Shown here piece after piece: positions 1 through 51,268 of a stretch of 51,268 bases of DNA (the first letter of the stretch is position 1; each line of letters opens with the position of its first letter). This stretch comes from Rhodospirillales bacterium 69-11. Its GTDB lineage: Bacteria > Pseudomonadota > Alphaproteobacteria > Acetobacterales > Acetobacteraceae. The translations under genes and the position numbers were made by a program. The notes below the pieces were generated by a model. The model saw nothing but the letters and a program-made list of their open reading frames with translations, did not search any database and was not told where the DNA came from. The stretch lies in the NCBI GenBank assembly GCA_001898425.1, contig MKTV01000032.1:18871-70138 (forward strand), in the 5' to 3' direction.

Positions 1-164
1 TGTCCCGCCTCGGCGGGCCGGGTGATCGCGCGGCGCACGAAGCGGATGCGCGGGTCACCCGCCAGCGCCTCCCGCGCCGCCGCCAGCAGCGTGTCCTTCC
101 CTGCGCCACTCGGTCCCACCACCAGAACCAGCACCGGCCGCCTCCCGCATTGAGCGGGGCGCAC
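1..164 (-). CDS. phnN: Ribose 1,5-bisphosphokinase-like P-loop kinase, PhnN (3' part outside window)
   Basis: Only the N-terminal ~50 residues lie in the window; the gene runs off the left edge. The visible protein carries a P-loop, VVGPSGAGKDTLL, followed by a stretch reading RIRFVRRAITRP. GPSGAGKD with Asp after the Lys, then FVRR.ITRP, is the PhnN signature; guanylate kinases have S or T after GK. PhnN makes phosphoribosyl pyrophosphate from ribose 1,5-bisphosphate in phosphonate use. The start is uncertain: a GTG at 164 gives a short N-terminal extension that overlaps the leader of the divergent gene, and a GTG at 134 would start at the first hydrophobic strand. Whether other phn genes follow cannot be seen. 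Confidence 0.72.
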   Translation of the reverse strand, partial: MRPAQCGRRPVLVLVVGPSGAGKDTLLAAAREALAGDPRIRFVRRAITRPAEAG

Positions 165-206
165 CCTGGGCGTAGCGTGCGCGGCAAGCAACCGCAGGGG
201 TCCACC

Positions 207-1988
207 ATGTTCACGACTCGTCCGGAGATCGCGGGCACGTTCGGCGTCGTCGCGTCGACCCATTGGCTGGCGAGCCAGGTGGGCATGGCGGTGCTGGAGC
301 GCGGCGGCAACGCGTTCGACGCCGCGGCGGCGGCGGGCTTCATGCTGCAGGTCGCGGAACCGCACCTCAACGGGCCGGGCGGCGACGCGCCGATCCTGAT
401 CCACGACGCGCGCGCGGACCGGCAGCACGTGATCTGCGGCCAGGGCGTCTCTCCGGCCGGGGCGACGCTGGGCGCCTTCGCCGATCTGGGGCTCGACCTG
501 ATCCCGGCCACCGGCTTCCTGCCCGCCATGGTCCCGGGCGCCTTCGATGCCTGGTGCCGCATGCTGCGCGACTGGGGCACCTGGGAGCTTTCAGACGTCC
601 TCTCCTACGCGATCGGCTATGCCGAGAACGGGGTACACCTGGTCCCGCGGGTCTGCGCGACGATCGAGGGCGTGCGGCCGCTGTTCCAGCGCGAATGGAC
701 CAGCTCCGCCGCCGTCTTCCTGCCGGACGGCACGACGCCGAAGCCGCACACGCTGTTCCGTCGGCCGTCGCTTGCCGCGACCTGGCAACGGCTGTGCCAC
801 GAGGCGGTCGGATCGACGCGGGAGGCGCGCATCGATGCCGCGCGGAACGCCTGGTATCGCGGCTTCGTCGCCGAGGCGATCGACCGGTTCTTCCGGACCG
901 AGGCGCTCGACGTCACCGGCCGCCGGCACCGCGGGCTGCTGACCGCCGACGACATGGCGAGCTGGGAGGCCGGGGTCGAGCCGCCGCTGGCCTACGACTA
1001 TCATGGCCACACGGTGCTGAAATGCGGCGCTTGGAGCCAGGGCCCGGCCTTCCTGCAGCAGCTCGCGATCCTGCGCGGTTTCAACCTCGATGCGGCCGAC
1101 CCGGTCGGCCCTGAGTTCGTGCACCTGGTGGTCGAGGCCGCCAAGCTCGCCTTCGCCGACCGGGAGGCGTTCTACGGCGATCCGGATTTCGTCGACGTGC
1201 CGATGGAGCACCTGCTCTCCGACTCCTACAACGCCGAACGCCGCGGCCTGATCGGCCAGACCGCCTCGCTCGCGCTGCGCCCCGGTTCGGTGCCGGGTCA
1301 TGTCGGCTGGGTCGACCACGACGCGGCGAGCCGCATCCCGCTGCTGTCGGACCCCGCCGCCGCCGGATCCGGCGAGCCGACGATCGCCCGCATGGGGGTC
1401 AGCGGCGCCGATACCTGCCATGTCGACGTGATCGACCGGTTCGGCAACATGGTCAGCGCCACCCCGTCCGGCGGCTGGCTCCAATCCTCGCCCGTCGTCC
1501 CGGAGCTCGGATTTCCACTGGGCACGCGCGGGCAGATGTTCTGGCTGCGCCCCGGCCTGCCCAACAGCCTGGAGCCACGCAAGCGCCCGCGCACGACGCT
1601 GTCCCCCAGCCTGGCGCTGCGCGACGGCAAGGCGTGGATGGCGTTCGGCACGCCGGGCGGGGAGCAGCAGGACCAGTGGTCGCCGATCATGTTCCTGCGG
1701 ATGGTGCATCACCGCATGACCATCCAGCAGGCGATCGACGCGCCGTCCTTCCACACGGAACACTGGCCGTCGAGCTTCTGGCCCCGCGTCGCGCGTCCCG
1801 GCAAGCTGGTGCTGGAGGGGCGGTTCCCGGACGCCGTGCTGGAGGCACTCCGCCACCGCGGCCATCTGGTCGGGAAAGGGGAGGACTGGAGCGAAGGCCG
1901 GCTCTCCGGTGCGCGGCTGGAGCCGGACGGACAGATGTTCGCCGGTGCCAACCCGCGCGGGATGCAGGGCTACGCGGTGGGGCGCTGA
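207..1988 (+). CDS. Gamma-glutamyltransferase family protein
   Basis: 593 aa from the ATG at 207, preceded by GCAGGGG; a TTG 57 nt upstream is in frame but weaker. It belongs to the N-terminal-nucleophile gamma-glutamyltranspeptidase family: the N-terminal part has the GGNAFDAAAA and GPGGD segments, and the autoprocessing/nucleophile Thr is most likely Thr403 in ADTCHVDVID, with the glycine-rich SGGW segment and TTLSPSL following. Length fits the family. No clear signal peptide is seen, so it may be a cytoplasmic GGT-like amidohydrolase rather than a periplasmic glutathione hydrolase; the substrate is not decided by sequence. Its stop overlaps the start of the next gene (TGATG), so the two are probably translationally coupled. 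Confidence 0.88.
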   Translation: MFTTRPEIAGTFGVVASTHWLASQVGMAVLERGGNAFDAAAAAGFMLQVAEPHLNGPGGDAPILIHDARADRQHVICGQGVSPAGATLGAFADLGLDLIPATGFLPAMVPGAFDAWCRMLRDWGTWELSDVLSYAIGYAENGVHLVPRVCATIEGVRPLFQREWTSSAAVFLPDGTTPKPHTLFRRPSLAATWQRLCHEAVGSTREARIDAARNAWYRGFVAEAIDRFFRTEALDVTGRRHRGLLTADDMASWEAGVEPPLAYDYHGHTVLKCGAWSQGPAFLQQLAILRGFNLDAADPVGPEFVHLVVEAAKLAFADREAFYGDPDFVDVPMEHLLSDSYNAERRGLIGQTASLALRPGSVPGHVGWVDHDAASRIPLLSDPAAAGSGEPTIARMGVSGADTCHVDVIDRFGNMVSATPSGGWLQSSPVVPELGFPLGTRGQMFWLRPGLPNSLEPRKRPRTTLSPSLALRDGKAWMAFGTPGGEQQDQWSPIMFLRMVHHRMTIQQAIDAPSFHTEHWPSSFWPRVARPGKLVLEGRFPDAVLEALRHRGHLVGKGEDWSEGRLSGARLEPDGQMFAGANPRGMQGYAVGR

Positions 1989-2827
1989 TGCGGCGCCTCA
2001 CCCAGCCCGGTCCGGTCGCACCCGCGCGCATCGACGCGTTCGGGGCCGCGCTGGTGCCGCTGGTGACGATGCTCGAGCCGGGACGGACGCTCGCCGAAGC
2101 GGTCACGCGTCCACTGGTCGCGGCCGGCTTCACCGCGGCGACGCTGCGGCTGACCGACGCCGGGATGGACCCGTTCCGTTACGTCCGGCCGGGACCGGCG
2201 GATGGTCCCGCGCACGTCGCCTGGTTCGACGGGCCGTATGCGCCCGCGGGAGAGGTCCGGGTCACCGAGGCGAACGCGACCTTCGGCTGGACGGACGGCG
2301 CCCCTGCCCTGCACTGCCACGCGGCCTGGATCGAGCCCGACGGGGCTCGCCGGGGCGGCCACATCCTGCCGACCGAAACCGTGCTGGCGGCGCCGGTCCG
2401 GATGGAGGCATGGGGGACGACCACCGTCCGGATCGAGTCCGCGCCGGATGCTGAGACGAACTTCACCCTGTTCCAGCCGGTCGGCGCCCCAGATGGCGCC
2501 GGGGCTCCCGGATCGGGCATCGTCGCGCGGCTGAAGCCGAACGAGGACCTGACCGCCGCCGTCGAAGCCCTGGCCGCGGCGCACGGGCTGCGGGAGGCGG
2601 TGGTGCGTGGTAGCCTCGGCAGCCTGGTCGGTGCGCGGTTCGCGGACGGGCACGTGGTGCCGGACCATGCGACGGAGGTGCTGGTGCGGCGCGGCGAGCT
2701 CCGCGCGGGCGTCGCGACGCTGGAGCTGGTGGTGGTCGACATGCAGGGCGAGGTTCACGCGGGCGTCCTGGCGCGCGGGGAGAACGCGGTCTGCATCACC
2801 TTCGACCTGTTCCTGGACGCCGCCTGA
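1988..2827 (+). CDS. Tandem PCC (DUF296) domain protein
   Basis: 279 aa. Starts inside the stop codon of the gamma-glutamyltransferase gene. Two stretches look like PCC (plants and prokaryotes conserved, DUF296) domains. The first has HCHAAW (His109 region) and RRGGHILPTETVLAAPVRM, matching the H.HA....GGH core. The second, residues about 190-278, has VRGSLGSLVGARFADG and the closing VVDMQGEVHAGVLARG then ITFDLFLD. PCC domains fold as trimers; in plants they sit beside AT-hooks, and bacterial stand-alone forms are of unknown function. There is no AT-hook or signal peptide. Coupling to the transferase suggests a shared substrate or complex, which is inference. Confidence 0.72.
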   Translation: MRRLTQPGPVAPARIDAFGAALVPLVTMLEPGRTLAEAVTRPLVAAGFTAATLRLTDAGMDPFRYVRPGPADGPAHVAWFDGPYAPAGEVRVTEANATFGWTDGAPALHCHAAWIEPDGARRGGHILPTETVLAAPVRMEAWGTTTVRIESAPDAETNFTLFQPVGAPDGAGAPGSGIVARLKPNEDLTAAVEALAAAHGLREAVVRGSLGSLVGARFADGHVVPDHATEVLVRRGELRAGVATLELVVVDMQGEVHAGVLARGENAVCITFDLFLDAA

Positions 2828-2995
2828 CCTTCGCCCCCCCTCCCCTTGCGGGATTGGGTCGGGGGGCGGGGGCGCCTTGAGCCGCTGGAGGGTGCGTCGT
2901 TGGAGGGTTTCGGCGCTGTGCAGGGTTCGTGCGCTTGCCCCGGTCGCCCCCTCACCCCGGCCCTCTCCCGCGAGGGGAGAGGGGGCGGTCGGGGG
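2828..2995. repeat. Convergent intergenic region with a CCCTCTCCC/GGGAGAGGG hairpin
   Basis: Between the PCC gene and the leftward hydrolase gene. Positions 2951-2985 hold CCTCACCCCGGCCCTCTCCC followed by GCGAGGGGAGAGGG, a stem of at least eight pairs. A related copy lies between dapD and dapE at 34474-34510. This class of CCTCACCC...CCCTCTCCC element is dispersed in many GC-rich proteobacterial genomes. It could act as a terminator for both genes but has no T-tract. Confidence 0.55.
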
Positions 2996-4177
2996 CTAAC
3001 CCAGTAGTCCGCGGCTGGCCAGGTTGCGCATCAGGGCGCCGGTGCCGAAGCTCCAGGGCTCACAGGCGTCGGTGGGGCGCATGCGGTTGACCAGCGCACC
3101 CAGCTTCGGAGCGGCGATCGTGACGATGTCCCCGGTCTTGTGGGTGAAGCCCTTGCCGGGTGCGTCCCGGTCCTCCACGGGCGCGAACATCGTGCCCAGG
3201 AACAGCACCGCCCCGTCCGGGTAGCGATGATGCGCGTTCAGCATCTGCGCGGCGAGATCGGCCGGGTCGCGGCTGATCTTCGCGATGGAGGAACTGCCTT
3301 CCAGGACGAACCCGTCCTCGCCCTCCACCCGCAGGGTCACGACCGTGCGGCGGATGTCGTCCATGCCGAACCCGCCGTCGAAGAAGCGCAGCAACGGCCC
3401 GATCGCACAGGAGGCGTTGTTGTCCTTGGCCTTGCCCAGCAGCAGGGCCGACCGGCCCTCCACGTCGCGCAGGTTCACGTCGTTGCCCAGCGTCGCCCCG
3501 ACGACGCGGCCGGTCGAGGCGACCGCCAGGACGACCTCCGGCTCCGGGTTGTTCCAGGACGAGTTGGGATGCAGCCCCGCGTCGCTGCCGGTACCGACGG
3601 CGGCCATGGGCTGCGCCTTGGTGAAGATCTCCGCATCCGGTCCGATGCCGACCTCGAGATACTGGCTCCAGGCGCCCTGCTCGATCAGCACCTCCTTGAG
3701 CCGCGCAGCCTCCGGCGATCCCGGGCGCAGTTTCGCCAGGTCGTCGCCCACCAGCCGGTTCACCTCGTCGCGGATCGCCGCGGCAGCGCTCAGGTCGCCG
3801 CGCGCCCGTTCCTCGATCACCCGCTCGATCATGGAGAGCACGAAGGTCACGCCGGCCGCCTTGATCGCCTGCAGGTCGATGGGCGCGAGCAGCCAGGGCT
3901 TCGCCGGATCACGCGCCTCGACGGGTGTGTTGGCGAGCACCTGCTCGAACGGGGCGACCGGCTCGCCGGGGGCCGCACGCAGCGACGCGGCCGGATTCTG
4001 CGCCTCGCACAGGTCGCGCATGGTCGGGAAGCTGCGGGTGATGTCGTGCAGCACGCCATCGCGCAGCGCGACCACGCAGGGGCCGCCGACGGCGGGGTTC
4101 CAGATCCGCCCGGCCAGCGCGGCCTGGGAGGCATCCTGGGGCAGCGCATCCGCGAGAGCTCGTTGCAATTTCGCCAT
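2996..4177 (-). CDS. Fumarylacetoacetate hydrolase family protein
   Basis: 393 aa from ATG 4177, with GGGAGG seven bases upstream. The C-terminal two thirds carry FAH-superfamily features: EVGIGPDAEIFTKAQP, the metal-site region NNPEPEVVLAV (E..E type), LGNDVNLRDVEGRSALL, and the closing GDIVTIAAPKLGALVN. The N-terminal ~110 residues form the smaller FAH N-terminal domain. Family members hydrolyse or decarboxylate C-C bonds of 2-oxo acids, or dehydrate sugar acids (2-keto-3-deoxy-pentonate type). The WNNPEPEV and GNDVN pattern resembles the sugar-acid branch more than true fumarylacetoacetase, but that is a weak inference. It is divergent from msrB with a 76-bp gap. Confidence 0.85.
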   Translation of the reverse strand: MAKLQRALADALPQDASQAALAGRIWNPAVGGPCVVALRDGVLHDITRSFPTMRDLCEAQNPAASLRAAPGEPVAPFEQVLANTPVEARDPAKPWLLAPIDLQAIKAAGVTFVLSMIERVIEERARGDLSAAAAIRDEVNRLVGDDLAKLRPGSPEAARLKEVLIEQGAWSQYLEVGIGPDAEIFTKAQPMAAVGTGSDAGLHPNSSWNNPEPEVVLAVASTGRVVGATLGNDVNLRDVEGRSALLLGKAKDNNASCAIGPLLRFFDGGFGMDDIRRTVVTLRVEGEDGFVLEGSSSIAKISRDPADLAAQMLNAHHRYPDGAVLFLGTMFAPVEDRDAPGKGFTHKTGDIVTIAAPKLGALVNRMRPTDACEPWSFGTGALMRNLASRGLLG

Positions 4178-4253
4178 GCGTTCCCTCCTGCCGGTGAATC
4201 TCGACCTCACCCGCCCTATACTCTGGGACCGCGCACATCAAGGGAGGCCAGAG

Positions 4254-4679
4254 ATGGACGATCGCACCGAGACCTCCGCCCTGCCGCAGTCCGAGGCGGA
4301 TTGGAAGGCCAACCTCACGCCTGACCAGTACCGCGTGCTCCGGCAGCACGGCACGGAGCGGCCGGGCAGCAGCTCGCTCAATTCCGAGAAGCGGGCGGGC
4401 ACGTTCCTGTGCGCCGCCTGCGGCCAGCCGCTGTTCGGCTCCACGGCGAAATACGAAAGCGGATCGGGATGGCCCAGCTTCTGGGCGCCGCTCGAGGGCG
4501 CCGTCGGGGTGACCGAGGACCGCAGCCACGGCATGGTTCGCACGGAGGTGCATTGCAGCCGCTGCGAGGGCCATCTGGGCCATGTCTTCCCGGACGGTCC
4601 GCCGCCGACCGGCCTGCGCTTCTGCATGAACGGCCTGGCCATGGCATTCAAGCCGGACGCGGGGCAGCAGACCGAGTGA
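4254..4679 (+). CDS. msrB: Peptide-methionine (R)-S-oxide reductase MsrB
   Basis: 141 aa, with AGGGAGG six bases before the ATG. It reduces R-sulfoxides of methionine in proteins. All landmarks are present: zinc cysteines in CAAC (Cys53, Cys56) and CSRC (Cys101, Cys104), the GSGWPSF substrate loop, GHLGHVF, and the catalytic cysteine in RFCMNG (Cys124). The family usually reads RYCxNS; here FCMNG is a conservative variant. There is no signal peptide, so it is cytoplasmic. A TATACT hexamer at 4217-4222 could be a -10 box, but no convincing -35 lies at the right spacing. Confidence 0.95.
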   Translation: MDDRTETSALPQSEADWKANLTPDQYRVLRQHGTERPGSSSLNSEKRAGTFLCAACGQPLFGSTAKYESGSGWPSFWAPLEGAVGVTEDRSHGMVRTEVHCSRCEGHLGHVFPDGPPPTGLRFCMNGLAMAFKPDAGQQTE

Positions 4680-4731
4680 TCTCCAGGAGCTGACCCAAGC
4701 GACGCGGCGCGGCAGCGTTCGGCCGGGCCAA

Positions 4732-4758
4732 GCGGCCCGGCATTCGCTGCCGGGCCGC
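4732..4758. terminator. Perfect 10-bp hairpin between convergent msrB and methyltransferase genes
   Basis: GCGGCCCGGC, a 7-nt loop, then GCCGGGCCGC. The stem is perfect and sits in the gap between two convergent genes, 52 nt past the msrB stop and 37 nt past the stop of the leftward gene. No U-tract follows on either strand, so it is a candidate bidirectional terminator or transcript-end stabiliser only. Confidence 0.5.
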
Positions 4759-4795
4759 CCGCCTGAGGGTCGCGGCAGGGCGGTGCCGCGGCCGG

Positions 4796-5638
4796 TCAGT
4801 GCTCCACGCGGTGGGGTGTCTTCAGCACGATCCCGAACAGGCCCTTCTGGTTGAACCGCCGCAGATCCGGCGTGATCGGCTCCGCCGTGCAGACGAAGGA
4901 CGGGAATTCCGGGTGCTGCTCGACGAAGCGGCCGAAGGACGGGTTGAGATCAATATCGTCGACCACCATCGCTCCGCCTGGCCGCAGACGGGACCAGGCG
5001 GTCTCCATCTCGAACGCCACGTTCCGCCCGCTATGCATGCTGTCGTGGATGAACAGATCCACCTGCCCCAAGCGGTCGAGCAGCACCGGCAGGCGACGGC
5101 GGCTGGTACCGGCGATGTAGGTCCAGCGCCGCCGCAACGCCTCGGTCCCGACCGCCACGCCGACCTCCTGCCGTGTCACCGGGTTGATCGGCGGCAGGTC
5201 GATGCTCCAGAGCCGGCCTTCGCCGTTGCGCTCCAGCGCTTCCAGGATGAAGCGGGAGGTCATGCCGTGGGCGACGCCGGTTTCCACCACGTTGGTCGGG
5301 CGCATGTACCGGATCAGCGTCCAGATGGCGCGCACGAACCCGGCATCGCCATCGTTCCAGGCGTGGAAGCTGCCCGGACCGACCTTCATGCCCTGGCCGC
5401 GCAGCTCCTGGATCACCGCATCCCACAACTCGGCGAATTCGGTTCGGGCGAAATCCGGTCCGATCCCCATGGCCGCCCGCATGCCCGCATCCCAGTTCGG
5501 ATCCGCGGGATAGGCGACGGGATCCTTGCTCTCGAACCGGGAGAGGAACTCCTCCTGGAACGCTGCCAGCGCATCGAGCGGGTCCTGCGCGACATGCGTC
5601 AGGACCTTCAGGGGATGCCGCCTTACCGTTTCGAACAT
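4796..5638 (-). CDS. Class I SAM-dependent methyltransferase
   Basis: 280 aa, with GGGAGGG upstream of the ATG. The Rossmann core starts around residue 114 with NVVETGVAHGMTSRFIL (motif I, ExGxxxGxT), then LWSIDLPP (motif II acidic residue), VDLFIHDSMHS and LRPGGAMVVDDIDLN. This resembles the Methyltransf_24 group, often acting on small molecules or glycans. The N-terminal ~110 residues are helical and specific to this protein. The substrate is unknown and the neighbours do not help: it stands alone between msrB (convergent) and an alpha/beta hydrolase (divergent). Confidence 0.82.
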   Translation of the reverse strand: MFETVRRHPLKVLTHVAQDPLDALAAFQEEFLSRFESKDPVAYPADPNWDAGMRAAMGIGPDFARTEFAELWDAVIQELRGQGMKVGPGSFHAWNDGDAGFVRAIWTLIRYMRPTNVVETGVAHGMTSRFILEALERNGEGRLWSIDLPPINPVTRQEVGVAVGTEALRRRWTYIAGTSRRRLPVLLDRLGQVDLFIHDSMHSGRNVAFEMETAWSRLRPGGAMVVDDIDLNPSFGRFVEQHPEFPSFVCTAEPITPDLRRFNQKGLFGIVLKTPHRVEH

Positions 5639-5958
5639 GCCGCCCTCCCGCCGGTGGCGGTCATGGTCGGGGCACAGATCGGGGGCTGCATCGCGTCTCC
5701 TCGGCGTTCGCTTCGACGTGAGCGCACAGTGATGTTGAAGCGTCCCGAGCGGGAATCACAACGCGACGAGAACTGATCTGCAAACGGAAGCGTGAACGGT
5801 TGGCCGGATCGGCGACGTTCGTATTGGTTCCGGCGAGGATGCGCCGGCGCGGCGGCTGGCCCGCCCGCAGCCGAGGGCACGCGCGCGCAGGAAAGCGCGG
5901 CCAGCCCCTTGATCCCGCGGGCGCTGACGGGAAGAGTTGGCATGGGCGGGAGGGGCGC
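5639..5958. other. 320-bp divergent intergenic region
   Basis: It separates the methyltransferase and the alpha/beta hydrolase and must hold both promoters. The part around 5730-5830 has lower GC than its surroundings. I see no good sigma-70 box pair, riboswitch or small gene. The frame leading into the hydrolase stays open back to about 5800 but has no family resemblance upstream of 5959. Confidence 0.4.
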
Positions 5959-6732
5959 ATGAGGACTCGGAACGACGTCGCCTGGGACGACGTGCGCATC
6001 GACGTGATCGCCGAGGGCGAGGGCCCGCTGCTGGTGATGCTCCCCTCCTCGGCACGCGACTCGGAAGATTTCGACGACGTCGCGGCCCGGCTGGCCGCGG
6101 CCGGGTTCCGCGTGCTGCGGCCGCAGCCGCGCGGCATGTGCGGCAGCTCCGGCCCGCTCGAAGGCCTGACGCTGCACGACTATGCCGGGGACGTGGCGCG
6201 GGTCATCGACGCCGAGGGCGGCGGCCCTGCGATCGTGTTCGGCCATGCCTTCGGCCAATGGGTCGGGCGCATGCTGGCTGCCGACCATGCCAAGCTCGTC
6301 CGCGGAGTCGTGCTGGCGGCCGCTGCGGCCAAGAAGATCGATCCGGGATTGCGGGAGGAACTCAACCGCTGCCGCGACCTGTCGCTGCCCGACTCCGTCC
6401 GGCTGAGCGCGTTGCGGCGCGCCTTCTTCGCGCCCGGCCACGATCCCACGCCATGGCTGCGCAACTGGCACCCGGCGGCAAGCCGCGCGCAGCAGGCGGC
6501 GAGCGCCGCGACGCCGCAGCATGCATGGTGGTCGGCCGGCACCGCGCCGATCCTGGACCTGCAGGCCGGCAGCGACCCATGGCGCCCCCGCGACACCGCC
6601 GACGATATTCGCGACGAGCTCGGAGCCCATCGCGTGACGGTCGTGGTGATCCCGGACGCGAGCCACGCACTCCTGCCGGAGCAGCCGGAGGCGGTGGTGC
6701 GGGCGGTGGTGGAGTGGGCGCGGGGGTTGTAG
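5959..6732 (+). CDS. Alpha/beta hydrolase fold protein with Ala in place of the nucleophile
   Basis: 257 aa from ATG 5959, preceded by GGGAGGGG. The fold is clear: GPLLVMLPSSARDSEDF (oxyanion-hole region), LRPQPRGMCGSSGP, IVFGHAFGQWVGRMLA (nucleophile elbow), and VVVIPDASHALLPEQPE (catalytic His segment, DASHA). In active esterases the elbow reads G-x-S-x-G; here it is G95-H-A-F-G99, so the nucleophile position is Ala97. A late Asp is present (DLQAGSDPWRP). GHAFG-type elbows occur elsewhere in this superfamily, from memory, so this may be a real subfamily with non-hydrolytic chemistry or another role. It is monocistronic. Confidence 0.8.
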   Translation: MRTRNDVAWDDVRIDVIAEGEGPLLVMLPSSARDSEDFDDVAARLAAAGFRVLRPQPRGMCGSSGPLEGLTLHDYAGDVARVIDAEGGGPAIVFGHAFGQWVGRMLAADHAKLVRGVVLAAAAAKKIDPGLREELNRCRDLSLPDSVRLSALRRAFFAPGHDPTPWLRNWHPAASRAQQAASAATPQHAWWSAGTAPILDLQAGSDPWRPRDTADDIRDELGAHRVTVVVIPDASHALLPEQPEAVVRAVVEWARGL

Positions 6733-7145
6733 GCGGACGGGCCTGGTGATGGCGACCGGGGGGATGGCGGGGGCGGGGTTGGCAACGGCGACTGGGGCGG
6801 AGAGTCAGGGTTCGGGGAACGCCAGGTAGGGTGTGGTGGCCGGGCGAGCCTGACGGCAGGCCGTTACCGCAGCTCGGGTGTCCAGGCCCGCACCGTGATG
6901 GCCGGGCTTGACCCGCCCCCACCGGCACGCTGCCGGAACGGCGACCCGCACGGTGCCGCGAGGGATGGCCGGCTCGACGGCCGGCCATGACGAAGGCGCA
7001 GCGACGGCGCGCCGTGACGGAGGCGCAGGGACCAGCCGGCTCGACGGCGCGCCGTGACGGGGGGCAGGGACCGGTCGGCTCGACGGCCGGCCCTGCCGAG
7101 CGAGAGACCGAGCCGTGCGGCTCGACGGTGCGGAGGCGGCGCGCG
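6733..7145. repeat. 413-bp intergenic region with imperfect ~40-bp tandem repeats and GGCCGGG palindromes
   Basis: Between the hydrolase and the end of hpnH (convergent). Positions 6897-6919 hold GATGGCCGGGCTTGACCCG, a half of the palindrome family seen again near 20.3 and 40.8 kb. Around 6963-7105 the segment CGACGGCGCGCCGTGACGG recurs at 7002 and 7042, with variant copies CGACGGCCGGCC at 6975 and 7081, each followed by GGCGCAGGGACC-like sequence, so the period is about 40 bp. I see no gene here. It may act as transcript-end structure. Confidence 0.6.
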
Positions 7146-8309
7146 TTAGTCGGCGGGCTCGACGACCTCTGCCTCTTTCGGCTGCTTGCGGGCGCGGATG
7201 CGGGACAGCGCCTGCTCGACGTGGCGGCTGAACACGAACTCGGCGGGGCGCTGCTTGTCGAGCGGGATGTCGGGCGCCATCGGGCCCTCGGTCCGGATAC
7301 CGCGCAGGGCCTGCGCCGCCGCCTTCCAGGGCTTGTTGACCGTCTCGGCCACCGCAGTCGCCTCGTAACCCGAATGCACCATGCAGTCGGCGCACTTCTC
7401 GTAGTTGCCGGTGCCGTAGGCGTCCCAGTCGGTGGTCTCCATCAGCTCCTTGAAGGTCTTCGCGTAGCCTTCACCCAGCAGGTAGCAGGGGCGCTGCCAG
7501 CCGAAATAGGTGCGGCACGGATTGCCCCACGGCGTGCAATGGAAGGTCTGGTTGCCGGCCAGGAAGTCCAGGAACATGGAGGACTGGTTGAACGCCCACT
7601 TCCCCTTCCACTTGCCCTTCCCCTGCCGCCGGAAGATGCCGCGGAACAGCTCCTTCGTCTTGTTGCGGTTCAGGAAGTGCTGCTGGTCGGGCGCGCGCTC
7701 ATACGCATAGCCGGGCGAGACCGAGATGCCGTCCACGCCCATCGCCATCACGTCGTCGAAGAACGTCGCGACCTTCTCGGGCTCCGCCGTGTTGAACAGC
7801 GTCGCGTTGATGATGGTCCGGAAGCCGCGCTGCTTGGCCGCCCCGATCGCGGCCACGGCGCGGTCGTAGACGCCGGTCTGGCAGACCGAAATGTCGTGCT
7901 CCTCGCGCGAGCCGTCGAGATGCACCGACCAGGTGAACCACTTGGACGGCTTGAACAGGTGCATCTTCTTCTCGAGCAGAAGCGCATTCGTGCAGACGAT
8001 GACGAACTTCTTCCGCGCGATCGCCCCCTCGACGATCTGGTCGATCTCCTTGTGCAGCAGCGGCTCCCCGCCGGCGATCACCACGACCGGGGCGCCGCAC
8101 TCGTCGATCGCCTCCATGCACTCGGCGACCGACAGGCGCTGGTTCAGGATCTCGGCCGGGTAGTCGATCTTGCCGCAGCCGGCGCAGGCCAGGTTGCAGC
8201 GGAACAGCGGCTCCAGCATCAGGACGAGCGGATAACGCTTGCGGCGCAGCAGGTGCTGCTTGACCACGTAGCCACCGACGCGGAGCGCCTGGTTCAGGGG
8301 AACGGACAT
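7146..8309 (-). CDS. hpnH: Adenosylhopene synthase-type radical SAM protein HpnH
   Basis: 387 aa. HpnH joins the 5'-deoxyadenosyl radical to diploptene to give adenosylhopane, the first step of C35 hopanoid side-chain formation. The radical SAM motif is Cys38-x3-Cys42-x2-Cys45 in FRCNLACAGCGKIDYP, followed by VVIAGGEPLLH. A C-terminal cysteine set (FHCTPWGNPC, CYLLGEGY, CADCMVHSGYEA) is typical of HpnH and of SPASM-like cores. Length fits the family. It starts 15 bp after ispH on the same strand, so ispH-hpnH is probably one transcript. The C-terminal ~25 residues are charged and variable. Confidence 0.95.
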   Translation of the reverse strand: MSVPLNQALRVGGYVVKQHLLRRKRYPLVLMLEPLFRCNLACAGCGKIDYPAEILNQRLSVAECMEAIDECGAPVVVIAGGEPLLHKEIDQIVEGAIARKKFVIVCTNALLLEKKMHLFKPSKWFTWSVHLDGSREEHDISVCQTGVYDRAVAAIGAAKQRGFRTIINATLFNTAEPEKVATFFDDVMAMGVDGISVSPGYAYERAPDQQHFLNRNKTKELFRGIFRRQGKGKWKGKWAFNQSSMFLDFLAGNQTFHCTPWGNPCRTYFGWQRPCYLLGEGYAKTFKELMETTDWDAYGTGNYEKCADCMVHSGYEATAVAETVNKPWKAAAQALRGIRTEGPMAPDIPLDKQRPAEFVFSRHVEQALSRIRARKQPKEAEVVEPAD

Positions 8310-8324
8310 CTCAGGGAAACCCTC

Positions 8325-9254
8325 TCAGGCGTCGGCCAGTTCCGCGGGGAAGCGGAATCGCACGTCCTCGGCCACCCCGGCGAGGGTGGCCACTTCGATC
8401 TCACCGAACCGGCGCAGCCCGTCCAGCACGCCCTGGACCAGGGTCTCCGGTGCGGAGGCGCCGGCGGTCACACCGACCGAGCCGATGCCCTCGAACCATT
8501 CGGGCTGCAAGGCGCCGGCATCGTCGATCAGGTAGGCCGGTTTGCCCAGCTCATGGCCGATTTCCCGCAACCGGTTGGAATTGCTCGAGTTGCGTGAGCC
8601 GACCACCAGGATCATGTCGACCGCGCGCGCGAGTTCGCGCACCGCCGACTGGCGGTTCTGGGTCGCGTAGCAGATGTCGCGCACGTCCGGGCCGACGATG
8701 GTCGGGAAGCGCTCCGTAAGCGCGGCGATGATGCCTCGGGTGTCGTCGACCGACAGCGTCGTCTGGGTGATGTAGGCGAGTTTCTCGGGGTCGGAGACCT
8801 CGAGCTTCGCCACGTCCTCGACCGTCTGCACCAGATGCACCTTGGCGGGCACCTGGCCGATCGTGCCCTCGACCTCGGCATGGCCGGCATGGCCGACGAG
8901 CACGATTTCGCGACCCTGGCGGGCATAGCGCCGGCCCTCGTTGTGGACCTTGGCGACCAGCGGGCACGTCGCATCAATCACCGGCAGGCCACGTTCGGCC
9001 GCCAGCTCCTCGACCCGCTTGGCCACGCCATGCGCCGAGAAGATGGTCATCGCGCCGGGCGGAATCTCATCCAGCTCGTCGACGAAGACGGCACCGCGGG
9101 TCCGCAGATCCTCCACGACATGCCGGTTGTGGACGATCTCGTGGCGGACGTAGATCGGCGGGCCGTATTTCTTCAGCGCGCGCTCCACGATCTCGATGGC
9201 CCGCTCGACGCCCGCGCAGAAGCCGCGCGGCTGGGCCAGGACGACACGAAGCAT
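8325..9254 (-). CDS. ispH: 4-hydroxy-3-methylbut-2-enyl diphosphate reductase IspH (LytB)
   Basis: 309 aa from ATG 9254, which has AGGAGAA nine bases upstream; a GTG at 9278 would add eight residues but has no ribosome site. IspH makes IPP and DMAPP in the last step of the MEP pathway. The three Fe-S cysteines are seen in PRGFCAGV (Cys13), [11 protein letters not shown] and [30 protein letters not shown] and GASAPE are also present. It is first in an ispH-hpnH pair and divergent from ispA-dxs, so the MEP pathway entry and exit enzymes flank one control region at 9255-9547. Confidence 0.96.
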
Positions 9255-9547
9255 CCGATGGTTCTCCTGGAACGGCACGAAACCAGACTAGTGCGGTCGG
9301 GTATGACAGGATGGGAGCACCCGATCAATGCCACAAGGGGGCAAGGCCGGGCGGCGTCCTTCGCAGGTGCGATATGGCATGCGGGCGCGGGGTTCACCCC
9401 CTCTCTTGCCTGCCGGACGCCACCGATGCTCCACTGTGGCAGCAAAGCAACAGGCTGCCGGCGACGGTACTGGCCCGGCATGCGCAATGCGGTGCAGCAT
9501 GGTATCGGCTGAAGGCTTGAGAGTCGGGTCAGCAGACGGGGCAGAAG
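9255..9547. other. 293-bp divergent control region between ispH and ispA
   Basis: The only place for promoters of ispH-hpnH (leftward) and ispA-dxs-hpnM-hpnI-hpnJ (rightward). The many alphaproteobacteria with an ispA-dxs pair usually have xseB just upstream; the short frames here do not look like exonuclease VII small subunit. A lower-GC stretch, TAGTGCGGTCGGGTATGACA, lies at 9289-9308, but no confident -35/-10 pair can be named. Confidence 0.4.
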
Positions 9548-10465
9548 GTGAGCGCTGAGGGCAATGTGCTGACGGCCGGGACAGACCTGCCACAGGCGAT
9601 GACGCGTGTGGCGGAGGTGGTGGAATCGGCACTCGAGACGCTGCTGCCATCCGTCGAGGGGGCGGAAGCCCGACTCGTCGAGGCGATGCGCTACGCCACG
9701 CTCGGTGGCGGCAAGCGCTTGCGGGCATTCCTGGTGATGCAGAGCGCCGCGCTGTTCTCGGTCTCGGAAACCTGCGCGGCGCGCGTGGCCGCCTCGATCG
9801 AGATGCTGCACGCCTATTCCCTGGTGCATGACGATCTGCCGGCGATGGACGACGACGACTTGCGTCGTGGCAAACCGAGCACACACAAGGCGTTCGATGA
9901 GGCCACCGCCATTCTGGCCGGCGACGCCTTGCAGGCTCGGGCGTTCGAGGTACTGGCAGAACCCGACACCCACTCCGACCCGCAGGCGCGATGCGAACTC
10001 GTGGCCGCGCTTGGGGCCGCGGCCGGCGCCCGCGGGATGGCGGGCGGGCAGATGATCGACATGCAGGCGGAGGGCAAGACGCTGGACGGCCCCGCGGTGA
10101 CACGCCTGCAGGCGTTGAAGACCGGGCGGCTGATCCAGTTCAGCGCCGAAGCGGGCGCGATCCTGGGCCGCGCGCCCATGCAGCAGCGGCACTTGCTCGC
10201 CGCCTACGGCCGCGACCTGGGGGCTGCGTTCCAGATCGCGGACGACTTACTGGACGTCGAGGGCAGCACGGCGGAAATCGGCAAGACCCAGGGCAAGGAT
10301 GCCGCCTCTGGTAAGGCCACCATGGTGGCGGTCCTTGGAATCGACATGGCGCGCGCTCATGCGGACATGCTCGCCCGTCAGGCCGCGGCCCATCTGGATG
10401 GCTTTGGCGAAAAGTCGGCGCTGCTCAAGGCACTGGCCGCCTTCGTGGTCGAACGGCGGAACTGA
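9548..10465 (+). CDS. ispA: Short-chain polyprenyl diphosphate synthase, farnesyl type
   Basis: 305 aa, from a GTG preceded by GCAGAAGG with tight spacing. It condenses IPP with DMAPP/GPP to farnesyl diphosphate. The first Asp-rich motif is DDLPAMDDDD (from Asp95) with the two-residue insertion typical of bacterial FPP synthases; the second is DDLLDVEG; GGGKRLR and GKTQGKDAASGK bind diphosphate. Farnesyl diphosphate feeds squalene and then hopanoid synthesis, which fits the neighbours. It lies 15 bp before dxs and likely begins the rightward operon. Confidence 0.93.
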   Translation: MSAEGNVLTAGTDLPQAMTRVAEVVESALETLLPSVEGAEARLVEAMRYATLGGGKRLRAFLVMQSAALFSVSETCAARVAASIEMLHAYSLVHDDLPAMDDDDLRRGKPSTHKAFDEATAILAGDALQARAFEVLAEPDTHSDPQARCELVAALGAAAGARGMAGGQMIDMQAEGKTLDGPAVTRLQALKTGRLIQFSAEAGAILGRAPMQQRHLLAAYGRDLGAAFQIADDLLDVEGSTAEIGKTQGKDAASGKATMVAVLGIDMARAHADMLARQAAAHLDGFGEKSALLKALAAFVVERRN

Positions 10466-10480
10466 GTTGAGGAGAACTGT

Positions 10481-12433
10481 ATGAGTCCGGTGAAGACGCC
10501 GCTGCTGGATCGCGTGCGCTATCCGGCCGACCTGCGCAACTTCTCACCCGAGCAGTTGCGCCAGCTGGCCGACGAGTTGCGCGCGGAGACCATTGATGCG
10601 GTGTCGGTCACTGGCGGGCATCTCGGCTCCGCGCTGGGCGTGGTCGAGCTGACCGTCGCGATCCATGCCGTCTTCGACACCCCGCAGGATCGGCTGCTGT
10701 GGGACGTCGGCCACCAGGCCTACCCGCACAAGATCCTGACCGGGCGCCGGGACCGGATCCGCACCCTGCGCCAGGGCGGCGGCCTGTCCGGCTTCACCAA
10801 GCGGTCGGAGAGCGAATACGACCCGTTCGGCGCGGCGCACTCGTCCACCTCGATCTCCGCCGGCCTCGGCATGGCGGTGGCGCGCGACCTGAAGACCGCG
10901 CGCGGCGAGCCGGACGATCGCAACGTCATCGCCGTGATCGGCGATGGCGCCATGAGCGCCGGCATGGCCTACGAGGCGATGAACAACGCGGGCGCCCTGC
11001 ACTCCCGCCTGGTCGTCATCCTCAACGACAACGACATGTCGATCGCGCCGCCGGTCGGCGCCATGAGCGCCTATCTGTCGCGGCTCATGTCCTCCCGCAG
11101 CTTCCTATCGCTGCGCGAACTCGCCGCGCGGATGGCGAAGCGATTCCCGCGCGGCATCGAGCGGACCGCCCGGCGGGCGGAGGAGTATGCCCGCGGCATC
11201 CTCACCGGCGGCACGCTGTTCGAGGAGCTGGGCTTCTACTATCTGGGCCCGATCGACGGGCACAACCTGGACCACCTGCTGCCCGTCCTGCGCAACGTGC
11301 GCGAGGCGGAGGAGAGCGGGCCGATCCTGGTCCACGCCATCACCCAGAAGGGCAAGGGGTACGGCCCGGCGGAGCAATCGGCCGACAAGTACCACGGCGT
11401 CTCGAAGTTCAACGTCGTCACCGGCGAGCAGGCCAAGGCGCCGCCGGGGCCGCCCAGCTACACCAAGGTCTTCGCCAACGCGCTGATCGCGCAGGCCGAG
11501 AAGGACCCCAACATCGTCGCGATCAACGCGGCGATGCCGTCCGGCACCGGCCTCGACAGCTTCGCGAAGCGGTTCCCCGACCGCTGCTTCGACGTGGGGA
11601 TCGCGGAACAGCACGCGGTCACCTTCGCGGCCGGCATGGCGACCGAGGGCATGCGGCCCTATTGCGCGATCTACTCGACCTTCCTGCAGCGCGCCTACGA
11701 CCAGGTGGTGCACGACGTCGCCATCCAGTCCCTGCCCGTGCGCTTCGCGCTGGACCGCGCGGGGCCGGTGGGCGCCGACGGTGCGACCCATAGCGGCACG
11801 TTCGACATCGCCTATCTCGGCTGCCTGCCGGGGATGGTGATCATGGCGCCGTCGGACGAGGCCGAACTCGTCCACATGGTGGCGACCTCGGCCACGATCG
11901 ACGACCGGCCGAGTGCGATCCGCTATCCGCGTGGCGAAGGCGTGGGCGTCGCCCTGCCCACCCAGGGCGAGATCCTGGCGCTCGGCAAGGGGCGGCTGGT
12001 TCGCGAAGGCAACAGCGTCGCGATCCTGTCCCTGGGGCCGCGGCTCGCCGACGCGCTGAAGGCCGCGGACGAACTCGCGGCGCGCGGCCTCAGCGCGACG
12101 GTCGCCGACGCGCGCTTCGCCAAGCCGCTCGACACCGCGCTGATCGAGCAGCTCGCCCGCCATCACGCCGTGCTGATCACCATCGAGGAGGGCGCGGCCG
12201 GGGGTTTTGGTTCCGCTGTCATGCACCATCTTGCGTGGCGGGGCCTGCTGGATGGGGGCCTCAAGGTCCGGCCGATGGTGATGCCCGATATCTTCATCGA
12301 CCACGACTCGCAGGCGAAGCAGATCGCGGTCGCCGGCCTGTCGGCGAAGGACATCGTCGCCACCGCCCTGTCGGCCATCGGTATCGACGCGGCCGGCGGA
12401 GGCCAAGCCAAACAGGTCGTCACCGCCGTATGA
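10481..12433 (+). CDS. dxs: 1-deoxy-D-xylulose-5-phosphate synthase Dxs
   Basis: 650 aa, with GAGGAGAA before the ATG. Dxs condenses pyruvate and glyceraldehyde-3-phosphate to DXP, the entry and rate-setting step of the MEP pathway. Seen in order: GHQAYPHK (catalytic His region), thiamine-diphosphate site G154-D-G-A-M with [12 protein letters not shown], then the transketolase-type pyrimidine domain with Glu376 in [29 protein letters not shown], and the C-terminal [13 protein letters not shown]. Length is normal. Its stop overlaps the hpnM start (ATGA), tying precursor supply to hopanoid genes. Confidence 0.97.
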
Positions 12434-13059
12434 TCGCTGCCTCTCGTCGCTTCGTCATCGGTCTCGCCCTTGCCGGGACCGTGCTGCCGGCCCTCACGGT
12501 GCGCGCACAGGAGACTGCCGCCGTGCAGGCGCCGATCCACGCGCTGTATGCCGCCCTCGAGCAGTTGATGAAGCAGGGACAGGGCACGCCCTTCCCCCAG
12601 CGGTTCCAGACGCTCGCCCCGGTCATCGACCAGGTCTACGACCTCGACACCGTGCTGCGGGTGTCGGTGGGCGCGCGTTGGGCGACGCTGGACGAGACGG
12701 CCAGGAAGGCGCTGTCCACGGCGTTCCGCGACTTCACCATCGCGACCTATGTCGCGAATTTCGACTCCTATGACGGGGAGCGGTTCGAGATCCTGCCCGG
12801 CCTGCGGGCGTCCGGCGCGGACCAGATCGTGGCCAGCCGCATCGTGCCGGCCAAGGGCGACGCGGTGCGCATCGACTACGTCATGCACCAGAACAATGGC
12901 TGGCGGATCGTGGACGTGCTGCTCGACGGCACAATTTCCCGCGTCGCGGTGCAGCGGTCGGATTTCCGTGCCCTGCTCGCCCATGGCGACGCCGAGGCGC
13001 TGATCGCGAGCCTGCATCGCAAGACGGCCGACCTGTCGGGCGGCACCATCCGCTCGTGA
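12430..13059 (+). CDS. hpnM: Hopanoid-associated MlaC/Ttg2D-family periplasmic protein HpnM
   Basis: 209 aa; ATG overlaps the dxs stop by ATGA. An N-terminal signal peptide with a twin-Arg start ([17 protein letters not shown], cleavage near VRA) sends it to the periplasm. The mature part matches the MlaC (Tgt2/Ttg2D) fold family: [66 protein letters not shown] and SDFRALL. MlaC-type proteins carry lipid across the periplasm; HpnM is the paralog found in hopanoid loci and is thought to move hopanoids. This matches its position just before hpnI. Confidence 0.88.
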
Positions 13060-13111
13060 GCCGCGCCACATGGTCGCGCTGGTCGTGAGCCGCGCCGGAT
13101 GAGCGCGCTGG
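13054..13111 (+). repeat. 29-bp tandem duplication at the hpnM/hpnI junction
   Basis: TCGTGAGCCGCGCC then two bases then ATG and CGCGCTGG occurs twice, at 13054-13082 and 13083-13111, with 25 of 29 bases identical. Each copy contains the end of a TGA-GCC segment and an ATG. The first ATG opens only a ten-codon frame; the second is the hpnI start. The duplication therefore copied the stop/start junction. Confidence 0.75.
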
Positions 13112-14337
13112 CCGGCATCGCTGCGGCGCTGTCCGCCGTGGGCGGGTGTCAGGCGGTTGCGGGGTGGATGCTGACGCGGCGCTTCACGGCGCAGCCGGTG
13201 CGCCCGCCCGACGCCCTGCCACCGATCACGGTGCTGAAGCCGCTGCACGGAGACGAGCCGCTGCTGGAGGCCGCGCTGGCCAGCCTGTGCGAACAGGAGT
13301 ACCCGGCGCCGTTCCAGATCGTGTTCGGCGTGCAGGATGGGGCGGATCCCGCGATCGCCGTGGTCCGGCGGCTGCAGGCACGGTTCCCCGCCTGCGACAT
13401 CGCGCTGGTGGTGGATCCGACGCTGCACGGCGCGAACCGCAAGGTCGGCAACCTGATCAACATGCTGCCGGACGCGAAGCACGATGTGCTGGCGATCGCC
13501 GACTCGGACCTGCACGTGCGCCCCGACTACCTCCAGCGCCTCGTCGCGGCGCTCGAGCAGCCGGATGTCGGGCTGGTGACCGTGCTCTACACCGGCCTGC
13601 CGGCCCCCTCTGCCGTAAACGGCATGAGGGGCGGACATGACGAGAGGCGCAGGCTTCCCGCTCCGCTCGCCGCCCAACTGGGCGCGACCCAGATCACGCA
13701 CGGCTTCCTGCCCGGGGCGTTGCTGGCGCGGGCCATGGGGCGGCAGGACTGTTTGGGCGCCACGATGTGCCTGCGCCGGGAGACGCTCACCCGGATCGGC
13801 GGGCTGCAGGCGCTGGCCGATCACCTCGCGGATGACAACGTGCTGGGTCGGCTGGTCGCGCGGCTGGGCCTCCGCGTCGCGCTCGCGGACACCGTGGTCG
13901 CCACCACCGTGCCTGAGGCCCGCTTCGCCGCCCTGTGGCGGCATGAACTCCGCTGGGCACGCACGATCCGCGCGCTGGAGCCGGTGGGCTTCGCCGCGTC
14001 GGTGCTTCAATACCCGATTGCCTGGGCCCTGCTCTCGGTCGCGCTCGCCACCGCCGCGCCCTGGAGCCTTGGGGTTCTCGGGGCGGCCTGGTGTCTGCGG
14101 GCCCTCGCCGCCCGTGGAATCGACGTCGCTTTGTCGCCCAGGCGCGCGGGACTTGCATTCCCCGTGCCACTCTGGCTTCTGCCGGTGCGCGACATGCTAT
14201 CGGTGGGCGTGATGCTTGCCAGCTATGCCGGAAGACGGGTGGACTGGCGCGGTCATCGCTTGCATGCCGACACGCCGACGCCACCTGACGCACACCCTAC
14301 CCCGCTCCGCCCTGCCGAGGGATTGAACTCGCGATGA
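13099..14337 (+). CDS. hpnI: Hopanoid glycosyltransferase HpnI
   Basis: 412 aa. A membrane-anchored GT2/GT21-like transferase that adds an amino-sugar precursor (N-acetylglucosamine in known cases) to bacteriohopanetetrol. Residues 1-25 form a membrane anchor. LPPITVLKPLHGDEPLLEAA begins the nucleotide-sugar domain; ADSDLHVRPDYL is the DxD-type motif; QDCLGATMCLRRETL, DHLADDNVLGRL and the (Q/R)xxRW-type HELRWARTIRALEP follow. The C-terminal third (about 300-375) is hydrophobic. An in-frame palindrome-bearing insert lies at residues about 168-190. It begins 39 bp after hpnM and its stop overlaps hpnJ. Confidence 0.9.
   Translation: MSALAGIAAALSAVGGCQAVAGWMLTRRFTAQPVRPPDALPPITVLKPLHGDEPLLEAALASLCEQEYPAPFQIVFGVQDGADPAIAVVRRLQARFPACDIALVVDPTLHGANRKVGNLINMLPDAKHDVLAIADSDLHVRPDYLQRLVAALEQPDVGLVTVLYTGLPAPSAVNGMRGGHDERRRLPAPLAAQLGATQITHGFLPGALLARAMGRQDCLGATMCLRRETLTRIGGLQALADHLADDNVLGRLVARLGLRVALADTVVATTVPEARFAALWRHELRWARTIRALEPVGFAASVLQYPIAWALLSVALATAAPWSLGVLGAAWCLRALAARGIDVALSPRRAGLAFPVPLWLLPVRDMLSVGVMLASYAGRRVDWRGHRLHADTPTPPDAHPTPLRPAEGLNSR
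13605..13631. repeat. 12-bp-stem palindrome inside hpnI coding sequence
   Basis: CCCCTC-TGCCGT-AA-ACGGCA-T-GAGGGG: twelve paired bases with one bulged T and a two-base loop, in frame inside hpnI. The encoded segment SAVNGMRGGHDERRR is hydrophilic and Arg-rich, unlike the surrounding core. It looks like a palindromic element inserted into a surface loop. Confidence 0.65.
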
Positions 14338-15761
14338 TGAAGACCTTGTTCCTGCAGCCCCCCTCCACCGACGGGTTCGATGGCGGTGCGGGCTCGCGCT
14401 ACCAGGCGAAGCGCGAGATCAAGTCGTTCTGGTACCCCACCTGGCTTGCCCAGCCGGCGGCGCTGGTGCCGGGCAGCAAGCTGATCGACGCGCCGCCGGC
14501 CCGTATCGGGCTTCAGACCGTGACCGACCAGGCGCGCGACTACGAGCTGTGCGTGATCCACACGTCCACGCCGTCCTTCAACTCGGACGTGAAGGTGGCG
14601 CAGGCGCTTAAGGACGCGAACCCGTCGCTGAAGATCGGCTTCGTGGGCGCCAAGGTGGCCGTGCAGCCGGACGAGAGCCTGAAGCAGGGTGCGCCGATCG
14701 ACTTTGTGGCGCGCAACGAGTTCGACTTCACGATCAAGGAGATCGCCGAGGGCCGGGACTGGTCCGCGGTGGATGGCATCTCCTACCGCGACGGCAACGG
14801 CACCATCGTCCACAACCAGGACCGCGCGGTGCTGGAGGACATGGACCAGCTGCCCTTCGTGACCGAGGTCTACAAGCGCGACCTGCGGATCGAGGACTAC
14901 TTCATCGGCTACCTGATGCACCCCTACCTGTCGCTGTATACGGGGCGGGGCTGCAAGTCGCGCTGCACCTTCTGCCTGTGGCCGCAGACGGTTGGCGGGC
15001 ACCGCTACCGCGTCCGCTCGCCCGGACACGTGGCGGAGGAGATCGCGCTGGCGAAGCGCTATTTCCCGCAGGTGCGCGAGTTCTTCTTCGACGACGACAC
15101 CTTCACCGACAATCTGCCCCGCGCCGAGGCGATCGCGCGTGAGCTGGGCAAGATGGGCGTGACCTGGTCCTGCAACGCCAAGGCGAACGTGCCGCGCGAG
15201 ACGCTGAAGGTGCTGCGCGACAACGGGTTGCGGCTGCTGCTGGTCGGCTACGAGAGCGGCAACCAGCAGATCCTGCACAACATCAAGAAGGGCATGCGGA
15301 TCGAGGTCGCGAAGAAGTTCACCCAGGACTGCCACGAGCTGGGGATCAAGATCCACGGCACCTTCATCCTCGGCCTGCCGGGCGAGACGAAGGAGACGAT
15401 CGAGGAGACGATCCGGTTCGCGACGGAGATCAACCCGCACACCATCCAGGTGTCGCTGGCCGCGCCCTATCCCGGCACCTTCCTGCACAAGCAGGCGGTC
15501 GAGAACGGGTGGCTCGACGAGACCCATGCGGAGCTGATCGACGAGCACGGGATCCAGATCGCGCCGCTCCACTATCCGCACCTGACGCACACGGAAATCT
15601 TCGACAACGTCGAGACGTTCTACAAGCGCTTCTACTTCCGAGCGCCGAAGATCGCTTCGATCGTGGGCGAGATGGTCCGCAGCCCGCAGATGATGAAGCG
15701 CCGCCTCCGCGAGGGGGTGGAGTTCTTCCAGTTCCTGCGCGAGCGCCACACGGCCGCCTGA
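14334..15761 (+). CDS. hpnJ: Hopanoid B12-binding radical SAM protein HpnJ
   Basis: 475 aa; ATG overlaps the hpnI stop (ATGATGA). HpnJ is the radical SAM enzyme that forms the cyclitol-ether head group from aminosugar-BHT after HpnI and HpnK. Residues 1-150 are a cobalamin-binding-like Rossmann domain (LCVIHTSTPSFNSDVKVAQ, IGFVGAKVAVQPDE). The Fe-S motif is Cys207-x3-Cys211-x2-Cys214 in GRGCKSRCTFCLWPQ, then EFFFDDDTFTDN, LLLVGYESGNQQIL, and HGTFILGLPGETKETIEE. Length and order are typical. It is the last gene of the ispA-dxs-hpnM-hpnI-hpnJ run; no hpnK follows. Confidence 0.95.
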   Translation: MMKTLFLQPPSTDGFDGGAGSRYQAKREIKSFWYPTWLAQPAALVPGSKLIDAPPARIGLQTVTDQARDYELCVIHTSTPSFNSDVKVAQALKDANPSLKIGFVGAKVAVQPDESLKQGAPIDFVARNEFDFTIKEIAEGRDWSAVDGISYRDGNGTIVHNQDRAVLEDMDQLPFVTEVYKRDLRIEDYFIGYLMHPYLSLYTGRGCKSRCTFCLWPQTVGGHRYRVRSPGHVAEEIALAKRYFPQVREFFFDDDTFTDNLPRAEAIARELGKMGVTWSCNAKANVPRETLKVLRDNGLRLLLVGYESGNQQILHNIKKGMRIEVAKKFTQDCHELGIKIHGTFILGLPGETKETIEETIRFATEINPHTIQVSLAAPYPGTFLHKQAVENGWLDETHAELIDEHGIQIAPLHYPHLTHTEIFDNVETFYKRFYFRAPKIASIVGEMVRSPQMMKRRLREGVEFFQFLRERHTAA

Positions 15762-16307
15762 CGCTCCGTCTCCCCCCTTCGCCGGGGGGATGCGCAGATC
15801 ATCGCCCGCAGGCGGTTACGTGGAGCGCGTGTCTCGCACACGGGGTCGCGCCCCAGAAGGGTGCCTCACCGAGGGTGTCTCGCCGGGGTGTCCCAACCCA
15901 GGATGTCTCGCACGCGTGTGCCTCAGGGCGTCGCGGACATGCGGAAACGAGCGACAGGCACGGCCTGTCGCTCGTCAATGTCGATGCTTCGCTTGATGGG
16001 ACCCATTTGCAGCAGCGCCGCCGACGCTCTGGACGCCGCCGGTTTCCAGGCGTGCGGCGTTGCACCTGCCCGCCGGCGACCCGGGCTGACACCGACCAAA
16101 GCGGACGCCACGGGCCGCAGCACCAGACGGTCGTGCCCTGCCGCACCGGACCAACGTGCCTTGACGCACCGGACGAACGGACCCTGCCGCACCGGGCGGA
16201 CTCCGCCGGGCCGAACCGAACGAAAGCCGCCGGATCAATCTACACAGCCCTTCGCGCGGCGAGGCAGTGGCCTCAGCCGCGCATCCCAGGCCGCCCGGAC
16301 CGGCGCC
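15762..16307. other. 546-bp convergent non-coding region with degenerate short repeats
   Basis: Lies between hpnJ and the DUF1150 gene, which face each other. Between 15829 and 15930 the phrase GTGTCTCGC (variants GTGCCTCAC, GTGTCCC) recurs five to six times with spacing of 15-40 bp. Between 16135 and 16200 CTGCCGCACCGG and variants recur three times. Long frames crossing it have no recognisable composition. I see no gene, tRNA or known RNA. Confidence 0.5.
15771..15790. terminator. GC hairpin after hpnJ
   Basis: Ten bases after the hpnJ stop: TCCCCCC, a short TTCGCC loop, GGGGGGA. It is a strong 7-bp stem without a U-tract. It could end the hopanoid operon or protect its 3' end. Confidence 0.5.
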
Positions 16308-16574
16308 TCAGTGCACCGGAACGGGCGTCATCTCGTGCTGGACGATCGCAGCCAGGGCCACGTCACGGTTCTCGGCCAGCCCCATCGGCATCCCGTTGGC
16401 GGCATGGATGGCGAACCCGGTCGTCCCGTTGATCTCCACCGGCTTCACATACGCGATCTGCTGCATTCCAAGCTGCGCGAGCTGCTCGGTCGTCAGCTTG
16501 CGAATGTCGATCACGACCGGCTCCACGCCCCCCTCGGGCGCCGCCCCAGGCGCATTCCCCGAATTGATGTTCAT
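16308..16574 (-). CDS. DUF1150 family small protein
   Basis: 88 aa from ATG 16574, with AGGAGAGAAGG upstream. The core TTEQLAQLGMQQIAYVKPVEINGTTGFAIHAANGMPMGLAENRDVALAAIVQHEMTPVPVH is shown here only in part: LGMQQIAYVKPV, FAIHAANGMPMG and QHEMTPVPVH match the DUF1150 family of alphaproteobacteria. Function unknown; homologs are commonly encoded next to Hsp20 genes, as here (96 bp downstream of hsp20, same strand), which suggests a shared heat-stress role. Confidence 0.85.
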   Translation of the reverse strand: MNINSGNAPGAAPEGGVEPVVIDIRKLTTEQLAQLGMQQIAYVKPVEINGTTGFAIHAANGMPMGLAENRDVALAAIVQHEMTPVPVH

Positions 16575-16670
16575 CGTCCTTCTCTCCTTGCAGCGGCCCG
16601 CCATCCGGCCGGACCGCGCCTTCTGCGTTCCGGAAGCGTCCTGCCTCCCGGTGTTCGACCTGAACGCGGC

Positions 16671-17150
16671 TCAGCGCGTTTCGGTGTGACCTTCCACGAC
16701 CGGACCGATATCCGCCTCATGCGCGGCGCCGTTCGCCTTGCCGACCTTGTTGATCTGGATCGTCCGGACCCGCGGTTCGGGCTGCGGCCGCGCGAGATCG
16801 ATGTGCAGCAGCCCGTTGTCGAGCCAGGCGCCCTTCACCTCGATCCCTTCCGCGAGCACGAAGGCCCGCTGGAACTGCCGCGCCGCGATCCCGCGGTGCA
16901 GGAACACCCGTCCCTGTGCCTCGTCCGCTTGCCGGCCACGGATCACCAACTGGTTGTCTTCCTGCGTGATCTGCAGGTCGTCCATGGTAAACCCGGCGAC
17001 GGCGAGCGTGATGCGGAGCCCGACGGGGCTGATCTGCTCGATGTTGTAGGGCGGGTAGCCGTCCGACGAGGTCTTGGACGCACGTTCGAGCATCTGCTCG
17101 AGATGGTCGAAGCCGAGGAACAGCGGCGATGTGAACATCCGGGTGGTCAT
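16671..17150 (-). CDS. Small heat-shock protein, Hsp20/IbpA type
   Basis: 159 aa from ATG 17150, preceded by GGAGGGGG. An ATP-independent holdase that binds unfolding proteins. The alpha-crystallin domain spans about 35-130: YPPYNIEQISPVGLRITLAV, GFTMDDLQITQEDNQLVIRG, FLHRGIAARQFQRAFVLAEGIEV and LDNGLLHIDL (the A-x-x-x-N-G-L-L-like signature). N-terminus FTSPLFLGFDHLEQMLER is the IbpA-type segment of alphaproteobacteria. It likely forms an operon with the DUF1150 gene. Confidence 0.93.
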   Translation of the reverse strand: MTTRMFTSPLFLGFDHLEQMLERASKTSSDGYPPYNIEQISPVGLRITLAVAGFTMDDLQITQEDNQLVIRGRQADEAQGRVFLHRGIAARQFQRAFVLAEGIEVKGAWLDNGLLHIDLARPQPEPRVRTIQINKVGKANGAAHEADIGPVVEGHTETR

Positions 17151-17478
17151 GGCCCCCTCCTGCGAGCGAAGCGTTGCCCGGAACCCGTATGCGGCATCCC
17201 GGTCAGCACGCATCTTGGCAGCCGGCAGGCGGCTTGCAAGAGGGGCCGCGGTCCCACCAGGGGAAACGTTACCGTTGCGAAGAGGAGAACGGATGCGGCC
17301 CGATCCTGCCCTCGACGTCGTGGCAGAGCCCGCCCGCCCCGCACCGGTGCGCCATCCCGGCTTGCGGGCGGGCCGCCCGAGGCGGCTCAGCCGCGTAACG
17401 CCGCACGGCAGGGGGAGGAGGCGAACCCGAAAGAGGGAGGCGGCGGCGTCACCGGCGGGCGGCGGACAGCCGGCCGGG
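17151..17478. other. 328-bp region between two leftward genes, hsp20 upstream region
   Basis: Contains the hsp20 promoter. A CTTG box at about 17237 (minus strand) followed 17 nt later by a CC..-A-T-like hexamer only weakly fits the alphaproteobacterial RpoH pattern. On the plus strand AGAGGAGAAC precedes an ATG at 17293, but that frame runs antisense through the next gene and has no family resemblance. Confidence 0.35.
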
Positions 17479-17778
17479 TCACGCAGCCGATCTGGTCTGG
17501 ATCGCCGCCCGAAGACGGGGTGGCGCCCCATGGCCGACCGCGGCATGCCCGTCCTCCGTGGCGGCAATCCGGAAGTAATCGAGCACGAAGACGCGCACCG
17601 CCGACGTCCGTCCCCCGACATGACCTTCCGCCTCCACCCGGCGGACCAGGGCACTCATGTCCTGGCCTTCCCGTTCGCAGATCTCGAGCAATGCGTCCCA
17701 GAGTTCGGGCTCCAGCCGCATGCTGGTCCGCCCCCGTTCGGCGACGACGTTCCGATTGACGAGACGACTGGCGCTCAC
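17479..17778 (-). CDS. Ribbon-helix-helix domain protein (RHH_4 type)
   Basis: 99 aa from a GTG with AAGGGGG upstream. RNVVAERGRTSMRLEPELW, DALLEICEREGQDMSALVRRVEAE and RTSAVRVFVLDYFRIAA match the alphaproteobacterial ribbon-helix-helix family, in which a beta strand (RTSMRLE) reads DNA and two helices dimerise. The C-terminal ~25 residues are variable. It may be a small transcriptional regulator; the target is unknown. Divergent from the OmpA-like gene. Confidence 0.8.
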   Translation of the reverse strand: MSASRLVNRNVVAERGRTSMRLEPELWDALLEICEREGQDMSALVRRVEAEGHVGGRTSAVRVFVLDYFRIAATEDGHAAVGHGAPPRLRAAIQTRSAA

Positions 17779-17996
17779 CGCAGCCCCCTTTGGCTATGAT
17801 GCGGGAGATCAGCACGGACGCACTTAAGCAAAGGTTTGCGCCAGCCTCGTTTCCGAGGTCGTTTCGCATACGGTGGCAACTCGAACCGGTATTTCACGGG
17901 AGCGATGTGGTCACTTCGCCAGCCTCGGTTCCGGTTGACGCCGCATCAACCGGTCGGCAGGTAGGCTCGCAAAGCGTCCTCCAAAGGGAATCGGTC

Positions 17997-18383
17997 ATGC
18001 GGCGTGTCGCCCTCCTGCTCCTGCTCGTCACGGCGTTCGCCGGTTCGGCTCATGCCGATCCGCAGCGCTTCGTCATCTTCTTCATCGAATGGTCCGCCGC
18101 GATCGACGATGCCGCCAAGGGCGTCGTGGCCGAGGCCGCCGACTACGCCAAGGCCCACCCGACCGAAACCATCCAGGTGACCGGCTTCGCCGACCCCACC
18201 GGCAGCAAGCAGGCGAACGTCCTGCTCTCCGAACTGCGCGCGCAGCGCGTGGCCGACCTCCTGGCCGAGGACGGCGTGCCGCCCGCGCGAATCCGGCAGG
18301 TCGGCCGGGGATCGGTGAAGTTCGCCCTCACCCCGCTGGAAAGCCGCCGCGTGGAAGTGGCGATCAGCCCGGCGAAGCACTGA
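17997..18383 (+). CDS. Secreted OmpA-domain protein
   Basis: 128 aa from ATG 17997 with AAAGGGA upstream. A signal peptide, MRRVALLLLLVTAFAGSAHA, is followed directly by an OmpA_C-like domain: FVIFFIEWSAAIDDAAKGVV, IQVTGFADPTGSKQANVLLSEL shown in part as GFADPTGSKQAN, ELRAQRVADLLAEDGVP, and a closing ESRRVEVAI. This domain binds peptidoglycan in the periplasm; the D...R pair is present. There is no beta-barrel or lipobox, so it is a small soluble periplasmic protein. It ends 29 bp before recQ. Confidence 0.85.
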   Translation: MRRVALLLLLVTAFAGSAHADPQRFVIFFIEWSAAIDDAAKGVVAEAADYAKAHPTETIQVTGFADPTGSKQANVLLSELRAQRVADLLAEDGVPPARIRQVGRGSVKFALTPLESRRVEVAISPAKH

Positions 18384-18418
18384 CCACGCCATGCGGAGGC
18401 ACTGACCGCGCGATGCTG
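18375..18418 (+). repeat. 22-bp tandem duplication at the recQ start
   Basis: AGCACTGACCACGCCATGCGG is followed by GGCACTGACCGCGCGATGCTG, so a segment carrying a TGA and an ATG is repeated with a 22-bp period. The first ATG closes at once (Met-Arg-Arg-His-stop); the second is the recQ start. It is the same kind of event as at hpnM/hpnI. Confidence 0.6.
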
Positions 18419-20239
18419 CAGACCCGGATTCCCGAGGATCCCGCGGCGGTCCTGCGCCGTGTCTTCGGCTTTCCGGGTTTCCGCGGCCAGCAGGACGCCG
18501 TCGTCCAGCACGTGATCGCCGGCGGCGACGCCCTCGTGCTGATGCCCACCGGGGGCGGCAAGAGCCTCTGCTACCAGGTGCCGGCCCTGTGCCGGCCCGG
18601 GATGGGCATCATCGTCTCCCCCCTGATCGCCCTCATGGACGATCAGGTCGCCGCCCTCCGTCAGCTCGGCGTCAACGCGGGCGCCCTGCATTCTGACCTC
18701 GACCCGGCCGAGGCGCGCAGCGTCACCCGCGACCTGATCGAGCAGCAGCTCGACCTCTTGTACGTCTCGCCCGAACGCCTTCTCGGCAACGGCACGCTCG
18801 ACCGGCTCGCCCGCGTGCCGATCGGCCTGATCGCGATCGACGAGGCCCATTGCGTCTCGCAATGGGGACACGAGTTCCGGCCCGAATATCGCGGTCTCGC
18901 GTGCCTGCCGGGCCACTTTCCGGGGGTGCCGCGGATCGCCCTGACGGCGACCGCGGATCCGCGGACCCGCTCCGACATCCTCACCGCGCTGGCGATGCCG
19001 GATGCCGAGGTGTTCCTCTCGAGCTTCCATCGCGCGAACCTGCACCTGGCCGCCGCGCCGAAAGTGGGCGAGAGCGCGCAGCTGCTGGAGTTCCTCGCGC
19101 GCCATCCGGGCGATTGCGGGATCGTCTACTGCGGCAGCCGCGCCAAGACGGAGCGCGTGGCCGCGCGCCTGGTCGAGAAGGGCTACGCCTCGATCGCCTT
19201 CCACGCCGGTCTCGAGCCGCAGCAGAAGCGCGACGCGCTTGCCCGCTTCCGCTCCGGGGAGCCGCTGGTGGTGGTCGCCACCATCGCCTTCGGCATGGGG
19301 ATCGACCGGCCGGACGTGCGCTTCGTCGTGCATCTCGACATGCCGGAGAGCCCGGAAGCCTACTACCAGCAGATCGGCCGCGCCGGGCGCGACGGCGATC
19401 CCGCCGATACGCTGCTGCTCTATGACGGGCAGGACATCGCCCGCGCCCGCCACTGGCTGGCCCAGTCGGGCGCGCCCGAGACGCAGAAGCGCGTGATGCG
19501 CACGAAGCTCGAGGAGATGATCGGGCTGACCGAGGCGGTCGCCTGCCGCACGCGCTCCCTGCTCACGTGCTTCGGCGAGGACCTGCACGCGCCCTGCGGC
19601 CATTGCGACAATTGCGATGCGCCGCCGGTGACCGAAGACGCGACCGTGGCGGCGCAGAAGGTGCTGTCGGCCGTCTACCGCACCGACCAGATCTTCGGCG
19701 CCCTGCACGTGATCGCGGTGCTGCGGGGCGAGGCGACCGAAGCGGTGGTGCGGCATCGCCACGACCAGCTTCCGACCTTCGGCGTCGGCAAGGATCACGC
19801 GGCACCTTACTGGCGCGGCCTGATCCGCCAGCTGATCGCACTGGGCGCGCTGGACGTCGACACGGCCGGCCATGGCGGGCTTTTCCTGGTGCAGGAGAAG
19901 GCGCGGCCGATCCTGCGGGGCGAACAGCAGGTGATGCTGCGGCAGGAGACGCCGCGCCGCCCCCGCGGCGTCACGCGCCCCGACCGGCCGGGGCTCACCG
20001 CGGCCTCCACAGGTCCCGAGGCAACGGGCCTGTTCGAGGCGCTGCGTACCTGGCGCGCGACCGAGGCGCGCACGCAATCCGTGCCGCCCTACGTGATCTT
20101 CCACGACACGGTGTTGCGCGAGATCGCCGCCGTGCGCCCCGAGACGCTGGACGAACTCGGCCAGATCAAGGGCGTCGGTGCGTCCAAGCTGCAACGCTAC
20201 GGCGCACCCGTGCTGGAGGTGCTGCGAGCGGCGGCGTAA
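18413..20239 (+). CDS. recQ: ATP-dependent DNA helicase RecQ
   Basis: 608 aa. A 3'-5' helicase of the RecF pathway and replication-fork repair. Motif I (Walker A) MPTGGGKSLCYQ at about 44-55; motif II IDEAHCVSQWGHEFRPEY at about 142-159 with the aromatic-rich loop; LTATADPRTRSDI; helicase domain 2 with IVYCGSRAKTERVA, TIAFGMGIDRPDVRFV and QQIGRAGRDG; RecQ-Ct zinc cysteines in ACRTRSLLTCFGE and CGHCDNC; a winged helix; and a single C-terminal HRDC domain (ETLDELGQIKGVGASKLQRYG). Length is that of bacterial RecQ. Confidence 0.97.
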   Translation: MLQTRIPEDPAAVLRRVFGFPGFRGQQDAVVQHVIAGGDALVLMPTGGGKSLCYQVPALCRPGMGIIVSPLIALMDDQVAALRQLGVNAGALHSDLDPAEARSVTRDLIEQQLDLLYVSPERLLGNGTLDRLARVPIGLIAIDEAHCVSQWGHEFRPEYRGLACLPGHFPGVPRIALTATADPRTRSDILTALAMPDAEVFLSSFHRANLHLAAAPKVGESAQLLEFLARHPGDCGIVYCGSRAKTERVAARLVEKGYASIAFHAGLEPQQKRDALARFRSGEPLVVVATIAFGMGIDRPDVRFVVHLDMPESPEAYYQQIGRAGRDGDPADTLLLYDGQDIARARHWLAQSGAPETQKRVMRTKLEEMIGLTEAVACRTRSLLTCFGEDLHAPCGHCDNCDAPPVTEDATVAAQKVLSAVYRTDQIFGALHVIAVLRGEATEAVVRHRHDQLPTFGVGKDHAAPYWRGLIRQLIALGALDVDTAGHGGLFLVQEKARPILRGEQQVMLRQETPRRPRGVTRPDRPGLTAASTGPEATGLFEALRTWRATEARTQSVPPYVIFHDTVLREIAAVRPETLDELGQIKGVGASKLQRYGAPVLEVLRAAA

Positions 20240-20508
20240 CGGGACGGCTCACCAGGGGCGGCTGACGGGTGGTGGCGTGTCGCCCTACCCCACCATCATG
20301 GCCGGGCTCGATCTGCCATCCTTCGCGGCACTCTGCCGGTGGGGGTGGCCGGGTCAAGCCCGGCCATGACGACGAGAGGGGCTGGGGGTGGCCGGGTCAA
20401 GCCCGGCCATGACGACGAGAGGGGCTGGGGGCGGCTGGGGCAAGCCCGGCCATGACGAGGCGGGGAGTAGGCGGGCAACAGCCCACACCCTCCCCTCCCC
20501 CACGCCTG
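20240..20508. repeat. Three-copy 43-bp tandem repeat of a GGCCGGG palindrome between recQ and frc
   Basis: The unit GTGGCCGGGTCAAGCCCGGC-CATGACGACGAGAGGGGCTGGGG starts at about 20345 and 20388 as exact copies and at 20431 as a degenerate third (GCGGCTGGGGCAAGCCCGGC). Each holds GGCCGGGTCAAGCCCGGCC, which folds on itself. A further diverged copy (CATGGCCGGGCTCGATCTGCC) lies at 20298. The region separates two convergent genes and holds no gene; it may act as a transcript-end structure. Confidence 0.8.
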
Positions 20509-21783
20509 CTACTCGGCCGCCGCGCGCGTCACCCCCTTCAGCCCCGGCGACTGCAGCAACTCCGCGACCTTCGCGCTATCGAACCCGAGCACGTCGCGCA
20601 GGATCTCCTCGCTGTGCTCGCCCAGCAGCGGGGAACGCTTCACGTCCGCCGGACTGTCCGACAGCTTGATCGGGTTGCCGACCGTCAGGTACTTGCCGCG
20701 GGTCGGGTGATCCACCTCCACCACGGTCCCGGTCTCCCGCAGCGACGGCTCCACCGCCAGCTCCTTCATCGACAGGATCGGCCCGCAGGGGATGTCGTAC
20801 TGGTTGAGGATCTCCATGGCCTCGAACTTCGTCTTAGTCATGGTCCACTCTTCGATCGTGTCGAAGATCGCCTTCAGCCGCGGCAGGCGCGCCTTGGGCG
20901 TCGCATAGTCCGGATGGGTCTTCCACTCCGGCTTGCCGATCACTTCGCAGATCGATTCCCAGACCGGCGCCTGGGTGATGAAGTAGATGTAGGCGTTCGG
21001 ATCGGTCTCCCACCCCTTGCACTTCAGGATCCAGCCCGGCTGACCGCCGCCCGACGCATTGCCCGCACGAGGCACCGCTTCGCCGAACTCGCCGTCGGGA
21101 TACTGCGGATACTCGGTCAACGGACCATGCGCGAGCCGCTGCTGGTCACGTAGTTTCACACGGCACAGATTGAGCACGCCATCCTGCATCGCGACCGTCA
21201 CGCGCTGGCCGCGCCCGCTCGCATGCCGCTGGTACAACGCGGTGACGATGCCCAGCGCCAAATGCAGCCCGGTGCCGGAATCCCCGATCTGCGCACCCGT
21301 GACCAGCGGCGGCCCATCGTCGAAGCCGGTCGTGGACGCAGCGCCGCCCGCGCATTGGGCGATGTTCTCGTAGACCTTGCAGTCCTCGTACGGCCCCGGC
21401 CCGAAGCCCTTGATGGAGGCGAGGATCATCCGCGGGTTCAGTTCCTGCACCCGCTCCCACGTGAAGCCCATGCGGTCGAGCGCGCCGGGCGCGAAGTTCT
21501 CCACCATCACGTCGCAGGTCTTCACCAGCGCTTCCAGTACCGCCTTCCCGTTCGGATCCCGCGCGTCGACCGTGATCGAGCGCTTGTTGTGGTTCAGCAT
21601 GGTGAAATACAGGCTGTCCACCTTGGGGAGGTCCTGCAGCTGGCCGCGGGTGATGTCGCCCGTGACCGGGCGCTCCACCTTGATCACGTCCGCGCCGAAC
21701 CAGGCGAGCAACTGCGTGCAGGTCGGACCCGACTGCACATGGGTGAAGTCGAGGATGCGGACGCCTTCGAGTGCCTTGCTCAT
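20509..21783 (-). CDS. frc: Formyl-CoA:oxalate CoA-transferase Frc
   Basis: 424 aa, a class III (CaiB/BaiF) CoA-transferase. It moves CoA from formyl-CoA to oxalate so that Oxc can decarboxylate it. The catalytic Asp is Asp168 in [16 protein letters not shown], almost the same position as Asp169 of the Oxalobacter enzyme. The glycine loop NASGGGQPG and the segment [18 protein letters not shown] are specific to Frc; the loop has Ser in place of one of the usual glycines. It begins one base after the oxc stop, so gntR-oxc-frc is one operon. Confidence 0.94.
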
Positions 21784-21784
21784 C

Positions 21785-23530
21785 TCATGCTCCTCCCTTT
21801 TTCGCGAGAGCGCTCTTGGGATTTAGGTTGCCGATGTTACCACTCTCGGTGCCCGCGGCCGGATCGATCACCGCGTTGATGAGCGTGGGTTTGCCGGAGT
21901 CCATCGCGTCTTCGACCGCGCGCTTCAGCTCGTCGGGCGTGGTGACGTTCACGCCGACGCCGCCGAACGCCTCCATCATCCGATCATACCGCGCGCCCGG
22001 AACGAACATCGTGATCGCCGGATCCGCCCCGCCGCTCGGGTTCACACCATCGCCGCGGTAGATGCCGTCATTGTTGAACACGACGACACAGACCGGCAGC
22101 CCGTAGCGGCAGATCGTCTCGACCTCCATGCCGGAGAAGCCGAACGCGCTGTCGCCGACGACCGCGAGCACCTTCTGGCCGGTCTCGATCGCCGCTGCGG
22201 CGGCGAAGCCCATGCCGATGCCCATCACGCCCCAGGTCCCGACATCCAGGCGCTTGCGCGGCCGGTACATGTCGATGACGCCGCGGGCCTGGTCGAGCGT
22301 GTTGGCGCCCTCGTTCACCAGGATCGCGTCCGGCCGGTCCTTGACCACGTCGCGCAGGACGCGCAGCGCCGAGTGGTAGTCCATCGGACTGGCGTTGCGG
22401 CCGAGCCGCGCGGCCATGCGGGCGACGTTCTGGTCCTTCTTGGCGGCGATGGCATCGGTCCAGGCGGAAGGCGGCGGTTGCCAGTCCGCGCCGATGCCTT
22501 TCAGCAGCGCGGCGACGCAGGAGCCGATATCGCCCACCACGGGGGCCGCGATCTCGACATTGCTGTCCATCTCGCGCGGCTCGATGTCGACCTGGATGAA
22601 GCGCTTCGATCCCGGCGGACCCCATTGCTTGCCCTTGCCGTGGCTCAGCAGCCAGTTGAGCCGCGCGCCGATCAGCATCACGACGTCGCTCTCGGCCAGC
22701 ACGGTGGAGCGTGCGGCCGCGGCCGATTGCGGGTGGGTGTCCGGCAGCAGGCCCTTCGCCATGCTCATCGGGACGTACGGAATGCCGGTCTTCTCGACCA
22801 GGGCGCGGATGTCGTCGTCGGCCTGCGCGTAGGCGGCGCCCTTGCCCAGAATGATCAGCGGCTTCTTCGCACTGCGCAGCACGTCCAGCGCGCGGACCAC
22901 GGACTCCGGCGCGGGCAGTTGCGCGGGCGCCGGATCGATCACCTTCACCAGGGAGCGGCGGCCCGCCTCGGCGGCCATCACCTGGCCCAGCAGCTTGGCT
23001 GGCAGGTCGAGATACACGCCACCGGGCCGGCCGGAGACGGCGGCGCGGATCGCGCGCGCGATCCCGATGCCGATATCCGCCGCGTGCAGCACGCGATACG
23101 CCGCCTTGCACAGCGGGCGGGCGATGGCGAGCTGGTCCATCTCCTCGTAGTCGCCCTGCTGCAGATCCACGATCTCGCGTTCCGAGGAGCCGCTGATCAG
23201 GATCATCGGAAAGCAGTTGGTGGTGGCATTCGCCAGCGCGACGAGCCCGTTGAGGAAGCCGGGTGCCGACACCGTCAGGCACACGCCCGGCGCCTTGGTC
23301 AGGAACCCGGCGATCGCCGCGGCATTGCCGGCGTTCTGCTCGTGCCGGAAGGAGATCACGCGCATTCCCGAGGCCTGCGCGAGGCGTCCCAGGTCGGTAA
23401 TCGGAATGCCGGGCACGCCATAGATCGTCCGGACGCCGTTGAGCTTCAGCGCGTCGATCACCAGGTGGAACCCGTCGGTCAACTCGGCGTCCGCCTGGTC
23501 GCGTGCCGGGTCCGCTGCCGCTGAGGACAT
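21785..23530 (-). CDS. oxc: Oxalyl-CoA decarboxylase Oxc
   Basis: 581 aa from ATG 23530, with GAGGAGAGG upstream. A thiamine-diphosphate enzyme that turns oxalyl-CoA into formyl-CoA and CO2. Seen: cofactor-activating Glu64 in [28 protein letters not shown], central domain with [12 protein letters not shown] and VQVDIEP-like [14 protein letters not shown], and the ThDP motif [16 protein letters not shown] through [12 protein letters not shown]. Length fits. Together with Frc it converts oxalate to formate and CO2, an energy-yielding or detoxifying route common in plant-associated and soil bacteria. Confidence 0.95.
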
Positions 23531-23708
23531 CAGCCTCTCCTCATGCTTGTCGGGGTTCGCCCGCGCGGGCGGGTCATGCCGCCGGTGCGGCGGCGCGGGG
23601 TGATTGCAAGCGACATGGTTTCCTCCAGAAGGCTTGCCGCAGGATGTCTCTATTCCTCCGTCCTGCGCGCGGCGCCGGACGGGCGGGTGTGTGGGCGAGC
23701 AGTGGCTG

Positions 23709-24452
23709 TCACGCGCCGGCACCGGCGGTGCGCGCGGCCGAACGATCGGCCAGGGGTGCGTCGAGGAAGTCGCCATGCCGTTCGACATGGGCGGCCAGTC
23801 CCATCGTGTGTTCCCGCACCAGCCGCGCCGCGCGATCGGCATCATGGTTCGCCAGCGCCTCGATGATCGCGTGATGGTCGGCGACCGACCGGCGCGCGCG
23901 ATTGTCCTGTGTCATCGTCACCGCGCGGACGGCGCGCATGTGGATGAACAGGCTCTCGGTCAGGCTCTCCATCAGCCCGATGCCGCCCAGCCGGATGATG
24001 GCCTTGTGGAAGGCCATGTTGGCGTCGGAATACTCGTGGATATGCGCGTCCGGATCGTCCTGGAACGCTTCGCCCAGGGCGCGCAGTTCGGCGATCTCGG
24101 CCGCGGTGACGTGCGGGGCCGCGAGCCGCGCGGCCATGCTCTCGATCGCCGCCCAGACGGTGATCATCTCGACCACCTCGCGCTTGCTCTTGCGCACGAC
24201 GAGCACGCCGCGGCGCGGAATGGCGCGGACGAAGCCTTCCTGCTCCAGGATCGAGAGAGCTTCCCGGATCGGGGTGCGGCTGACGCCGAGATCCTGCGAG
24301 AGCTGACGCTCGTCGAGCCGGATTTCCTCGTGCGTGCCGTAGATGTCCATTTCGGTGATGGCGCGCTTGATCGCGTCGCAGGCCTGGCGCCGCAGCGTCA
24401 CGCCGGCATCGAGCGGTTCGACCCGCAGCCTGGGGTTCGCGACGTCCTGCAT
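23709..24452 (-). CDS. GntR-family regulator with FCD domain, probable oxalate operon regulator
   Basis: 247 aa from ATG 24452, with AGGAGGAGG upstream. Winged helix at about 20-90: [31 protein letters not shown] followed by [13 protein letters not shown]. The C-terminal all-helical FCD ligand domain follows with [12 protein letters not shown] and [13 protein letters not shown], whose Asp/His residues are typical metal/acid-ligand positions. FCD regulators bind short organic acids. As the first gene before oxc-frc, and with a palindrome in its promoter, it probably senses oxalate or a CoA derivative. It may also control the divergent dehydrogenase. Confidence 0.88.
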
Positions 24453-24475
24453 CGGGCGCCTCCTCCTGGCATGTG

Positions 24476-24489
24476 GGATACTGTATACC
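24476..24489. promoter_or_regulatory. Candidate GntR/FCD operator (ATAC-T-GTAT)
   Basis: GGATACTGTATACC, an inverted repeat ATAC-T-GTAT with a following GTATAC, in the gap between the GntR gene and the divergent dehydrogenase. It is the most AT-rich point of the region. FCD-type GntR proteins commonly bind GTATAC-like palindromes, so this is a likely autoregulatory site and could serve both directions. Confidence 0.6.
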
Positions 24490-24629
24490 AGAGCCGGTCG
24501 CAACTCCGCCGCCTGCGCGCCCCCTGCTCCCCGGTCGCGCAGCCCGTTCACCCCGGTCGAGCAGCCCTGTTCAGCCCGAACGAAACGGGTTAGCCCTTCC
24601 GGACCGCACGCAGCAGGGGACGCGAGACC

Positions 24630-25640
24630 ATGACCGCCACGGTGCTCTATTCGGAAAACAACTATCCCGATGACAGCGTCGAGCGGCGGATCTACGGCCC
24701 CGACGTGCGGGTGATCTTCCCCGCGACGTCGAGCTCCCTCGCCGATCTGTCGGATGCGGACTGCGCCGCCGCGAATGGGCTGATGATCCTGCGCTACAAG
24801 GTCCGGCGGGAGGATCTGGCGCGCTTCCCCAACCTGAAGGCGATCTGCCGGATGGGCGTCGGCTACGACAATCTGGACCGCGCCGCCGCCGCCGAACGCG
24901 GCATCATGATCCTGAACGTGCCTGACTACGGCACGACCGAGGTCGCCGACCACGCCATCGCCCTGGCGCTTGCGCTCCGTCGCGGCATCCTGCTGCACCA
25001 CGAGACCCAACGCGCCAGCCCGCCGGCGGCGTGGCGCTACATCGACGATCCGCTGGTCCGTCGCTCCTCGGTGCAGACCTTCGGCATCGTCGGCATGGGC
25101 CGCATCGCGACCGCCGTCGCCTTGCGTGCCAAGGCGTTCGGCTTCCGCGTGATCTTCTACGACCCGTACCTGCCGAACGGCGTCGAACTCGGACTCGGCA
25201 TCGGGCGCGCGGCAACGCTGGAGGAGCTGCTGCGGCAGACCGACACGCTGTCGATCCACACGCCACTCACGCCGGAGACGCGCAACCTGATCGGCGCGCG
25301 CGAACTCGCGCTGCTGCCGAAAGGCGCGATCGTGGTGAACACGGCGCGCGGCCCGATCATCGACATCGACGCACTGGGGGAGGCGCTGAAGTCCGGCCAC
25401 CTCGCCGGCGTCGGGCTGGACGTCGTGCCGGTGGAACCGCCGGTCGAGCCGGTGCCGATGCTCATGCAGGCCTATCGCGACCGCGCGCCCTGGACGCTGG
25501 GGCGCCTGGTAATCACCCCGCATTCGGCCTTCTACACGCCGCAGGCCTGGGACGATATCCGCTCCAAATCCGCCGAGACCATGCGCGCCGCGCTGCTGGG
25601 GCCGCGCGCGCAGAACGTCATCCCGCCGGACAGCTACTGA
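24630..25640 (+). CDS. D-isomer-specific 2-hydroxyacid dehydrogenase
   Basis: 336 aa. NAD-binding Rossmann motif VQTFGIVGMGRIATAVALRAKAFG (GxGxxA variant: GMGRIA) starts near residue 148. The catalytic Arg is in NTARGPIID and the His in ITPHSAFYTPQAW; the Glu lies in VVPVEPP. The N-terminal domain has CRMGVGYDNLD. It reduces a 2-oxo acid such as glyoxylate or hydroxypyruvate; the PHSAFYT ending resembles the C-terminal-binding-protein-like group. Its position, divergent from gntR-oxc-frc and sharing the palindrome, hints at glyoxylate/oxalate metabolism, which is inference. Confidence 0.87.
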   Translation: MTATVLYSENNYPDDSVERRIYGPDVRVIFPATSSSLADLSDADCAAANGLMILRYKVRREDLARFPNLKAICRMGVGYDNLDRAAAAERGIMILNVPDYGTTEVADHAIALALALRRGILLHHETQRASPPAAWRYIDDPLVRRSSVQTFGIVGMGRIATAVALRAKAFGFRVIFYDPYLPNGVELGLGIGRAATLEELLRQTDTLSIHTPLTPETRNLIGARELALLPKGAIVVNTARGPIIDIDALGEALKSGHLAGVGLDVVPVEPPVEPVPMLMQAYRDRAPWTLGRLVITPHSAFYTPQAWDDIRSKSAETMRAALLGPRAQNVIPPDSY

Positions 25641-25668
25641 ACGCGCGCGCCGCGGCGGACGCGGCCGG

Positions 25669-26424
25669 TCACGGCTGGATCACCAGCCCGCCGTCGACGT
25701 GCAGCGTCTGGCCGGTGATGTAGCCGGCGGCTTCCGAGGCGAGGAACGCGATCGCCGCCGCCACCTCGTCCGGCAGCCCGATGCGACCGAGCGGAATCCG
25801 ATCGGTCTGGCGCTGGAGCGTGCCGGGGCCGATGGCGCGGTGCGCGCCTTCGTCTTTGCGGATGAAACCAGGCACGACCGCGTTCACCGTTACCCCGGCC
25901 GGCCCCAGCTCGACGGCGAGCGCGCGCACCAGCGCCTCCAGCCCCGCCTTGGCTGCGGCGGAGGCCGGGAAGGTCGTGACGTCGGTGCGGAACGTGTGGG
26001 CGACGAAGCTGGAGACGGCGACGATTCGCGCGCCCTGGCCGAGATGCGGGAGGGCGGCACGGGCGAGGCGGAAGAACGCGCCCTGGATCGCCTCGACCGA
26101 CGCGGTCATCGCCGCGTCCGAAACCTGTGCGAACGGCGTGCGGTCGGCGAAGCCGGCATTGCTGACCAGCACGTCGAGCCCGCCGAAGCGTGCCGTCGCT
26201 TCGGCGATCAGCCTCGCCGCGGTCTCCGGCACCACGAGATCGCCGGTGACGCACGCCGCCTCGGCGCCGGCCGCGCGCGCCGTTTCCGCGACCGCCTCGA
26301 GCCCGGCCAGGTTCGCCCGCGTATGGAGCAGCAGGCGGGCGTTCGGCGTTGCGAGCCGGCGCGCGGCCGCCGCACCAATCCCGCTTGCCGCCCCGGTGAT
26401 CAGGATCCGTCTCGTGTCTGGCAT
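25669..26424 (-). CDS. Short-chain dehydrogenase/reductase lacking the catalytic Tyr
   Basis: 251 aa from ATG 26424. Classical SDR: TGAASGIGAAAARRL (cofactor motif), LVSNAGFADRTPF (the N-A-G motif), RIVAVSSFVAHTF (Ser position), and the PGFIRKDEG and GYITGQTLHVDGG ends. The YxxxK motif should follow the Ser; here the segment is TTFPASAAAKAGLEAL, so Lys is kept but the Tyr position is Ser (codon TCC, at 25960-25962). The protein is otherwise full length. It may be catalytically altered, or use a neighbouring residue. It ends 28 bp past the convergent dehydrogenase and is 89 bp downstream of the lactonase gene on the same strand. Confidence 0.85.
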   Translation of the reverse strand: MPDTRRILITGAASGIGAAAARRLATPNARLLLHTRANLAGLEAVAETARAAGAEAACVTGDLVVPETAARLIAEATARFGGLDVLVSNAGFADRTPFAQVSDAAMTASVEAIQGAFFRLARAALPHLGQGARIVAVSSFVAHTFRTDVTTFPASAAAKAGLEALVRALAVELGPAGVTVNAVVPGFIRKDEGAHRAIGPGTLQRQTDRIPLGRIGLPDEVAAAIAFLASEAAGYITGQTLHVDGGLVIQP

Positions 26425-26513
26425 CTGCTTGGTCCGCTGCTGGGTTCGCTTCCCGTCGTCGCAGACAGGGCGCGGGAAACGGTGACGTGTGGGCGTGAGC
26501 GGCGCGGCGGCCC

Positions 26514-27455
26514 CTACCCGCCCGCGACCCCCTGCGTGTTCACGTACAGCGCATACAGCCCGTGGCTCGCCGCCATGAACAGCCGGTTCCGCCAGCGTCC
26601 GCCAAAGCATAGATTGGCGCAGCGTTCCGGCAGCCGGATGTGCCCGATCGGCGCGGCAGCCGCGTTGAACACCCGCACGCCGTCCAGCTCCGGATCGCCC
26701 ATGCCCCAGCCGCACCACAGGTTCCCGTCCACGTCGACACGGAACCCGTCCGGCGTGCCGGGGCCGGCGTCGATGAACACCCGGTTGTTGCGGAGCGTCT
26801 GTCCGTCCTCGGCCACGTCGAAGGCGCGGATCAGCCGGTTCGGCGTGGCGCGGGATGCCACGACGTAGAGGATCTTCTCGTCGGGGGAGAACGCGAGCCC
26901 GTTCGGACCCTCGATATCGTCCGCCATCATCGTCGCCTCGCCGGTCTGGCCATCGATCCGCCAGACCGCGGCCGGCAGCTCCGACTCGGCGCGCTCGCCC
27001 TCGTAGTAGCCGAGGATCCCGAACACCGGGTCGGTGAACCAGATCGAGCCGTCCGACTTCACCACGACGTCGTTCGGCGAGTTCAGCCGCCTGCCCTGGT
27101 GGCTGTCCATCAGCACCGTGACCGTCCCGTCATACTCGGTGCGGGTGACGCGCCGGCCGCGATGCTCGCAGGTCACGAGCCGCCCCTGACGGTCGCGCGT
27201 GTTGCCGTTCGCGTTCCACGAGGTCTTGCGGAAAACGGAGACGGCGCCGGTCTCCTCCTCCCATTTCAGGATCCGGTCGTTGGGGATGTCGCTCCAGAGC
27301 ACGTAGCGGCCGTCGCCGAACCAGACCGGTCCTTCCGACCAGCGGCACCCGTCGGCCAGCCGCTCCACGGACGCGAGCGGCAGCCGGTAGGCGGCAAAGG
27401 ACGGGTCCATCACGACGACCGACTCGTCCGGGTAGCGCTGGTTCGGTTCCCACAT
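26514..27455 (-). CDS. SMP-30/gluconolactonase-family hydrolase
   Basis: 313 aa from ATG 27455, with GGGGGAGAGA upstream. Six-bladed beta-propeller of the SGL family. Metal ligands are visible: the Glu in CRWSEGPVWFGD, the Asn of NSPNDVVVKSDGSIWFTDP, and IEGPNGLAFSPDEKILYV, with PDGFRVDVDGNLWCGWG bearing the catalytic Asp. It hydrolyses sugar or other lactones; GWG-type members often act on gluconolactone. The upstream order SMP-30 then SDR on one strand suggests sugar-acid oxidation, with the SDR as partner. Confidence 0.88.
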   Translation of the reverse strand: MWEPNQRYPDESVVVMDPSFAAYRLPLASVERLADGCRWSEGPVWFGDGRYVLWSDIPNDRILKWEEETGAVSVFRKTSWNANGNTRDRQGRLVTCEHRGRRVTRTEYDGTVTVLMDSHQGRRLNSPNDVVVKSDGSIWFTDPVFGILGYYEGERAESELPAAVWRIDGQTGEATMMADDIEGPNGLAFSPDEKILYVVASRATPNRLIRAFDVAEDGQTLRNNRVFIDAGPGTPDGFRVDVDGNLWCGWGMGDPELDGVRVFNAAAAPIGHIRLPERCANLCFGGRWRNRLFMAASHGLYALYVNTQGVAGG

Positions 27456-27604
27456 GCGTCTCTCTCCCCCTTCGGACTGGGACTGGATGCTAGCGGCCAC
27501 GTGGGGGAGGGCAAGCCGCGCTTGCTCCCGGAATTGGCACGCCGCCTCGCCCGATCCGGCCAACGGGGGGCGCGTTGCAGACCCGACCACTCGAGGAGGA
27601 CTTC

Positions 27605-28072
27605 ATGACCCGCATCATGTCCACCACCGCTCTCGCCGGCCTGCTCGCCCTCGGGCTCGCGGCGACCCCGGCCTGGGCTGCCGGCACGCAGGGCAACAGC
27701 GACACGTCGAGCACGGGAACGACCGGGATGACCGGACCCGGCAGCTCCGGGACCGGCAACCAGGGCGCGAACGGGATGGGCGCGAGCAGCCAGCCCGGCA
27801 CAAACAGCCGGACCGGCGTCAGCGCCACGGGAACCATGGCCGGCACCAACCCCGGCAGCACCGACCAGCATGGCGCGACCAGCGCGCAGGGCAACGGCGC
27901 CATCAACCAAGGCACCCGGTCCGCCAACAACGACCAGGGGAGCCGGACCGGGTCCAACATGAAGGGCGTGACGAAGCAGCACACCGGTTCGGGCGATACG
28001 GGCTACGGCGACCGTGCACCGAACGTGCTGACCGATCAGGCGGGACGTCCCGGCGGCCCGAAGAACCGCTGA
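27605..28072 (+). CDS. Secreted low-complexity Gly/Ser/Thr/Asn-rich protein
   Basis: 155 aa from ATG 27605, with GAGGAGG eight bases upstream. A clean signal peptide, residues 1-25, ends in TPAWA. The mature part is dominated by Gly, Ser, Thr, Asn and Gln with loose repeats (GTTGMTGPGSSGTGNQGANG, SGDTGYGD), and has no Cys and few hydrophobic residues, so it is probably disordered in the periplasm or outside the cell. The C-terminus turns basic (RPGGPKNR). No family recognised. The strong ribosome site and signal peptide support a real gene. Confidence 0.75.
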   Translation: MTRIMSTTALAGLLALGLAATPAWAAGTQGNSDTSSTGTTGMTGPGSSGTGNQGANGMGASSQPGTNSRTGVSATGTMAGTNPGSTDQHGATSAQGNGAINQGTRSANNDQGSRTGSNMKGVTKQHTGSGDTGYGDRAPNVLTDQAGRPGGPKNR

Positions 28073-28279
28073 GCCGGAAAACGACGGAAGCGGACCACGC
28101 CTCGCCCGCCTCGCGCGGGCGGGGCGGCTCCGCCCGGCGCGGCTGCCCAGGCGCGCCGTAATGGCCGCGGTGCGCCGCGACGGCCGCGGCGCGCCGCGCA
28201 TCGGGGGCGACCTTGGTGGAGCCCCGGCAACCGGCCGGCGGACGTTGATCCGCGCCCTTCGTGTCGCTACATCCGGCCG

Positions 28280-28828
28280 ATGCCCGACGATGCACGCCTG
28301 CCGGCAGCCGAGACGCTGCCGATCCTGATCGCGCCGCACGCGACGCTGAAGACGAAGGCGCGCCCGGTCGGACCCGCCGACGACGCGGCCGTTCGCGACC
28401 TGATCCCCCGCATGTTCGCCACGATGTACAAGGCGCCCGGCATCGGCCTCGCGGCACCGCAGGTCGACCGCCTGCTGCGCGTCGTCACGATCGACCTGAT
28501 GCCGGACGACAAGCCGGCCCCGCTCACCCTGATCAACCCGGAGATCGTCGCCGCCAGCCAGGAGCTCGCGACCCGGGAGGAGGGTTGCCTCTCGCTGCCC
28601 GGCCAGTATGCCGACGTCACGCGGCCCGCGCGGGTCAAGGTCCGCTACCTGGACGAGACCGGCGCACGGCGCGAGATCGAGGGGGACAACCTGCTCGCCG
28701 CCTGCCTGCAGCATGAGATCGACCATCTCGACGGCGTCCTGTTCGTCGACCATCTCTCGGCGCTGAAGCGGAACATGATCCTCCGCCGGCTCGCGAAGGA
28801 GCAGCGGCAGAAGCGCGACGGGCGCTGA
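28280..28828 (+). CDS. def: Peptide deformylase
   Basis: 182 aa. Removes the formyl group from nascent proteins. All three motifs are present: motif 1 GIGLAAPQ, motif 2 [14 protein letters not shown], motif 3 [17 protein letters not shown] with zinc/iron ligands Cys in EGC and His145, His149 and catalytic Glu146. Motif 2 GCLSLPGQ and the basic C-terminal end are like other alphaproteobacterial deformylases. It lies eight bases before fmt. Confidence 0.96.
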
Positions 28829-28836
28829 GACCGGCC

Positions 28837-29751
28837 ATGCGCCTCGCCTTCATGGGCAGCCCGGATTTCGCGGTTCCCGCTTTGCAGGCGTTGCACGCGG
28901 CCGGCCACACGATCGCGGCGGTCTACTGCCAGCCGCCCCGTCCCGCCGGCCGGGGCCACGCCGTCCAGCGCTGCCCCGTCCACGTCGCGGCCGATGACCT
29001 GGCCCTTTCGGTGCGTACCCCCGCAAGGCTGCGCAAGGACACCGCCGAACACGGGGCGTTCGCCGCCCTCGAGCTGGACGCCGCCGTCGTCGCCGCCTAC
29101 GGCCTGATCCTGCCCGAACCGATGCTGGCCGCCCCCCGCCGCGGATGCCTGAACATCCATGCGAGCCTGCTGCCGCGCTGGCGGGGCGCCGCGCCGATCC
29201 AGGCCGCCGTGCTGGCGGGCGACGCGGAGACCGGCATCACCATCATGCAGATGGATGCCGGGCTCGACACCGGCCCGATGCTGCTGCGCGAAAGCGTCCC
29301 GATTGGTCCCGAGACGACCAGTGCCCGTCTCCACGACGCCCTCGCCGCCCTGGGCGCACGGCTGATCCTGCGCGCCCTGGACGAGGCACCCGCGCCCGAA
29401 CCGCAGCCCGCCGCAGGCGCGACCTACGCCCCGAAGCTCACCCGGGAGGACGGGCGGCTCGACTGGACGCAGGACGCGATCACGCTCGCCCGCCGGGTGC
29501 GCGCCTTCGATCCCTGGCCGGGCACCTTCACCACGCTCGCAGGCAAGCCGTTCAAGGTGCTGGGGGCCGTCCCGCTCGCCGCGCCTGCCGATCAACAGGC
29601 GGGGACCGTGCTGGATGACGCGCTCACGGTCGCCTGCGGCACCGGAGCGTTGCGGCTGACCCGGGTGCAGGCCGCCGGCCGCGCGGCCATGGATGCCGCG
29701 GCCTTCCTGCGCGGTCACCCCGTCCCCGCCGGGACGCGATTGGGTGACTGA
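28837..29751 (+). CDS. fmt: Methionyl-tRNA formyltransferase
   Basis: 304 aa. Formylates initiator Met-tRNA with 10-formyl-tetrahydrofolate, the counterpart of def. [16 protein letters not shown] opens the Rossmann domain; [10 protein letters not shown], the [13 protein letters not shown] segment with the folate-site SLLP.wRGAaPiq signature, and [18 protein letters not shown] follow. The C-terminal OB-like domain contains [11 protein letters not shown]. Its stop overlaps the truA start region, giving a def-fmt-truA operon. Confidence 0.96.
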
Positions 29752-30556
29752 CGCGACCGCCGGCGCGCGGCCCCGTCCGGCGGACGGGGCCGTGACCTGG
29801 GCACTCCAGCTCGAATATGACGGCCGGCCGTTCGTCGGCTGGCAGCGGCAGGAGAATGGGCTGTCCGTCCAGCAGGTGCTGGAGGAGGCTGCCGCGCGAT
29901 TGGCGGGCGGCGCCGCCGTCGCGAGCATCGTCGCCGGGCGCACCGATGCCGGCGTTCACGCGGCGGGCCAGGTGGCCCAGCTTGCGCTGCCCGACCGCTA
30001 CGATGCCCGGAAGCTGCGCGACGCGCTGAACTACCACATGAAGCCGCATCCGGTCGTGGTGCTGCAGGCCGCGACCGCGCCGTCCGACTGGAACGCGCGC
30101 TTCTCCGCCATCCGCCGCCGCTACCGCTTCCTCATTCTGAACCGCCGCGCCCGCCCCGCCTTGCAGGAGGGCCGGGTCTGGCACGTCGCCGCCCCCCTCG
30201 ACGCCGCCGCCATGCACCACGCCGCCCAGACCCTGCTCGGGCGCCACGACTTCACGAGCTTCCGAGCGGCGTCATGCCAGGCGAAGAGTCCGGTGCGGAC
30301 GCTGGACCGCCTCGACGTGCGGCAGGACGGGCCGTTGATCACGATCGAGGCGGAGGCCCGCAGCTTCCTGCACCATCAGGTGCGCAACCTGGTCGGCACG
30401 CTCCGTCTCGTCGGGGACGGATCGTGGCCGGTCGGACGGGTGGCCGACGCGCTCGCGGCCCGCAACCGCGCGGCCGCTGGGCCGACGGCACCAGCGGAGG
30501 GCCTCTGCCTGATGGCGGTCGGCTATCCCCAGGACCCGTTCGCCACCGCTTCCTGA
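29744..30556 (+). CDS. truA: tRNA pseudouridine(38-40) synthase
   Basis: 270 aa from a GTG at 29744 that overlaps the end of fmt by eight bases; longer frames upstream lie inside fmt. Modifies U38-U40 in the anticodon arm. The catalytic Asp is Asp68 in [46 protein letters not shown] and the C-terminal [13 protein letters not shown] are family motifs. The first ~20 residues are Ala/Pro-rich and extra compared with E. coli TruA. Confidence 0.95.
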
Positions 30557-30738
30557 CACAGAAGTCTCGAGGCTGGGCCGACCAACATCGCCGACGCCTG
30601 GCGTGAGGCACGAGTCGACAAAGCGTTTCCAATTCTCATTGCACACAATTATGGTCACGGGCGGGGAAGCGGTCTCAGGCGAGCATCCCCGTCCAAGAGC
30701 TGACGTCTTCTGCTCCAGCCGCGATCAAGCAAAGGGGG

Positions 30739-32049
30739 ATGCTCGTGCCGGCGCGTGAGGTCTATGGTTCGCTCGCCCCACTCCTCGACTCGCTCGACAT
30801 CGCCTTCTGCCTGTTCGACGCGCAGGATCGCGCCGTCTGCTGGAACGCGAGTTTCCTGACGTTCTTTCCCGAACATGCCGGCCACGTCTATCCGGGTGAG
30901 CCGTACCGGGAGAACCTCCACCGCTTCTACGCGGCGCGGCTCAGCGGCGCGGAACGCGACAATATCGAGCGCTATGTCAGCGACGGGCTCCAGCGGCATC
31001 GCAACCAGTCCCGCCCGTTCGCCTTCCAGCATCGTGGACGGCGGCTGATGGTCGCATCGTCGCGGGTCGCGGGCGGCGGGCGCGTGCGCATCTGGCGGAG
31101 CCTGGTCCAGGAGAGCCCGCGCGCGGCACTTCCCCCCGCGGACGCGACCCCCTTTCCGATCGACCTGCTGGATCATCTCGCCGACGGCGCCAGCATCGTC
31201 GATGGGTCGGACCGGATCGTCGCCGCCAATGCGGCGTTCTACACGCTGTACGACGTGCCGCACGGGGAGACGGTCGTCGGCCTCACGCTGCTCCAGGTGG
31301 TGCAGCGCGCCTGGGCGCGCGCGAGCCTGCCCGCCGACGACGCCGTCGCGGCGATGCAGGACAATCTGCGGTTCTTCGGCGCTCCGTTCGAGGTCGAGCT
31401 TCCGAACGGTCGCTGGCGCCGTGTGATCGCTCAGCGCAACCAGCACGGCATCGCCTATTTCAGCCACGCCGACATCACGCCCCTGATGCAGGCGATGGCC
31501 GAACTGTCGCAGATCGCCGTGACCGATCCCCTGACCGGCCTGCTCAATCGCCGCTCCTTCGAAGCGGCGCTCGAGGCTGCGTGCCGCCAGGCGGTACGGG
31601 TGGCGGCGCCGGTCTCCCTGATGCTGCTCGACGTCGACCGGTTCAAGACGGTGAACGACGGGCACGGTCACGCCGGAGGGGACGAGTGCCTGCGCCGGAT
31701 CGGCCGCATCATCGCCGCCGTCACGCGCCGCGCGACCGATCACGCCGCGCGGCTGGGCGGGGACGAATTCGTGATCCTGCTGCCCAACACCGATGATCGC
31801 GGCGCGCGCCTGATCGCGGAGGCGATCCGGAGTGCCTGCGAGGCCGAGGCCTGGGGGGAGCTGACCCCGCCCCTGCCGCAGGTGACCGTCAGCATCGGCC
31901 TGTGCAGCGCGCCGGCGGGCGTCGAGATCTCGCCCGAACTGCTGCTGCGGGAGGCGGATACAATGTTGTATCGCGCAAAACGGGGTGGCCGGGACCGCGC
32001 CGAATCCTGCGTGTTGGCGGGCGGCACGACGGGCGGCGTGACCGCCTGA
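30739..32049 (+). CDS. PAS-domain diguanylate cyclase
   Basis: 436 aa. Two PAS-like regions: residues 8-125 (SLDIAFCLFDAQDRAVCWN) and about 140-250 (LADGASIVDGSDRIVAANAA), then a linker and a GGDEF domain from about 255. DPLTGLLNRRSFE, DVDRFKTVNDGHGHAGGD and the active site GGDEF at 340-344 are intact; RxxD (RATD, 331-334) sits exactly five residues before it, the c-di-GMP inhibitory I-site. So it is likely active and feedback-controlled. Soluble. AAAGGGGG touches the ATG; a GTG six bases later has better spacing and may be the real start. Confidence 0.88.
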   Translation: MLVPAREVYGSLAPLLDSLDIAFCLFDAQDRAVCWNASFLTFFPEHAGHVYPGEPYRENLHRFYAARLSGAERDNIERYVSDGLQRHRNQSRPFAFQHRGRRLMVASSRVAGGGRVRIWRSLVQESPRAALPPADATPFPIDLLDHLADGASIVDGSDRIVAANAAFYTLYDVPHGETVVGLTLLQVVQRAWARASLPADDAVAAMQDNLRFFGAPFEVELPNGRWRRVIAQRNQHGIAYFSHADITPLMQAMAELSQIAVTDPLTGLLNRRSFEAALEAACRQAVRVAAPVSLMLLDVDRFKTVNDGHGHAGGDECLRRIGRIIAAVTRRATDHAARLGGDEFVILLPNTDDRGARLIAEAIRSACEAEAWGELTPPLPQVTVSIGLCSAPAGVEISPELLLREADTMLYRAKRGGRDRAESCVLAGGTTGGVTA

Positions 32050-32130
32050 CGGATCCGCCGCCGGATCCGCCGGCACCGGGCCCGCCATGCCGGCCGGACG
32101 CGTCTCCGCCATGCACCGCGGATTGGGGGC

Positions 32131-32715
32131 TCAGCCGCCGCCCAGCGCCATCCCCAGCAGCGCCGCCATCAGTCCGATCGTCTCGTCGAGCATCACCAGC
32201 CACACCGCGGCCAGCGCACTCACGCCCAGGACGACGCGGATCGCATACCACTCGATCCACAAGGCCCAGCCCAGGGCGAAGAGTTGCGCAGCCTCACCGA
32301 TGATGGTCGGCGCGCCCAGCAGGTCCGGCAGCGCACCCAGCAGCACGAGGCAGTTGCCCAGCACGTTGCACCAGTTCCACACCACGATGAACCGCGGCCA
32401 GCGATCGGACCGCTGCAGCACCGCCGCGACCCGGTGGGAGGCGAGGACGAAGCCCAGCCACCCCACCGCGAGCACCAGCACGTCGTGCAGCAGTCCCCGC
32501 CCCGAGGCGAGCGCGGACGTGCCGCTGCCGGCGTTCGGCGCCGCCCCGGTCAGGCGCAGCGCGAAGACGATGGGCACGCAGGCGGCGATCGCCCAGAAGC
32601 TGCGGATCACGGCGAGCCGGTCGGTGCCGGCCAGCAGGGCGCCCTCCGCGCGGCCGCGCGCCAGCATGAGGGCCGCGACCAGCCCGCCCGCGAGGCTGCC
32701 CGCCCGCGTGCTCAT
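32131..32715 (-). CDS. Small multi-pass membrane protein (second of a paralogous pair)
   Basis: 194 aa from ATG 32715, overlapping the stop of the gene before it (ATGA). About four hydrophobic segments: residues 7-20, 38-55, 75-90 and 110-190. A central RFIVVWNWCNVLGNCLVLL stretch matches [18 protein letters not shown] in the upstream gene, so the two are likely paralogs. I do not recognise a family beyond that. It is third in a dapE-membrane-membrane run on the minus strand. Confidence 0.7.
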   Translation of the reverse strand: MSTRAGSLAGGLVAALMLARGRAEGALLAGTDRLAVIRSFWAIAACVPIVFALRLTGAAPNAGSGTSALASGRGLLHDVLVLAVGWLGFVLASHRVAAVLQRSDRWPRFIVVWNWCNVLGNCLVLLGALPDLLGAPTIIGEAAQLFALGWALWIEWYAIRVVLGVSALAAVWLVMLDETIGLMAALLGMALGGG

Positions 32716-33284
32716 CCTGCCGACAGCAGCCGCGGCCCAACGCCCAGCAGAACCGTGGCCGCGTTCATCGCGACGACCATCAGCGCGGCACGGAAGGGCG
32801 AGAGCTGCAGTGCATGCCGTGCCAGGAACCAGTGGAGCCACAGCGCGTAGCAGGCGAGGCCGAGCATCAGGACCGCGACGGCGGCATGCTCGCTCAGGCC
32901 GGCGCCCACCGCGATGCTCAGCACGGTCAGCACCAGCATCAGGACGATCGCGACGACCCATTGGCCCCAGTTGAACGCGGTGGCGAAGCGCAGCCACAGC
33001 GCATCCCGGTCCCAGAAGCGCGCCAGCTCGAAGGAGATCGCGGCGGGTGCGAGCAGGATGCAGAGCGTGAGGGCGAAATACGCCAGCGCCGAAAGCCCCG
33101 CGCCACGCAGCAGCATCACCACGACGCCGACCAGCGGAAAGGCGATCAGCGGTGCGAGGCTGCCCAGGAAGGCCTGCGGCGTATTGCCGAACTGCAGCAG
33201 CCCGTCCCGGCGCCCACGCGCGATCCGCCACATTCCAACGATGACGTTCGGGGCGGCGCGTGGCTCGCGCGGCGGCTGGGTCAT
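32712..33284 (-). CDS. Small multi-pass membrane protein (first of a paralogous pair)
   Basis: 190 aa from ATG 33284, which overlaps the dapE stop by ATGA. Hydrophobic segments at about 42-62, 68-85, 104-125 and 130-185 predict four or five spans; the N-terminus is polar and basic. [17 protein letters not shown] is the conserved stretch shared with the next gene. No enzyme motif is visible. Tight overlap with dapE suggests translational coupling, but no functional link to lysine synthesis is evident. Confidence 0.75.
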
Positions 33285-34417
33285 GCCAGGAACGCAGACA
33301 GCACGCCGCGATAGATCCGCGCGAGATCGCGCAGCTCCGCGACGGGCACGCGCTCGTCGATCTGGTGCATGGTGGACCCGACCAGGCCGAATTCGGCGAC
33401 CGGGCAGTAATTGGCGATGAAACGCGCATCCGATGTGCCGCCGCCGGTATCGAGCTTGGGCGTGACGCCGGTCGCCGCCTGGATCGCGCCCACCAGGATG
33501 TCCACCATCGGTCCGGGCTTGGTCAGGAACGACTCGCCGCTGATCGAGGTCGTGAGCTCGAACCGCTCCGCATGCTGGGCGACGGTCGCGCGGACCCAGG
33601 CGATCAGCGAGGCGCCCGAGTGGCGGTCGTTGAAGCGGATGTTAAGCGCGGCGCGGGCCGAGACCGGGATGACGTTGGTCGCCGCGTTACCGACGTCGAT
33701 CGAGGTCACCTGCAGCGACGAGGGCTCGAACCACTCCGACCCGGCATCCAGGGGCGCCGCCGTGAGCGCGGAGAGGGCGCGGAGCAGGCGGTGCACCGGG
33801 TTGTCGGCGCGGTGCGGATAGGCGACGTGCCCTTGGGTGCCGAACACCTCGAGCCCGATGTTGACGCTGCCGCGCCGGCCGATCTTGACCATATCGCCCA
33901 GCTTGACCGGGCAGGTCGGCTCGCCCACCAGGCAGAAATCCGGCACCTGACCGTTCGCCTGCATCCATTCCAGCACCTTCACGGTGCCGTCGACGGCCGG
34001 GCCTTCCTCGTCGCCGGTGATCAGGAAGCTGATCGAGCCCTTGGTCGGGCCGGCCGCCAGGTGCTGCGCGGCGGCGGCGGCGAAGGCGGCGATGCCCCCC
34101 TTCATGTCGCAGGCACCGCGGCCATACAGCACGCCGTCGCGCACCTCGCCGCCGAACGGATCGCTGCGCCAGTTGCCGCCCACGGGCACCACGTCCGTGT
34201 GGCCGGCGAAGCAGATATGTGGACCGTCGGATCCGATCCGGGCGAACAGGTTCTCGATCTCGCCGAAGCGCAGCCGGGTGACGGCGAAGCCGAGACGGGC
34301 CAGCACGTCGGCCAGCACGTCCTGGGCACCGGCATCGGCGGGCGTGACCGACGCGCAGCGCAGCAGCGCCTGGGCGATCGGCAGCGGATCGGTCGGATCG
34401 GATACGGTCGTACTCAT
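33281..34417 (-). CDS. dapE: Succinyl-diaminopimelate desuccinylase DapE
   Basis: 378 aa from ATG 34417. An M20 di-zinc amidase removing succinate from N-succinyl-LL-DAP in lysine and peptidoglycan synthesis. Metal and catalytic motifs: [12 protein letters not shown] (His, Asp), [11 protein letters not shown] (Asp), [14 protein letters not shown] (catalytic Glu, metal Glu), and [13 protein letters not shown] (late metal His). The dimerisation domain starts at [15 protein letters not shown]. It follows dapD on the same strand after a 109-bp gap containing a hairpin. Confidence 0.95.
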
Positions 34418-34473
34418 GCGGGCGCGGTACTCTTCCGGGAGCTCCGGCGCTGGATCGGAGGCGCGGGCGGAGC

Positions 34474-34510
34474 CCCCTCGCCCCGTCCCTCTCCCACCAG
34501 GGAAGAGGGA
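34474..34510. repeat. CCCTCTCCC hairpin between dapD and dapE
   Basis: CCCCTCGCCCCGTCCCTCTC then CCACCAGGGAAGAGGGA: a stem CCCTCTxCCC against GGGxAGAGGG. Related in sequence to the element at 2951-2985. Inside an operon it may attenuate or stabilise the transcript. Confidence 0.5.
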
Positions 34511-34526
34511 GATCGGGCGGCGGACA

Positions 34527-35366
<840 letters not shown>

Positions 35367-35551
35367 GGCGCGCGGGGTCCCCTCGATGATGGCGGCGGAC
35401 GATGGAGAGCCTCCCGCGCACTGTCAACGGAAGACCATGGCCCTCCGCTCCCGTCCGCCGGCAGCGACGCCACGCGATCCCGGCCGACGGAAACGCTTCC
35501 TTCATCAAGTGCTGCGTGAAATGCCGCACCCGCAGGAGCCGTCACCCGGTC

Positions 35552-37036
35552 ATGCCCGATCTCGTCCGCCTTCCCCCGAACCTGGCCGCCCGCCCGCTCG
35601 GGGGTCGCGGCACGGGACGGGACGGCGTGCCCGGGCCGCAGCCCGATGACACCGCGCCCGGCGCCGCACCCGGGACGCCGGCCGGCGCGCCGCGTGATGC
35701 GCTGCAGGCTGCCCTGATCGACAGCCGCGCCCGCTGGCGGGACCTCGTCACCATGACCGCCGACCTCGCCTTCGAGACGGATGCGGCCGGCCGCTTCACC
35801 TTCATCGTCCCGGATCCCGCCCTGCTCTGGCCCGTCACCGACCTGCTGGGCCAGCCCGCCCGCATGCTGCTGCCGCCGGGGTTCGAAGGGGCCTGTCCCA
35901 ACCCGTTCCAGGTGACCGAACCGGTGCGCCTCAGCCGCGTCTGGCTCCGCCGCGGCGACGGCAGCCTGTCCTGCTTCGTCTTCTCGGCCGCCCCGTTGCG
36001 CGATGTGGCCGGCGACGTGATCGGCACCCGGGGGCTGGCGATCGAGATGGCCGGCTATGACGAGGAAGCGGCGCAGACCGCCGCCGCCCTGCGCCGGGGC
36101 GAGGTACTCGACCACATTCTCTGGCGGGTCGGGCAGGAGGTGCTCGCCCCGCGCATGATGCGGGCGGCTCTCGAGGGGCTGAACAGTGCCCTTGGCGCGG
36201 ACGGCAGCAGCGTCGTGCTGCTCTCCAACCCCTCCCACGGCGCGGTGCTCGCCCATACCGCCGGCAGCGGCGGGGAGGAGACGCTGGCGATCGGCGCGGC
36301 CCTCCTCGAAGCGCCGCCGGCGGCGGGCTGCACCCGCGTCCCGGTCGACGGCCGGCCATTGCTGACCGCGCCATGCGAAACGCGGTTCGGCGATCGTGCG
36401 GGGCTCGTGCTCTGGCGCGCCCGGGGCGGGCGCGCCTGGACCGAGGAAGAGGCGCAGATCGTGGGGGCCGCCGCCGGGCTGGTGCGGATGGTGCTGGAGC
36501 ATGAGACCATCCAGCGCGAGATGGCGCTGCAGGCGCGCACCGACCCGCTGACCGGGCTGCTGAACCGCCGCGCCTTCCTGGAGGAGCTGGAGCGCCGGGT
36601 CGACCGGCTGGACCGGGAGATGCTGCCCGGCACGCTGATGTTCGCCGACCTGGACAACCTCAAGCCGATCAACGACCGGCTCGGGCACGAGATGGGCGAC
36701 CAGGTGCTGATCCACGCCGCCCTGCTGCTGCGCCGGGTCGTCCGTCCCGCCGACCTCGTCGCGCGACTCGGCGGGGACGAGTTCGCGCTGTGGATGGACG
36801 GCGCCGATCACCTGACCGCCGCGGAACGGGCGGAGCAGTTGCGCGACATCGCGCCGCTCGAACTGGCGGAGATCGCCGGGCCGGACGCGCCGCGGCTCAG
36901 CATGTCGATCGGCATCGCCTCACGGCGCCCCGGAAGTCCCGAAACGCTCGATGCGCTGCTGCGCCGCGCCGACCTCGCCATGTACGACGTCAAGCGCAAC
37001 GGCCGCGAACACTGGCGCGTGGCGCTCGAGGAGTAG
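35552..37036 (+). CDS. GGDEF-domain diguanylate cyclase with PAS/GAF-like sensor
   Basis: 494 aa from ATG 35552; AGGAG lies 13 nt upstream, and frames upstream look non-coding. Residues 60-175 resemble PAS (ALIDSRARWRDLVTMTADL, FETDAAGRFTFIVPDP), 190-315 a GAF-like region (QEVLAPRMMRAALEGLNS). GGDEF domain from about 335: TDPLTGLLNRRAFLEE, ADLDNLKPINDRLGHEMGD, active site GGDEF at 407-411, with RxxD (RPAD, 398-401) five residues before it, an intact I-site. Followed after two bases by a DUF2336 gene. Confidence 0.88.
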   Translation: MPDLVRLPPNLAARPLGGRGTGRDGVPGPQPDDTAPGAAPGTPAGAPRDALQAALIDSRARWRDLVTMTADLAFETDAAGRFTFIVPDPALLWPVTDLLGQPARMLLPPGFEGACPNPFQVTEPVRLSRVWLRRGDGSLSCFVFSAAPLRDVAGDVIGTRGLAIEMAGYDEEAAQTAAALRRGEVLDHILWRVGQEVLAPRMMRAALEGLNSALGADGSSVVLLSNPSHGAVLAHTAGSGGEETLAIGAALLEAPPAAGCTRVPVDGRPLLTAPCETRFGDRAGLVLWRARGGRAWTEEEAQIVGAAAGLVRMVLEHETIQREMALQARTDPLTGLLNRRAFLEELERRVDRLDREMLPGTLMFADLDNLKPINDRLGHEMGDQVLIHAALLLRRVVRPADLVARLGGDEFALWMDGADHLTAAERAEQLRDIAPLELAEIAGPDAPRLSMSIGIASRRPGSPETLDALLRRADLAMYDVKRNGREHWRVALEE

Positions 37037-37038
37037 CC

Positions 37039-38460
37039 ATGACCGCACCCCAGGGGTCGACGTCCGCCACGCGGGCTCCGGCGCCCGACGAGGCCGCGCG
37101 CGTCCGGCTGGGCGCCCATCCGGCCACTCCGCCCGAGACGCTGCGGGCCCTCGCCGCGGACGGATCCGCCATGGTGCGCGCCACCGTCGCGATGAACCCC
37201 GCAACCCCGCCCGAGGTCGACCACGCGCTCGCCCGTGACGGCGACGAGCGGGTGCGCGTGCTGCTCGCCCGGAAGCTGGGCAGCCTGCTGCCCGCGCTGC
37301 AGGGGGATGCGACGCTGCGGGACCACGCCGTCGGAGCGCTGCTGAAACTCGCCGAGGATGCCGCGCTCCGCGTCCGTGCCGCCCTGGCCGAAGAGCTGAA
37401 GGAGCTGGCTGATGCGCCCCACGCGCTGATCCTGCGGCTGGCGCAGGACGCGGAGGTGATGGTCTCGACGCCGATCCTGCGTTTCTCGCCGCAACTCACC
37501 ACGCAGGATCTCCTCGCGCTGCTGGCGGAGCGCCCCTCCGCGGCGGCCGAAGCGGCGATCGCCGGCCGCGCGGCGATCGCCCCCGAGGTATGCGACGCGA
37601 TCGCCACGCGGGCCGGCGCCGACGCGATCCGCGTGCTGCTGTGCAACCAATCGGCGCAGATCCGTGAGGCGACGCTCGACGGGCTGATCGCCCGCGCGGT
37701 CGATCACGTCCCCTGGCACGCGCCGCTCGTGCAGCGACCGCATCTCCCGCCCCGAGCGGCGCTCGCCCTGTCGGAAATCGTCGCGACGCAGCTCCTGGAG
37801 ACGCTGGCCGCGCGGGCCGACCTGGATGTGACGATGGCGACGGAGCTTCAGGCGCGGCTGGCCCGCCGCCTGGCCCGGCATGGCGCCCCGGGCGACGGTC
37901 CGGGTGGCGGGACGGTAGCCGATCGATCGGGAGACGCGCCGCCCCACGCTGCGGACGGCGATCGCGCGGGCGGGAACGGCGGTGGTCCGGCGGAGGTGCC
38001 GGCCTGCAACCCGGTCCGCCAATCACCGGAGAAGGTCGAGCAGGCGCCGAGCACGGTCGTGTCCGGGTTGCGCGGCGGCACGCCGGCCGCCCAGCAGACG
38101 ACCCGATCGAGCGGGGACTCCCCCGGGCCGGCCGCGGCCCCGGACGGCCTGAGCGAGACGGCGCTGCTGGCCGCCATCCAGCGCGGCGATCGCACTGCGG
38201 TGGCGACGATGCTGGCGACCGCGGCCGCGGTTCCGGCCGCGGTCGTCCATCGCGCGGCGACACTGCGCAGCGGCAAGGCGCTGGTCAGCCTGGCGTGGCG
38301 CGCCGGCTTCTCCGGCCAGGCGGCCATCGGCCTGCAATTGCTGCTGGGCCGGCTCGCCCCTGCGGACGTGTTGCGGCCGCTCAAGGGCGGGGGTTTTCCG
38401 CTCACGCCGGAGGAGATGAGGTGGCAGCTCGACTTCCTCGCCGCCCCGGCGCGCCCCTGA
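37039..38460 (+). CDS. DUF2336 / HEAT-repeat-like protein
   Basis: 473 aa, starting two bases after the GGDEF gene. It matches the alphaproteobacterial DUF2336 family: N-terminal helical repeats with HPATPPETLRALAADGSAMVR and NPATPPEVDHALARDGDERVR, then DHAVGALLKLAEDAALRVRAALAEELKE and TPILRFSPQLTTQDLLALL. Residues 280-370 are a long Gly/Ala/Pro/Asp-rich linker. A C-terminal helical domain (about 370-470) ends GFPLTPEEMRWQLDFL. Function is unknown; DUF2336 proteins recur near two-component and c-di-GMP genes, as here. Confidence 0.82.
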   Translation: MTAPQGSTSATRAPAPDEAARVRLGAHPATPPETLRALAADGSAMVRATVAMNPATPPEVDHALARDGDERVRVLLARKLGSLLPALQGDATLRDHAVGALLKLAEDAALRVRAALAEELKELADAPHALILRLAQDAEVMVSTPILRFSPQLTTQDLLALLAERPSAAAEAAIAGRAAIAPEVCDAIATRAGADAIRVLLCNQSAQIREATLDGLIARAVDHVPWHAPLVQRPHLPPRAALALSEIVATQLLETLAARADLDVTMATELQARLARRLARHGAPGDGPGGGTVADRSGDAPPHAADGDRAGGNGGGPAEVPACNPVRQSPEKVEQAPSTVVSGLRGGTPAAQQTTRSSGDSPGPAAAPDGLSETALLAAIQRGDRTAVATMLATAAAVPAAVVHRAATLRSGKALVSLAWRAGFSGQAAIGLQLLLGRLAPADVLRPLKGGGFPLTPEEMRWQLDFLAAPARP

Positions 38461-38645
38461 CGCTCCTTCCCCGGCCCGCTGGAACACGGGGCAGCCGCCG
38501 GTGGGAGCCATACGAAACCTGACGCCGGACAGGGTGCCCAGCGCAGTTGGCTGCGGCGGGTGGCGGGGGCATCTCGCCGCGAGCGGGTCTGGCCAGCCCG
38601 GAACGGGATTGAACCGCGCCGCCGCTCCGGTTACGCGCAGGCGCC

Positions 38646-39503
38646 ATGCCCTCCGTCGTCCATGTCGTCGGCGCCTCCGGCCGCTCCGGCGCCGCCCTCT
38701 GCCGCGCTCTGCTCGCCGCCGGGATCACCCCCGTGCCGGTGGTCCGCAACCCCGCCCGTTGGGCGGCGACCGGTCTCGATCCGGCGCCCCGGCTCGCCGA
38801 TCTCGGCGACCCCACGGCCCTGCGCGCCGCGCTTGCCGAGGCGATCGCGGTCGTCTCCACCGCGCATGCCCGCCACGCCCCCGCCGTGATCGCCGCCGCG
38901 CCGCCTTCCGCACGCCTCGTGTTCCTGGGCAGCACCCGCAAGTTCACCCGCTGGCCGGACGCGCACGGCACCGGTGTCCTGGCCGGGGAGGCCGCATTCC
39001 GCGCCTCCGGCCGCGACGGCGTGATGCTGCATCCGACGATGATCTATGGCGCGCAAGGCGAGGACAACGTGCAGCGCCTGGCCGCGCTGCTGCGGCGGCT
39101 TCCGGTGCTGCCGCTTCCCCAGGGCGGCGCCGCGCTGGTGCAGCCGATCCACCAGTCGGACGTCACGCGCTGCATCCTCGCCGCGCTCGATCGACCCTGG
39201 GACGGACCGCAGGTGCTGACGATCGCCGGTCCCCGCGCCCTGCCCTACGCCGCCTTCGTCCGAGCGGTCGCCGAAGCGGCCGGCGTGCGCATGCCCCGGA
39301 TCGTGCCGATGCCGGTCATGCCGCTCCTCGCCCTCGCGCCGCTCACCCGGCTGGTGCCGCTCTTCCCGACGATCCGCGCGACCGAGATCCGGCGCCTGCT
39401 GGAGGACAAGGCGTTCGACATCGGCCCGATGCGCGCGGAACTCGAGATCCAGCCGATCCCCTTGCCAGAGGGACTTGCGCGTACCTTCGCCCGCCCGCAG
39501 TAA
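38646..39503 (+). CDS. NAD(P)-binding atypical SDR (NmrA/complex-I-subunit-like)
   Basis: 285 aa. N-terminal Rossmann motif VVHVVGASGRSGAALCRALL (GxxGxxG). Further family features: RLVFLGSTRKFTRW, GVMLHPTMIYGAQGEDNVQRL and LPLPQGGAALVQPIHQSDV, which match the extended/atypical SDR group that includes NDUFA9-like proteins and sugar-nucleotide epimerase relatives. A Tyr is present in MIYG but no YxxxK. A C-terminal segment MPVMPLLALAPLTRLVPLF is hydrophobic. The role is unknown. The gene ends 26 bp before the M20 gene. Confidence 0.78.
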   Translation: MPSVVHVVGASGRSGAALCRALLAAGITPVPVVRNPARWAATGLDPAPRLADLGDPTALRAALAEAIAVVSTAHARHAPAVIAAAPPSARLVFLGSTRKFTRWPDAHGTGVLAGEAAFRASGRDGVMLHPTMIYGAQGEDNVQRLAALLRRLPVLPLPQGGAALVQPIHQSDVTRCILAALDRPWDGPQVLTIAGPRALPYAAFVRAVAEAAGVRMPRIVPMPVMPLLALAPLTRLVPLFPTIRATEIRRLLEDKAFDIGPMRAELEIQPIPLPEGLARTFARPQ

Positions 39504-39529
39504 TCCTGCTCCGCCGCAGGAGGTGCCCC

Positions 39530-40705
39530 ATGCCGATCATCAACCGCATCGCCGCCTTCCACGCCGACATGACGGAGTGGCGCCACGACCTGCACGCGCA
39601 TCCCGAACTCGCGCTGCAGGAGACGCGCACCAGCGCCGTCGTGCAGCAGAAGCTGAAGGAGTTCGGCGTCGACGAGGTGATCACGGGCCTGGCGCACACC
39701 GGCGTGGTCGGCGTGATCCGCGGGCGCGGCGGCTCCGGTCGCGCGATCGGGCTGCGCGCCGACATGGACGCGTTGCCGATCCACGAGGAGACGGGCGTTC
39801 CCTACGCGTCGCAGACTGCCGGCGTGATGCATGCCTGCGGCCATGACGGGCACACCACCATGCTGCTCGGCGCCGCCAGGTACCTGGCCGAGACGCGCAA
39901 CTTCGACGGCACCGTCTACGTGATCTTCCAACCGGCGGAGGAGAACCTGGGCGGCGGCGACCTCATGGTAAAGGAAGGGCTGTTCGAGCGCTGCCCGATG
40001 GACATGGTGTTCGGGATGCACAACTGGCCGCAGCTCCCGGCCGGCACGTTCGCCTGGCGCCATGGCCCGATCATGGCCGCGGTCGCGAATATCGAGATCA
40101 CGGTGACCGGCAAGGGCACGCACGGCGCGCAACCGCATTACGGGATCGACCCGATCGTTGTGGCCGCGCAGATCGTCTCCGCGTTGCAGACGATCGTCGC
40201 CCGCACGGTCGAGCCGGTGGAGGGCGGGGTCGTCACCATCGGCCACATCAACGGCGGCCACACCTACAACGTGATCCCCGAGACGGTGCACATGAAGGGC
40301 ACCGCCCGCTGGTTCCGCCCCGAGGTCGGCGACCAGCTCGAGGCGGGCGTGCGCCGGCTCGCCACCGGCATCGCCGAAAGCTTCGGCGCCAAGGCCGAGG
40401 TGGTGTTCGACCGCGCGTATCCGGCGACGGTGAACGACCCGGACGCGACGGACCTCACGATCAAGGCGGCCACCACGGTCGCCGGCAATGAGCGCGTGCG
40501 GCACATGTCGAAGCCGACGATGGGCGGGGAGGATTTCTCGTTCATGCTGAACGCCAAGCAGGGCAGCTACATCATGCTGGGCGCCGGCCGCGGCAAGGAC
40601 GACGCGATGGTCCATCACCCCGCCTACGACTTCAACGACGAGATCCTGCCGGTGGGCGCGTCGTACTGGGCGAGCCTGGCGGAGCAGTTGTTGCCGATGA
40701 AATGA
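39530..40705 (+). CDS. M20 family amidohydrolase (hippurate hydrolase/aminoacylase type)
   Basis: 391 aa with GCAGGAGG nine bases before the ATG. Di-metal M20D: RHDLHAHPELALQETRTS, ADMDALPIHEETG, HACGHDGHTTMLLGAA (metal Cys/His), FQPAEENLGGGDLM (catalytic Glu), TGKGTHGAQPHYGIDPI, and the late METAL His in PTMGGEDFSFM. It cleaves N-acyl amino acids or hippurate-type substrates. The exact substrate is not decided by sequence. Cytoplasmic. Confidence 0.92.
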   Translation: MPIINRIAAFHADMTEWRHDLHAHPELALQETRTSAVVQQKLKEFGVDEVITGLAHTGVVGVIRGRGGSGRAIGLRADMDALPIHEETGVPYASQTAGVMHACGHDGHTTMLLGAARYLAETRNFDGTVYVIFQPAEENLGGGDLMVKEGLFERCPMDMVFGMHNWPQLPAGTFAWRHGPIMAAVANIEITVTGKGTHGAQPHYGIDPIVVAAQIVSALQTIVARTVEPVEGGVVTIGHINGGHTYNVIPETVHMKGTARWFRPEVGDQLEAGVRRLATGIAESFGAKAEVVFDRAYPATVNDPDATDLTIKAATTVAGNERVRHMSKPTMGGEDFSFMLNAKQGSYIMLGAGRGKDDAMVHHPAYDFNDEILPVGASYWASLAEQLLPMK

Positions 40706-40980
40706 GCGCGGCGCGCAGCCGGGAGCTGGGGTCTTGCATGTGTCTCCGGCCCCTGCGGCGCGCATGCACGTCGCTCCGTCGTCGTGGCCGGGGTTGAGCC
40801 GAACCTCCCGACCGGCGCCGTGCCGTGATGGATGGCCGGGACGAGCCCGGCCAGGACGGGGGGCGCACGCTGGCCACCGCCACCGGCTCAGGCAGCAGCG
40901 CGCGGAAGCTGCCGCAGGTCAGGCAGCGGTGCGCGAAAACTGCCGCGCGTCAGGCCGCGGTGGGCGGACTCACCTCCGAC
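40706..40980. repeat. Convergent intergenic region with diverged GGCCGGG palindromes
   Basis: Between the M20 gene and the leftward FAD oxidase gene. GATGGCCGGGACGAGCCCGG at 40829-40848 continues CCAGGACGG and is a self-complementary relative of the repeats near 6.9 and 20.3 kb; GTGGCCGGGGTTGAGCCG at 40784-40801 is a half copy. TCAGGCAGC/GTCAGGCAGC and GCGCGAAAACTGCC-like short repeats follow at about 40888-40960. No gene seen. Confidence 0.55.
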
Positions 40981-42405
40981 TCAGGCGGCCGCGAGCGGGA
41001 AGACCTTGGAGGGGTTCAGCAGCCAGTCCGGATCGAAGGCGGACTTGATCCGGCGCTGCTGCTCCAGCTCATGCGCTGCGAACTGGACCGGCATCAAATC
41101 GCGCTTCTCCACGCCGACGCCGTGCTCGCCGGTGAGGCAGCCGCCCACCTCCACGCACAGTCGCAGGATGTCGGCGCCGAACTGCTCCGCCTTGTGGAAG
41201 CTCGCGGGATCGTTGGCGTCGAACATGATCAACGGATGCAGGTTGCCGTCGCCGGCATGGAAGATGTTGGCGACCTTCAGCGCGTAGGCGTCCGACATCT
41301 CCTGGATGCGCCGCAGCACCTCGGGCAGGCGGCTGGTCGGGATCGTGCCGTCCATGCACAGATAGTCGGGGCTGATCCGCCCGATGGCGCCGAACGCGCC
41401 TTTCCGGCCCTTCCAGATCGCGAGCGATTCCTCGGCTGATTGCGACACCTTCAGGCTGATCGGGTCGAAGCGGTTGCAGATCTCGCTGATGCGGCCCAGC
41501 AGGTCGTCCTGTTCGGCGGCTGAGCCCTCCACCTCGATGATCAGCATCGCCTCGGCGTCCAGCGGGTAGCCCGCATGGGCGAATGCCTCGCAGGCATGGA
41601 TGGCCGGGCGGTCCATGAATTCGAGCGCGACGGGGATGATGCCCGAGGCGATGATCGCATCGACGCAGGCGCCCGCGATCTCATTGCTGCGGAAGGCGGC
41701 CAGCATGGCGCGCGCGCCCTCCGGGCCGTGCAGGATGCGCACGGTCACCTCGGTCACGACGACGAGCTGCCCTTCGGAGCCGGTGAGCAGGCCCAGCCAG
41801 TCGTAGCCGGCGGCATCGAGATGCGCGCCGCCGATCTCCAGGATGTCGCCTTCGATGGTGACGACCTTCAGCCCGAGGAGATTGTTCGCGGTGACGCCGT
41901 ATTTCAGGCAGTGCGCGCCGCCCGAGTTCATGTTGACGTTGCCACCGATCATGCAGGCGAGTTGGCTGGACGGGTCGGGCGCGTAGAAGAAACCCTGCGC
42001 CGCGACCGCGTTGGTGATGCCGATGTTGGTCACGCCCGCCTGCACCGTGGCGCAGCGATCGGCATAGTCGATGTCCAGGATCTGGTTCATCCGCATCAGG
42101 CCGAGGACGACGGCGTCCGCGAGCGGCAGTGCGCCGCCCGACAGCGAAGTGCCGGCGCCGCGAGGCACCACGCGCACCCCGTTCTGATGGCAGAAGCGCA
42201 GGATCGCCGCCACCTCCTCGGTCGTCCGCGGCAGGGTTACCGCGAGCGGCGGCTGGCGATAGGCGGACAGCCCGTCCGTTTCGTACGGCTTGAGACGGAT
42301 GGGCTCCGCGATCAGCGCGTCCTCGGGCAGGAGCGTACGCAGCCCCGCGACAATCTGGTCGCGGCGGGCGAGGATCTCGGGCTTCGGGTCCGGCTGTCGG
42401 ATCAT
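40981..42405 (-). CDS. FAD-binding (VAO-type) 2-hydroxyacid oxidase/dehydrogenase, GlcD-like
   Basis: 474 aa from ATG 42405, with CGGAGG upstream. FAD_binding_4 domain at about 40-215: VVPRGAGTSLSGGALPL, GFFYAPDPSSQLACMIGGNVNMNSGG, LTGSEGQLVVVTEVTV. FAD-oxidase C-terminal domain ends with FHAGDGNLHPLIMFD and GGCLTGEHGVGVEKRDLMP, whose HAGDGN and GEHG motifs hold the active-site His and metal ligands. It oxidises a D-2-hydroxyacid such as glycolate or D-lactate. No GlcE or GlcF gene is adjacent, so it may be a stand-alone dehydrogenase rather than the glycolate-oxidase subunit. Confidence 0.9.
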   Translation of the reverse strand: MIRQPDPKPEILARRDQIVAGLRTLLPEDALIAEPIRLKPYETDGLSAYRQPPLAVTLPRTTEEVAAILRFCHQNGVRVVPRGAGTSLSGGALPLADAVVLGLMRMNQILDIDYADRCATVQAGVTNIGITNAVAAQGFFYAPDPSSQLACMIGGNVNMNSGGAHCLKYGVTANNLLGLKVVTIEGDILEIGGAHLDAAGYDWLGLLTGSEGQLVVVTEVTVRILHGPEGARAMLAAFRSNEIAGACVDAIIASGIIPVALEFMDRPAIHACEAFAHAGYPLDAEAMLIIEVEGSAAEQDDLLGRISEICNRFDPISLKVSQSAEESLAIWKGRKGAFGAIGRISPDYLCMDGTIPTSRLPEVLRRIQEMSDAYALKVANIFHAGDGNLHPLIMFDANDPASFHKAEQFGADILRLCVEVGGCLTGEHGVGVEKRDLMPVQFAAHELEQQRRIKSAFDPDWLLNPSKVFPLAAA

Positions 42406-42467
42406 GGGGGCCTCCGTGAGGCTGGAAGATGGCCCCGAGGGCGGAGGCGGGCAAGCGGAGCCACCGC

Positions 42468-42513
42468 GTCTTGCACGCCCGCCTCGAGGCGTCTTGCACG
42501 CCCGCCTCGAGGC
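42468..42513 (+). repeat. Exact 23-bp direct duplication
   Basis: GTCTTGCACGCCCGCCTCGA+GGC occurs at 42468-42490 and again at 42491-42513 without a mismatch, in the gap between the FAD oxidase start and the persulfide dioxygenase end. The two genes lie on the same strand; the repeat lies 5' of the oxidase gene and may be a recent slippage event. An inner GCCTCGAGGC palindrome is repeated as well. Confidence 0.85.
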
Positions 42514-42557
42514 CAAGCGTCCCGCCTGCCGTGCCGGCCAGCCGGGAACAGGCCGTA

Positions 42558-43583
42558 TCAGTGCAGCGCGGCGCCGCTGCGCTGGAGCGCCGCAAGTCCC
42601 CCATGCAGGTGGAACGCGGCACCCAGGCCCGCCTCCCGCGCGGCCTGCACCGCCATCGCGGAGCGCTCCCCGAAGGCGCAGACGAAGACCAGCCGCTTGC
42701 CGGTCGCCGCCGCCAGCTCATGCAGCATCCCGCCAGGGGCCAGCGCCTCGGGCAGCGCGCCGTAGGGGGCATGCACCGCGCGCGGGACACAGCCCGACTT
42801 GTCGCGCTCGCAGCGCTCCCGCAGGTCGACCAGCACAGCATCCGACAGGGCCGCGAGCTGGTCCGGCATGACCGCCCACCCGCGGGCCGCGACCTGCGCC
42901 TGGTCCAGCCCCTGGCGCATGTTCGCCGGAACCGCCACGTCCATCATCTTCGGGTTGGCGAGGTTCAGCCCGTTCATCAGCGCCACATATTCGTCCACCG
43001 ACCCGACCTGCAGGCGCGGGTTGCAGCGCCGCTCCTCGCCGATCGTGCTGACCGTCTCGCCCTTGTAGTCGTGCGCGGGATAGACGAGCGTCTCCTCCGG
43101 CAGGCGCAGCAGGCGCCCGAACAGCGATTCATATTGCGCGCGCGGATCGCCGTTCTGGAAATCCGTACGCCCCGTGCCGCGGATCAGCAGCGTGTCGCCG
43201 GTGAACACGCGATCCTGCATACGGAAACAGTAGGAATCATCGGTGTGGCCCGGCGTGTACAGCGCCTCGAGTTCCAGCCCCTCGATCGCGAGCCGGTCTC
43301 CATCGGCCACCCGCATCGAGACGACGTCCACGCTCGACTGCTCGCCCATCACGGTCACGCAGCGCGTCTGGTCGCGCAGCGCGCCGAGACCGGTGACGTG
43401 ATCGGCGTGGATATGGGTGTCGACGGCCTTCACCAGCCGCAGATCCAGGTCGCGGATCAGGCGCAGATACTGGTCCACACGCTCGAGCACCGGGTCGATG
43501 ATCAACGCCTCACCGCCACGGCGGCTCGCGAGAACATAGGTATAGGTGCCCGAGATCGCGTCGAACAACTGGCGGAAGATCAT
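42558..43583 (-). CDS. Persulfide dioxygenase-rhodanese fusion (MBL fold plus sulfurtransferase)
   Basis: 341 aa. Residues 1-235 are an ETHE1-type metallo-beta-lactamase: GTYTYVLASR, metal motif THIHADHVTG (His57, His59, Asp61, His62), YTPGHTDDSYCFRM, FTGDTLLIRGTGRTDF with the ligand Asp, and VYPAHDYKG. Residues 245-341 are a rhodanese domain with the active Cys302 in FVCAFGERSAMA (CxxGxR). Such fusions oxidise glutathione persulfide to sulfite and move sulfur on within one protein. Divergent from the LLM gene with a 200-bp gap; no sulfide:quinone reductase is adjacent. Confidence 0.9.
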   Translation of the reverse strand: MIFRQLFDAISGTYTYVLASRRGGEALIIDPVLERVDQYLRLIRDLDLRLVKAVDTHIHADHVTGLGALRDQTRCVTVMGEQSSVDVVSMRVADGDRLAIEGLELEALYTPGHTDDSYCFRMQDRVFTGDTLLIRGTGRTDFQNGDPRAQYESLFGRLLRLPEETLVYPAHDYKGETVSTIGEERRCNPRLQVGSVDEYVALMNGLNLANPKMMDVAVPANMRQGLDQAQVAARGWAVMPDQLAALSDAVLVDLRERCERDKSGCVPRAVHAPYGALPEALAPGGMLHELAAATGKRLVFVCAFGERSAMAVQAAREAGLGAAFHLHGGLAALQRSGAALH

Positions 43584-43783
43584 GTTTGTCTCCGGATGAT
43601 GTTCGGCGGAACAGACTATGCTCCAATTCCGGGAGTTTTCGCCAGTATTTTTGCCCGGCGGTCTCACCCCTTGCCCGCCTCCGACCTCGCGGCCCTGCCT
43701 GCGGCGGGGTCCGGTCCTGCTGGCGTTGTCCGGTTCGGACGCGGCGTCTACCGTCGCGGCAACGATCGGAGGAACATGCCGCC

Positions 43784-44692
43784 ATGCCCACGCCGCTGCC
43801 CGCCCTCAGCCTCATCGCCGTCCCCGGCCGCCGCCGGCGCACCATCGAGATCGCCCAGGAGATCGAGCGGCGCGGTTTCGCCGGCATCTACTCCCCGTCG
43901 ATGTTCGGCAACATGTCGCTGTGCGAGGCACTGGCCTGGAACACGACGGACATGCCCTTCGGCACCGCGATCGCGCCGATCTACCAGCGCACGGTCTCCG
44001 ACTTCGCGCAGAGCGCCGCCGTCATGCACGAGATCTCGGGCGGGCGGTTCCGCCTCGGCATCGGCATCGCGCACGGCCCGTCGCATGTGCGCATGGGGGT
44101 CACCCCCGGCAAGCCGCTGGGAGACATACGCGGCTTCGTCGAGCGCTTCCGCGCGCAGGACGGGCTGGGTCCGCTGCCGCCCATCATCATCGCCGCGCTC
44201 CGGCGGAAGATGGTGGCGCTCGCGGGCGAAATCGCCGAAGGCGTGGTCTTCGCCAATGCCTGCCGGTCACACATGGCCGCCTCGCTCGGCGCCCTGCCGC
44301 CCGCCAAGCGGGACGACCCGGACTTCTTCATCGGCAACATGATCCCGACCTGCATCAGCGACGACGTCGAGGCCGCCAAGGCGGTGAACCGGCGCACCCT
44401 GACCAGCTACGGGTTCCTCCCCAACTATCGCAACTACTGGAAGGAAGCGGGCTACGTGGAGGAGATGGAGGCGATCGAGCGCGCGATCGCCGAAGGGCGC
44501 AACGAGGACGTGCCGAAATGCTTCTCCGACCGGTGGCTGGCGGACAACACGCTGTTCGGGCCCGCCGCCAAGGTGCGGGAGGGCGTGGAGGCGTGGCGCG
44601 ACGCGGGCATCCGCACGCCGATCGTGGTGCCGTCCTCGGCCGCCGGAAACCAGCTCAAGGCACTCGAGGAGGTGTTCGCCGCCTTCTCCTGA
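43784..44692 (+). CDS. LLM-class flavin-dependent oxidoreductase
   Basis: 302 aa from ATG 43784; GGAGG lies 11 nt upstream, and a nearer ATG at 43776 is out of frame. Luciferase-like monooxygenase TIM barrel: TIEIAQEIERRGFAGIYSPS, GTAIAPIYQRTVSDFAQSAA, LGIGIAHGPSHVRMG, IIIAALRRKMVALAGEIAEGVVF and NACRSHM are typical of the F420/FMN LLM group. Its cofactor and substrate cannot be told from sequence. Convergent with argD. Confidence 0.87.
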   Translation: MPTPLPALSLIAVPGRRRRTIEIAQEIERRGFAGIYSPSMFGNMSLCEALAWNTTDMPFGTAIAPIYQRTVSDFAQSAAVMHEISGGRFRLGIGIAHGPSHVRMGVTPGKPLGDIRGFVERFRAQDGLGPLPPIIIAALRRKMVALAGEIAEGVVFANACRSHMAASLGALPPAKRDDPDFFIGNMIPTCISDDVEAAKAVNRRTLTSYGFLPNYRNYWKEAGYVEEMEAIERAIAEGRNEDVPKCFSDRWLADNTLFGPAAKVREGVEAWRDAGIRTPIVVPSSAAGNQLKALEEVFAAFS

Positions 44693-44726
44693 GGGATGCA
44701 CGGGCAGGTGCCCGCCCCTGCCGCCC

Positions 44727-44755
44727 GCGCGGGCGAGATCGGATCCCGCCCGCGC
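44727..44755. terminator. 9-bp perfect hairpin between LLM gene and argD
   Basis: GCGCGGGCG, an 11-nt loop, CGCCCGCGC, in the 69-bp gap between two convergent genes. No U-tract; probably marks the end of both transcripts. Confidence 0.5.
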
Positions 44756-44761
44756 CTTCGG

Positions 44762-45985
44762 CTACCCCGCGGTCACCTCGCCCAGCACGGCGTCGAGGAC
44801 TTCGATCATCTCCTCCACCTCCGCCGTCCCGATCGTCAGGGCCGGCATGAAGCGCAGGCTGTCGGGCCGCGGCGCATTCAGCAGCAGCCCGCGCGCGAGC
44901 GCGAGTTCCACGACGGCCGGACCGACCGGCCGCTCGAGGTCGAGCGCCAGCAGCAATCCCTGGCCCCGCACCCCGCCGCAGCCGTGCTTCGCCGAGAGCG
45001 CGGTGAGCCGATCCGCGAGATACGCGCCCATCTGCGCGACCCGTTCCAGGAACCCCGGCGCCGCGATCGTCTCCATCACCGCGCATCCCGCCGCGGCGGC
45101 GAGCGGATTGCCGCCGAACGTGCTGCCCTGGTCGCCATGCGCGAACACCGCCGCCGCTTCGGTCGCGACCAGAGCCGCGAGGGGGACGCCGCCGCCGACG
45201 CCCTTGCCCAGGGTCATGATATCCGGGCGGATTCCGGCGTGCTCGAAGGCGAAGAACCGGCCGGTGCGGCCGATCCCCGTCTGGATCTCATCCAGGATCA
45301 GCAACAGCCCGTGCTGCTCGGTCAGCGCGCGCAGGCCGCGCAGGAACGGGACGGTCGCCGGGAACACGCCCGCCTCTCCCTGGATCGGCTCCAGCATGAC
45401 GGCGACCGTACGCGGGCCGATCGCGGCCTCCACCGCGGCAAGGTCGTTCAGCGGCACCTTCCTGAAGCCCGAGACCTTGGGCTCGAACAGGCTCTCCCAG
45501 GCCGGCTTGCCGGAGGCCGACATGGTGGCCAGCGTCCGGCCGTGGAAGCCGTGGTCCATGGTGATGATCTCGAACGCGCCGTCCCGATGCAGCGCGCCCC
45601 ACTTGCGGGCGAGCTTGATGGCGCCCTCGTTCGCCTCGGCGCCGCTGTTGCACAGGAAGACGCGGTCCATCCCGCTCTGCTGCGCGATCAACGTGCAGAG
45701 CCGCACCATCTGGTCGTTGTAGAAGGCCGGGCTGGGACTGAGCAGGGTGGCGGCCTGGCGCGTCAGCGCGGACACCAGCGCGGGATGCGAGTGACCGAGG
45801 CAGTTCACCGCCCAGCCCTGGATGAAGTCGAGATAGCGCCGGCCGGCGGTATCGGCGAGCCAGGAGCCCTCGCCCGACGCGAAGACGATGGGCGGACGGG
45901 CCGTCACCTCCATCACGGCGAGCGTATCGGGCACGGCCCCGGCTGGGGGTGGGGCGACGGTTTCCGGGGAAACGAGATCGTTCAT
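44762..45985 (-). CDS. argD: Acetylornithine aminotransferase (ArgD, class III)
   Basis: 407 aa from ATG 45985. PLP enzyme converting N-acetylglutamate semialdehyde to acetylornithine in arginine synthesis. [82 protein letters not shown], and the Schiff-base Lys261 in [14 protein letters not shown] then [12 protein letters not shown] match ArgD. A class III aminotransferase of GABA or succinylornithine type is possible but less likely. No other arg gene is near. Upstream lie an arginine-rich leader frame and a terminator at 46028-46184, so expression probably follows arginine-tRNA charging. Confidence 0.88.
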
Positions 45986-46027
45986 GGGTGGGATCCTCTG
46001 CTCTGGAAGACACGGCAGAGGTCCCGG

Positions 46028-46071
46028 AAAAAACACCAAGGCCCCCGCCGTTGCCGACGGGGGCCTTGGTG
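46028..46071 (-). terminator. Intrinsic terminator (attenuator) in front of argD
   Basis: On the minus strand CACCAAGGCCCCCG, a 10-nt loop, CGGGGGCCTTGGTG, then TTTTTT: a 14-bp stem with a six-U tail, the strongest intrinsic terminator in the window. It lies between a small arginine-rich frame and argD, 43 nt before the argD ATG, so it must be read through for argD to be made. Its 5' arm can pair instead with 46129-46137. Confidence 0.9.
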
Positions 46072-46100
46072 CTCGATCCGTGTTGCCGGCGCTTCGGTCG

Positions 46101-46184
46101 CTAGACCTCGCGCAGGCGCGAACCCACCGCCCCCGTCCAGGGACGACGGCGTCGCAGGCTGCGCGGTGCGGTCACGATCGGCAT
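46101..46184 (-). CDS. Arginine-rich leader peptide of the argD attenuator
   Basis: 27 codons from ATG 46184 to TAG 46101. The peptide has [12 protein letters not shown], with four consecutive Arg codons (CGA CGC CGT CGT, 46154-46143) and three more Arg codons at positions 8, 23 and 25: seven of 27 residues. The Arg run lies just before the segment GACGGGGGC that could form the antiterminator. No ribosome site precedes the ATG; the distance from the TTGACA box suggests the transcript begins at or near the A of the ATG, as in the leaderless trp leader of Sinorhizobium. No other gene known to me matches. Confidence 0.75.
46129..46137 (-). promoter_or_regulatory. Antiterminator segment of the argD attenuator
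   Basis: Minus-strand GACGGGGGC, overlapping codons 16-19 of the leader, is the exact complement of GCCCCCGTC in the 5' arm of the terminator (46056-46064). Nine perfect GC-rich pairs. Formation would stop the terminator. The Arg codons immediately upstream can themselves pair with it weakly (CGTC/GACG), as segment 1 of an attenuator would. Confidence 0.7.
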
Positions 46185-46185
46185 G

Positions 46186-46220
46186 GCCGCACCCTGCCGG
46201 TCACCGCGCCGGTTTGTCAA
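46186..46220 (-). promoter_or_regulatory. Candidate promoter of the argD leader
   Basis: A perfect TTGACA at 46220-46215 on the minus strand. With an 18-nt spacer the -10 would be CAGGGT (46196-46191), a poor but tolerable hexamer for a GC-rich alphaproteobacterium, which would put the start at about the A of the leader ATG (46184). The TGA of the small protein gene upstream lies inside the TTGACA box. Confidence 0.55.
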
Positions 46221-46393
46221 CGCGCGTGCAGCGGTCCGGGCGGCAGGTCGCGCGGGACCGGGATCGGGGACGGCGGCTCCTGCACGGGGATCGGATCATC
46301 CGGATCGGGGTCGGGATCGGGTCCCGGCACTGGTGGAACGGGCGGGTCGGACAGGCGCAGCGGCCAGCGATGGGACAGGATGTGCTTCGTCAT
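46217..46393 (-). CDS. Small Pro/Asp-rich protein
   Basis: 58 aa from ATG 46393 with GGAGGG three bases upstream. N-terminus TKHILSHRWPLRLS, then a Pro-, Asp- and Val-rich tail: PPVPPVPGPDPDPDPDDPIP and EPPSPIPVPRDLPPGP. No Cys, no membrane span. Short Pro/Asp-rich proteins of this kind are common in alphaproteobacteria and unannotated functionally. The frame may be real given the ribosome site, but its repetitive composition could also come from GC-biased DNA. Confidence 0.45.
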   Translation of the reverse strand: MTKHILSHRWPLRLSDPPVPPVPGPDPDPDPDDPIPVQEPPSPIPVPRDLPPGPLHAR

Positions 46394-46729
46394 GTCCCTC
46401 CAATGCAGCGCGGCGGCCGCGGTTGCGGTCGGGCACGGAAAAGTCGCCGCAACCCGCCCACCTCGCGTGGGCGCCGCATGCGACATCCCCTGCCCCAAGC
46501 TGGCCGCACACTGGCCATCACCGGCGCGTCGCCGTTCCCATCGACGCTCGGGACGGGCAGACGATCCTGAACGAGGCGCCTCGCTCCGGGTCTCGAGGGC
46601 CGAGCCGATCCCGGCCGTAACGTCACGGCTGGACTACCGCGGGGCGTTACGCCGCCGACCGTGACGCCGAGAGCCGCCGGGGCGCGCGGCCGTCCCCCAT
46701 CGGCCTCCGGCGGAGAACGGCCGAGCGGC
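46394..46729. other. 336-bp region between the small protein gene and the galactarate dehydratase gene end
   Basis: Mainly GC-rich sequence with no clear ribosome site, hairpin or repeat. Short frames exist on both strands but none has a recognisable composition. I see nothing here beyond possible promoter sequence for the small Pro/Asp-rich gene. Confidence 0.35.
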
Positions 46730-48253
46730 CTACATCGTGGCGCCGATCACCCAGGGGGCGAACTCGGCGGCGCCGAAGTCGAAGGTCTCGCTCTTGGTGC
46801 GCTCGCCACTGGCGACCCGCAGCATCATGTCGAAGATCCGCTGCCCGCATTCCTGCACGGTCTCGTCGCCGTCCAGCACGGTGCCGCAGTTCACGTCCAT
46901 GTCGTCTTCGATGTGCCTGAACATCGGGGTGTTGGTGGCCAGCTTGATCGAGGGGGCGGGCTTGCAGCCGAACACCGATCCGCGGCCCGTCGTGAAGCAC
47001 ACCAGATTCGCGCCACCCGCAACCTGGCCGGTCGCCGCGACCGGGTCGTAGCCGGGCGTATCCATGAAGACGAAGCCGCGGGCGCGGACTTCTTCCGCGT
47101 ATTGCACCACGTCGACCAGGTTGGTGCTGCCCGCCTTGGCCATCGCGCCCAGCGACTTCTCGAGGATCGTGGTGAGCCCGCCCGCCTTGTTCCCCGGGGA
47201 GGGGTTGGCGTTCATCTCCGCCTTTTCGCGTTCGGTGTATTCCTCCCACCAGCGCATCAGCGCGACCAGCTTCTCCCCCACCGGCTGGGAGACGGCGCGG
47301 CGGGTCAGCAGATGTTCGGCGCCGTAGGTTTCGGGCGTCTCGGACAGGATGACCGTGCCGCCATGGCGCACCAGCAGGTCGCTCGCGGCGCCGAGGGCGG
47401 GGTTGGCGGAGACGCCGGAATACCCATCGGAGCCGCCGCATTGCAGGGCGACCGTCAGCTCCGACGCGGGGACCGTCTCGCGCTTGACCTGGTTGGCCTC
47501 GACCAGCACCTCGCGCACGAAGGCGGCGGCGGCTTCCACGGTCTTGCGCGTGCCGCCCATGGTCTGGATGTCCATGGCCTTGAGCCGGCCGGCCAGGCGC
47601 TGCTCCTCCATGAGCCCGCCGATCTGGTTCACCTCGCAGCCGAGGCCCAGGACGATCACGTGCGAGAAGTTCGGATGGCGCGCGTACCCGGCGAGGGTGC
47701 GGCGCAGCAGCCGGAGCGGCTCGTCCTGCGTCATGCCGCAGCCGGTCTTGTGGGTGAGCGCGACGACGCCGTCCACGTTGGGGAACTCGGCCAGCGGATC
47801 ATGGCCGCTGAACGGGTTGCGGCGGAACAGGTCGGCGACCATCCCGGCGACATGCGCCGAGCAGTTCACGCTGGTGAGGATGCCGATGTAGTTGCGGGTG
47901 GCGACGCGGCCGTCGGGGCGGCGGATGCCCTGGAACGTGGCCGGGGTCGCGAAGAAATCGGTGGGCTTCGCGTCCACGCCATAGGCGTAGTCCTTGGCGA
48001 AGTCGCCCATCTCGCAGTTATGCACGTGCACGTGCTGGCCGGGCGAGATCGGCTGGCTGGCGAAGCCGATGATCTGGCCATAGCGGCGGATCGGTTCGGC
48101 CTTCGCGATCGCGCGGACCGCGACCTTGTGGCCGGCGGGGATGCGGTCGGTGGTGGCGACGTTGTCCCCGACCGAGGTTCCCGGCAGCAAGGTCGCGCGG
48201 GCGATCACCACGCTGTCGTCCGGATGCAGGCGGATCACGGGGGTCGGGGCCAT
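46730..48253 (-). CDS. UxaA/GarD-family sugar-acid dehydratase (galactarate or altronate)
   Basis: 507 aa. N-terminal SAF domain (VIRLHPDDSVVIARATLLPG, 1-90, with GQHVHVHNCEMGDF) and the large dehydratase domain: GIRRPDGRVATRNYIGILTSVNCSAHVA, LTHKTGCGMTQDEP, GLGCEVNQIGGLME, ALQCGGSDGYSGVSANPALG, FMDTPGYDPVAATGQVAGGANLVCFTTGRGSVFG, all family hallmarks with conserved Cys residues. It dehydrates altronate or galactarate to a 2-keto-3-deoxy acid. The aldolase gene sits 51 bp before it on the same strand, favouring galactarate-type chemistry. Confidence 0.9.
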   Translation of the reverse strand: MAPTPVIRLHPDDSVVIARATLLPGTSVGDNVATTDRIPAGHKVAVRAIAKAEPIRRYGQIIGFASQPISPGQHVHVHNCEMGDFAKDYAYGVDAKPTDFFATPATFQGIRRPDGRVATRNYIGILTSVNCSAHVAGMVADLFRRNPFSGHDPLAEFPNVDGVVALTHKTGCGMTQDEPLRLLRRTLAGYARHPNFSHVIVLGLGCEVNQIGGLMEEQRLAGRLKAMDIQTMGGTRKTVEAAAAFVREVLVEANQVKRETVPASELTVALQCGGSDGYSGVSANPALGAASDLLVRHGGTVILSETPETYGAEHLLTRRAVSQPVGEKLVALMRWWEEYTEREKAEMNANPSPGNKAGGLTTILEKSLGAMAKAGSTNLVDVVQYAEEVRARGFVFMDTPGYDPVAATGQVAGGANLVCFTTGRGSVFGCKPAPSIKLATNTPMFRHIEDDMDVNCGTVLDGDETVQECGQRIFDMMLRVASGERTKSETFDFGAAEFAPWVIGATM

Positions 48254-48304
48254 GGACGTCTCCGTTTGCAGGCGAGGGCGGAGCCGCGGCCCCGCCCCGT
48301 CGTG

Positions 48305-49084
48305 TCAGTTGGCGTTCTCGCCGCCGGTCTTGCGGGCGGCGGCGACGGCCTCACGCGCGGCCTTCGCCATCAGGCCGCTGTCGTTGGCGATGGTGACGAT
48401 CTGGAAGCCCATCTGGATCATGCGCCCGGCATAGGCGGCCGACCCGTTATGCAGGCCCGCGAACTTGCCGTGCTTCTTGCAGGAGGCGAGCAGCTTCTCA
48501 TAGATCTTCATGATCTCCGGCTCCTCGCGGTCGAGGATCGGGATCATGCCGAGCGACAGGCCCATGTCGGAGGGGCCGATATAGATGCCGGAGATGCCGG
48601 GGACCGAGAGGATCTCGTCGATGTTGTCGATGCCCTCGCGGGTCTCGATCATCGGGATGACAAGCACCTCGTCATTGGCGATCTTCTGGTAGTTGGACGC
48701 TTCCCCGTACATCGCCGCGCGGATCGGGCCGTTGGAGCGCTTGCCCTTCGGGGGATACAGGCAGGCATCGGCCAGCGCCTTGGCTTCGGCGGCGTTGTTG
48801 ATCATCGGGCAGATCACGCCCCAGGCGCCGCCGTCGAGCACCTTGCCGATGATGCCGGGCTCGTTCCAGGGCACGCGGACCATGGGCGTGACCGGGTGGG
48901 CCTGCATCGCCTGGAAGCACTGCACCATCGACTGGTAGTCCTGCACGCCGTGCTGCATGTCGACGGTGACGCTGTCCCAGCCGCACTGGGCCATGACCTC
49001 GGCGGAGAAGCCGGACGGGATCGCCAGCCAGCCGTTCACCGCCGCCTTGCCCGCGGCGAGGCGGGCCTTCAGTTTGTTGGACAT
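48305..49084 (-). CDS. HpcH/HpaI-family class II aldolase
   Basis: 259 aa from ATG 49084, with GGGAGGG upstream. TIM-barrel aldolase: the catalytic Arg is expected in the MVRVPWNEPGIIGKVLDGG segment, metal Glu in VIPMIETREGIDNIDEIL and metal Asp in GIYIGPSDMGLSLG. It cleaves 2-keto-3-deoxy acids to pyruvate plus an aldehyde, as GarL does with 5-keto-4-deoxyglucarate. With the dehydratase downstream the pair would turn galactarate into pyruvate and tartronate semialdehyde. That pathway reading is inference; the reductase and kinase are not here. Confidence 0.9.
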   Translation of the reverse strand: MSNKLKARLAAGKAAVNGWLAIPSGFSAEVMAQCGWDSVTVDMQHGVQDYQSMVQCFQAMQAHPVTPMVRVPWNEPGIIGKVLDGGAWGVICPMINNAAEAKALADACLYPPKGKRSNGPIRAAMYGEASNYQKIANDEVLVIPMIETREGIDNIDEILSVPGISGIYIGPSDMGLSLGMIPILDREEPEIMKIYEKLLASCKKHGKFAGLHNGSAAYAGRMIQMGFQIVTIANDSGLMAKAAREAVAAARKTGGENAN

Positions 49085-49166
49085 CGAGGGATTCCCTCCC
49101 GGTTGCGATACCAACGGACGCTAGCCTGGAACGCGCCTGCGCGAAACCGGGCGGGACGCAACGCGG

Positions 49167-50276
49167 TCACGCGGGCGGACGGGTTGCCGGCATCAGGGGC
49201 GTGCGGGGTGGCGCGGTTTCGCGCAGCGTTCCGACGACGTCCGCACCGCCGGTGGTGCTGGTTTCCGCGCGCATGGCGCGATCGCTGCGAGTGAGCATCG
49301 CGCGATCCGTTTCCGCGCGCCCGGCGCGACCGCTTTCCGCGCGCATGGCGCGACGCACTCCCTGCGGCGGCTGGCCGAAGCATCGCACGAACGCCTGACG
49401 CATCCGCTCGGGATCGGCGAACCCGACCTGCCGCGCGATCACCTCCAGCGGCTGCACGCCCTCCTCGACCGCCGGCCGCGCCACCTCCGCGCGCAGCCGT
49501 TCCACCGCCTTGGCCGGGGTCTGGCCCGTCTCGCGCAGGAACACCCGCGCGAACTGCCGCGGGCTGAGCCGCGCCGCGTCTGCCAGCCGCTCGACCGGCA
49601 GCGCCTCGTGCAGGTGCTCGCGCGCGAAGCGGAGCGCGTCGCGCACGCGGTCGGAGTCCGGCTCCAGGTCCAGCAGCGCCGAGAACTGCGTCTGCCCGCC
49701 GGGGCGGCGGTGGTAGACGACCATCTCGCGGGCCACCCGGCGCGCGACGTCGCGGCCGAGATCGGCCTCGATCATCGCCAGCGCCAGATCGATGCCGGCC
49801 GTCACGCCGGCGGACGTCCAGAGCCGGCCGGCCTCCACATGGATGCGGTCCTGCAGCACGCGCAGCCGCGGATGGCGCGCCTGAAGTTCGGGCGCGCGGC
49901 GCCAGTGCGTGGTCACCGGCACGCCGTCCAGCAATCCCGCGGCGGCGAGCAGGAATGCGCCGGTGCAGACGCTCGCGACGCGCCGCGTGTCGGCCGACAG
50001 GGCACAGAGCAGCGCCCGCATCGCACCGTCGGCCGCCGCATAGTCCACCCCCTGCCCGCCCGGCACGAGCAGCGTGTCGATGGAGCCGGTCGGCTGCGCG
50101 GCGGTCGTGACGGCGCATCCGGTCGAGCTCGCCACCAGGCCACCCGAACAGGACAGCACCTCGCTCACATACGCATCCGGCACCGCTCGGCAGGCGAGGT
50201 GGAACGCGCTCATGGGCCCGGCCAGGTCGAGCAGCTGGAAGTCGGGGAACACCAGGAAGGCGATGCGGCGGGTCAT
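49167..50276 (-). CDS. AraC-family regulator with N-terminal DJ-1/PfpI domain
   Basis: 369 aa. Residues 1-180 are a class I glutamine-amidotransferase-like (DJ-1) domain: FLVFPDFQLLDLAGPMSAFH, TLLVPGGQGVDYAAADG, ASVCTGAFLLAAAGLLDG with a Cys at the DJ-1 elbow, TTHWRR and TSAGVTAGIDLALAMI. Residues about 215-315 are the AraC DNA-binding domain, with EHLHEALPVERLADAARLSPRQFARVF and VIARQVGFADPERMRQAFVRCFGQPPQGVRR. The tail from 316 is a low-complexity repeat (RAMRAES, RAGRAET, RAMRAET). Probable activator of the divergent DJ-1 gene. Confidence 0.88.
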   Translation of the reverse strand: MTRRIAFLVFPDFQLLDLAGPMSAFHLACRAVPDAYVSEVLSCSGGLVASSTGCAVTTAAQPTGSIDTLLVPGGQGVDYAAADGAMRALLCALSADTRRVASVCTGAFLLAAAGLLDGVPVTTHWRRAPELQARHPRLRVLQDRIHVEAGRLWTSAGVTAGIDLALAMIEADLGRDVARRVAREMVVYHRRPGGQTQFSALLDLEPDSDRVRDALRFAREHLHEALPVERLADAARLSPRQFARVFLRETGQTPAKAVERLRAEVARPAVEEGVQPLEVIARQVGFADPERMRQAFVRCFGQPPQGVRRAMRAESGRAGRAETDRAMLTRSDRAMRAETSTTGGADVVGTLRETAPPRTPLMPATRPPA

Positions 50277-50397
50277 CCGGGGCGGTCCTTCTCACCGGCG
50301 GGGAGCTGATGGATGGCAGGATTCGTGGGATCAACGTCATTCCCGCCACGAGGGTTCGCTTTTACCCTCTCCTCGTCAAGCAACGAAGGAGGTCGTC

Positions 50398-51099
50398 ATG
50401 TCCGACCCGATCACCGTCGTCTTCCCGCTCTACGACCGCATGACCCAGCTCGACTTCACCGGCCCCTGGCAGGTGCTGGGCCGCCTGCCGGGGGCCCAGG
50501 TCGTCGCCGCGTCGCTGACCGGCGCGCCGGTCGAGGCCAACGGGCTGGTGTTCGACCGGCTGACGGCGCTGACGGCGATCCCGCGCTGCGACGTGCTGTG
50601 CGTGCCGGGCGGCTACGGCATGATCGACGTGATGGCGGATAACGCCTTCCTCGCCGAGATCCGGCGCCTGGGCGACGGGGCGCGCGCCGTCACCTCGGTC
50701 TGCACCGGCTCTCTGATCCTGGCCGCGGCCGGGCTGCTGGTGGGCAAGCGGGCCGCCTCGCACTGGGCGTGGCGCGACCAGCTCGCTTTGTTCGGTGCCA
50801 TTCCGGATGCGGGGCGCGTGGTGCATGACGGCCGCTTCGTAACGGGCGGCGGCGTGACGGCGGGCATCGACTTTGCCCTGACCCTCGCCGCCGACCTCGC
50901 CGGACCAGCCCACGCGCAGGCCATCCAACTCGGCCTCGAATACGCGCCCGCCCCGCCCTTCGACGCAGGCCGGCCGGAGCTGGCGCCCCCCGCCGTGCTC
51001 GCGCAGGTGCAGGCGGCGAACGCGGCCGCCAACCGCGAGCGGGTCGCCGCGGTGGAGCGGATCGGCGCCGCCTTTCGCGCCCGCCTGCAAGCAGCCTGA
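50398..51099 (+). CDS. DJ-1/PfpI protein, isonitrile-hydratase-like
   Basis: 233 aa with AAGGAGG before the ATG. Same fold as the regulator's N-terminal half: FPLYDRMTQLDFTGPWQVLG, VLCVPGGYGMIDVMADN, TSVCTGSLILAAAGLLVGKRAASHWAW and TGGGVTAGIDFALTLAADL. The nucleophile is Cys102 in VCTGS. This is the isonitrile hydratase (InhA) architecture, which turns isonitriles to N-formamides, but some relatives are protein deglycases or proteases, so the activity is inferred. The C-terminal ~50 residues are Ala-rich helix. Confidence 0.85.
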   Translation: MSDPITVVFPLYDRMTQLDFTGPWQVLGRLPGAQVVAASLTGAPVEANGLVFDRLTALTAIPRCDVLCVPGGYGMIDVMADNAFLAEIRRLGDGARAVTSVCTGSLILAAAGLLVGKRAASHWAWRDQLALFGAIPDAGRVVHDGRFVTGGGVTAGIDFALTLAADLAGPAHAQAIQLGLEYAPAPPFDAGRPELAPPAVLAQVQAANAAANRERVAAVERIGAAFRARLQAA

Positions 51100-51170
51100 A
51101 CGAGCCCGCGACGTCCCGGCGTGGGGCGTGGGGCGCGGAGCGCGCCGGATGCCGCCGGCGCGGGTCGGCT

Positions 51171-51268
51171 TCAACTCGTCGCGCTGACACTCCAGGTCGC
51201 GCCGGTCACGTGCGGCGCGGCCTGGAGGCGGGTCACCACCCCATCCAGCACCGCAGGATCCGCGCGGC
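51171..51268 (-). CDS. C-terminal end of an unidentified protein
   Basis: The last 31 residues of a leftward gene enter from the right edge and stop at a TGA (51173-51171). They read LDGVVTRLQAAPHVTGATWSVS in part, a hydrophobic/charged helix then a strand and an end in SATS. The pattern is like the small alpha/beta tail of some MgtC-type membrane proteins or an ACT-like subunit, but I cannot assign a family. Confidence 0.45.
   Translation of the reverse strand, partial: RADPAVLDGVVTRLQAAPHVTGATWSVSATS

Follow-up and report, generated by a model that had tools for sequence, protein, structure and literature searches.

Organization of the region upstream of argD

The window, which is the whole stretch of 51,268 nucleotides analysed here, carries on its minus strand argD, the gene for acetylornithine transaminase. 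Read towards the gene, this strand presents a TTGACA hexamer, a short Arg-rich frame, a terminator and then argD. The features are the following.

46220-46215, minus strand: -35 element TTGACA, 36 nt ahead of the leader frame
ATG 46184 to TAG 46103-46101, minus strand: leader peptide frame of 27 codons, under coding constraint and with frame-preserving gaps in orthologs
46154-46143, minus strand: Arg run CGA CGC CGU CGU, the proposed stall site, with Arg runs in orthologs
46154-46141, minus strand: segment 1, which pairs with segment 2 in a protector hairpin
46137-46129, minus strand: segment 2, the antiterminator half GACGGGGGC, an exact 9-nt complement of segment 3
46064-46056, minus strand: segment 3, GCCCCCGUC, within the 5′ arm of the terminator
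about 46073-46032, minus strand: intrinsic terminator hairpin with six U, the tract ending at 46028
44762-45985, minus strand: argD, matching NF002985/PRK03715 at 608.5 bits (cut-off 568)

When the sequence was re-read, the TTGACA element and the start and stop codons of the frame lay exactly where the original prediction had placed them, and the frame contained the seven Arg codons claimed, four of them consecutive (RRRR, codons 11-14). Two details had to be amended. The nine-base complement to the 5′ arm of the terminator is exact, but a 5-nt gap separates it from the last Arg codon, which it had been said to follow directly. The terminator, described as a 14-bp stem followed by six U, does have its six U but a longer stem of 17-20 pairs, the number varying with the fold. 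The energy of the hairpin 46072-46034 is -38.5 kcal/mol and that computed for the duplex of segments 1 and 2 is -19.8 kcal/mol. As a whole, the 171-nt leader stretch folds at -109.4 kcal/mol compared to -82.1 in shuffles (z of -6.4), and none of 200 shuffles was as low. The whole window holds seven RRRR frames that start with ATG and are 8-50 codons long, and a strong terminator lies just 3′ of one of them, the argD leader.

A -10 element read by eye is weak (CAGGGT, with an 18-nt spacer). A consensus scan of positions 44000-48000 listed neither a sigma-70 promoter nor a terminator. The missing promoter is consistent with the poor -10 element, and the missing terminator is probably a matter of definition, since the pairing extends into the first U and fewer than five T remain 3′ of the stem. 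It is plausible that the leader RNA is leaderless and starts at the AUG of the leader frame. The attenuator RNA of Sinorhizobium meliloti trpL starts in this manner according to PMC10117765. It is likewise alphaproteobacterial, but it concerns tryptophan and its start is known, while that of the argD leader would follow from the sequence.

Conservation of the leader among argD genes

Thirty-two other genomes of the window's genus were available for comparison. Nine leaders of the window's lineage were aligned: that of the window, five orthologs (69-90% identity) and L035, L039 and L040 from Acetobacteraceae. In all nine, a run of 3-6 Arg, the complement and a hairpin resembling a terminator are retained, with TTGAC located 35-37 nt ahead of the leader ATG, as had been anticipated for an alignment of upstream regions. 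The U tract is poor in three of them (L007, L035 and L039). The segment GACGGGGG is common to the lineage leaders, with GACGAGGG in L040. Ahead of the stop codon, the gaps in this alignment and in that of the Bradyrhizobium-type leaders are all multiples of three, while those beyond it include gaps of 1, 2, 5, 7 and 17. The leader frame is under coding constraint. The retention of the parts in nine leaders and the constraint on the frame support the proposal that their order, ahead of an arginine gene, is that of an attenuator.

The pairing of segment 2 with the terminator arm was assessed in several ways. Across the nine-sequence alignment, 97.5% of the 81 cells of the nine antiterminator pairs hold a standard pair, compared to at most 63% when the pairs are slid, and six of the pairs are invariant; counting pairs within the lineage is too invariant for strong evidence. 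A single pair shows a compensatory change, G-C to A-U in L040, which is not significant alone since such a change also arises in 68 of 500 shuffles. Swap and shuffle tests of the antiterminator used two sets of limits. Segment 2 forms a stronger duplex with its own arm than with any arm of another lineage in 8 of the 9 lineage leaders, as compared with 1 of 22 others (L044). For the window itself, the antiterminator energy gave p = 0.18 against shuffles of the whole region and loop, and p = 0.015 with narrower limits. At p ≤ 0.05, the wide limits retained 6 of 9 lineage leaders, 1 of 10 Bradyrhizobium-type leaders and 2 of 12 others; the narrow limits retained 8 of 9 and 2 of 22 others. Given these outcomes by lineage, the antiterminator appears well supported by conservation in the lineage of the window only and plausible elsewhere. 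In the Bradyrhizobium-type alignment, which also includes the RR-type L084, pairs were read by eye only.

A covariance model, R1, matched six leaders over their full length, each scoring at least 114 bits and each lying before argD of the window's type. Two further matches in the genome of the window (C56, C45) are not leaders of the Arg-run kind, and the argC leader was not reported by the model. Among the weaker matches, several are leaders for other amino acids. Those of L125, L126, L131, L132, L134 and L135 (1501 onward) hold short Lys-codon frames, mostly with SKK, followed by a terminator; the downstream gene belongs to the dihydrodipicolinate synthase family in L125 and L132, which were scanned, and, judged by eye, a similar gene follows in L126, L134 and L135. 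These are likely a lysine counterpart. In L124 (about 1449-1584, reverse strand), a Thr-rich short frame and a terminator precede a gene for a class II tRNA synthetase that resembles thrS. L149 and L150 carry a small frame starting MCETNPIVTRRG and a terminator, the next gene in L149, from the window's genome, encoding a methyltransferase-domain protein. L130 (1501-1592, reverse strand) is an apparent relic of the argD leader, shortened between two GACGGGGG repeats, in G020, a 77% complete genome where argD of the window's type was not found. In L006, three tandem 22-nt units (CCTTCCAACGACGTCCAACCAG) lie between the terminator and argD. No T-box or other Rfam family matched the window at gathering thresholds. 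At E ≤ 1, nothing was found over the leaders of L002, L004, L006, L026, L027, L030 and L031, and the only matches at nine loci were two weak ones to cspA, both outside the leaders.

A wider survey covered 90 regions upstream of argD relatives with about 59-90% identity, their type being assigned by similarity and the argD family scanned in three loci (the window, L050 and L063). From 80 named loci, L032, L036, L037 and L038 had been dropped as belonging to the same contigs as L002, L004, L003 and L005, and 90 regions remained; the set includes records of Bradyrhizobium, Tardiphaga, Trinickia, Burkholderia, Paraburkholderia and Pandoraea. Frames that open with ATG and hold RRR or more occur in 45 of the 90 regions, compared to 13 of 90 antisense and a shuffle mean of 4.8 (maximum 10). 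With at least RRRR the count is 26, compared to 1 of 90 antisense and a mean of 0.7 (maximum 3) over 40 shuffles. Control 330-nt windows of the same loci gave RRR in 169 of 2,824 and RRRR in 19 of 2,824. Among the 45 RRR regions, L074, L078, L090 and perhaps L055 look like chance. The conserved frame expected in homologs holds in the Acetobacteraceae lineage. Homologs without it, which the original prediction had named as evidence against itself, occur in more distant lineages: RRR frames are absent from the Dechloromonas, Zoogloea, Bordetella, Achromobacter, Magnetococcales and Geobacter-type loci and from 4 of the 5 Castellaniella loci surveyed. Conversely, the scope first given to the leader was too narrow, as related Arg-run leaders also precede argD in Bradyrhizobium and in Burkholderiaceae, among some betaproteobacteria, and are found before argC as well.

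From the survey, 31 leaders were chosen by hand: 28 of the 45 RRR regions together with L086, L088 and L100, which have RR and were added by eye. Left out were near-duplicates (L034, L047, L051, L068, L087, L095, L109), leaders regarded as having no U-tract terminator (L042, L043, L112, L114, L116, L117) and the doubtful frames (L055, L074, L078, L090). Counts over these hand-chosen leaders are descriptive: TTGAC stands 33-41 nt ahead of the ATG in 27 of the 31, and the 18 nt ahead of the ATG contain a Shine-Dalgarno-like string in one.

These data bear on two other explanations. In GC-rich DNA Arg codons are common, as the control and antisense counts of RRR illustrate, and the hairpin could be the terminator of an upstream transcript next to which an Arg frame occurs by chance. 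The arrangement is nevertheless found before argD in 9 of 9 lineage loci with a nearly fixed TTGAC distance. On the RRRR counts of the survey, the TTGAC spacing and the single terminator behind seven RRRR frames in the window, chance and upstream termination were rejected as extremely unlikely. Alternatively, the Arg run could be the by-product of an RNA helix, CGACGCCGUCGUCC being kept only to pair with GGACGGGGGCGG in a terminator that is constitutive or controlled by a protein or ligand. Segments 1 and 2 do pair, and pairing could also dictate the exclusive use of CGU, CGC and CGA in the run. However, a helix accounts poorly for in-frame gaps that are all multiples of three, for the TTGAC spacing among the chosen leaders, or for Arg runs that persist despite differing flanks in Bradyrhizobium, Burkholderiaceae and some second argD copies; we regard it as very improbable.

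Five of the leaders set aside (L042, L043, L114, L116 and L117) end in RRRA plus one or two residues. The terminator listing gave none for L042, L043, L114 and L117 and a weak one for L116. When the whole leader was folded, the region ahead of the argD start was engaged in a hairpin with an upstream complement in 5 of 5, which suggests translational control of argD in these leaders; the last 75 nt of L114 folded alone adopt a different structure.

Folding of the leader RNA and a model for attenuation

The leader combines consecutive codons for the end product of the pathway with an intrinsic terminator between frame and gene, and on these features it is predicted to work like a trp- or his-type attenuator. 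We consider it probable that it is a ribosome-mediated transcription attenuator which senses charged tRNA-Arg and controls argD. Transcription would start at, or a few bases from, the leader AUG, and a ribosome would translate the 27-codon frame while RNA polymerase advances. If Arg-tRNA is scarce, the ribosome would stall on one of the first two codons of the run, covering segment 1; segment 2 could then pair with the 5′ arm of the terminator, allowing read-through into argD. If Arg-tRNA is ample, the ribosome would reach the stop codon, the hairpin of segments 1 and 2 would close behind it, and the terminator would form and stop transcription. The argD leader is thereby expected to respond to arginine.

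Folding of the leader RNA in its two states, proposed with the original prediction, was carried out on the window leader with assumed ribosome footprints. For a transcript ending at 46050, masking to 46141 or 46138 (stall at Arg 11 or 12) gave the antiterminator as the predicted fold, at -50.0 kcal/mol. Masking to 46135 (stall at Arg 13) left a shortened antiterminator, at -42.9 kcal/mol, and masking to 46132 (stall at Arg 14) abolished it. With the footprint at the stop codon, the hairpin of segments 1 and 2 formed instead of the antiterminator. The masked folds therefore fit the two expected states, and an antiterminator that excludes the terminator and becomes available when a ribosome occupies the key codons. 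With no ribosome on the transcript to 46050, the antiterminator is the favoured fold at equilibrium. Thus the terminated state would require that segments 1 and 2 pair first, co-transcriptionally.

The codons of the Arg runs were compared with those of the genes downstream. In the 31 leaders the 113 run codons comprise 53 CGC, 38 CGU and 22 CGA, with no CGG, AGA or AGG, although the leaders are related and these counts are not independent. Over the first 300 argD codons of the same loci, CGA accounts for 14 of 429 Arg codons, and CGG, AGA and AGG together for 139 of 429. One tRNA-Arg isoacceptor reads CGU, CGC and CGA. Base pairing could contribute to the choice of run codons. By eye, the leader peptides of different lineages have little in common outside the Arg run, which favours sensing of the codons.

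The same comparison is relevant to a mechanism in which the stall is caused not by a shortage of charged tRNA-Arg but by the nascent Arg-rich peptide itself, either through a polybasic pause or because the peptide binds free arginine or ornithine. Polybasic runs can slow ribosomes, which speaks for such stalling; ligand-sensing arrest peptides usually need specific residues, and no motif beyond Arg was seen to be common to the peptides of different lineages. A precedent is the orf34 leader of Salmonella speF, which, according to PMC6386406, ties arginine to a short frame whose two consecutive Arg codons sense it. That leader differs from the one described here in that it controls ornithine decarboxylase via Rho, RNase G and alternative mRNA folds, with no intrinsic terminator before an arginine-synthesis gene. 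We judge peptide stalling very improbable, and prefer sensing of charged tRNA-Arg.

Other arginine genes, ArgR and known attenuators

Leaders were also sought before other arginine genes. Matches to argC exceeded the TIGR01850 cut-off in 4 of 9 chosen genomes, the other five giving sub-cut-off matches only. An Arg-run leader and a hairpin with T5 precede argC in the window's genome (G000), in G025 and in G030. No Arg-run leader was found before argC of Bradyrhizobium sp. BTAi1 (L153), nor was such an ATG frame with a terminator found at eight argC loci elsewhere in the class (L180-L187); in L183 the frame with RRR opens with TTG, and a T8 run is present. No convincing leader was observed before argG (9 loci), argF (8), argJ (7) or argB (7).

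In relatives, 23 other argD loci (L008-L030) were examined. Three of them (L026, L027 and L030) carry a leader that combines RRRR with a hairpin and U tract, and R1 identified a fourth of this kind before a second argD copy (L133). L026, L030 and L011 belong to the NF002325 type of argD, L011 being without the RRRR leader. Upstream of conventional argD in L009, L011-L016, L018-L022, L024, L025, L028 and L029, a different conserved element follows TTTGAC, approximately GGACCCGCCCCGAAAGGTCGCGGGCGGGTGATCC. It forms a hairpin, has no conserved frame by eye, and gave no Rfam match in L011 and L015, the two loci scanned. In G000, neither an ornithine carbamoyltransferase above the cut-off nor a conventional argD was found; its relative G030 has both. 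This lack in G000 is either an assembly gap or a real loss.

ArgR (PF01316) was detected in 0 of 59 relatives and 0 of the 9 chosen genomes, four genomes being common to both sets, by a search that was positive in 9 of 14 controls; the nine include Bradyrhizobium sp. BTAi1 and four betaproteobacteria. In the broadest reading, Arg leader peptides would take the place of ArgR widely among alpha- and betaproteobacteria. A run of codons served by one tRNA-Arg isoacceptor would act as the sensor before argC and two kinds of argD, and the output would be an intrinsic terminator in some lineages and sequestration of the argD ribosome-binding site in another. This reading is weakened by the second argD loci, of which 3 of 23, not most, carry the leader, and we offer it tentatively, at just under even chances.

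Leader-peptide attenuators for amino acids are known for trp, his, leu, ilv, thr and phe. The argD leader resembles these classic attenuators in its promoter, its frame rich in the regulated amino acid, its alternative pairings, its intrinsic terminator and its biosynthetic gene, and differs from them in being concerned with arginine and argD. Proteobacterial attenuators were reportedly surveyed by Vitreschak and others in 2004. Among the regulators named in PMC1262725 are T-boxes for arginine, as well as histidine, threonine and phenylalanine attenuators. The words "arginine" and "argD" are absent from the main text of PMC2965389. Searches of open-access papers, judged by title and start of abstract, listed no leader-peptide attenuator of argD or argC.

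Two further systems can be compared. The carA leader of Pseudomonas aeruginosa (cited in PMC4997734) has a leader peptide, a proposed attenuation and a gene feeding arginine synthesis, but its attenuation is tied to pyrimidines, arginine acting at the transcriptional level. The uORFC-8-2 motif of Rhodobacterales cysS (PMC8632094) is, like the argD leader, a ribosome-mediated attenuator predicted in alphaproteobacteria by comparative genomics; unlike it, the motif has cysteine codons and precedes an aminoacyl-tRNA synthetase gene.

According to PMC5343134, many gammaproteobacterial groups have a conserved ArgR, and the repressor is missing from every other proteobacterial class analysed there, which raises the question of how alpha- and betaproteobacteria control arginine synthesis. 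A conserved Arg-codon attenuator would be a testable answer for argD, and perhaps for argC, in bacteria without ArgR. Arginine would thereby join the amino acids sensed by classic attenuation, and there would be lineages where one Arg sensor may drive different output switches.
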